Made by a program: the position numbers and the translations under genes
Shown: positions 1 through 36,459 of the stretch, piece by piece
Position numbering within the stretch: position 1 is the stretch's first letter
Layout of the letters: each line of letters starts with the position of its first letter
IMG/VR virus record: IMGVR_UViG_3300046170_000168
Coordinates: 1-36,459 of that record
Direction: 5' to 3' (one strand)
From: a virus
DNA: 36,459 nt
The notes under the pieces: model-generated
Seen by the model: the letters and a program-made list of their open reading frames with translations, nothing else
Database searches by the model: none
Told to the model about the DNA's origin: nothing

Positions 1-69
1 GTCATATTCTTCTTCACATAATCTACAGTCTAAAATATCCGACATTCCCTCAATTAATTCCCATACCAT
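1..69 (-). CDS. partial small protein with CxxC, cut by window edge
   Basis: Starts at the ATG whose first base is 69, overlapping the TAA of the upstream gene (TAATG), and stays open to position 1. The 23 visible residues include a C-x2-C pair (DCRLCEEE). If the window is circular, the frame continues through 36459 for eight codons and stops at 36433, giving a 31-aa protein that overlaps the start of the 36452 gene by 20 bp. Function is unknown. Tight coupling to its neighbours supports a real gene. Confidence 0.6.
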   Translation of the reverse strand, partial: MVWELIEGMSDILDCRLCEEEYD

Positions 70-212
70 TATTCTTCCAACACTCCCATCAATCTTGCTA
101 ATGCTAACTCGTCATCAACATCAACTTTATTTTTCTTTACTCTTGTCATCTCGTTGCTTATCCACCACGAGATACCTGCTATAACTAAGATAGCAAACCA
201 ACCTATGTGCAT
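69..212 (-). CDS. 47-aa membrane-anchored small protein
   Basis: An ORF of 47 codons starting MHIGWFAILVIAGISWW. Residues 3-18 form one hydrophobic helix, followed by a charged cytoplasmic-type tail rich in Lys and Asp/Glu. Start and stop are both fused to neighbours by TAATG overlaps (at 212 and 69), typical of a translationally coupled phage operon. The family is not recognised. It may be a small early membrane protein, but nothing in the sequence fixes a function. Confidence 0.65.
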   Translation of the reverse strand: MHIGWFAILVIAGISWWISNEMTRVKKNKVDVDDELALARLMGVLEE

Positions 213-340
213 TACTTTCTCCCTCTTACATTACTAGAATATAATCCGTGACTGCTCTCTGAATTTACGAGAACACCATTGATTACTCTTAATGTATTTT
301 TCTTTTTAGACTTACTAGCTCTACGCTGTTGTCTATTCAT
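212..340 (-). CDS. 42-aa basic small protein
   Basis: A 42-aa ORF beginning MNRQQRRASKSKKKNTLRV, very rich in Arg and Lys. A good ribosome-binding site (AGGGAG, about 7 nt upstream) precedes the ATG at 340, and its TAA overlaps the next ATG. It is the first gene downstream of the structured non-coding region 386-1054. Function is unknown; the charge suggests nucleic-acid contact. Confidence 0.6.
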   Translation of the reverse strand: MNRQQRRASKSKKKNTLRVINGVLVNSESSHGLYSSNVRGRK

Positions 341-385
341 ATTTACTCCCTTGTTTATTGTAATATGTACTTTACTACATATTCA

Positions 386-1054
386 CAGAGAACACAAGTC
401 AAAGGGGCACTCCTGTTCTCTGAAAATAAATAGCTTGTAACACACAATACACACACACTCTTAAAGAGTTACTATACCTATCCCACGTGCTAGTAAGCTA
501 TTGCCTATCCTCTTATGTGTTACAAGCTACCTATTGACTTGGGTGTACTCTTTACAGAGGCAAGGTTCAGTAAGTCAAAATTTCCCCTTGCTCACCTCAT
601 AGATAGCAATACTTACTTTCAGCACCTAGTCTGGAATTACATTGTTTATCTAGGTTTGTCCTTAGTTCAAGCTAAGGTTTCCACTTTTAGCATTGTAAGT
701 ATTGTAAAGTTATCGTGCTGCAATAGGTGGTTCGTTAATCCTTTTCCTACTACAACCCATAGATGAGATGACCACAGATGTTTTACCTAGACTTTGTCTT
801 TTCGGCAAACTCGTAGTTTCACATTGACGAAATGTACCTCACTAGCTCCCTATCGTAGTTTTTCCTGCTTGCGACAGCTACGCCTCATTAGTTAGATTGC
901 AGTCCAACTTTATTATTTCAGAGTTTCTTGCCTATTCTAGCTCTCATTATTACTTGTAATTGTTTATCCTATCGGGCAACTACAAGCTATGGTGATAACT
1001 TTACGATACCTACCATTGACTACACCTTACGATGTAGTCTATGCTAAGTATTAT
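386..1054 (-). ncRNA. candidate large structured RNA (about 670 nt)
   Basis: A gene-free stretch inside the leftward operon with dense nested inverted repeats. Hairpin 386-394/414-422 has 9 bp. Stem 431-444/516-529 has 14 bp. Stem 607-616/695-704 (10 bp, perfect) encloses two hairpins, 624-629/650-655 and 660-665/672-677, making a multibranch junction. Further stems are 854-858/878-882, 953-962/977-986 and 1018-1024/1033-1039. Wobble pairs do not settle the strand: the 953 stem has G.U on minus, while the stem in 793-810 has U.G on plus. Minus is given because of the operon direction. I cannot assign it to a named class such as GOLLD or ROOL from memory. The 83-aa plus frame inside it looks spurious. 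Confidence 0.45.
431..529 (-). repeat. long hairpin element, copy A
   Basis: A perfect 14-bp inverted repeat, TAGCTTGTAACACA at 431-444 and its complement at 516-529, around a 71-nt interior. Both arms and a few flanking bases recur in copy B at 1433-1507, but the interiors differ. Read on the minus strand the element opens GGTAGCTTGTAACACATA and closes GTGTTACAAGCTATTTAT. It is the downstream end of the structured region. Confidence 0.7.
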
Positions 1055-1404
1055 CTTTGATATTTTGGTTTTATTCTGTAACTGTAATGGAGTAATGTAC
1101 TGTGACTAGGTCTTACAACTCTATATTTCCAAGTTATAATATCCGAATGATTGTCTATTTCATAGAGTTTTTCTTTAACTCTATTTACTGAATCATTATA
1201 AGTACCTTTAGTCCATCGCAACGCATACACTATAAAAGGCATACGTTGTTCTTTTGGTACATTATTTTTAGCATAATCCCACAACGATTTTATACCGTAG
1301 TGACCACCTTTGTACAAAGAATACTCTCCGTTTTTGTTACGGTTTTCTTCTATGTATTGTTGGTCGTGGTATTTACTCCAATAAAATTCACTTCCTTTAT
1401 TCAT
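1051..1404 (-). CDS. 117-aa hypothetical early protein
   Basis: Opens MNKGSEFYWSKYHDQQYIEE and is preceded by the AAAGGGGTAAGT ribosome-binding site shared by other genes of this operon. The protein is rich in Tyr, Lys and Asn, with no Cys motif and no membrane segment. The C-terminal half contains a basic, aromatic run (about 80-117). It lies between hairpin element B (upstream) and the large structured region (downstream). I do not recognise the family. Confidence 0.7.
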   Translation of the reverse strand: MNKGSEFYWSKYHDQQYIEENRNKNGEYSLYKGGHYGIKSLWDYAKNNVPKEQRMPFIVYALRWTKGTYNDSVNRVKEKLYEIDNHSDIITWKYRVVRPSHSTLLHYSYRIKPKYQR

Positions 1405-1432
1405 ACTTACCCCTTTCTATCTGCTATATAAA

Positions 1433-1520
1433 TAGCTTGTAACACACAGCCCTCTTTGTACATTGGTTTAGTTATAACGAGTGCTTTTAACTATGTGCTA
1501 CAAGCTACCTACGGTAGCTT
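1433..1520 (-). repeat. long hairpin element, copy B, with a competing hairpin
   Basis: Arms at 1433-1446 and 1494-1507 form a 14-bp stem. The single non-Watson-Crick position is G.U on the minus strand but A-C on plus, which favours a leftward RNA. The 5' arm also belongs to a second hairpin, AAGCTACC (1502-1509) with GGTAGCTT (1513-1520), 8 bp with a 3-nt loop. The two stems share bases and cannot form together, as in an attenuator. It lies in the gap between the genes ending at 1524 and starting at 1404. Confidence 0.65.
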
Positions 1521-1523
1521 ATG

Positions 1524-1679
1524 TTAAACATATATAGTGTGAGGTCTTTCGACATCGTATATAGTACAAGGTCTACGTTTGTCTGCAAACCTCTCTGCTT
1601 GTTCTAATGTTTTAATATCGCTTGCTTTACGACCTGCATTAGTTTGATATACAACTATATATTTATATGGATTACTCAT
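1524..1679 (-). CDS. 51-aa hypothetical protein
   Basis: I take the start at 1679 (MSNPYKYIVVYQTNAGRKAS) rather than the longer open frame, because this ATG overlaps the stop of the preceding gene by 8 bp. The sequence looks like a small alpha/beta domain: a strand (YIVVYQ), a helix (KTLEQAERFADKR) and a last strand (CTIYDVE). Function is unknown. Confidence 0.65.
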   Translation of the reverse strand: MSNPYKYIVVYQTNAGRKASDIKTLEQAERFADKRRPCTIYDVERPHTIYV

Positions 1680-1857
1680 CGGATTCAACTTCCACAGATT
1701 CTGTTTTATCCCACTCGTGATTAATAACATTTTCAGTATCAAACTCAACTGTGTCAAACTCGGCGAGTCCTAGTTCCTCTGCTTTGTCCTTACTTTCAGC
1801 TTTTACAATATAGCTAGTATGACTGAAGATATGAACCCAATATTCTTTTTCTTCCAT
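1672..1857 (-). CDS. 61-aa acidic small protein
   Basis: Opens MEEKEYWVHIFSHTSYIVKA. It has a strand-strand-helix pattern (residues 5-32, including ESKDKAEELGLAEF) and a strongly acidic C-terminus, resembling the small soluble early proteins common in marine phages. The ribosome-binding site is AAAAGGGGTAAACA. It is translationally coupled to the 51-aa gene downstream. No function is assignable. Confidence 0.65.
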   Translation of the reverse strand: MEEKEYWVHIFSHTSYIVKAESKDKAEELGLAEFDTVEFDTENVINHEWDKTESVEVESDE

Positions 1858-1923
1858 TGTTTACCCCTTTTCTGATACTATAAGTATCTATCTAGCCACG
1901 TTTAATAATGGCTAGTTAGATAA

Positions 1924-2217
1924 TTACTCGTTACCTTTATACCAAAACTCTACTTTACCGTCTTTAATGGAGTTCATTAAACTTTGTACAGTAATGTATG
2001 CGTCTTTAGTTTTGTTCATATAGATAGGAAAATCCTCTCTAGGTAACTCACTAGATATTATGTTAGGATTCTTAGACGGTGTTTTATATATTTTATCCAG
2101 TCTTGTTTCAAAGACTGCACCGTTACCGTTTGGAGATACAAGAACTCCAAGACCTAACAAGTTTTCAGGTTGTATTAAATCACTATCTACGAATTTAATT
2201 TTTAACCAAGTTTTCAC
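1924..2217 (-). CDS. 97-aa hypothetical protein (GTG start)
   Basis: Start is GTG at 2217, directly after an AAAAGGGGTAATA ribosome-binding site like those of neighbouring genes; no ATG fits that site. It opens MKTWLKIKFVDSDL and ends in a short helix-strand (VQSLMNSIKDGKVEFWYKG). There are no Cys pairs and no transmembrane helix. It sits between the downstream arm of the 20-bp inverted repeat and the 61-aa gene. The family is not recognised. Confidence 0.65.
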   Translation of the reverse strand: MKTWLKIKFVDSDLIQPENLLGLGVLVSPNGNGAVFETRLDKIYKTPSKNPNIISSELPREDFPIYMNKTKDAYITVQSLMNSIKDGKVEFWYKGNE

Positions 2218-2278
2218 TATTACCCCTTTTCTATTTTATTAGAGAGTTGATACCCTCTTAAAACAGGACTGACCTGCT

Positions 2279-2596
2279 TTAGAACTCTGATATTATTATT
2301 CCCTCAGTACCTTCAATCTCTATAACGATTGTGTGGCTTTGTAGGTCTTCTAGTGTCTTGATGTCATCGTTTCCAACTTCCTGTAAACATTCATCAAGAT
2401 TTTCGTATTCTGTAAACTGTACACATAGAGCTATTACGTCTAACTCATATGGTTCAGTTCGGTCTAGTATCCCTGTATATATTTCATTAATATATTCATA
2501 AAGAGCATTGAGTCCTGCATAGGTAAAATCTTTGTGTCTTCCCATACTTGCGAACTCACTTCTAAAATCATAAGCATTAATTGTTTTTATTATCAT
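2279..2596 (-). CDS. 105-aa conserved phage protein, function unknown
   Basis: First gene of the leftward operon, with the ribosome-binding site AAAGGGGAAACA. The sequence (MIIKTINAYDFRSEFASMGR..., then ELDVIALCVQFTEYENLDEC, then TLEDLQSHTIVIEIEG) matches my recollection of a small protein common in phages and plasmids. It is usually annotated hypothetical and has a central LDVIALCV.FTEYE motif. Probably a soluble alpha/beta early protein. A role against host defence is conceivable for a first-expressed gene but is not shown here. It is enclosed by the 20-bp inverted repeat. Confidence 0.75.
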   Translation of the reverse strand: MIIKTINAYDFRSEFASMGRHKDFTYAGLNALYEYINEIYTGILDRTEPYELDVIALCVQFTEYENLDECLQEVGNDDIKTLEDLQSHTIVIEIEGTEGIIISEF

Positions 2597-2616
2597 TGTT
2601 TCCCCTTTTTTTTTAT

Positions 2617-2645
2617 AGATTACTTTATATATTTGACTTTGTCAA
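2617..2645 (-). promoter_or_regulatory. candidate leftward early promoter
   Basis: On the minus strand a perfect TTGACA (2645-2640) is followed after 17 nt by TAATCT (2622-2617), which matches TATAAT at only three of six positions. It is correctly placed to transcribe the gene starting at 2596. The -35 box lies in a small dyad (TTGAC ttt GTCAA). Weak -10, so moderate confidence. Confidence 0.4.
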
Positions 2646-2689
2646 GTTCATTTTGCGTACCTATCCTGTTTTAAGGGGGTATCGTTTTG

Positions 2690-3060
2690 GAAAGTTAGGT
2701 CGGGTAAGTTATCACTCTATCCGTCTCTTATCGCTTGTTACAGCCCCCGAGATGCTTTACAGTTCCTCTATTAGCAGGTTATCTTTGTGCCTCGCCTTTG
2801 TCTAGCCTCGCACTGCTCCCGTCTTGTCCGTGTCCGAGTTGTCGGTTTCTTGTGACGTTCTCAAGATTATTTGGGTTCAATCTGTTTTTACCTTACCTAC
2901 GGTCTTGTAGGTTCTTGATTAACCACCTAATCTGCGTTTATCTTCTCAAGGTTTGCCTAACTATTCATTTGTCCTGTTTACTTGGAGTTTTCTCTCCTGT
3001 TTATCTTTTGAAGTTATCAGGTAAAACTTTTGCGTTTACCGTGTTTAACTTATATAAATA
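2690..3060. ncRNA. GC-rich hairpin-dense region, candidate structured RNA
   Basis: Counted by hand, 2701-2880 is about 48% G+C, in a clearly AT-rich genome. The plus strand is pyrimidine-rich and carries only low-complexity open frames. Local stems include 2834-2837/2842-2845, 2861-2866/2913-2918 enclosing 2895-2900/2907-2912, 2773-2777/2813-2817, 2984-2987/2994-2997 and 3020-3025/3035-3040. High GC, strand bias and stacked hairpins without a gene suggest a structured RNA or leader. The strand is undecided. It lies just upstream of the leftward operon. Confidence 0.4.
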
Positions 3061-3082
3061 TTATGGCACATATTGGATTATA

Positions 3083-3451
3083 TGTAAAATTTACATTACA
3101 AATAATTATACATTTTAAACCTTGTAGAATTAGGAAATATACATAAAATCCTAATGATTACGGTTAGTGAAATGTATATTATTCATAGCATATACTATAT
3201 ATGGTATGTTTACCTGTATGAATGTATAATTATTCATTAAATGTGCTGGGGGGTGCTTGTCAATTTAACCTAAAAGGGGTATAGAACCACTGCATCTTGT
3301 ACCACAACATATAGTATATGTTTCATACCTACACACAATATGTTGTACCTACTATATATGGTATAGAACATATGTTCGATAGCCACCATATGTCAATATG
3401 CGTGGGGTACTCTCTATATTGTTAGACATTAATTTATAGGTCGAACATATT
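3083..3451. promoter_or_regulatory. AT-rich palindrome cluster: operator or origin region
   Basis: A gene-free control region full of dyads: TGTAAAATTTACA (3083-3095), a 14-bp inverted repeat (3101-3114 with 3221-3234), AACATAT agt ATATGTT (3306-3322), GAACATATGTTC (3366-3377) and a half site near 3442. The heptamer AACATAT or its complement occurs about six times in 150 bp. ACTATATATGGTAT occurs twice. ACAACATATAGT (3304-3315) recurs in the capsid promoter at 18838-18849. This is the layout of a multi-site operator or iteron origin; which one cannot be decided here. Confidence 0.5.
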
Positions 3452-3478
3452 GTTAAAGCTAGTAAAGGCAGTAAAAGA

Positions 3479-3517
3479 GATTAATCAATTTGTTATACAA
3501 TTGGTTAATCATTTTTG
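3479..3517. terminator. bidirectional terminator-like hairpin
   Basis: A 12-bp stem (3479-3490 with 3499-3510, one U.G on plus) with an 8-nt loop, followed on plus by ATTTTTG and on minus by TCTTTTA. The stop codon of the minus-strand gene at 3505 lies in the stem, so it would end that transcript. The stem is AT-rich, so its strength is uncertain. Confidence 0.5.
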
Positions 3518-3621
3518 TAAACTATTTTAGTTGATTGTGTACACACAGTCGGTGATGAATCACAATAGTATTTATTGTTATTAGCTTGCTTGAGTGGTTT
3601 ATGACACTCTGTACATTTCAT
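3505..3621 (-). CDS. 38-aa zinc-finger micro-protein
   Basis: Opens MKCTECHKPLKQANNNKYYC and has Cys at 3, 6, 20 and 27, a compact C-x2-C...C...C arrangement likely to bind one zinc. It ends inside a terminator-like hairpin. It stands alone in the control region, so it could be a small DNA- or RNA-binding regulator; that is inference from context. No clear ribosome-binding site precedes it. Nothing else is recognised in 3622-3815 apart from weak dyads. Confidence 0.55.
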   Translation of the reverse strand: MKCTECHKPLKQANNNKYYCDSSPTVCTQSTKIVYKND

Positions 3622-3815
3622 AATGTTAGTTTACTGTATGTGGTGGGTTTTGGGTATAACGGGCTATTTGTGTGGGGTAGGCTTAAAACTTTCTCTTAAG
3701 TTGTCCTTGAGTACCAGGTTTGTGTTACTACTGTATCGTATTACCGATTCCTGGCTTTCTGACTCCCGATGCCACCTTCACTTGTAACAACTGTTTCAAA
3801 AAGTTTATTTATCAC

Positions 3816-3844
3816 TTTGCATAGTACTACCAGTTTTATATAAT
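3816..3844 (+). promoter_or_regulatory. sigma70-type promoter for the small RNA
   Basis: TTTGCA (3816-3821), a 17-nt spacer and a perfect TATAAT (3839-3844). Transcription would begin near 3851, just before two successive hairpins. Confidence 0.6.
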
Positions 3845-3850
3845 GCAAGT

Positions 3851-4024
3851 ACCTGGAAACACCAGGTAATCATATGAGGATATGATTCAATTTATGAAAG
3901 AAAGAAAGCTTAACATCTTTAATAATGGTGGGATGGAAAGGTTTGTGAATTTCATATTTTTCATTACAGTAAATGGACAGACTGTACGTGTACAAAGCCC
4001 TGTAGCAATACGGGGTTTTGTTTA
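3851..4024 (+). ncRNA. candidate phage small RNA, about 170 nt
   Basis: It has its own promoter (3816-3844) and an intrinsic terminator (3994-4024). The predicted transcript opens with a hairpin ACCTGG aaaca CCAGGT (3851-3869), then a 7-8 bp hairpin ATCATAT gagg ATATGAT (3870-3887) whose loop presents a GAGG, which could pair with a pyrimidine-rich target or act as a Shine-Dalgarno sequence. A new promoter starts at the base after the terminator, so the unit is self-contained. It may also encode a 44-aa peptide (3894-4028), although that frame runs through the terminator. Confidence 0.55.
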
Positions 4025-4028
4025 TTGA
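3894..4028 (+). CDS. possible 44-aa peptide overlapping the small RNA
   Basis: ATG at 3894, 13 nt after GAGGA that lies in a hairpin loop. It encodes MKERKLNIFNNGGMERFVNF and a hydrophobic C-terminal half. The last ten codons overlap a terminator hairpin, and the stop overlaps the TTGACA of the next promoter. This makes a real protein less likely than an RNA-only product. Confidence 0.25.
   Translation: MKERKLNIFNNGGMERFVNFIFFITVNGQTVRVQSPVAIRGFVY
3994..4024 (+). terminator. intrinsic terminator of the small RNA
   Basis: A 9-bp stem, AAAGCCCTG (3994-4002) with CGGGGTTTT (4011-4019), two of the pairs being wobble pairs valid only on plus. It has an 8-nt loop and a U-rich tail TTTTGTTTATT. 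Confidence 0.65.
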
Positions 4029-4052
4029 CAAACTTGTAGTATCTAGTATTAT
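4025..4052 (+). promoter_or_regulatory. strong sigma70-type promoter of the rightward operon
   Basis: Perfect TTGACA (4025-4030), a 16-nt spacer, then TATTAT (4047-4052). It follows directly after the small-RNA terminator. The leader to the first gene (4146) contains two hairpins: ATTCC ttca GGAAT and, with 7 bp, ACCCTAG cctgt CTAGGGT. It is the best candidate for driving the terminase and virion genes with host RNA polymerase, since no phage polymerase is encoded. Confidence 0.7.
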
Positions 4053-4145
4053 GAATAGGTCTAACAAAAATATTCCTTCAGGAATTATTCATTGGACTCC
4101 CTGTTTATCAACCCTAGCCTGTCTAGGGTATGGTATAGTAAATTT

Positions 4146-4259
4146 ATGAAAGAAGATATACCAGTAGTAGATTGTGACCAGTGTTGGAATCCTTATTGGG
4201 AGGACCAGCTTATTGATGGGTTATGTCCTACTTGCTCTGTAGATATAGTTATAGAATAA
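4146..4259 (+). CDS. 37-aa zinc-ribbon micro-protein
   Basis: Encodes MKEDIPVVDCDQCWNPYWED and then CPTC near the C-terminus: two C-x2-C knuckles (Cys 10, 13, 27, 30), the minimal zinc-ribbon spacing. It is the first gene downstream of the strong promoter at 4025. No clear ribosome-binding site is visible. Function is unknown; likely a small nucleic-acid or protein adaptor. Confidence 0.55.
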   Translation: MKEDIPVVDCDQCWNPYWEDQLIDGLCPTCSVDIVIE

Positions 4260-4270
4260 AAAAATTTTTT

Positions 4271-4477
4271 TTACCCCAATGGTTGTTGTAAATCAGTAGG
4301 TGCCTGGCGACCTTTTATTCTTGGATATGTTTTAGGTTTGTGTTTGTTGCAATACTTAAACTTATTGTATTTAGAAATAATTGTGTTGCATTCTTTGTGA
4401 ACGCAGACTCTTCCACTACTATATGAAGTAGAGGGTTTATGATTAGGATATTGCTTTCCTTTGATATAATCACTCAT
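4271..4477 (-). CDS. 68-aa Cys/His-rich phage protein
   Basis: The frame is open further upstream, but the start at 4477 (MSDYIKGKQYPNHKPSTSYS) avoids a hydrophobic, gene-overlapping extension. The core GRVCVHKECNTIISKYNKFK then YCNKHKP gives a C-x4-C...C-x2-H zinc-binding pattern. This resembles, from memory, a small protein common in actinobacterial phages (GR.C...GC.T.LS.YN...C..H). It lies opposite to the flanking rightward genes, so it needs its own promoter; a TATACT-like box lies upstream on minus. Confidence 0.55.
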   Translation of the reverse strand: MSDYIKGKQYPNHKPSTSYSSGRVCVHKECNTIISKYNKFKYCNKHKPKTYPRIKGRQAPTDLQQPLG

Positions 4478-4501
4478 ACAAGATATAGTATAGGAGATAT
4501 A

Positions 4502-4567
4502 ATGCCTGGTAAAGGATATAAGCCAAAAAAGGCTATGAAAAAAAATAAAGTTAAGAAGAGGAAGTAA
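4502..4567 (+). CDS. 21-aa Lys-rich micro-protein
   Basis: MPGKGYKPKKAMKKNKVKKR plus a final Lys, with a good TAGGAG ribosome-binding site 5 nt before the ATG. Its TAA overlaps the ATG of the next gene (TAATG). Very short basic MPGK proteins precede packaging genes in many marine phages. A DNA-condensing or head role is possible but unproven. Confidence 0.55.
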   Translation: MPGKGYKPKKAMKKNKVKKRK

Positions 4568-4824
4568 TGGCTGAATGGCGAGGTATGAAGGTGAAGTTAA
4601 ACTCACCAAGCCCTATACGAAAGGGTGAGCCTGGCTATGGTCGTAAGAAATCTAAAGTCTTTGTAATGAAAAATGGGAAAGTCAAGAAAATAATGTTTGG
4701 CGACCCTAATATGAAGATTAGGAAAAACAATCCTGCAGCTCGTGCTTCGTTTCGTGCTAGACACAAATGCAGCACAGCTAAGGATAAAACGACTGCACGA
4801 TATTGGTCGTGTAGAGCTTGGTAA
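4567..4824 (+). CDS. 85-aa conserved basic marine-phage protein
   Basis: A basic protein ending in the conserved block RASFRARHKCSTAKDKTTAR followed by YWSCRAW. I recognise this signature (FRARH.C...KDK.T.RYWSC..W) from many marine phages, where it is annotated hypothetical and found near terminase or structural genes. Two Cys and one His may bind zinc. It is coupled to the 21-aa gene before it. The actual role is unknown. Confidence 0.7.
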   Translation: MAEWRGMKVKLNSPSPIRKGEPGYGRKKSKVFVMKNGKVKKIMFGDPNMKIRKNNPAARASFRARHKCSTAKDKTTARYWSCRAW

Positions 4825-4833
4825 GGAGAAACA

Positions 4834-4971
4834 ATGGCTAAAAAAGGTTTGTATCATAATATTAATAAAAGAAAAAAAGCTGGTACAAGTAGGTCTAAAA
4901 AAAATTCTACAATTAGTCCAAAAGCTTATAAAAATATGAAAGCTGGATTTCCTAAAAAGAAAAAGAAATAA
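4834..4971 (+). CDS. 45-aa Lys-rich micro-protein (MAKKGLY family)
   Basis: Opens MAKKGLYHNINKRKKAGTSR and ends in a poly-Lys tail. The start follows AAGGAG by 6 nt and the stop overlaps the TerL start (TAATG at 4969). MA(K/T)KGLY proteins with a GFPKKKK-type end are widespread next to packaging genes in marine phages. Strongly basic, so DNA contact is plausible. It is the third of three basic micro-proteins immediately before terL. Confidence 0.65.
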   Translation: MAKKGLYHNINKRKKAGTSRSKKNSTISPKAYKNMKAGFPKKKKK

Positions 4972-6873
4972 TGCAGAGAGCTAAGTGTGCTCTTAATTCA
5001 TACAAAGGTGAAGAGTGCAGGAGACAAGCAACTAAGAATGGTAAGTACTGCAGTCCTAAATGCAGAAGAAGAGTTGCATATCTAAAAGACTTAGGTAAGA
5101 AAACTAATAAGTCCGTACAAAAAGTAAAGCCCACTTCTACATTACGTGGAGAGTTATATCCTAAGTTTGTAGAGCTGTATGCTAATCAAATAGAAAGACA
5201 AAAGATAACACATCAAGAAACTGCTGACTTACTAGAAACAAGTAGAGCTACAGTTACAAAAATGTATGCAGCTTATTTAGAAGACAAAGAAAACTTTGAA
5301 GCTAGAAAAGATTGGCAGGTTTCAGAAGAGACAGTTAAATCCTTAGAAGATTTTAAAGATTTTAGAAATAGATATTTTAAAACAGAGACAGGTGACTTAT
5401 ACGAGACAGCAGACTTTCACGAAGGTTGGATAAACTCTATTATGGATGCGATTGCTAATGGTGGACAGCAGATGATACTTAGCCCACCACGACACGGTAA
5501 GACTGACTTACTTACACACTTTGCTGTATGGCAGATATGTAAAAACCCTAACATAAGAATTATGTGGGTTGGTGGTAATGAAGATATAGCTAAGAATGCT
5601 GTAGGTTCTGTACTTGACCAGTTAGAAAATAATGAGTTGTTAATAGAAGAGATATGTGGACCAGGAGTAAAGTTTCAACCAAAAAATAGAAGTGGTAAGT
5701 CTTGGAGTTCTGGACAGTTTACTGTAGGTACAAGAACTATTACAGGTATTAAGAGTCCTACTATGGTTGCTGTAGGTAAAGGTGGTAAGATACTTTCTCG
5801 TGACTGTGACTTGATTATTGCTGATGACATTGAAGGACCACGGAACTACAGTACAACCTAGTGCTAGAGAGCAGACCAGGCAATGGTGGACTACAACATT
5901 ATCTTCCAGGAAAGAGGAACATACTGCTGTAGTTGTTATTGGGTCTAGACAACACCCTGAAGATTTATATAACTTTTTATTAGAGAATCCACAGTTTGAA
6001 ACAAAGGTAGAAGAGGCACATAGTTTAGAGTGTGTACTACCAGAAACAGAGTTTGAAGTACATCAAGACTGTATGCTGTGGGCAAGTAAACGAACTTACA
6101 AATGGTTAATGGGTCAGAAAGATAATGCTGACACAACTGGAGGTAGAGCAATCTTTGAAATGGTATATCTTAACAAAGCATTTGTTGAAGGTATTACAAT
6201 GTTTAATTCAGAGGATATAGACCAGTGTAGAGATATTAATAGAGTTATTGGGCAGGTACCTGCAGGTACTCATTTAGTTGCAGGACTTGACCCAGCATCT
6301 ACAGGATTTCAGGCTTGTTTCTTATGGGCTGCAAATCCAGAAACAGGAATGATGTATCTTGTAGATATAGAGAATGAACAAGGTGGAGGTGTTATACAAG
6401 CTCGTAAGTCTATAAAAAAATGGCACGAGAAGTATGGACTTGCACACTGGGTCATAGAAGAGAATGGTTTTCAGAAAGCAATTAGACAAGATACAGAATT
6501 AAAAGATTACTGTGGCAGGATGGGTATACATCTAGAAGGACATCAGACACAGAAAAACAAATATGACCCAATTTATGGTGTTGGAAGTATGCAACAATTG
6601 TTTGAACAAAATCTAATAAATCTCCCTTATGGTGATACAGAAAGCGAAACAAAGAGTAATATATATCGTAGGCAACTAATTTATTTTTCAAGTGCTGCTA
6701 GTAAAGCTAGTAAAGCAAGAAGTTATAAATCAGATGTCGTAATGGCTAGTTGGTTTCCAATGAAAGTTATAAGAAGACTTGGAAAAGAACGATTAGCTGA
6801 AGTAGGATTAGATTATGAACCTAGTTTTGGAGAATGGGATATTACAGATATGAACGAAAGCCCTTGGGGATAG
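4971..6873 (+). CDS. terL: terminase large subunit with N-terminal Zn and HTH domains, frameshifted
   Basis: ATP-driven DNA-packaging motor. The N-terminus carries a Cys cluster (C6, C16, C27, C31), then a helix-turn-helix-like segment (about 79-100, ITHQETADLLETSRATVTKM) typical of small terminase subunits. The ATPase follows: Walker A SPPRHGKT (171-178) and Walker B LIIADDIE (281-288). The frame then ends at a TAG (5859-5861), and the rest lies in the +1 frame. Skipping one G at 5835 joins IADDIE to DHGTTVQPSAREQ, restoring the usual D-D-x-x-E-D-H. The C-terminal nuclease is seen as HLVAGLDPAST (Asp near 440), VIEENGF and KSDVVMASW. The joined product is 633 aa. No separate small subunit gene is seen. 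Confidence 0.9.
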
Positions 6874-6874
6874 A

Positions 6875-8634
6875 ATGACACCAGAGCAATTACAACACGC
6901 GATAACTAATTTGCATTTTGACAATCAAGCTGCTTACAGCACTAGAGGTCGTATTCGTGCAATTATGAATGGTGGACCTGATGGTATTCAGGCTTTACTA
7001 GGTGATAACCTAAAAGGTTTCCAAGACTGGCAAGTACCAGTACCAAACCTTATGATGTCAGGACTAGAACACTTGGCACAAAAGATTGGTCGTATTCCTA
7101 ACTTAAAAGTAGATGTACCTAATGGTAAAGACTCCGATAGAGCAAGACAGAAAGCTGAAAAAGGTTGGCAGGAATTGTTAATGCGTATGATGAGGTACAA
7201 AAACTAGATTTACAAATGCCACAAGTTGGTAGATGGCTACCAGGTTATGGTTTCTCTGTATGGGTAATTAGAGAGAAGAAAGATGCTAATGGTACACCTT
7301 ATCCTTGTGCAGAACTTCGTGACCCATACAACTGTTTCCCAGGTTACTTTGGTGCAGACCAACAACCTAAAGATATGGCTATTGTGAGAAGAGTTCCTAA
7401 AGATGCGTTAGCAAGAACATATCCTAAGTTTGCAGACAAGATTATGTCTAACGATACATACAACACAGAATTTATGGGTGTAGGTAATGCGTATGCTTCT
7501 GCTTACACTGACCAGTACAATGGCTCTTGGGCTAACAGTAATGGTGATGGCGACTTAATAGCAGAGTATTACAACCTAGAAGGAACTTATATTTTCCATA
7601 TGACCTCTGCAACTATTCTTGACTTCATACCTAATCCACTTGATAGTGGACCAGCATTTGTTATTGGTAAGAAATTTGCCTTTGACAGATTGCAAGGACA
7701 GTATGACCAAATCATAGGACTTATGGCTTCTATGGCAAAGATTAATGTGATGTCAATAATAGCAATGGAAGATGCAGTGTTTACAGAAACAAACATCTCT
7801 GGAGAGATAGAGTCAGGACAATATCGTAAAGGTAGATTCGCTGTTAACTATTTAGCTCCAGGTACACAAGTAAGCAAACCAGCATCTAATGTTCCTTATC
7901 AGATTTTCCAACAGATAGATAGAATAGAACGACAACTTCGTGTTGGTGGTTCTTATCCTACAACTGATGATTCACAGTCTCCATTAAGTTTTGCAACTGG
8001 TAGAGGACTTGAAGAGTTAGGTGCATCTATGTCACTTATGATTAGAGAGTATCACACAGTAATGTCTGATGCTATAGAGATGATTGACACAAAGAGATTA
8101 GAGTGGGATGCAAAGATGTATGGTGGTAAGTCTAAATCACTATCTGGTTATATGGACAATACTTTTTATTCAGAAACTTATGACCCAGGTAAAGATATAA
8201 CTTCTTATAAAACACGAAGAGTGTATGGAGCTATGGCTGGTTATGATGAACCACAGAAGATAGTGACAGGATTACAGTTACTACAAGCTGGTATTATTGA
8301 CAGACAAACACTACAAGAGAACCTTGATGGTTTAGATAACCTTGTTAGAGTTAACGATAGAATTACAAAAGAAAAAGCAGACAGTGTATTGTTTGATACA
8401 TTGTTAGCACAAGCCCAACAGGGCGACCCTAAAGCAACTATGGCTGTTGTGCAGATAAGAAAGAATCCAGATGATATGCAAAATATCTTAGATAAGTTCT
8501 TTACAGCAGAAGAGCCAGAGATACCACAACCAGAACAAGAATTACTTGGACAAGGTTTACCAGAAGGAGGTGCCTTGCCACCACAAGGTCCTCCACCTGG
8601 TATAGCACAAGTACTACAAGGTTTAGGTGGGTAA
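6875..8634 (+). CDS. portal protein, frameshifted near the N-terminus
   Basis: Head-vertex ring protein through which DNA enters and leaves. Starts one base after the terL stop. The first frame runs to a TAG at 7207; the rest lies in the -1 frame. A join at the AAAAA run (7158-7162) gives KAEK-RLAGIVNAYDEVQKLD, 586 aa in all. The second part contains PQVGRWLPGYGFSVWVI, AELRDPYNCFPG and a long helical region, as in siphovirus and podovirus portals of the SPP1/P22 type. It ends in a Pro/Gly-rich tail. Its position after terL supports the call. Confidence 0.85.
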
Positions 8635-8837
8635 TGTCTATAAATAAAAAATTTGAAGAAATAGTAGATTTCTGCTTAGTTGATGTAGATGAATTAGGTG
8701 ATGACATAATCTTAGAAGAAGATGTATTTAAACCTAAAGGTAAAATGTATATAGACCAACTACCACCAATGGTTTTTCCATTTGGTTATATGGTCATTAG
8801 TTCTGCATTCCAATTTTTTGAAGAGGAGGAAGAGTAA
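8634..8837 (+). CDS. 67-aa acidic hypothetical protein
   Basis: The ATG overlaps the portal stop and the stop overlaps the next ATG (both TAATG). Opens MSINKKFEEIVDFCLVDVDE and ends in FFEEEEE. Acidic, with no membrane helix strong enough to call. It lies between the portal and the virion-protein block; possibly a head-assembly accessory. Not recognised. Confidence 0.6.
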   Translation: MSINKKFEEIVDFCLVDVDELGDDIILEEDVFKPKGKMYIDQLPPMVFPFGYMVISSAFQFFEEEEE

Positions 8838-9208
8838 TGGTTAGAATGAAAAAAATTAGAAACAATTATCTTACTGATAATTTAGGAAGAAATCCTGGAG
8901 GTATGGTTTCTGGTCTTACTGCAGGTACTACTTATGGTGAAGGTGTTGACATAAAAGAACAAGTAGAAGCAACTGGTGGTTTGCCAGATGCGTCAATAGC
9001 TAAAACAAAAATACCTGTACCTACAAGAGGTCAATCTGATATAGAGGCATTTGGACCAACTAAATTTAAAGATGAAACAGTCACTGCTGGTATGTCAATA
9101 GGTCCTGGTCCTGGTCCAACACCAGCTACTAAATTTAACTTTAACGATTTTGCTTACGAGTCTTGGCTAGAATCGGGAGATGATTCATTACTTGCATATA
9201 TAATTTGA
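8837..9208 (+). CDS. 123-aa hypothetical virion-region protein
   Basis: Opens MVRMKKIRNNYLTDNLGRNP and contains a Gly/Pro-rich linker (GPGPGPTP) before a C-terminal segment ending LESGDDSLLAYII. Coupled to the gene before it; the next start lies two bases after its stop. Low complexity and linker-like segments fit a small structural or adaptor protein. Family not recognised. Confidence 0.6.
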   Translation: MVRMKKIRNNYLTDNLGRNPGGMVSGLTAGTTYGEGVDIKEQVEATGGLPDASIAKTKIPVPTRGQSDIEAFGPTKFKDETVTAGMSIGPGPGPTPATKFNFNDFAYESWLESGDDSLLAYII

Positions 9209-9209
9209 T

Positions 9210-12200
9210 ATGGGAATTGGCTTATATTCAGAAGATATAGTAAACGATTTACTAAAGGTAAAGAAAAAAGTTACTCCAGAAGTTGCTAAACAGTTTTCTA
9301 GTTTAAATCAAAAAGCATACAATGTACCTGGTCCAATGCTTAGAACTGCAGCTGAACAAAATATAGATAATGATTTTTTTGACCAGATACAACAAAGAGT
9401 AAATGAAAGAGACCAAGGTACTTGGAGTAAATTAAAAAGTGCAACTTACCAAAACATAGGTGTAACTACTGATGTAGGTGTACCAACCCTTCTTCTAAAA
9501 GCTGTAGGTAGTGGTTTTTTATGGGCTTGGGAAAATACAATACCTAGAGCAGCTAGAGCTGCAGAGCTTTTACAATCTGACAGGGCTGCAAACTTAAAAG
9601 AAGCTTGGAATGAAGCAGATGTAGATGACCCTCTTTCAAGATATGTTACAGCAAGAAAAGAAGGTAGAAGTGTAGATATTGGTGACGGTTTCTTGTCTGT
9701 TCGTTCTGACCCTGAAGAGACAGCAACATATCAACAACTTATTGATGAAGGCGTAGTACCAGATGTAGCTAGAGCTATAGCTTTGAAACAACTAGGTAAA
9801 CCAATATTTGAAGAATATATTGAAGAAGCTGAAAACAAAGTACAATTTACTGGAGCTAGAGCAGAAGCATTACGGGCAAGAGGTGTTGTTCCTACTGTAA
9901 CTCCAGGTAGATTTTTATTTAAACCATTCGAGTTTATAGCTAGTCCACAAACTGAAGCATATGATTTTATGACAGGTGTTGTTGACTTAGCACTTAACTG
10001 GTATGCTGACCCAGCTAACAGAGTCCTTAAAGGAGTATCTGCTGTTTCAGCAAGAAGAAGTATTAAACCAATAATAAAAGATGGTAAGTTTGGTTTAGGA
10101 GAGCAAAAATCATTTGCTGCTTTAACTACTGAACAAACTGACAATATGGGATTTTTAGAAAAAGGATTGCAAAAAGTTGCAAAACAAAAATCTGTAGAAG
10201 ATTATTTAGCTAGTGAAGAAATGATACCGTTCTTAACTTGGATGTTTGACAATAGAAAAAATCCAGCAACTATATTAGAACAATCTAACTTTAGTTTAAC
10301 TAGATTATCAGAAGCAGGTACAGGATATGGTTCAAAACAATTTACAGATTTTTATAAAAGATTATCAGTTTTAGATAAACAAGGTAAGTTAACTGACCCA
10401 ATAGCTAAAGCTGACGCAGTAAGAAAACTACTTAAACCTAATATTTTAGCTGCAGCAACTGATATGGCAGTACCCTCAGTAAAAAAAGTTGGTAGGTTTA
10501 GAAAAGTAATGAGTGATACGTTTGGAAAACAAAGCAGTTTTGGTTTTGATGGACAAAGACAATTTGGTCAAGTGTACGATAACACACAACTTGATGTCAA
10601 TAATTTAGATTATTTAGTTTCTAACTATGTTAAATATATGGGTTTTTCTGGTGTAGAAGAAAGTACTAAAAATAAAAGAGTTAATAATTTACTTGATGGT
10701 ATTGCAAGAATTGGCGACAATCAATTAGCTAGAGCTAACTTTGTTGCAGGTTCTATTAAAAGTGATTTACTGCAACAAAGAGAATGGAAACTTAGTCAAC
10801 TAAAAGCTAAAAATATTTCTTCTGCAGAAACAGAAAAATTTGTAGAACTTTCTACAAAAGCAGCAGCAGGTTATTTGGAAGATGCACAAGATATAGGAAG
10901 ATACTATGGAAGTATGGATGTCTCTATGCCAGTGTCTTTTAAGAAAGAATTTATAAGATATCAAACAGAAACACTTGGAGTTACAGAAAAAACAGCAGAA
11001 GACTTATTTAGAACAAGTTATCGTTATCCTACATTTGAAAATCATTTAGTTACATCAATAACGTTACCTGCACCATCTGCAGTAATTAAAGCAGATAGAG
11101 CTTTACTAAAAAGTTTTAGTAATCAAATAGGTAAAGCAATAGATATTATAGGTGATTCAGCAGTATCAACAGTATTTGATAATTATTATTCAAGTATTTT
11201 TAAACCCTTAGCTTTACTTAGAGTAGCTTATTTAGTACGAGTGCAAATGGAAGAACAAGCACGACTTGCTGCAAGTGGTATTAACTCTGCTTATAAACAT
11301 CCGATACAATATATATCAAATCTTATGGCAGGGACATACAAAAATGCTGAAGGTTTTTTACCAGGTAGTCAAATTTATAAACTGGGATTAGGAAAAGTTC
11401 AAATAGGACAAGGTTATACAGATAGACAATTGAAGAATGTTGGTAGAAATAATCAAATTGCTGATGGATATAAATTAAAAGGTAAAGAATTTTCAGGTTT
11501 TAATAAAGCATTTTATGCTGATTTTGCTGGTACTGCAGAAGATGCTATAGCTAGAAGAATTGCTCTTATTGAATCAAGTCTTACTGAAAATAAAGAACTA
11601 GCTTATACAAAATTAATAAAAGAATTAAAAACAGAAGGCAATCCTTTAAGAGATACAATGATAAATGTTACTGGAGGCGATGGTAACCCTATGGCTATAT
11701 TAAGAACAACACCTGTAGATGCAAAAGTTTATGATGAGTTAGTTACTGATTTTGTTTACAAACAGAGAGCTGAATTACACAGTGTTCTAGGAGGAAGAGT
11801 TATAGATAAGTCTGCACAAGCTGTGACCCCTACAGTAGAGTGGATTGTTTCTCCTGCAAATGATGAATTACTACAGACTCTTGCTACAAGAAAATTTATA
11901 TCTAAAGGTGGTGTTGAAGTTGACTTGAATTTATCTAATATAGGAAAAGTAGATGATTTGACTATTAAAAGATTTAGAACTGGAGATGAGACAGTACAAA
12001 AAGCTATTTACGATGAAGTAATAGAAGCAGAAAAAAAAGCTGAAGAATTGTTTTTAAATAAATTTCCACCAAAACAAATACTGCCAGACGAATATTTAGT
12101 AAAAGTACCAGAAGATGTTACAGCTCTTAGAAAAGGCAAATGGGATAAAGCAACATCATTTGGTTTTAAATGGCTATCACAACAACCTGCTAATGAATTT

Positions 12201-14018
12201 ACAAGAAGTCCAGCTATGTTCGGTTTTTATTATGAGAACTCAACAAAACTTATTGCAATAAGTTCCGAAAGGGTTAAACAAATAATTATGGCAGGTGCTA
12301 AAAAAGATGGTGTAAGTAAAAAAATACTTAAACAAATGGAGAACACACCTTCTGCAGGAGCTAAAGGAATTAAAGATGCAGAGCTTATTAGCAAATTAGC
12401 TACAGCTAAAGCGACAGAGCAAACATTAAATCTTTTATATGACATATCTAAAAAAGGTGATTTCTGGGAAACAACAAGAATTATCTTTCCATTCGGTGGT
12501 GCATATCAAGAAATATTCCAAACTTGGGGAAGACTAACAAAAGCTAATTTACAGTTTGCTACTAGACCAGCACAGTTGTCTTTATCAGGAATAAAACCCA
12601 ATCCTGTATTTGACTCAGAAGGAACTAAGGGATTCTTTTATGCAAACCCAACAAATGGTGAAATGGTATTTGGTTATCCAGGAGAAGGCTTAGTAGAAAA
12701 TTGGATGTTAGGTGGAGATAGCGACAACGTAAAAGTTAACTTACCTGTATACGCTTCTTCTGTAAACTTAGCTGCATCTGTTCTTCCAGGTGTTGGACCA
12801 GTTGTTCGTTTACCTGCTTCCTATTTATTTAAGAATTATCCAGAAGAAGGTTTTATTAACAAAATGATATTTGGTGATTTTGAACCACCTGATATTACAG
12901 ACCCTGTAGAGTTTGCAAAAGCTGCTGGTGCATATCCAGCTTGGTTAGAAAAACTATCTAAAGTTGTTTTACCTAAAGATGAAAACACAGTTGGAGCCTT
13001 TGGTAATACAGTTATGGACACTTATAGAGCGATGATTTATGCAGGTATTATTTCTGATAGACCTGAAGATAGAGAAGAAGGTTTAGAAAAAGCTGTGCAA
13101 CAAGCTAAGTATGTGTATTTAGTAAGATTTGCTTCTCAGTTTGTAGGACCTGCTGGTACAGGTAGTCCATTATATGAACTTGAAACAGAGAATGGTGATT
13201 TTTATTTTTTTCAAACATTAGCTGATGATTACAGAGATATTAAAAAAGAAGTACTTGGAGATGATACTGAAGCTACAAGAATATTTATAGAGAAGTATGG
13301 TATCAATCCAATCTCACTAACTGTTGGTAAAACTTCTACTGTAATGAAGAGACCTGTTACTAAAGAAGGTAGTAAGTGGTTACAGGAGAGTGAAGATATT
13401 TACAAAGAATATCCACTGGTTGCTTTCTATGCAAATCCAGAACCTACATATTCTGATTTATCTTGGGGTCAAATTAAAGATAACTATTTAGAAGGTGCAG
13501 CAGTACCTAGAAGCCCAAGACAACACGCAGCATTACAAGCAAAAATAAAAGGCTTTGTAGAGTTTACACAATGGCAAAGAGATATCGGTATTGAGAATGA
13601 CAACTCGGCACAAGCAAGAGCATTGAAAAAACAATATCAAGACAACTTAGCACAGACATACTGGGGTTATGGATTTGATACTATTGTTGGTTTACCAGAA
13701 AGACCTACAATAAATATGCAGATAGAAGAATTAGAACGTATGGCTAAAGACCCAAGACTATCTGAATACCAAGCTATTAAAGGATTACAAGCATACTTAA
13801 GACGCAGACAAATTATTATTGATGAAGTAGAGAAAGCAACAGGTAGTAAAACTGTATGGAAACAATCAGATAACTACGTAGGTATGAGAGAATTGTTAAG
13901 AAATTATGGTGAGTATTTAGTTGTACAATATCCACAATTCAATTCTGTTTACCAAAACCTGTTAAAATCAGAATTACAAGGCGAATTTAAAGATAACATA
14001 ATCGCTGGAGAAGGATAA
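9210..14018 (+). CDS. 1602-aa large virion protein, probable internal/ejection protein
   Basis: The longest gene in the window (4.8 kb), uninterrupted. The N-terminus (MGIGLYSEDIVNDLLKVKKK) leads into a mostly helical protein. Recognisable segments include SIFKPLALLRVAYLVRVQME at about 660-680 and IIFPFGGAYQEIFQTWGRL at about 1090-1110, which I recall from giant minor structural proteins of actinobacterial and marine phages. No peptidase or nuclease motif is obvious. It sits between portal and scaffold, with no tape measure elsewhere. I infer an internal core protein ejected with DNA, like the large internal proteins of T7-type phages. Confidence 0.6.
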   Translation: MGIGLYSEDIVNDLLKVKKKVTPEVAKQFSSLNQKAYNVPGPMLRTAAEQNIDNDFFDQIQQRVNERDQGTWSKLKSATYQNIGVTTDVGVPTLLLKAVGSGFLWAWENTIPRAARAAELLQSDRAANLKEAWNEADVDDPLSRYVTARKEGRSVDIGDGFLSVRSDPEETATYQQLIDEGVVPDVARAIALKQLGKPIFEEYIEEAENKVQFTGARAEALRARGVVPTVTPGRFLFKPFEFIASPQTEAYDFMTGVVDLALNWYADPANRVLKGVSAVSARRSIKPIIKDGKFGLGEQKSFAALTTEQTDNMGFLEKGLQKVAKQKSVEDYLASEEMIPFLTWMFDNRKNPATILEQSNFSLTRLSEAGTGYGSKQFTDFYKRLSVLDKQGKLTDPIAKADAVRKLLKPNILAAATDMAVPSVKKVGRFRKVMSDTFGKQSSFGFDGQRQFGQVYDNTQLDVNNLDYLVSNYVKYMGFSGVEESTKNKRVNNLLDGIARIGDNQLARANFVAGSIKSDLLQQREWKLSQLKAKNISSAETEKFVELSTKAAAGYLEDAQDIGRYYGSMDVSMPVSFKKEFIRYQTETLGVTEKTAEDLFRTSYRYPTFENHLVTSITLPAPSAVIKADRALLKSFSNQIGKAIDIIGDSAVSTVFDNYYSSIFKPLALLRVAYLVRVQMEEQARLAASGINSAYKHPIQYISNLMAGTYKNAEGFLPGSQIYKLGLGKVQIGQGYTDRQLKNVGRNNQIADGYKLKGKEFSGFNKAFYADFAGTAEDAIARRIALIESSLTENKELAYTKLIKELKTEGNPLRDTMINVTGGDGNPMAILRTTPVDAKVYDELVTDFVYKQRAELHSVLGGRVIDKSAQAVTPTVEWIVSPANDELLQTLATRKFISKGGVEVDLNLSNIGKVDDLTIKRFRTGDETVQKAIYDEVIEAEKKAEELFLNKFPPKQILPDEYLVKVPEDVTALRKGKWDKATSFGFKWLSQQPANEFTRSPAMFGFYYENSTKLIAISSERVKQIIMAGAKKDGVSKKILKQMENTPSAGAKGIKDAELISKLATAKATEQTLNLLYDISKKGDFWETTRIIFPFGGAYQEIFQTWGRLTKANLQFATRPAQLSLSGIKPNPVFDSEGTKGFFYANPTNGEMVFGYPGEGLVENWMLGGDSDNVKVNLPVYASSVNLAASVLPGVGPVVRLPASYLFKNYPEEGFINKMIFGDFEPPDITDPVEFAKAAGAYPAWLEKLSKVVLPKDENTVGAFGNTVMDTYRAMIYAGIISDRPEDREEGLEKAVQQAKYVYLVRFASQFVGPAGTGSPLYELETENGDFYFFQTLADDYRDIKKEVLGDDTEATRIFIEKYGINPISLTVGKTSTVMKRPVTKEGSKWLQESEDIYKEYPLVAFYANPEPTYSDLSWGQIKDNYLEGAAVPRSPRQHAALQAKIKGFVEFTQWQRDIGIENDNSAQARALKKQYQDNLAQTYWGYGFDTIVGLPERPTINMQIEELERMAKDPRLSEYQAIKGLQAYLRRRQIIIDEVEKATGSKTVWKQSDNYVGMRELLRNYGEYLVVQYPQFNSVYQNLLKSELQGEFKDNIIAGEG

Positions 14019-14998
14019 TGGACAAACAAACATTTGTAGAAAATTTATTAGGCTGGATACAAACACCTCTAAGACCAGGAGAAGCTCCACCTTATTTATC
14101 ACAAGACCAGATAGATGCTTTATATTCTGCTACCACTACTGAGGAAGCAGCACAATATGCTATAACTTTAGGTCTTGGAGAGTATGTGACTATCGTTGGT
14201 AAAGGTACACCAGTAGAATACTTTGATGATGACGAAGCTTTTAGACAAGCAGTAGGATTGAGTATTGCTGAACCTACACAGTTTATAGGTGTAGACCCAG
14301 CACAACAAATTGTTTATCAAGGACAAGAAACAACTATTGGAGCAATACCTAATAACTTTTATCAAGTAGGTGACAACAATACATTTGTAGATATGACACC
14401 AAATGAAATAAGAAATTTACAAGCAGACTTAGTCAATGCAGGTTTGTTAGGTAAAAAAGTAGGTAGGAGTTTTAGACCTGGTTTCTTTGACCCAGAAGTT
14501 GATGGTGATGCTATGAAAGATGTTATGACTCTAGCAAATATTATGGGTGTTGGTAAAGCAGAACAAGGATGGAAACAAGCTTTAAAGAGTTATATTGACA
14601 ATCCTTTACCTAGCTATCAAAATATACAACCTTATTTACCACCTAACTATGACTCAATAGCTCAAGATGTAAAAGGTTTATTTAAACAAAGATTAGGTCG
14701 TGACCCTAAAGAATATGAAGTAGGATTATTATATGATGTATATGATGCTGAAGCAAGAAAAGCATATGGTCAGGCAATACCACAAGACTTACCTGATGCA
14801 ACACCTGTTACACTGGATATGTATTCAACAGAGTTTGAACCACAAATGGATGTAGGAGAACAAATTGACCCAGGTGCAGAGTTATTATCAACCTTTGATA
14901 AAGTTACGCAAAAAGAACAAGAAGCGTTACAAGCTGGTGAAGACATACAAAATAGCCGTTTGCGTATTATTAATAACATTTCTAGGAGACCAAGGTAG
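14018..14998 (+). CDS. 326-aa virion protein
   Basis: Begins in a TAATG overlap with the 1602-aa gene: MDKQTFVENLLGWIQTPLRP. Mixed alpha/beta with Pro-rich linkers. The C-terminal part has a helical segment (KGLFKQRLGRDPKEYEVGLL) and an acidic Gln-rich end. Virion role is inferred from its position in an unbroken, coupled block of structural genes. Family not recognised. Confidence 0.55.
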   Translation: MDKQTFVENLLGWIQTPLRPGEAPPYLSQDQIDALYSATTTEEAAQYAITLGLGEYVTIVGKGTPVEYFDDDEAFRQAVGLSIAEPTQFIGVDPAQQIVYQGQETTIGAIPNNFYQVGDNNTFVDMTPNEIRNLQADLVNAGLLGKKVGRSFRPGFFDPEVDGDAMKDVMTLANIMGVGKAEQGWKQALKSYIDNPLPSYQNIQPYLPPNYDSIAQDVKGLFKQRLGRDPKEYEVGLLYDVYDAEARKAYGQAIPQDLPDATPVTLDMYSTEFEPQMDVGEQIDPGAELLSTFDKVTQKEQEALQAGEDIQNSRLRIINNISRRPR

Positions 14999-15002
14999 TA
15001 TT

Positions 15003-15587
15003 ATGGCAGAAGAAATGAATCCAGATATAAACCCATCACTAATAGATACAGCTTTAAAAGCTATTAAACTTGTAGAGACTGAAGGTCAAAAGCAACCTTA
15101 TCAAACATTACATACACCTGTAGATATTTACATCTATGGAACAGAGTCAGAAAGAGCATACAAAGTTAAACAATTTAATGAGTTAGGTTTTGTTACTAAA
15201 CAAAAAAATGGAAGACCTGTAGTTGTAGCACAGGCATTAGGTGCATATGGATTATTAGATATAGATTTTAATAAATTTGCAAAAGATGCAGGATTAGTTA
15301 ATTTTGATTTTAGAAAAGATGAATGGCAAGACCCAGCAGTACAAGATAAAATAGCTAAAAATTTAGCTGAAGATTATTTTAAAAGATACAAATCCTGGGA
15401 TTTGGTAAGAGTAGCTTGGTTTGGTGGACCTGGTAGAGCTATGAAAATTAAAACTGGTGAAGAGACAATAGAGTCTATGCCACAAAATGTACAAAATGAT
15501 TTAAGTAAATTTAAAACTAAATTAGATAAAGAGATAGCTTTAAAACCTGAATCTACAATAGGAACTACACAAGTTGTAGATGAATGA
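15003..15587 (+). CDS. lytic-transglycosylase-like virion protein
   Basis: The open frame extends upstream to 14865, but that part overlaps the previous gene. I choose ATG 15003, preceded by AGGAGACC (MAEEMNPDINPSLIDTALKA). The 194-aa protein has the look of an SLT/lysozyme-like domain: KAIKLVETEG, then GAYGLLDIDFNKFAKDAGL, and SWDLVRVAWFGGPGRA, as in virion-associated transglycosylases. The early Glu in LVETEG is the likely catalytic residue. Probably opens peptidoglycan locally during DNA entry, working with the large internal proteins around it. Confidence 0.65.
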   Translation: MAEEMNPDINPSLIDTALKAIKLVETEGQKQPYQTLHTPVDIYIYGTESERAYKVKQFNELGFVTKQKNGRPVVVAQALGAYGLLDIDFNKFAKDAGLVNFDFRKDEWQDPAVQDKIAKNLAEDYFKRYKSWDLVRVAWFGGPGRAMKIKTGEETIESMPQNVQNDLSKFKTKLDKEIALKPESTIGTTQVVDE

Positions 15588-15807
15588 TTCATACTACAGA
15601 GGCATACCTGTTCCTGAAGATGGTTTTATACCTGGTCCTTTAATACCAGAAGAACCCGAATTTGTTGCTAAAGATATTAATACTCCTAATCAAGGACCTA
15701 TGGGTAGAGAAGAAAAAATGATTGCTAAATTATTTTCTTCTTTAGTACCAGAAGCTAACAGAGGTGTTGTTAATAAGACACCTGGTTCAGCAAGGGAGAT
15801 TAGATAA
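15580..15807 (+). CDS. 75-aa hypothetical protein
   Basis: The start ATG overlaps the end of the preceding gene by 8 bp; the stop overlaps the next ATG (TAATGG). Opens MNDSYYRGIPVPEDGFIPGP. Rich in Pro and Gly in the first half and charged in the second, so probably extended and disordered. Virion-block location suggests a structural accessory. Not recognised. Confidence 0.6.
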   Translation: MNDSYYRGIPVPEDGFIPGPLIPEEPEFVAKDINTPNQGPMGREEKMIAKLFSSLVPEANRGVVNKTPGSAREIR

Positions 15808-17999
15808 TGGCATTAGTACAAATGAGAACACCTGGTGGTTCTTACTCAATGGTTGATGAAAATGTTGTATCCGTATATGAAGCAGAAGGATGGGTGTTAA
15901 CATCTGATTTACCTGAATTTAAAACTAAAGATGTAACTTATTATGATGAAGCAAGAAAAACTGTAACAAGTTCTACAGGTGAAGAAAAACCAGTAGAGGA
16001 AGTTATTTCTACACCTAGTGTACAACCTAGAGAAACCAGTAGAAGAACATTAGCAGAAGTTATACAAGATAATAAAACTAGAGGTCTTACAACACAAGAG
16101 TGGGAAGATTTTAAAAAACTACCTATAAATGAAAAAGAAGAAAGACTCAAAGAACTTGCTAGTCAAGGTGTATTTTTAACATCAAGTCAAAAATACGCTG
16201 TACAAAAAACTTATAATTTAGCTAGTAGCGATATTAAAAGTGCAGAAAATGCTGGTAAGTCAGGTCAGTTAGAAACAATACAATCTGGTCCACTACAACC
16301 AGGACAAGCTGGTTATGGAATAGCAACTTGGTTTGAGTTCTTAGGTTATGCAACAGAAGATGATGCTATGCGTGACTTTCAACAACGAAAACTTACACCT
16401 GCACAAATAAGAAGAGCAGAAGCAGAAATACAACCTGACCCAGCAGACATTGTTTTAGATACAGAAAAAGTTGGTGAGTTTTACGGAGTTGCTGACTCTG
16501 ACTGGGCAAGAGTAACACCTTCAGGTAAAGAGTATTTATCTTTATTAGAAACTATTGAAGCACTAGAAAATTCAGATTATGGTAGGACTACTCCTGGACA
16601 AAATGTAATAAATAATTTAAAAGGTGGAGTAACAGGTGAAATAACTGTTAGTGGTAACCCAACAGGTAATCCAAATTTAGGTGAGGGTAATGCTGAAGTT
16701 ATTGTAATTGATGAAAATAGTTGCGAACCTGGCTATGTTTGGGATGCAAATATAGGAGCTTGTGTATTAGCAGATGATGGTACTGATGATGGTGCTGATG
16801 ATGATACAGATAAAATATTTGTTCCTGATAGATTAGACCCAGTAGAACTTAATAATATACCAGTAGGTGCAGAGGTATGGGATGTAGAAGGAACATTGTA
16901 TCTAGCGTATGCTGTTCCTGGTGCAGGAGACCTATACACAGGAAGTACAATATGGATGGCTTACGATGTTGTTGGGAATGATTTGTTTGAAGCAGGATTA
17001 CTTACGGAGGGTTTCGAATATAAAGGACCTAATGGTTCACCAAGTAAAAGTTGGTTTGATAAAACAGCTATATTAGCTGGTAATACTAATCAACTTATTG
17101 GTATGGATAGTGACCCCTTTGCTTCATTTGTTGAGACTTACAAAGAAGAAGCTTTACTTAGACCTTGGTTACTAGACAATCAGTTTATAGAACTACAAGC
17201 AGAAGCTGCTTTAGAGAATAGAGATATATCTGAAGCAGAGTGGAGAGCAACTACCTGGTATCAAACACATAACCAGGCAGAAAGAGATTGGATGGACATA
17301 GAGCTATCTGACCCTGCAGAAGCACAAAGACAAAGAGATGACCTAGAACTTTATTACAAAAATCAATTACAAGGTTTAGGAGTATCAAATGTACCAGACG
17401 GTTTAATACAGTGGGTTACTAGTCAAAATATAACTGGTACTTGGTCAGATTTAAAAACAGCAGAACAATTACAGTTGTTTGCTGACCCATACAAAACTGG
17501 AGAAAGAGATACTGAGATGCTAAATCTTATATCTACATCTGGTTTTGGTGATGTGGATAGAACTGCAGCTAGAGAAAAAGAAGTTGTAGAGTTGTACAGA
17601 AAATGGTTAGGACCATCTTTAGGTTCTTTAACTCAAGATGAAGTTGCATCTATAGCAGGTAGATTAAGAGATGACCCAGACTATGAAGACGCTTTAGTTA
17701 ATTCTTTAAAACAATCTAGACTTGCTGCGTTTAGTAATTACACTAATCCAGAACTTACTTATGAAGATATTGCAAGACCTTGGAGAAACTTAACAACTTC
17801 TGTATGGGGTCAAACAGCAGATGAAACACAAGGTTGGTGGCAAGAGATGGTTAAGAGTAATGATTATTCTACAGCACAAACAACTCTTAGAGAAAAAGGC
17901 TTAGAACAAAATATCAATCAAGTAAGCATTGATGCAAGTCAAGCATTACAAAATGCTTTAGGTCAAGGTTCAATATCACAGACAGGAGTTAACGTATAA
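15807..17999 (+). CDS. 730-aa virion protein
   Basis: N-terminus MALVQMRTPGGSYSMVDENV resembles the short beta-type domain seen at the start of some phage structural proteins. Residues about 305-335 contain a Cys pair (SCEPGYVWDANIGACV) followed by an Asp-rich stretch that looks like a flexible linker. The C-terminal half is helical and Trp-rich. Coupled to both neighbours (TAATGG). Probably part of the internal core or tail base; no enzyme motif is visible. Confidence 0.55.
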   Translation: MALVQMRTPGGSYSMVDENVVSVYEAEGWVLTSDLPEFKTKDVTYYDEARKTVTSSTGEEKPVEEVISTPSVQPRETSRRTLAEVIQDNKTRGLTTQEWEDFKKLPINEKEERLKELASQGVFLTSSQKYAVQKTYNLASSDIKSAENAGKSGQLETIQSGPLQPGQAGYGIATWFEFLGYATEDDAMRDFQQRKLTPAQIRRAEAEIQPDPADIVLDTEKVGEFYGVADSDWARVTPSGKEYLSLLETIEALENSDYGRTTPGQNVINNLKGGVTGEITVSGNPTGNPNLGEGNAEVIVIDENSCEPGYVWDANIGACVLADDGTDDGADDDTDKIFVPDRLDPVELNNIPVGAEVWDVEGTLYLAYAVPGAGDLYTGSTIWMAYDVVGNDLFEAGLLTEGFEYKGPNGSPSKSWFDKTAILAGNTNQLIGMDSDPFASFVETYKEEALLRPWLLDNQFIELQAEAALENRDISEAEWRATTWYQTHNQAERDWMDIELSDPAEAQRQRDDLELYYKNQLQGLGVSNVPDGLIQWVTSQNITGTWSDLKTAEQLQLFADPYKTGERDTEMLNLISTSGFGDVDRTAAREKEVVELYRKWLGPSLGSLTQDEVASIAGRLRDDPDYEDALVNSLKQSRLAAFSNYTNPELTYEDIARPWRNLTTSVWGQTADETQGWWQEMVKSNDYSTAQTTLREKGLEQNINQVSIDASQALQNALGQGSISQTGVNV

Positions 18000-18826
18000 T
18001 GGCAACTTATCTTGAATTAGCAGAAAGTTTATATCCTAATTTACCACCTAGTGTTTTAGATTTATTTGCATCAGAGTGGGCTAAGACAGGTGACCCCAAT
18101 GTTGCGATATCAAATGTAAGAAAGACAGATGTCTATGAAGCTGAGTTCCCTGGAAATAAAAGACCAGATGGCACAGTCAAGTTTGATGAAGTTACATACA
18201 CAGGATTAAAAGAAAGTTATATAGGTACTTTATCTGAATATGGTATTCCTAGAGATACATCAGTAACATTACTTCAAGAAAGGCTTACTGGACTAATTGA
18301 AGGTGAAGTATCTGCTCGTGAATTTGCACAGAGAATAGATACTGTATATAAAGGAATACAAGAAAACATACCACAAGTACAAGAGTTTTATGCAACGGAG
18401 TTCGGATTAGAACTAACACCAGAGTCTATATTTATGGGTGCTTTAGACCCAACTGTAGGCGAAGAGATTGTTTCAGGAAGAATAACATCTGCACAAATCG
18501 GTGGTGAAGCTGCTAGAGCAGGATTTGATATCTCTACTGAATTTGCTACAAGACTGCAAAGAGCTGGTGTATCACAAGCACAAGCAAGACAGATATTTGC
18601 ATCTGCAGAAGCACAACTACCTACAATACAATCTTTACAAGCTGAACGTGGTGTTGAAGCTGAAGAACAATTTGGATTAGAAGAATTTACAGAAGCTGCA
18701 GTATTTCAAAGTCCTGAAGAAATAGAACAAATAAGGTTACTTGAACAAGAACAAGCTTCAGAGTTTTCACCAACAACAGGTGCTGCTAGAACAGGACGTA
18801 GAATTACAGGATTATCTGAACTTTAA
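17999..18826 (+). CDS. 275-aa virion protein, helical
   Basis: Starts in a TAATGG overlap: MATYLELAESLYPNLPPSVL. Mostly helical and Glu/Ala/Gln-rich in the second half, ending RTGRRITGLSEL. Last gene of the coupled block that began with terL; the capsid promoter follows its stop by 4 nt. Likely an internal core component. Family not recognised. Confidence 0.55.
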   Translation: MATYLELAESLYPNLPPSVLDLFASEWAKTGDPNVAISNVRKTDVYEAEFPGNKRPDGTVKFDEVTYTGLKESYIGTLSEYGIPRDTSVTLLQERLTGLIEGEVSAREFAQRIDTVYKGIQENIPQVQEFYATEFGLELTPESIFMGALDPTVGEEIVSGRITSAQIGGEAARAGFDISTEFATRLQRAGVSQAQARQIFASAEAQLPTIQSLQAERGVEAEEQFGLEEFTEAAVFQSPEEIEQIRLLEQEQASEFSPTTGAARTGRRITGLSEL

Positions 18827-18829
18827 TCC

Positions 18830-18857
18830 TTGTACATACAACATATAGTGGTACAAT
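18830..18857 (+). promoter_or_regulatory. scaffold/capsid promoter with embedded operator-like 12-mer
   Basis: TTGTAC (18830-18835), a 16-nt spacer, TACAAT (18852-18857). The spacer contains ACAACATATAGT (18838-18849), identical to 3304-3315 in the palindromic control region. This suggests that one regulator acts at both sites. Confidence 0.55.
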
Positions 18858-18863
18858 ATAAAG

Positions 18864-19065
18864 TATAGCCTGGTAGCCTCGGCTAAATAGATGCTGCACC
18901 CTCCAGCTTATTACAAGCGTGTAAGCTGAGTATTACAAATCGCTTAGTATCGGTACAGCTAGAAGTGGCTGACAATTCTCATTTGTACTTTAATTATAAT
19001 TTGTCGCCTATCGCATTATTTACCCCAGGATAATGTAGTTAGTAGAAACTGGGAGAGGAGAGAAT
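18864..19065 (+). promoter_or_regulatory. structured 5' leader of scaffold-capsid mRNA
   Basis: About 200 nt without a gene between the promoter and the scaffold gene. Hairpins include TAGCC...GGCTA (18867-18886) and a perfect 7-bp CAGCTTA...TAAGCTG (18906-18930). A longer imperfect stem near 18972-19003 begins GACAATT and ends AATTTGTC. The scaffold ribosome-binding site is GGGAGAGGAGAG. The length and folding suggest mRNA stabilisation or post-transcriptional control of the most abundant virion proteins. Confidence 0.45.
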
Positions 19066-19533
19066 ATGGAAAACGAAGTAGAGAATACAGTGGAAAACAC
19101 ACAAGATGATAACAATGCTATCAAGGCAATGCGTGAACGCATTAAAGAACTTGAAGGTGTAGAGAAAGAATATAAATCTGTACAGATGGGTAATGCCATC
19201 AAAGATGCAGGTTTTGACCCTAGCTCTGGACAAGGAAAAGCATTAAAAGACTTGTATAAAGGTGAATTAGATTCTGATTCTATAAAGCAATTTGCTGCTG
19301 ACAACTATGGATGGGGCTCAGAAACCCCTACCGAAGAAAGTCCACAAGCTGCTCAAAGGTCAAGAGTCGTAACAAGCCAAGAAAGTTTAGATACTGTAAT
19401 TGAAGCATCAGTACCAGTTGAGCCTGTAGGCATTGATGACCAAATAAATCAAGCACAAGCTGATGGTGATTGGCAGACAAGTTCAGCTCTCAAAGTAGAA
19501 AAACTTAAAGCCCTAATGGATGAAAAGAATTAG
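19066..19533 (+). CDS. scaffolding protein
   Basis: 155 aa, highly charged and mostly helical, with a coiled-coil-like N-terminal third (IKAMRERIKELEGVEKEYKS), no Cys, and a C-terminal helix (SSALKVEKLKALMDEKN). Placed directly upstream of the major capsid gene, the standard position for a phage scaffold, which chaperones capsid assembly and is then lost. Separated from the capsid gene by 34 nt carrying an AAAAGGAG ribosome-binding site. Confidence 0.75.
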   Translation: MENEVENTVENTQDDNNAIKAMRERIKELEGVEKEYKSVQMGNAIKDAGFDPSSGQGKALKDLYKGELDSDSIKQFAADNYGWGSETPTEESPQAAQRSRVVTSQESLDTVIEASVPVEPVGIDDQINQAQADGDWQTSSALKVEKLKALMDEKN

Positions 19534-19567
19534 TCCATTAACTAAACAATAAAAAGGAGAATTAAAA

Positions 19568-20506
19568 ATGGGTGCAATTACAGGTCAAGGACAATCCTAT
19601 AACCTACCTAATTACGTTGGAGAACTATTTAATGTTTCCCCAACAGATACTCCATTATTGAGTGCTATTGGTGGTATGACTGGTGGAAAATCAGTCACAT
19701 CAAAACAGTTTACTTGGCAAACAACAGACCTCGCAGGTGCTACACAAACAGCAGCTGTTGAAGGTGCTGACCCAACTATGAAGGGTAGAACAAGAAGCGA
19801 AGTAATCAATGTTACTCAAATAATGCAGTATGGTGTTGAAGTATCATACACCAAACAAGCAGCAGTTGGAAACCTTTCAGGTCAATCCATTATTGGAAAT
19901 CAACCAGTTCAAGACGAATTGGCTTTCCAATTAGATATGGCTATGAAAACAGCTGCACGAGATATAGAACATTCCTTTATTCAAGGAACCTATGTCGCAG
20001 ACACAGACATATCAACAGCTAGAAAAACTAGAGGTATGCTTGAAGCTATTTCTACTAACGAAGTAGCAGGTGGAGCAGCAGCTCTTACCCAAGATATGGT
20101 TGATGAAGCTATGAAAAAAATGGCAGATTCTGGTGCACCATTTGAAACACCAGTTATCTTTGCTAACGCTTTCCAAAAACAAGCGTTATCAGCATTATTT
20201 TCTAACTCATTAGCTCTAGCTCCTAGAGATAGAAATGTCGGTGGTGTTAACATCACAACTATTGAAACTGACTTCGGTCAACTCGGTATTGTGTATGAAC
20301 GACACATTCCAACAGATGACATTCTCATTGCAGACTTGTCATTCTTGAAGCCAGTTTTCTTGGATATTCCAGGAAAAGGACACTTCTTCGTAGAGCCATT
20401 GGCTCAAACTGGTGCTGCTTATAAGTACCAAGTGTATGGAGAAATTGGATTAGAATATGGTCCAGAACAGTTCCACGCAAAAATAACAAACCTAGCTACC
20501 TCCTAA
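19568..20506 (+). CDS. major capsid protein, SU10/DUF5309-like
   Basis: 312 aa. The N-terminal segment NYVGELFNVSPTDTPLLSAI and the motif FTWQTTDLAGATQTAAVEGA match the SU10-type major capsid family (HK97 fold). Later blocks are VEVSYTKQAAVGNLSGQ, a helical spine with AARDIEHSFIQG, and a C-terminal beta region (GKGHFFVEPLAQTGAAYKYQ). The ribosome-binding site is strong. Has its own promoter and leader with the scaffold and is followed by a stable hairpin, so its mRNA is probably made and stabilised separately. Confidence 0.88.
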   Translation: MGAITGQGQSYNLPNYVGELFNVSPTDTPLLSAIGGMTGGKSVTSKQFTWQTTDLAGATQTAAVEGADPTMKGRTRSEVINVTQIMQYGVEVSYTKQAAVGNLSGQSIIGNQPVQDELAFQLDMAMKTAARDIEHSFIQGTYVADTDISTARKTRGMLEAISTNEVAGGAAALTQDMVDEAMKKMADSGAPFETPVIFANAFQKQALSALFSNSLALAPRDRNVGGVNITTIETDFGQLGIVYERHIPTDDILIADLSFLKPVFLDIPGKGHFFVEPLAQTGAAYKYQVYGEIGLEYGPEQFHAKITNLATS

Positions 20507-20530
20507 TTAGGAGATAGATAGTATATTTAT

Positions 20531-20558
20531 TAGAGGGAGATAAATACTTCTCCCTCTA
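20531..20558 (+). terminator. stable hairpin after the capsid gene
   Basis: A perfect 10-bp stem, TAGAGGGAGA (20531-20540) with TCTCCCTCTA (20549-20558), and an 8-nt loop. It has no U-tract on either strand, so it is more likely an mRNA 3'-stabilising, processing or partial-termination element than a full terminator. A small palindrome CTCCTAATTAGGAG lies just upstream. Confidence 0.5.
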
Positions 20559-20573
20559 GTAATATGGAGATAT

Positions 20574-21473
20574 ATGGCAGCAGTAGGCACACTCGTAGAT
20601 AGAATTTATAGAGATTACTTAAATAAACCTGATGACCTATCAGCGTTTTCTAGGTTAGATGGTGCTATGACTGACTCGCAAAATACTCTTTCTTATGAAG
20701 ATGGACTCTTCAGTACAGAGGAAGAGAACCTATTAGGCAATGGTGCAATCGTAGAGGTTGGATTAGAGCTTATGTTAGTAACCAGTGCAAACACTTCAAC
20801 AAGAGTGCTATCAGTATCAAGAGGTTACTCTGGTACTACAGCAGCTGCACACAATGATAAAGATAATATCTTTATTAACCCAACATTCCCTCGTAAGTCT
20901 GTGTTTGATGCAACAGCAGATAACATTGAAAGACTATATCCTTCGCTATGGAATGTAACTACAACTAATGTAACTTCTAATGCAACTTATGCAGAGGTAC
21001 CTGCTTCCACAGTAGAAGTACTTACCTCTTATGTACAGAACTCAACTGGTGACCAATACACATCTGCTGGTATAGAGTTACTTAGAAACTTTCCTCCATC
21101 TAGTACAAACACAGCAGTACAGTTTTATAACACAAGCACAGGTAAGACTGTGTATCTTGTAGTAAAGAGAAGGTTTGTTAGACCAACTGATGAAACAGTT
21201 GACTTAGCTACTTACTGTTTACTAGATGATGAAACCTACCATCAGATAGTAATGGTTGGTGCAGTTGCAGACATTATGGGTTCAACAGACATAGATGCTT
21301 CAACACAAGAGTTTATTACAGAGAAACTAGCAGCAGAAAGCTATCCTATTGGCTCTGGAGAAAGACTAAGAAACGCATTATTAAGACTAAGGTCATTGTT
21401 GATTGATGAAGCAAGAGGTAATCTACGCTCTCTGTATGCACAGCCAGTAGCGATAATGAACATTAATTACTAG
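20574..21473 (+). CDS. head-tail adaptor (connector) protein
   Basis: 299 aa, directly after the capsid gene. N-terminal helix (VGTLVDRIYRDYLNKPDDLS), a beta-rich middle containing a SRGYSGTTAAAH motif, also seen in other phage head-tail proteins, and a helical C-terminus (ERLRNALLRLRSLLIDEARG). Position and size fit the adaptor or gatekeeper ring between portal and tail, as gp11 in T7-like phages. Ribosome-binding site ATGGAGAT. Confidence 0.65.
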   Translation: MAAVGTLVDRIYRDYLNKPDDLSAFSRLDGAMTDSQNTLSYEDGLFSTEEENLLGNGAIVEVGLELMLVTSANTSTRVLSVSRGYSGTTAAAHNDKDNIFINPTFPRKSVFDATADNIERLYPSLWNVTTTNVTSNATYAEVPASTVEVLTSYVQNSTGDQYTSAGIELLRNFPPSSTNTAVQFYNTSTGKTVYLVVKRRFVRPTDETVDLATYCLLDDETYHQIVMVGAVADIMGSTDIDASTQEFITEKLAAESYPIGSGERLRNALLRLRSLLIDEARGNLRSLYAQPVAIMNINY

Positions 21474-21479
21474 GTTCGT

Positions 21480-23459
21480 ATGGCAATATTACCATCACCC
21501 AGTAACACATCACAACCACAAGCACAAGGGTTTGAAGCTAACTTAGATGATTTATTTCTAAGATTTGCTGTAGGTCCTGGTAGGCAGATGCAGATAAATA
21601 CTGCTCCACTACAGGCACAAGCTATACAGACATCAGAAACACCAGAGGATTTCCAACAGGAGTTTGGTCAGATATACTCACGAACAGACTTTAGAGGTGG
21701 AGAAGGTTTAGATAAAGCACATAGAAGAGAAGGTACACCTACTGACTTCCAAAGATTTTGGGATAGTAAAGGTATCAATGTGTTCCACGCAGATGAAGAT
21801 ACTTCGTATAGTGTTAAGTTACTTAATGACATAGAGCAAAAGACACTTACCTTTAGTTCTGATAATAACTATTTAGCACAAACAACTAATGGTTATATGT
21901 ATATCACTGATGATACAGATGTTTACCAATCTACTGATGAAGGTGTTACTTGGACTGCTATGACTTCTACAAGTATCAGTTATACCATACACGGTATAGC
22001 TGCATTTGGTAATGACTTGTTTGTTGTAGCTGGAGATGGTAGTACTAATAAACAACTACTTAGCTATGTACAAAGTACAGATACCTGGACAGATGAATCA
22101 CTAGGTTCTTCTTTTACAGGTTACTTTACAGGTATATGGTTTGCTAAAGGTGGACTATTTGTTAGTGGTAAATCAACCACAGCAGAGTACTTGTGGGAAT
22201 CATCACCATTTACAAAGAACTTTTCAGGTGACTTCCAGTCAACAAGTGCTTTGATTGTTACTGAACCAACACACGAGTTTACTTCTGTTATTGATGCAGG
22301 TGCAGTTGTACTTGCAGGACATACAGATGGTAACATCTACTCTCTAAAAATTGATGGTGGAACTTGGTCACTTAAAGGACAGACACAAATATCATTTGAG
22401 GAGATACACTCTTTAGCTGCATCAGAGGGTTTAGTATTTATTGGTACAAAAGGTTTCCAATCTAACACAGGTAGATTTTTTACAGCAGACTTAACAGTTG
22501 CAGATAACCTATATGTATTAACAAACAGACAGTTAGTCAAACAATGGGATAATGGTGTTGACCAAAGTCCACATAGTATGTTTGTTACTAGAGATAGTGT
22601 GTATATGGGAATACACGAATCAGCAACAGAAACAAATTTATGGAGATATTACTTACCTACTGCTGGTATAGCTAGAGATATATCTATTACACATTCATCA
22701 GACAGTGATGCAAAGATGACAGGTATTACCCTTACTGGAACAACAGTACCTAAGTTTATTGCTGTTGTTGATGGTGTAGGTGTATTTAAAGAAACAGATA
22801 CTTATGTGAGTACAGGTTATATTATTTCTTCACTTGCAGATTTTTATACTTCTGAAAAGAAACAGTGGGTAGGAGCAAAGCTAAACACTAATGGTGTTAG
22901 CTCTGGAACTGTAGAGTTAGCTACGACCACAGTACCTCTTGACATCAATGATGCTGATTCACCTACTTGGGAGCCACAAATATCTGTAGCTTCTGGTACA
23001 GGTGGAGAAGAGGAAGTCTTAGAGTTAGTACAAGGTAGGTGGATGTCAGTTAAATTAACAATAACTACCAGTGATACATCACAAACACCAGAGATGTTAT
23101 CGTTTGCTGTACGAGGTTTCCAGTTAGTCAATGACTTAGTTGTAGATATGCCTATCAATATATCAGACCAGGTAGAAAGACCATTTAGAAAAGCACTACG
23201 AGTCAATGGTCAAGGTGAATTAATATACCAGGCATTAAGAAACAAAGAAGGGCAGAATGTCCAATTAGAGATATTCAGACCAGATACTTTATTACGAGGT
23301 ATAATAGAAAATGTTAGTAGTCCTGTAGAAGAAATTTCTCCTAGAGGGTCTGTAACAACTTATTGTCTAGTAAGATTTAGAGGTAGTAAGGTTATTTCTA
23401 CTTCATCTAGTGGTGAAGGACTAGGTATAGGTTTACTAGGTGTAAAGAGATTAGGATAG
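21480..23459 (+). CDS. beta-propeller-like tail (nozzle) protein
   Basis: 659 aa, beta-rich, with repeated blade-like segments of the BNR/propeller kind, for example YMYITDDTDVYQSTDEGVTW, followed by similar FGNDLFVVAGDGST and GLVFIGTKG strands. The C-terminal third has a jelly-roll-like character. With the adaptor just before it and fibres after it, this fits the tail nozzle of a short-tailed phage (T7 gp12 is a propeller). Enzymatic function is not indicated. Confidence 0.6.
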   Translation: MAILPSPSNTSQPQAQGFEANLDDLFLRFAVGPGRQMQINTAPLQAQAIQTSETPEDFQQEFGQIYSRTDFRGGEGLDKAHRREGTPTDFQRFWDSKGINVFHADEDTSYSVKLLNDIEQKTLTFSSDNNYLAQTTNGYMYITDDTDVYQSTDEGVTWTAMTSTSISYTIHGIAAFGNDLFVVAGDGSTNKQLLSYVQSTDTWTDESLGSSFTGYFTGIWFAKGGLFVSGKSTTAEYLWESSPFTKNFSGDFQSTSALIVTEPTHEFTSVIDAGAVVLAGHTDGNIYSLKIDGGTWSLKGQTQISFEEIHSLAASEGLVFIGTKGFQSNTGRFFTADLTVADNLYVLTNRQLVKQWDNGVDQSPHSMFVTRDSVYMGIHESATETNLWRYYLPTAGIARDISITHSSDSDAKMTGITLTGTTVPKFIAVVDGVGVFKETDTYVSTGYIISSLADFYTSEKKQWVGAKLNTNGVSSGTVELATTTVPLDINDADSPTWEPQISVASGTGGEEEVLELVQGRWMSVKLTITTSDTSQTPEMLSFAVRGFQLVNDLVVDMPINISDQVERPFRKALRVNGQGELIYQALRNKEGQNVQLEIFRPDTLLRGIIENVSSPVEEISPRGSVTTYCLVRFRGSKVISTSSSGEGLGIGLLGVKRLG

Positions 23460-23460
23460 A

Positions 23461-25542
23461 ATGACAGCACAAGAAACAAATTTGTTTAACGCTTTTGAAA
23501 CAACTCTGACTGCAACTATGGGTTCATCAGATACAACATTTAGCGTTAACGCAGTAGCAGACAGCTACCCAACAACATTATCTGCACCTTTTTATATAGT
23601 TATAAACCCAGATAGTGCAACAAACAGAGAAGTAATATTAGTTACTGCTGTAGATACAGGTACAAAACAACTTACAACTTCAGTACCAAATAGGTACTTA
23701 CCAGGTTCAGCAGCTAGTTCAGGTCTTTCCCATTCATCAGGTCAAACTGTTCGTATGGCTCCTTTACAACAACACATAGAGGACATTAACGACAGAGTAG
23801 ATACCATTATTAACGAAGCTGGTACAGCAGTTAACACATCATTATTCTTAGATGAAGATGATATGGCATCTGATAGTGCTACCAAAGGTGTAACACAACA
23901 ATCAGTCAAAGCCTATGTTGATAACAATGTAACTGCACAAGACTTAGATATTACTGATGGTTCTACAACAAGTTCTGTTGACTTAGACAGTCAGACAATG
24001 ACTATACAAGGCACAGCTAATGAAGCAACTGTTAGTTTAACTGGACAAACATTTACAGTAGGATTACCTACTTCTATAACAGTTGATGTAACAGGTAACT
24101 TAACAGGTGATGTGACTGGTGATGTCACAGGAGATTTAACAGGAAATGTTACAGCTACTTCTGTACTTGCAGATGGCGTAACAGCTACTACACAAACTAC
24201 TGGAGATAACAGTACTAAGGTAGCTACTACTGCTTATGTAGATGCAAATGTAACTGCACAGGATTTAGACTTAGCTGATGGAGATGGAAACACAGGTGCT
24301 GTTGACTTAGATAGTCAGTCATTAACTTTACAAGGTACAACAGATGAAGTAGATGTAGCCTTATCTTCACAAACATACACAATAGGTTTACCTGCAACAA
24401 TAAATGCTAACACTACTGGTAGTGCAGCAACTTTAACAACAGCTAGAAACTTCTCTCTTACAGGAGATGTAGCAGCTTCAGCAGTAAGTTTTGATGGTTC
24501 AGGAAATGTAGAGTTAACTACAACAATACAAGCTAACAGTGTGGCACTTGGTGCAGATACTACAGGAGATTATGTAGCAACACTTGTTGGTGGATATGGT
24601 ATTGATAGTACAGGTGGTGCATCAGGTGAAGGTACAGCACACACATTAAGTTTAGATGTTAGTGAATTAACAGAAGTTACAGCAGTATCTACTGACTATG
24701 TAGTCATAGAAGATGCTACTGACAACACAACAAAGAAAGCTCCTATATCTGACATTATTTCAGCAGGAGATATTACAGCTATTGTTACAGGTACTGACTC
24801 TGGTTTAGCTGGTGGTGTTACTTCAGGTGCAGCAGACTTAACCTTAGATGCAAACAACCTAGCATCTACAACAGCAGTATCAAGTGATTACTTAGTAATA
24901 CAAGATGTGACAGATAACAGCACTAAGAAAGCTCTTATCTCTGACATTGTTGACTTAGGTGACATAACAGAAGTTGTCGCTGGTTCTAACCTGAATGGTG
25001 GTGGAGCAAGTGGTTCTGTAACAGTTAACTTAGATACAACTATCACAGGTTTAACATCAGTAACTTCTACAGACTTTGTAGGAGATTTAACTGGTAATGC
25101 AGATACTGCAACAACCTTAGCTACATCAAGAAACATAGCTGGTCAAGCCTTTAATGGTTCAGCAGATATAACTATAGAAGCTGGTAATTTATCAGACATA
25201 TCTACTTCTGGTGTATCAGATGGACAAGTATTAGTTTATAACAATGCTGCTAGTCAGTTTGAACCTGGTTCAGTAGGTTCAGCAACTGCACTTATTGATG
25301 GAGATTCAGACTTTACACTTACAGATGGTATTGCTAATGGAATACACTACGAGTTAGACAACACAGATATGGCTGACTGGAATCAAGCAGGTATTGCATT
25401 AACAACAGCAGGTGGTATATTTACACATCACCAAACACAAGCAGCTACTTATACAGTTGCAGCTAACACAGGTTCAGTTATGGCTGGACCAATCACAATC
25501 ACAGGCACAGTAACGAATAATGGTACACTGGTAGTTATCTAA
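23461..25542 (+). CDS. tail fibre protein with repeated modules
   Basis: 693 aa, rich in Thr, Ser, Asp and Val, with few charged or aromatic residues. Two copies of a module share NVTAQDLD...DLDSQ near 155-175 and 260-285, a VTGDVTGDLTGNVT repeat lies near 215-235, and STKVATTAYVDAN is the usual tail-fibre trimerisation motif. Two related VSTDYVVIEDATDNTTKKAP and VSSDYLVIQDVTDNSTKKAL segments follow. Likely a trimeric fibre for host attachment, attached to the nozzle by its N-terminus. Confidence 0.75.
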   Translation: MTAQETNLFNAFETTLTATMGSSDTTFSVNAVADSYPTTLSAPFYIVINPDSATNREVILVTAVDTGTKQLTTSVPNRYLPGSAASSGLSHSSGQTVRMAPLQQHIEDINDRVDTIINEAGTAVNTSLFLDEDDMASDSATKGVTQQSVKAYVDNNVTAQDLDITDGSTTSSVDLDSQTMTIQGTANEATVSLTGQTFTVGLPTSITVDVTGNLTGDVTGDVTGDLTGNVTATSVLADGVTATTQTTGDNSTKVATTAYVDANVTAQDLDLADGDGNTGAVDLDSQSLTLQGTTDEVDVALSSQTYTIGLPATINANTTGSAATLTTARNFSLTGDVAASAVSFDGSGNVELTTTIQANSVALGADTTGDYVATLVGGYGIDSTGGASGEGTAHTLSLDVSELTEVTAVSTDYVVIEDATDNTTKKAPISDIISAGDITAIVTGTDSGLAGGVTSGAADLTLDANNLASTTAVSSDYLVIQDVTDNSTKKALISDIVDLGDITEVVAGSNLNGGGASGSVTVNLDTTITGLTSVTSTDFVGDLTGNADTATTLATSRNIAGQAFNGSADITIEAGNLSDISTSGVSDGQVLVYNNAASQFEPGSVGSATALIDGDSDFTLTDGIANGIHYELDNTDMADWNQAGIALTTAGGIFTHHQTQAATYTVAANTGSVMAGPITITGTVTNNGTLVVI

Positions 25543-25733
25543 TGGTAACTGTCAAAGTAAACACAATATCTAAAGCATCTGGCAACAATGTTGCTATGCA
25601 AGTGCCTTTAAATTTAAAGTCTTATACAACTACAGCAAGAGATGCTTTGACATCTGCTGCTGGAGATATAATCTATAACACAACAGATACCAAAGTACAG
25701 TTTTACAATGGCTCTGCTTGGAATGATTTATAA
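25542..25733 (+). CDS. 63-aa stand-alone fibre attachment module
   Basis: The whole protein is a module (NTISKASGNNVAMQVPLNLK ... LTSAAGDIIYNTTDTKVQ ... YNGSAW) that also forms the N-termini of the next two fibre genes. Start and stop are coupled to neighbours by TAATG overlaps. It may be a trimmed duplicate that lost its receptor-binding part, or a small assembly partner that caps the fibre. Confidence 0.7.
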   Translation: MVTVKVNTISKASGNNVAMQVPLNLKSYTTTARDALTSAAGDIIYNTTDTKVQFYNGSAWNDL

Positions 25734-26767
25734 TGAGTACATTAGAAACCAACGCTATAGGTAAATACTCTGGTAACAATGTATCAGTTGATGATGCTTT
25801 AAATTTAAAGTCATACACTACAACACAAAGAGATGCTTTAACTTCTGTTGCTGGAGATATGATATACAACTCTACAGACAATAAAGTCCAAGTATATACA
25901 GGTTCAGCTTGGGAAGATTTAGGTGGAGAAGCAACTTTCACAGCAGACTTTTTAGTAATTGCAGGTGGTGCTAGTGGTAGAGCAGATGGCTCTGGTGGTG
26001 GTGGAGCTGGTGGTATGCGTAGTTCTATATCTGCTACAGGTGGTGGAGCATCTACAGAGAGTTCTTTAACTTTAGCTACTGGAGTAGCATATCCTGTAAC
26101 AATAGGAGCAGGTGGTTCATCAAATACTTATATAAATGGAAACGATACAGAAGCTATTGGTATATTTGCAAGAGGTGGTGGAGCTTGTGGTAGCAGAGGA
26201 CCTAATGGACAAAATGGTGGCTCTGGTGGTGGTGGTGGTGGTATAGGTGGCACTAAAGGTTATGGTATTGCAGGACAAGGTTTTGATGGTGGAAGTGGTT
26301 ACACGAGTGGTGGTTTTGGTGGTGGTGGTGGTGGAGGAGCTGGTGCTGTAGGTACGAATGCAACTTCTAATGCAGGTTTTAATGGTGGTGCTGGTGCAAT
26401 CAATACAATAATCTCTACATCACAAGCTACATCAGCATCTGTAGGAGAAGTAATTTCTACTGATGTTTATTACGCAGGTGGTGGTGGTGGTGGTGGAAAC
26501 ACAGGGTCAAGTTCTGGTGGTAATGGTGGTGGAGGTAATGGAAGTGGTAGTGGTAATGGAGGTTCTGGTACTGCTAACACAGGTGGTGGTGGTGGAGGAG
26601 CTGCCTGGCAATACAATGGTGGAGCTGGTGGTTCTGGCGTAGTCATTATTAAATATCCAAATACTTTGACATCAAGCAATACAGGTTTAACTGTATCTAG
26701 TACAACTGTTACTGGATATAAAATAGATATAATTACAGGAGGAACAGGTACAATTACTTTTAGTTAG
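25733..26767 (+). CDS. glycine-rich receptor-binding fibre, copy 1
   Basis: 344 aa. Residues 1-60 are the shared attachment module (LNLKSYTTTQRDALTSVAGD). From about residue 75 the protein is dominated by Gly runs (GGGGGGIGG, GGGGGGAGAVG) separated by short variable loops, the pattern of Gly-rich adhesins that pack as polyglycine-II helices, as in T-even-type gp38. It ends in a beta segment (TGYKIDIITGGTGTITFS) also found in copy 2. Host-recognition specificity would lie in the loops. Confidence 0.75.
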   Translation: MSTLETNAIGKYSGNNVSVDDALNLKSYTTTQRDALTSVAGDMIYNSTDNKVQVYTGSAWEDLGGEATFTADFLVIAGGASGRADGSGGGGAGGMRSSISATGGGASTESSLTLATGVAYPVTIGAGGSSNTYINGNDTEAIGIFARGGGACGSRGPNGQNGGSGGGGGGIGGTKGYGIAGQGFDGGSGYTSGGFGGGGGGGAGAVGTNATSNAGFNGGAGAINTIISTSQATSASVGEVISTDVYYAGGGGGGGNTGSSSGGNGGGGNGSGSGNGGSGTANTGGGGGGAAWQYNGGAGGSGVVIIKYPNTLTSSNTGLTVSSTTVTGYKIDIITGGTGTITFS

Positions 26768-26773
26768 GATAAT

Positions 26774-27931
26774 ATGAGTGAATTAAAAACAAATAAGATT
26801 TCAACAAATGACCAGAACAATGTAGCAATAGATAATGCACTTGGATTAAAGTCATACACTACAACTGCTAGAAATGCTTTAACTTCTGTTGCTGGTGATA
26901 TGATTTACAATACTACGACTTCTAAAGCAGAGTACTATACAGGTTCAGCTTGGGTAGAAACAGGTGGAGCAGATTTAGTACAAGTAGAATATTTAGCTGT
27001 AGCTGGTGGTGGAGGAGGTGGTGCTGGATGGAACAACACATCTAACAGACCAGCAGGTGGTGGAGGTGCAGGTGGTTTATTAACTAATGTATCTGGTTCT
27101 ACATCTGGTGGTTTAACAGCAGCTAGTCCAGCGTTTTATGTAGTTCCTTCTACAAACTATTTAGTAAGTATTGGTGCTGGTGGAGCAAAAGGTGATGGTG
27201 CTTATGGTACTCAACCTTCTTCTGAAAAGCGTGGTGTACCTGGTTCTTCTACAAGATTTGCAACAATACACTCTTTTGGTGGTGGTGGAGGTAAAGGTAG
27301 AATTAGTAATGGAGCTACTGATGAATTTAGCTCTGGAACAGCAGGTGGTTCACAAGGAGGTATTAATACTGGTGCTAGTGTTGGTGCTATGGATAATGAT
27401 AGACAAGGTTTTGGTGGTGGTAAAGGTGCAACTTCAAATCACGATGCAGGTGGTGGTGGAGGAGCAGGTGCAGTAGGTAATGGTACTAATGGTGTTTCCC
27501 CTGGTGGTAATGGTTATGGTGGTGTAGGTGTAACTAATACAATTATTACTGCATCAGAAGCAACAACTGCTTCTGTAGGAGAAGTTGATGGTTCTGATGT
27601 TTATTATGCTGGTGGTGGAGGAGGTGGAGGTAACTCTGGAGATAGCTCTATACCAGATGGTGGTAAAGGTGGTGGAGGTAGAGGTTCATCTACTAATGGA
27701 GATAATGGACAAGATGGTACAAACAACACTGGTGGTGGTGGAGGTGGTGGTGCATCTCGTGGTGATGGTAATGGTTGGGATGGTTCAAATGGTGGTTCTG
27801 GTGTATTAATATTAAGATACGCTAACACATACACTATGTCACAAACAGGATTAACTCTTAGTACTATCACACAAGGAGATAATAAAGTTTCAATAATTAC
27901 AGCAGGTACAGGTACAATCAGTTTTAGCTGA
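26774..27931 (+). CDS. glycine-rich receptor-binding fibre, copy 2
   Basis: 385 aa, paralogue of the preceding gene: same N-terminal module (LGLKSYTTTARNALTSVAGD), Gly-rich centre with distinct loops, and the same closing beta segment (IITAGTGTISFS). The EVDGSDVYYAGGGGGGGNSG block is nearly identical to one in copy 1, while the loops differ. Tandem duplication followed by loop divergence suggests two host-range variants in one virion or an alternate-use pair. Confidence 0.75.
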   Translation: MSELKTNKISTNDQNNVAIDNALGLKSYTTTARNALTSVAGDMIYNTTTSKAEYYTGSAWVETGGADLVQVEYLAVAGGGGGGAGWNNTSNRPAGGGGAGGLLTNVSGSTSGGLTAASPAFYVVPSTNYLVSIGAGGAKGDGAYGTQPSSEKRGVPGSSTRFATIHSFGGGGGKGRISNGATDEFSSGTAGGSQGGINTGASVGAMDNDRQGFGGGKGATSNHDAGGGGGAGAVGNGTNGVSPGGNGYGGVGVTNTIITASEATTASVGEVDGSDVYYAGGGGGGGNSGDSSIPDGGKGGGGRGSSTNGDNGQDGTNNTGGGGGGGASRGDGNGWDGSNGGSGVLILRYANTYTMSQTGLTLSTITQGDNKVSIITAGTGTISFS

Positions 27932-27947
27932 TATAATAGGAGAAGAT

Positions 27948-28337
27948 ATGGCACATTACGCATTTATAAACGATAACAACATAGTGACAGAAGTCATTGT
28001 TGGTATTAATGAGGACAATACAGAAACTTTACCAGAAGGATTTGCTGACTGGGAAGAATGGTATGGAGATTTTAGAGGACAGACTTGTAAAAGAACTTCT
28101 TATAACACTATAGCTAATGCACACAGTGGAGATGGAACTCCTTTTAGAGGTAACTATGCAGGTATAGGATATACTTATGATTCAGACAATGATGTATTTA
28201 TAGCACCTAAACCTTATAGCAAGTGGATATTAGATGAAGATACTTGGTCTTGGAAAGCACCAGTTGATATGCCAGATGATGGTAAACAATATATTTGGAA
28301 TGACAACACAGGAGCTTGGGAAGAACTGGCTGAATAA
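27948..28337 (+). CDS. 129-aa conserved marine-phage tail-associated protein
   Basis: MAHYAFINDNNIVTEVIVGI, then RGQTCKRTSYNT, FRGNYAGIGYTYD and a Trp-rich end. This signature is very common in marine cyanophages and pelagiphages, usually close to tail fibres and annotated hypothetical. Small beta-rich protein, likely a fibre accessory. Ribosome-binding site TAGGAGAAG. Confidence 0.75.
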   Translation: MAHYAFINDNNIVTEVIVGINEDNTETLPEGFADWEEWYGDFRGQTCKRTSYNTIANAHSGDGTPFRGNYAGIGYTYDSDNDVFIAPKPYSKWILDEDTWSWKAPVDMPDDGKQYIWNDNTGAWEELAE

Positions 28338-28738
28338 TGTCATCAATACTTAAAGTAGATAGTGTACAAGAGAAAACTCCAAGTAATACTATACAACTAG
28401 GCAACACAGTATCAGAAGATGTTACTGCTGTTACTTCTAGTTCAGGTACATTAACTTTAGATGCAAGTGTTGGTGGATTTTTTACAGTTGCTTTATCAGA
28501 GAACATTACTACTTGGACAATCAGTAACCTACCAGCAGGTAGAGCTACAGTTATCACAGTACGATTTACACAAGACAGCACAGATAGAACTGTTGTTTCT
28601 ACAATCAACACAGTTGCTGCTAAAACAGCAGGTGGTGGTGGTTGGACAATGACAACTGGTTCAGGAAAGATAGATATAGTTACAGTTCTCTTTGATGGAA
28701 CAAATTATTATTTAGTACCACAACAAGACTGGAGTTAA
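28337..28738 (+). CDS. 133-aa short fibre/tail protein
   Basis: N-terminus MSSILKVDSVQEKTPSNTIQ is the usual start of small phage fibre proteins. The rest is beta-rich with Thr/Ser/Val alternation and ends IVTVLFDGTNYYLVPQQDWS. It overlaps the preceding gene (TAATG). Probably a virion fibre or tip domain. Confidence 0.6.
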   Translation: MSSILKVDSVQEKTPSNTIQLGNTVSEDVTAVTSSSGTLTLDASVGGFFTVALSENITTWTISNLPAGRATVITVRFTQDSTDRTVVSTINTVAAKTAGGGGWTMTTGSGKIDIVTVLFDGTNYYLVPQQDWS

Positions 28739-28739
28739 T

Positions 28740-29339
28740 ATGCCTATTGGACAAGCTAAGTTTGGCTTACTAGGTGGTGTTGTTGACCCAGGTAAATTAG
28801 AATTAATTGAAACTAAAGTAGCTGATGGCACAACAACTGTTCTTGATTTCTTAAATATAAAAGAAGATGTTTATAATGTACATTTTTTAACTTACAATAA
28901 TGTTGGAGCAACTGGTTCAGATTATGATAGTGTGTTAATAAGACTTTATGAAAATGGTGTGCTTGAAAGTGGCTCTGTATATCAATGGGCTAATCAAAGA
29001 ATAAGAGCTAATGGTGGCACTAATGAATATAAAAGTACAGTAAGTTCAACTTTACCTGTACATAACAATGGTGTTAGCAATAGTAACTATGAAAAAATAA
29101 ACTCTTATGTTTATCTATATAATTTAGGAGATACTAATAAGTATAGTTTTGCTACTTGGCACACTGTACAAATACCTTCTTATTCAGAAAGCCAAATATT
29201 TTCTACTAATTTTGGTGGTGGCGTATTGCCACAAGCTAGTGTAGTTGATGGAATAAGGTTGTATGATACACAAGCAACAGGTGCTTCTTTTATCAAATCA
29301 GGTTCTAGCTTTTCCCTATATGGAATTGCAGAAAGTTAG
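28740..29339 (+). CDS. 199-aa beta-rich virion protein, paralogue 1 of 3
   Basis: Begins MPIGQAKFGLLGGVVDPGKL, a short Gly-rich anchor, followed by a beta domain with YNVHFLTYNN and the closing signature FSLYGIAES. The same closing pattern (S.YG) and core layout occur in the next two genes, so this is a tandem family. Probably receptor-facing or decoration protein at the tail. Confidence 0.65.
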   Translation: MPIGQAKFGLLGGVVDPGKLELIETKVADGTTTVLDFLNIKEDVYNVHFLTYNNVGATGSDYDSVLIRLYENGVLESGSVYQWANQRIRANGGTNEYKSTVSSTLPVHNNGVSNSNYEKINSYVYLYNLGDTNKYSFATWHTVQIPSYSESQIFSTNFGGGVLPQASVVDGIRLYDTQATGASFIKSGSSFSLYGIAES

Positions 29340-29342
29340 ATT

Positions 29343-29861
29343 ATGGCAGGAAGTTTAGAATTTATAAAATCTGCTAGTGGAAGTTCTGTTAGTGAGTTGT
29401 CAGTTACAGATTGTTTTACTGATAAATATGATGTTTATGCAATATCTTTAAAAGATTTTTACCAAACAGGTACTTCTACTAGAAATATGTATATAAGATT
29501 TATTAGTTCAGCAGGTACAAGAACAGGTGCTAATTATGATTTTGCAAATTTAGCTTCAACTTCTTTTGCTGCATTTGGAGAATTAAAAAATACAAATCAA
29601 ACTGCTATACAAAGTTGGTTTTATGATGTTGATTTAGATGAACAAGGTGCAGGTGGAATATTTTACATATATAATCCTTATGACAGTTCTAGCTATACAT
29701 TTTTACAAGGACAATCAGTAAGCTACAACAATGGTAATGGTGGGCAAGGAACTAAAGGCATAGGGGTATATAAAATTGCAGAGGAAATAACAGGAATTAA
29801 TTTTACAATTAGTGGAGATAGTATTGAGGGAATTGAAGTATCAGTATATGGAGTTAAATAA
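29343..29861 (+). CDS. 172-aa beta-rich virion protein, paralogue 2 of 3
   Basis: Begins MAGSLEFIKSASGSSVSELS. Core segment KYDVYAISLKDFYQTGTSTR aligns in pattern with YDVYMVQVVN in paralogue 3, and it closes with EGIEVSVYGVK. Start follows the previous stop by 3 nt; its own stop overlaps the next ATG (TAATGG). Diverged sequences with the same frame of motifs suggest fast evolution of host-contact surfaces. Confidence 0.65.
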   Translation: MAGSLEFIKSASGSSVSELSVTDCFTDKYDVYAISLKDFYQTGTSTRNMYIRFISSAGTRTGANYDFANLASTSFAAFGELKNTNQTAIQSWFYDVDLDEQGAGGIFYIYNPYDSSSYTFLQGQSVSYNNGNGGQGTKGIGVYKIAEEITGINFTISGDSIEGIEVSVYGVK

Positions 29862-30382
29862 TGGCAGGTAGCTTAATAAAATTAGAAGAAGTAACTGTAT
29901 CATCAGCAGTATCAAGTGTTACTTTAGGAGATGATAAATGGGATACTTCTTATGATGTGTATATGGTACAAGTTGTTAATGTTGCTACTGATACTGATGC
30001 AAGAGGTGTAAGATTTAGATTTACTGTTAGTGGTAGTGCAGATACATCAAGCAATTATGATAGAGCTTATAAAAATCTAAGAGCAGATAGTGCTTTTAGT
30101 AATATTGCTTATACAAATCAAACTGAACTTGATTTAGGAAATGCTGGAACAGGTACACAAGAGTTGGTTAATGCTACTCAATATTTATTCAACTTCAACA
30201 ATGCAAGTGAATACTCTTTTACTACTGTTGAAGCAAGTAATAGAAATCAAGATAGTCATTTAAGAGGATTTCAAGGTGGTGGTGTATTAACAGTAGCACA
30301 AGCTACAGATGGTGTTAATTATTTTATGCAAGAGGGCAACATAACAGGTGGTAGTTTTTCCCTTTATGGTCTAGCTAAGTAA
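29861..30382 (+). CDS. 173-aa beta-rich virion protein, paralogue 3 of 3
   Basis: Begins MAGSLIKLEEVTVSSAVSSV, with core YDVYMVQVVNVATDTDARGV and closing GGSFSLYGLAK. Related in layout to the two genes before it. End of the fibre block. Family resembles small marine-phage structural proteins with a C-terminal SLYG motif; exact role unknown. Confidence 0.65.
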   Translation: MAGSLIKLEEVTVSSAVSSVTLGDDKWDTSYDVYMVQVVNVATDTDARGVRFRFTVSGSADTSSNYDRAYKNLRADSAFSNIAYTNQTELDLGNAGTGTQELVNATQYLFNFNNASEYSFTTVEASNRNQDSHLRGFQGGGVLTVAQATDGVNYFMQEGNITGGSFSLYGLAK

Positions 30383-30405
30383 AAGTATGGTAAGATAGGA
30401 GAGAT

Positions 30406-30709
30406 ATGGCAACATTAGAAGAATTAACAGTAGAGGCAACAGCAGAGATAGAAGCTGCTAAACCATGTATACAAGCAAGTCAATAATGAAAGACTAGAGT
30501 TCAATGATGCTGATTATGCACAAGCTGTAACAGACTTGGCTAACAGTAAATGGAATGACCAACAGTTTGGTTACATACAAGCTAGGCAAGAGGCTTATGG
30601 TTCTGTACAAGACCAACTAGATATGCAGTACTGGGATAGTGTCAATGATACAACTACCTGGGCTGACCACATTGCACAAGTAAAATCTGATAACCCTAAA
30701 CCTGAATAA
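30406..30709 (+). CDS. about 100-aa conserved phage protein, frameshifted
   Basis: Opens MATLEELTVEATAEIEAAKP with an AGGAGAG ribosome-binding site, but stops after 26 codons. Skipping one base near 30463 (AAACC run) joins EAAK to HVYKQVNNERLEF and continues through QARQEAYGSVQDQLDMQYWD to VKSDNPKPE. The C-terminal part (DQLDMQYWD...W.DHIA.VK...PKP) is a familiar ending in marine phage tail-region proteins. The downstream frame has no plausible start of its own, so the two pieces belong together. Confidence 0.6.
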
Positions 30710-30734
30710 GTAATCGTGTGATAAAATCCATAGT

Positions 30735-30878
30735 ATGGATTATTTAATAGGTTTTCTTTTAGGTTATTTTTTAAAAGAAACTCTCGGATTTATTAAAAGA
30801 ATAAGCGAATACGATTGGGATAATCGTGCATCCTATAAAGAAGATTGGGATTGGATAACTCACGAGGACCTACCATAA
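30735..30878 (+). CDS. 47-aa small membrane protein of the lysis region
   Basis: MDYLIGFLLGYFLKETLGFI forms one N-terminal hydrophobic helix; the rest is charged and Trp-rich (DWDNRASYKEDWDW). The stop overlaps the next ATG. Location just before two further small membrane proteins and the endolysin suggests a lysis accessory. No recognised family and no clear ribosome-binding site. Confidence 0.5.
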   Translation: MDYLIGFLLGYFLKETLGFIKRISEYDWDNRASYKEDWDWITHEDLP

Positions 30879-31051
30879 TGACACACTCAAATGGAAACGG
30901 TTTTACACAGAAGGAGTTATTAAAATTGGTCATTGAGAGATTAGACAGACTAGAAGAAAAACTAGATAATAAATTGGACAAGTCAGAGTTTTATAAAGTA
31001 TTAGGATTAGTTGCCACAGTTATATTAATTGTTGGTAGCTTAACAATGTAA
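30878..31051 (+). CDS. 57-aa coiled-coil membrane protein, holin-like
   Basis: I place the start at ATG 30878, which overlaps the preceding stop, rather than at an upstream TTG. A heptad-like helix (KLVIERLDRLEEKLDNKLDK) is followed by one C-terminal transmembrane segment (VLGLVATVILIVGSLTM). The layout resembles haemolysin-XhlA-like lysis proteins. Coupled to the next gene through ATGA-type overlap. Confidence 0.6.
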   Translation: MTHSNGNGFTQKELLKLVIERLDRLEEKLDNKLDKSEFYKVLGLVATVILIVGSLTM

Positions 31052-31263
31052 TGAAAGCAACAGTAAATTTAAACCAAGTATTACAAGGTGGACTTGCTGC
31101 GTTGGTAGCTTGGTTGTTTCAAACAGTTAATCAATTACAGTCACAAGTCGCTGTCTATATGGTGCAAATACAAAAGCTAGAAGAGAATATTGTAGGTCTA
31201 GCTATGAGAGAAAGAGAACTTAACTCTGCTTTAACAGATGTTCTTATTAAATTAGGAGGATAA
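31051..31263 (+). CDS. 70-aa small protein, possible lysis accessory
   Basis: MKATVNLNQVLQGGLAALVA and a following hydrophobic stretch (WLFQTVN) make an N-terminal membrane helix; a coiled-coil tail follows (VQIQKLEENIVGLAMRERE). This is the mirror image of the preceding protein, so the two may pair. Start overlaps the previous stop. Possibly a spanin-like or antiholin-like component; not recognised. Confidence 0.5.
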   Translation: MKATVNLNQVLQGGLAALVAWLFQTVNQLQSQVAVYMVQIQKLEENIVGLAMRERELNSALTDVLIKLGG

Positions 31264-31323
31264 ATGATTTGTGGTTTATGTACTGGAATGTGTAACACTT
31301 GTCCTATAAATAAGTTAAGATAA
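31264..31323 (+). CDS. 19-aa four-cysteine micro-peptide
   Basis: MICGLCTGMCNTCPINKLR, starting immediately after the previous stop, with AGGAGG partly overlapping that stop as its ribosome-binding site. Cys at 3, 6, 10 and 13 (C-x2-C-x3-C-x2-C) would suit metal or iron-sulphur binding. Too short for a standard gene finder. Good ribosome-binding site and exact placement are the evidence; function unknown. Confidence 0.45.
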   Translation: MICGLCTGMCNTCPINKLR

Positions 31324-31330
31324 ATAGATA

Positions 31331-31945
31331 ATGAAAATAACATCAAGAGATATATGGGGTGCTAAACCTAACAAAACATCTTTCTCTAAACTAGGAGAAG
31401 TTAAAGGTTTAGTTGTACATTGGTCAGCTTATCCTACTGCTGTTGGCAATATGGCAGAGATGGACCAGTGCAAGACTATACAGAGATTACATCAAGAAGA
31501 TAGGGGCTGGAATGATGTAGCTTATAACTTTTTAGTTGGTGATACAGGTCAGATATACGAGGGTAGAGGTTTTGGAAATAGAAGTGCAGCACAAGGAGGT
31601 AACAATCGTGAAGAAATTAACTACAATAATAAGCATTATGTTGCTGTGTGTTGGCTGGGTGGTAGCAATCCTACCGACAAACCTTCAGATAAAGCTATTG
31701 CATCTGTTAAACGGTTATACGAACAAGTAGGTGGAGAACTTAGACCACACTCTTCGTTTAAACAAACACAATGTCCAGGAGATTCCTGGCGACAATGGAT
31801 TATAGAGGAGAAAGCACCTGATATATCTAACAAAGCACCTGATAAGGTGTACATTCCTGATAGTTTTGAGAGTAAATTAGATAAAATACTTGGTAAACTA
31901 GAGAACATAGAGAAAAAATTAAAGTTAGGAAAGTTAATACAATGA
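31331..31945 (+). CDS. endolysin: N-acetylmuramoyl-L-alanine amidase (PGRP/amidase_2)
   Basis: Cuts the amide bond between N-acetylmuramic acid and the stem peptide to lyse the cell. 204 aa. The zinc site is predicted at H30 (GLVVHWSAYP), H140 (LRPHSSF) and C148 (TQCPGDSW), with Y65 in DVAYNFLVGDTGQIYEGRG as the usual catalytic-site Tyr. The C-terminal 45 residues form a charged coiled-coil tail (DKILGKLENIEKKLKLGK), perhaps for oligomerisation or wall binding. Overlaps the holin gene by 4 bp. A strong call from family motifs. Confidence 0.88.
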   Translation: MKITSRDIWGAKPNKTSFSKLGEVKGLVVHWSAYPTAVGNMAEMDQCKTIQRLHQEDRGWNDVAYNFLVGDTGQIYEGRGFGNRSAAQGGNNREEINYNNKHYVAVCWLGGSNPTDKPSDKAIASVKRLYEQVGGELRPHSSFKQTQCPGDSWRQWIIEEKAPDISNKAPDKVYIPDSFESKLDKILGKLENIEKKLKLGKLIQ

Positions 31946-32127
31946 CACCAGAACTAAAAGATATGTTAGAAAGAGCAGTATGGACATTCATAGAAGGGTT
32001 CATAGGAGCTTTGACAATCAGCCCAATCGTAGGTATTGAGGCTAATTCACTACAAATTGCAGCTATTGCAGGTGGTGGAGCAGCTTTATCTGTTATTAAA
32101 ACATTCGCAAAGAAAAAAATAAGCTAA
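31942..32127 (+). CDS. holin, r1t-like
   Basis: 61 aa: a first helix RAVWTFIEGFIGALTISPIV, a polar loop, then a second membrane segment IAAIAGGGAALSVIKTFAKK with a basic tail. The AGGGAALSVIK pattern is typical of r1t-type holins of phages of Gram-positive bacteria. It would form membrane pores that time release of the amidase encoded just upstream. Start ATG lies inside the amidase stop region (ATGA). Confidence 0.75.
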   Translation: MTPELKDMLERAVWTFIEGFIGALTISPIVGIEANSLQIAAIAGGGAALSVIKTFAKKKIS

Positions 32128-32148
32128 GAAACTGTCGTAAAATCTGAT

Positions 32149-32154
32149 TATAAT
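32149..32154 (+). promoter_or_regulatory. candidate promoter -10 box before the metallophosphoesterase gene
   Basis: A perfect TATAAT preceded by TG two bases upstream, in the only gap (50 bp) before the next gene. No good -35 box is visible. A 6-bp hairpin AGCCTT aacag AAGGCT-like follows near 32157-32174. Confidence 0.4.
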
Positions 32155-32177
32155 AAGCCTTAACAGAAAGGCTGCGT

Positions 32178-33329
32178 ATGAAGAAAGATAAAAAAGACTT
32201 AGGCAATAACTATTTTAAGTCAGGTTGGCAACCATCAGCAGAGTTTGATGAGTCAACTGGCTTAGGAGAGATTACTCATATAGGGCAAGACCCTAATTAC
32301 AAATCTAAATTTGACACTATCTTAAAAGATTGGGGCTTTGACCCGGAACATTTTGAGATAGATGGCAAAGTTAAAGCATCATCTTGGAACACACAACTTA
32401 AAGGTGGAGATGTTGAAACCTTTTATGCGTTTAAAGGAGTGGTGAGAAGACGACATCCACAGCGTGATGAATGGTATGACAAGCTACTTAAAGAAGTATC
32501 AAAGAAGAAACCACTTAAGAAAAAGAACATTAAGAGTGATTTGGCTTACATCTTTACACTTAGTGACTGGCAACTAGGGAAAGTTGACCTCGGAGTAGAG
32601 AAAACGCTTGAGAGATACGACAAGGCACTTGAGAGAGCAGTAGCAGAGGTTAGGCGACTAGGTAGCGTAGACGAAATTTATTTGCTTTCTATGGGCGATT
32701 TGACCGAAGGTTGTTACGGATTCTACGATTCTCAACCACATAATGTATCGTTAAATCTATCTCAACAGTATCACTTAGCAAGAAAGTTAATAATGAAAAC
32801 TGTTGATACATTTTTACCTTATGCAAACAAGATTGTACTGTCTGGTGTACCTGCTAATCACGGAGAGATGGCTAGAAGTGGTAAAGGACAGGTAGTTACA
32901 TCACGATTAGACAACTCTGACACTATGCACTTGCAGATATGCCAAGAGATTATGGAACAGAACCCACGATATGACAAAGTTACTGTGTCCATACCAGAGG
33001 GTTTCCATCATACAGTAGATATAAAAGGATTAACTGTTGGATTTACTCACGGACATATGCACAGTGGTGGTACAGGTCCAGAGGGAAAGATAATGAAGTG
33101 GTGGCAAGGACAAATGTTTGGTGATTTCCCAGTAGGAGATGCAGAGATTCTTATTACAGGACACTTTCATCATCCTCGTATGATGCAGCAAGGTAATAGA
33201 ACTTGGTTTCAATGTCCATCTATTGATGCAAGTATAGACTTCACTGCACGAACCGGTATGTGGAGTAAGCCTGGAGTGTTAACCTTTACTATTGATAAAG
33301 ATGGTTGGGATAATTATAGGATTGTTTAG
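32178..33329 (+). CDS. calcineurin-like metallophosphoesterase
   Basis: 383 aa. The metal-binding blocks of the superfamily appear in order: LSDWQLGK (D130), MGDLTEG (G173-D174), GVPANHGE (N227, H228), a GHMH block near 293 and GHFHHPR near 328. Such enzymes act as phosphodiesterases or nucleases; the size and N-terminal extension recall phosphoesterases common in actinobacterial phages. The basic segment KKKPLKKKNIK at 108-118 could contact nucleic acid. Last rightward gene; its TAG overlaps the stop codon of the convergent SET gene. Confidence 0.85.
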   Translation: MKKDKKDLGNNYFKSGWQPSAEFDESTGLGEITHIGQDPNYKSKFDTILKDWGFDPEHFEIDGKVKASSWNTQLKGGDVETFYAFKGVVRRRHPQRDEWYDKLLKEVSKKKPLKKKNIKSDLAYIFTLSDWQLGKVDLGVEKTLERYDKALERAVAEVRRLGSVDEIYLLSMGDLTEGCYGFYDSQPHNVSLNLSQQYHLARKLIMKTVDTFLPYANKIVLSGVPANHGEMARSGKGQVVTSRLDNSDTMHLQICQEIMEQNPRYDKVTVSIPEGFHHTVDIKGLTVGFTHGHMHSGGTGPEGKIMKWWQGQMFGDFPVGDAEILITGHFHHPRMMQQGNRTWFQCPSIDASIDFTARTGMWSKPGVLTFTIDKDGWDNYRIV

Positions 33330-33628
33330 ACAGAGTACATACTGTACTTAACAGTAAGCTCTGTACCTGCTTCTATATCTTCTAATGTATATAGATAGCG
33401 TGTAATATTACCTTGTATCTCACAGTTAGGTGTATCACTATGATTTATAAATCCACCTAATGGTGTTCGCAGTAAGTTATTAGGTTCACCATACCATTTA
33501 GCGTGTGTCATTCCTATAACTTCATAAGCAGGTATATCTTTAATTGCAAACAAACCTAAACCTTCTACCTTACTTGGTTGAATAGTAAGGTAGTCAGGTA
33601 ATGGTCTGTATTTATTCTTCTTCTTCAA
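33326..33628 (-). CDS. SET-domain protein (putative lysine methyltransferase)
   Basis: 100 aa from a TTG start at 33628, preceded by GAAGAAGAAG; no ATG fits. SET signatures are clear: SKVEGLGLFAIKD (19-31), the pseudoknot motif FINHSDTPNC (60-69) and a closing ELTVKYSMY (90-98) with the catalytic-type Tyr 95. Family members transfer methyl groups from SAM to lysines; the target here is unknown and could be a host or phage protein. Much shorter than eukaryotic SET proteins, but this minimal size is known from viruses and bacteria. Overlaps its upstream neighbour by 17 bp. Confidence 0.8.
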   Translation of the reverse strand: MKKKNKYRPLPDYLTIQPSKVEGLGLFAIKDIPAYEVIGMTHAKWYGEPNNLLRTPLGGFINHSDTPNCEIQGNITRYLYTLEDIEAGTELTVKYSMYSV

Positions 33629-33785
33629 CTACTTCTGTATTAGTAATAGTCATAGTGTGTAGAGGTAAGATTGCAGCAATCTCTTGCTTACCATCTGCTT
33701 TATTAAATATAATTGTTTTAAAGCTACCTCTCTTCTCTAACTCTGCTAGTAGTTCTAGCATATTTACTTTACTTAAATCGCTCAT
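33612..33785 (-). CDS. 57-aa hypothetical protein
   Basis: MSDLSKVNMLELLAELEKRG, then FKTIIFNKADGKQEIAAILP and an acidic tail EVVEEEE. A helix followed by two or three strands. Its start overlaps the nuclease stop (ATGA) and its end overlaps the SET start. Missed by length cut-offs but well placed in the operon. Function unknown. Confidence 0.65.
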   Translation of the reverse strand: MSDLSKVNMLELLAELEKRGSFKTIIFNKADGKQEIAAILPLHTMTITNTEVVEEEE

Positions 33786-34210
33786 AATATCTCCTTAGTA
33801 TGTTTCTTAGCGTCTTTCTCGTATAAATAGCCAACTTTCTTAGTTATAACTTCGTTGTCTAAAAATTCTGTAGTACCTGGCATAGGTCTTTCTTCCCAGT
33901 TGAAGTCATACTCAGCAGCTATTAGTCTATTAATGTTCCAAGTCATAATCTTACCATTAAGTTCTGTAAGATATATGAAAGAACGATTGCTCATAATAGC
34001 AAGGTCTATGTTCTTTTCGTACTTAGCGTACTCAATAATCCAACTGTCATAAGCTCTATCTCTTGATTTAATCTCTACGATATAAGTGTCATTACTTGCA
34101 TCGTAAGAACTAAAAGGGTCATCAGATAAAACTAAAGGGTCTACTTGTAACTCACCGTGTAATCCATTTAGCTTATCTATTATTTCAGTTTCTTTAATTT
34201 TGTAATTCAT
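33782..34210 (-). CDS. PD-(D/E)XK-like nuclease
   Basis: 142 aa. The stretch SYDASNDTYIVEIKSRDRAY has the D...(E)xK layout of the PD-(D/E)XK fold: Asp, a spacer, hydrophobic strand, then E-I-K. An upstream Glu (GELQVDPLV) could complete the site. A C-terminal helix follows. Next to a Rad52-like annealing protein, a nuclease that resects or trims DNA for recombination is a natural fit. Start ATG lies 17 bp inside the zinc-ribbon gene. Confidence 0.6.
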   Translation of the reverse strand: MNYKIKETEIIDKLNGLHGELQVDPLVLSDDPFSSYDASNDTYIVEIKSRDRAYDSWIIEYAKYEKNIDLAIMSNRSFIYLTELNGKIMTWNINRLIAAEYDFNWEERPMPGTTEFLDNEVITKKVGYLYEKDAKKHTKEIL

Positions 34211-34310
34211 AATTAATTACCTTTCTGCACTCTTTGCAATAACCGTCTTTAATATGACTGGGCTCTCCAAACATATCGTGTTCATCAATGTTACAACTTA
34301 AACATCTCAA
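34194..34310 (-). CDS. 38-aa zinc-ribbon micro-protein
   Basis: A TTG start at 34310 overlaps the stop of the preceding gene (TTGA). Product begins MRCLSCNIDEHDMFGEPSHI and ends ...YCKECRKVINYELQN, with C-x2-C pairs at 3/6 and 25/28. The pattern fits one zinc ribbon. It is coupled upstream and downstream in the recombination module. Too short for usual gene calling. Confidence 0.6.
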   Translation of the reverse strand: MRCLSCNIDEHDMFGEPSHIKDGYCKECRKVINYELQN

Positions 34311-34612
34311 AATAATTCAACCTCTTCTTCCTTGTGTTTAGCCTGTATGTCCACAGGTTTTAATAGTGCGTGACATACTTTCCATTCCCATTTGTAGGGG
34401 TCTTTATCATCTGATTCTTTGTACCGTAATCCACAATATAAATTACCATCTGTATCTGTGTAACGTATATCATTGTCCTTACAATAAAACTGTGACTTAC
34501 ATCTCGTATCTGGTGGAGCAGGTACATCAAAATTGTACGTAGGAAATCTTTTTTGCAGCCTAGCCTTTAGCTTATCTACATCAAAAAGACCACCTACTGG
34601 TTCTAAATCCAT
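34307..34612 (-). CDS. 101-aa hypothetical protein
   Basis: MDLEPVGGLFDVDKLKARLQ, then a centre with Cys residues (RCKSQFYCKDND, YCGLRY, KVCHALLKP) that might form a metal site or disulphides. Overlaps the end of the annealing-protein gene by 10 bp. Probably part of the same recombination or DNA-modification module. Family not recognised. Confidence 0.65.
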   Translation of the reverse strand: MDLEPVGGLFDVDKLKARLQKRFPTYNFDVPAPPDTRCKSQFYCKDNDIRYTDTDGNLYCGLRYKESDDKDPYKWEWKVCHALLKPVDIQAKHKEEEVELF

Positions 34613-35541
34613 TCTGCTGGACAGTTCTCGTTACCTATCCAAGTAGCCCAACCACAACCATTACCGTAAGGTGCCTTCTGACAAGCGAAGTCTGGTATGT
34701 TAGCCATTTTAGGATTAGATGCTTTCTTATCTCTGTTGTCACAGACATCTCCTTTGTTACCACAACCAGGACACACTTTGTTCTCATCGTTAGGTGGACC
34801 TGTGTATTTAACTTCTGCACCTAAAATTTCTTCAGCCTCTGTTGTATCAGGACTCTTATCCTTGTTAGCATTAAAGACTTCATCTTTAAATATGTCTAAC
34901 TGTGTTGTATCCCACTCATTAACATCTTCTGGAAAACCCTTAGATACTACATCTTTGTACACTGAGTTCTTAATCTTTGTACGAGCAGCATCATCTAGAA
35001 CCGTAGCTTTCATAAAGCTATTAAGTTCTTGTGTGTTGTTAGGATTTTCTTCAATATCTTTAGAGAAGTCTTGCTTTGCTTTTGCAAGTGTATCTTCTTT
35101 TTCTATAACTTGGTCTTTAACGCTGCCTGTCTTTTGTATTGGTTGTGGTGCAGAGTAATGTTCTTCTTCTGTAACACCACCATTCCAAAGTTGGTCTAGT
35201 CCTAAACCAAAACGCATAGCACAACGCTTGATACCATCTGATACTGCAAGTTTAAGTAGTTCGCTTTCTGTTAAGTTACGCTTGATAGCGTGTACATCTA
35301 CATCTCCTACATCTTCTTTGATTCCAAGTCCAGGTATTTCTAACCTACATTTCGCACCTACAATAGCGTTATCTTTATCTCTTAATACTTCATAAGTGAA
35401 GTTATAGTCTGGTGCTACATCAACTAATCTCTTAGTGATAATGCCGTGACTTATGTAATCTCCGAACTTACCTTGTGGTGCTTTGTTAATTACATTCTTC
35501 GGGAAGTCTTTAATCAACTTCTTTTGTGTTTCTTTATCCAT
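34603..35541 (-). CDS. Rad52/Sak-type single-strand annealing protein
   Basis: 312 aa. The first half matches the Rad52-like annealing fold: GDYISHGIITKRLVDVAPDY, a beta region (VGAKCRLEIPGLG, VGDVDVHAIK) and the closing helix AVSDGIKRCAMRFGLGLDQL. A long charged linker (140-255) leads to a C-terminal zinc module with several Cys (KVCPGCGNKGDVC, then CQ and CGW and CPAEW). It would anneal single-stranded phage DNA for recombination-dependent replication or end repair. Ribosome-binding site AGGAGATAA. Promoter-like TATATT lies upstream. Confidence 0.8.
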   Translation of the reverse strand: MDKETQKKLIKDFPKNVINKAPQGKFGDYISHGIITKRLVDVAPDYNFTYEVLRDKDNAIVGAKCRLEIPGLGIKEDVGDVDVHAIKRNLTESELLKLAVSDGIKRCAMRFGLGLDQLWNGGVTEEEHYSAPQPIQKTGSVKDQVIEKEDTLAKAKQDFSKDIEENPNNTQELNSFMKATVLDDAARTKIKNSVYKDVVSKGFPEDVNEWDTTQLDIFKDEVFNANKDKSPDTTEAEEILGAEVKYTGPPNDENKVCPGCGNKGDVCDNRDKKASNPKMANIPDFACQKAPYGNGCGWATWIGNENCPAEWI

Positions 35542-35563
35542 TATTTATCTCCTATTTATTTTT

Positions 35564-35574
35564 AATATAGTCAA
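35564..35574 (-). promoter_or_regulatory. candidate leftward promoter of the recombination module
   Basis: On minus, TTGACTATATT gives a -10-like TATATT with a TTGAC just before it; the same TTGACTATA nonamer precedes the gene at 36170. The -35 box is unclear. It lies in the 108-bp gap before the annealing-protein gene. Confidence 0.35.
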
Positions 35575-35649
35575 TTTGTATGACACTTTAGTTTAGAATT
35601 AAAGAGAACAATTAATATTGTTTCCTTTCTGTCGCTAATCATTAATAAC

Positions 35650-35940
35650 TTATTGGTTAGCGTATTCATTTTTAATTATATTAACCATTTGTCTAGTCAT
35701 ACCTATCTCGTCTGCAATATGTTGTACTGATACGGATTGGTTATGATATAACTGTTGTATAGCTTGATTGCGTAACTGCAAATATTCTTTTTCTCTTTCT
35801 TTAATTACATTGAGTTCGTGTACTGCGTCTTGCAATACTCCCATAATCTTTGCATACTCACGCATTTGTTGTTGTTCTTGTTGTGTTAGATTGTATTCAT
35901 CTAACATTGTTTTTGTAAATGGGTCGTTAAAATCGTCCAT
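35650..35940 (-). CDS. 96-aa helix-turn-helix protein
   Basis: An N-terminal helical, Gln-rich region (coiled coil likely, residues 18-70) is followed by a C-terminal HTH, SVQHIADEIGMTRQMVNIIK (72-91). The arrangement suits a dimeric regulator of transcription; it is a candidate ligand for the AACATAT palindromes at 3.1-3.4 kb, by inference only. Ribosome-binding site AAAGGAAAC. Confidence 0.65.
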   Translation of the reverse strand: MDDFNDPFTKTMLDEYNLTQQEQQQMREYAKIMGVLQDAVHELNVIKEREKEYLQLRNQAIQQLYHNQSVSVQHIADEIGMTRQMVNIIKNEYANQ

Positions 35941-35975
35941 ATTATTGTTTCCTTTTTATTTAATTGTTATTTTTT

Positions 35976-36170
35976 TTAAAGACTACTGTCTTCTTTTATA
36001 GCTTGTACTAGAAATAATGTTCCTTGTGTAGCAGTTCCTATAATTCTTAACCTCATCTTTTCACAGTATCTTTGTACAGATTTAGTGTCATTAAAGTTAA
36101 GGACATTACGATTGTATAGCAACGCTATGGTTGAACACTCTTTAGGTACATCTATTCTTAATGTTTCCAT
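35976..36170 (-). CDS. 64-aa hypothetical protein, possibly leaderless
   Basis: METLRIDVPKECSTIALLYN, then RYCEKMRLRIIGTATQGTLF; a small alpha/beta protein. No ribosome-binding site precedes the ATG; instead a good -10 (TATACT at 36182-36177) ends 6 nt before it, so the mRNA may begin at or close to the start codon. Function unknown. Confidence 0.55.
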   Translation of the reverse strand: METLRIDVPKECSTIALLYNRNVLNFNDTKSVQRYCEKMRLRIIGTATQGTLFLVQAIKEDSSL

Positions 36171-36176
36171 AATATA

Positions 36177-36187
36177 AGTATAGTCAA
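36177..36187 (-). promoter_or_regulatory. candidate promoter for a leaderless mRNA
   Basis: Minus-strand TTGACTATACT, with TATACT only 6 nt from the ATG at 36170. It shares TTGACTATA with the promoter candidate at 35564. Confidence 0.4.
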
Positions 36188-36233
36188 ATCGTTTTACTTT
36201 GTAATATAAATTTTATAAAATACTTTTTACTCA

Positions 36234-36452
36234 TTACATTCCCTCGCCACTAAACATATCCTCAAAACATTCCGGGTGTACACCTGTCATCAGCTGCTCT
36301 CGTTCTGCTCTGCTATGCTCTGGAAATATATCTTGGATTAATCTTCGTAGGTGTCGTGGTGTCTGAGTAAACTCTTTATAAGCTCTCCTATCTACCATAA
36401 CTGTGCCTGTCTGCCTACAATGTATACATTCTTTAGTTGTTACTGCGAACAT
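36234..36452 (-). CDS. 72-aa conserved zinc-binding phage protein
   Basis: Opens MFAVTTKECIHCRQTGTVMV, with C-x2-C at 9/12 and a later Cys near 63 (VHPECFEDMF). The C-terminal half (LIQDIFPEHSRAEREQLMTG) matches a small protein I recognise from many actinobacterial and other phages (IQD..P..S...REQL.(T/S)G.HPECW). Always annotated hypothetical. If the genome is circular, this gene directly follows the partial gene at 1-69. Confidence 0.7.
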   Translation of the reverse strand: MFAVTTKECIHCRQTGTVMVDRRAYKEFTQTPRHLRRLIQDIFPEHSRAEREQLMTGVHPECFEDMFSGEGM

Positions 36453-36459
36453 TATTCTT

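Follow-up and report, generated by a model that had tools for sequence, protein, structure and literature searches.

Positions 695-1053 of the virus record analysed here encode, on the minus strand, a structured noncoding RNA of about 350 nt that is under selection, and in the records examined this RNA is strictly accompanied by a single protein family, whose gene lies on either side of it and in one case is unlinked. We consider it reasonably probable that the two belong to an unrecognised phage ribonucleoprotein (an RNA of 350-550 nt and a protein of 84-118 aa, co-inherited across very different uncultured phages and lying among mosaic RNA modules), and that the hairpins beside it belong to a widespread family, constant in the arms and exchangeable in the loop. 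What would be new is each of the two families, RNA and protein, and the fact that they are paired; that phages carry large structured RNAs is already known. Among the genes of the window, by which we mean the whole stretch of 36,459 bases, are those for a terminase and a major head protein as well as an exonuclease and a single-strand annealing protein (SSAP).

A structured RNA in the leftward operon

The interval 386-1054 lies inside a leftward operon made up of small genes, with the minus strand as the operon sense. The original prediction described the whole interval as one large multibranched RNA without a credible gene. With regard to genes this was borne out, as the sole open reading frame of at least 60 aa found when both strands were scanned is the antisense frame at 515-766. 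The proposed comparison with shuffled sequence also came out in its favour on both strands: on the minus strand the real sequence folds far better than dinucleotide shuffles (-194.7 against -161.5 +/- 7.2, z -4.6), and on the plus strand z is -3.5. The observation is therefore real, but its boundaries were wrong. A large multibranched RNA does lie in the leftward operon, but it does not extend over 386-1054 as a single molecule, and two separate things are found inside this interval: the conserved RNA at 695-1053, and a set of separate modules at 386-694, namely a linker (536-694), a hairpin (425-535) and a small hairpin (386-422).

To find homologues, IMG/VR contigs, all of them metagenomic, were searched with the proteins encoded nearby, with DNA patterns and with profiles. 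The core RNA was found in 17 contigs including the window, corresponding to 15 distinct sequences. Against dinucleotide shuffles, the core (695-1045) folds with z -5.0 on the minus strand and z -4.2 on the plus strand. Our structure model consists of 14 helices with 99 pairs. Along the minus strand it begins with a 5' hairpin (1014-1043, loop GUAA), whose 12 pairs are all kept in the 15 sequences, 2 of them with double changes. The 19-bp closing helix, which is helix 2 of the alignment, has its 5' arm at 994-1013 and its 3' arm at 695-714, where the core ends. Next come the variable hairpin arm (952-987, helix 4), whose sequence and length vary freely while the pairing is kept, a multibranched centre that includes a hairpin with an asymmetric GAAAAA bulge (854-883), and the 3' hairpin (717-756, helices 13-14), in which 5 pairs show double changes. 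The bulge motif is also visible in distant relatives (8.3 bits in L139), and these relatives have the CUACGAGUU-CCGAAA segment at 798-816 in common with the core; a reciprocal model search found it in the window at 776-839 with 14.2 bits.

The compensatory changes in homologues that the original prediction called for are present. In the 15-sequence alignment 98.2% of the cells are paired, and 20 of the 99 pairs are altered on both sides, which none of 500 shuffles equalled. For example, CUG/CAG is replaced by CAG/CUG and UAGU/ACUA by UAAC/GUUA, and L238-L240 form the 3' hairpin from an entirely different sequence. When the partners were slid by 1-3 columns, pairing fell to 29-40%, a control which leans toward the structure because the structure was derived from the same alignment. 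Every frame is interrupted in the 15 homologous cores, and the alignment has several gaps whose lengths (1, 2, 5 or 8 nt) are not multiples of three. In L238-L240 the ribosome-binding site and start of the next gene lie within about 20-30 nt of the core end.

An Rfam search had also been proposed. It gave no match in the window at the gathering thresholds, no credible match in positions 1-5000 at E<=5 and no match in 16 related loci. Since the RNA is absent from Rfam and shows covariation, the suggestion of a new class holds. Isolate phages gave nothing credible for the RNA, for the protein or for the region of the hairpin, and a relative of the terminase was not found in the GTDB genomes. Two kinds of candidate were dropped. 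One was a pseudoknot between the loop CUGCAAUC and GAUUGACG, which breaks in the window, L049 and L238; the other was the reading of conserved motifs as a group I intron, a hammerhead or a tmRNA, for which model matches and key residues are absent.

The proposed partner protein and its co-occurrence with the RNA

The gene at 1051-1404 (minus strand) encodes a protein of 117 aa with no known family and lies directly upstream of the RNA, an arrangement found in all 17 contigs with the close-type RNA; the conserved RNA opens with the TAA stop codon of this gene. This gene, the likely functional partner of the RNA, falls beyond the interval that had been predicted. The family members beside the close-type RNA are 104-118 aa long, and in the 12 loci that include the sequence upstream, 6 nt separate the stop codon of the family's gene from the RNA start. 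The same adjacency, shifted by about one codon, is seen in L238-L240, and in L096 the protein gene is cut by the end of the stretch, yet it is present (L251). Common descent may account for part of the adjacency in the 17 close contigs. On the other side of the RNA the genes differ, with products of 42, 60, 45, 47, 70, 211 and 303 aa and others.

Six pairs of partner protein genes were compared for dN/dS; five gave 0.29-0.46, and the remaining pair, which is of low divergence, gave 1.19. The protein has a basic C-terminus and no significant match in Pfam, NCBIfam, PHROG or PDB, and its AlphaFold models were poor (pLDDT 57-58). A weak match to the CBASS 2TM effector Cap15, with E 3.5e-4 in PADLOC for 2 of 16 members and E 0.019 in Pfam for 2 of 12, covers 61 residues only and is probably due to chance; Cap15 is recognised by two transmembrane helices and a cyclic-nucleotide-binding barrel, and the partner protein is predicted, at low confidence, to be helical. 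When the window is compared with L003 the gene is 94% and the RNA 84% identical, and with L049 the values are 64% and 89%. Within the close lineage, recombination has probably exchanged the gene or the RNA without the other. As the protein and RNA variants are not locked together, either the protein reads a conserved part of the RNA or the two do not touch.

More distant relatives extend the comparison. The core profile finds a diverged RNA in L229 (12.7 bits, where the highest score among 500 shuffles was 0.7), and L139 and L147 form a second RNA branch, to whose profile L229 is joined at E 1.6e-4. The motifs common to the RNA relatives, in order, are GGGAAAUA, the GAAAAA bulge, GUGAG...GUGAAG and the CUACGAGUU-CCGAAA segment. 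The reciprocal model, built from the three distant RNAs, finds the correct site in the window, L049, L086, L096, L098, L100 and L101, and matches the L003 and L005 core loci more weakly. It also gave one similar-scoring match at an unrelated place in L238, and for this reason a score near 13 bits does not settle the matter by itself. Against shuffles, the fold of L229 reaches a z of only -1.8. A promoter-like sequence, TTGACT-16-TATAAT, lies upstream of the L229 RNA, and others precede the L139 and L147 RNAs; all were identified by eye and do not show that transcription takes place.

When the protein profile was run on 35 hairpin-bearing records, it matched exactly the 3 records with the distant RNAs, with E values from 1e-10 to 1e-30; one of its own members is the G061 protein, which was first found at E 2.7e-7. 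The RNA model, which was built from those three, matches the same 3 of the 35 records, and neither RNA nor protein was found in the 32 other related hairpin-bearing records. By our calculation the chance of this coincidence is 1 in 6545 if the two are independent; the distant proteins are diverged, and the distant pairs are few (n=3). In L139 and L147 the order is RNA then protein, with the protein gene just downstream, while in the lineage of the window it is protein then RNA; in G061 the RNA is about 4.2 kb from the protein gene. This co-occurrence in both gene orders and once unlinked is our main argument for a joint role of the RNA and the protein and for action of the RNA in trans. The lack of a conserved downstream target gene and the promoter-like sequences at the distant relatives were also counted in favour of our interpretation.

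The reading we favour, and think fairly likely to be right, is that 695-1053 encodes a trans-acting structured RNA which works with the basic protein of 1051-1404, most likely as an early-infection ribonucleoprotein. The small basic protein would bind the RNA, and the complex would act in trans. With moderate confidence, we suggest that it is made early in infection and targets host machinery, such as a defence, transcription or translation. When phages keep an RNA-protein pair, it usually proves to be a tool for taking over, evading or guiding host machinery. No described system in the libraries searched matched the pair, and its strict pairing offers a handle for finding the function of both the RNA and the protein.

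The position of the close-contig RNA, within a compact operon between two genes, would also suit a cis-acting element of the early mRNA (a leader, an attenuator, a put-type antiterminator or a stability element) with the protein as a mere neighbour, and in L139 and L147, where the RNA is just upstream of the protein gene, it could regulate that gene. We think this unlikely, since the downstream genes vary among contigs, the order is reversed in the close lineage, the G061 RNA is free-standing at about 4 kb from the protein gene, and RNA and protein co-occur without exception in the records examined. A self-processing ribozyme or an intron-like element would be large, highly conserved and multibranched like this RNA, but it is a very improbable explanation: no group I or group II intron or ribozyme model matched at Rfam E<=5, and the RNA begins where a complete open reading frame ends, with no interrupted gene, no constant 3' exon and variable genes downstream.

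RNA modules and exchangeable-loop hairpins

The linker (536-694, minus strand) is a mosaic of RNA modules that recur in other contigs. Its part 596-694 follows the core with 97% identity in L099 and L104, 536-607 is common to L154, L195, L096, L098 and L086, and 631-683 resembles the hairpin interior of L093, L135 and L170; within the linker, GCAAGGGGAAAUUUUGACUUACUGAACCUUGC (560-591) is one module. The small hairpin at 386-422 stands before the next gene on the same strand, is not followed by a U-run and is kept with its flank in L003, L005 and L086.

The hairpin at 425-535 (minus strand) is an intergenic RNA stem, separate from the core RNA, with conserved arms at 514-533 and 425-446 and a variable interior. 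The best reading is that hairpins of this type are a separate and new kind, with exchangeable loops. A second one, at 1427-1513 on the same strand, lies upstream of the partner protein gene, and the whole hairpin is found elsewhere with 98-99% identity in L239, L240, L164 and L168. The arms of the family, UAGGUAGCUUGUAGCACAUA and UGUGUGUUACAAGCUAUCUA, form a stem of 20-23 bp and are near-identical across more than 100 viral contigs. The exact 5' arm occurs in at least 119 viral contig stretches and has no copy in the GTDB genomes, and the arm was not found in isolate phages. Most of the hairpin contigs were picked by the exact arm sequence, so the conservation of the 5' arm (21 positions) arises partly by selection of the contigs; for the 3' arm the sole constraint was the short TACAAGCTA that delimits the copies.

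In 137 non-redundant copies the arm pairs comprise 2315 Watson-Crick, 417 G.U and 1 A.C, and the excess of G.U over A.C shows that the stem is preserved as sense-strand RNA. For 21 further stems with different distal arms, whose partners were chosen by the conserved stem base and not by the part counted, 9.6 of 10 positions are paired against 6.4 when permuted. The hairpins are co-oriented with the neighbouring genes (98 against 14 upstream, 103 against 16 downstream), and many copies precede a ribosome-binding site.

The interiors fall into 74 clusters with lengths of 22-200 nt. In 38 pairs of copies both 60-nt flanks are homologous and the interior is different; for example, L138 and L159 have identical flanks and interiors that are 18% alike. 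The reverse case, the same interior with both flanks unrelated, was found in 98 pairs. True empty sites are few, as most apparent ones hold another stem, and the clearest is L098/L099 versus L049/L054/L106. At the intergenic site 2242-2267 (minus strand) the window has no hairpin, but the homologous site is occupied by one in L098 and L099. Assembly errors were considered as the cause of the loop swaps, but some combinations recur in several metagenomes (e.g. L140/L149/L204), which argues against them.

The conserved arms may provide short stretches of homology at which phages recombine, so that the loop would be replaced as a cassette; here we point to the phage-encoded single-strand annealing protein and exonuclease. 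It is quite possible, though we would not call it probable, that the hairpins are instead RNA processing or stability sites of the RNase III type, with loop exchange as an unselected by-product of homologous recombination. A double-stranded stem of 20-23 bp, pairing at the RNA level and the frequent position just upstream of a ribosome-binding site agree with this, but the arm sequences hardly vary, a degree of conservation beyond what an RNase III stem requires, and the loops form recurrent types. Read as exchangeable-loop elements, the hairpins resemble natural cassettes through which phages trade RNA modules, and would represent a mode of RNA evolution.

Several other features were noted. 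Long noncoding stretches of about 1-1.3 kb (L195:10803-12107, L213:11954-13119 and L139:725-1756) suggest other large modular RNAs; the one in L195 has several tandem hairpins joined by the recurring linkers AAGUAAGAGCUAGUU..CCCUGUU..GACUGAAAG. The hairpin interiors of L143, L222, L126 and L150 contain the T-arm-like sequence GUAGGUUCAAAUCCUACC, and no tRNA was called in L126, L143 or L222. Within the window, the noncoding leader of the leftward operon at 2640-3050 (minus strand) is conserved at 67-81% identity in many contigs, has a fold z of -2.9 and is possibly another structured RNA. A 20-nt inverted repeat (2249-2268 and 2664-2683, 95% complementary) flanks a 105-aa gene at 2279-2596. Between the divergent operons, 3184-3460 holds repeated palindromic TATACTATATATGGTATG-like motifs and is perhaps a regulatory or origin region. 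The terminase large subunit is split over overlapping frames (4971-5861 and 5818-6873), both of which match phrog_38, and the split may be a frameshift, an error or programmed. The head protein (19568-20506) is about 50% identical to those of Propionibacterium and Mycobacterium phages, and the host may be a marine actinobacterium.

Comparison with known systems

Like GOLLD and ROOL, the RNA is a large, complex, phage- or prophage-borne noncoding RNA. The likeness to them noted in the original prediction goes no further than being a large phage RNA. The GOLLD covariance model gave no match at gathering in the window, at E<=5 in positions 1-5000 or in the 16 related loci, the same searches with the ROOL model were also without a match, and both RNAs exceed 600-800 nt, against about 350 nt here. 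GOLLD and ROOL have no known protein partner and are often near tRNA islands (PMC12286853), whereas the RNA here was always found with a small protein gene. ROOL is often near phage tRNA genes, and no tRNA was found in the window or in 29 related loci. An extremely diverged RNA-only cage component of the GOLLD/ROOL type, with which the size range, phage origin, complex fold and the presence of conserved and variable domains would agree, is hardly credible for a shorter RNA with a protein companion, no Rfam match at E<=5 and no tRNA in the window.

In tmRNA-SmpB and OLE-OapA, a structured RNA of several hundred nt is encoded with or near one small dedicated RNA-binding protein. The pair described here resembles them in that a structured RNA of similar size lies near the gene for one small protein, but it has no Rfam or protein-family similarity to them, and it is phage-encoded. 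ARAGORN called no tmRNA, which would have a tRNA-like domain and a tag reading frame, in the window and the loci scanned.

The PeSL mobile promoter/stem-loop cassettes of T4-type phages are intergenic stem-loops tied to the modular exchange of early genes. The hairpins are also intergenic stem-loops associated with modular exchange, but they are without a recognised U-run terminator or promoter, and it is their loop content that is exchanged. The ESAS of cluster K mycobacteriophages have 17-bp arms and 4-13 bp spacers and lie beside the 13-bp SAS GGGATAGGAGCCC, and their authors found little support for pairing at the RNA level (PMC3203893). The SAS GGGATAGGAGCCC was not seen in the hairpin flanks listed, and the hairpins do not qualify as ESAS. 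They differ from ESAS in having arms of 20-23 bp, pairing at the RNA level, and interiors of 22-200 nt that are exchanged.
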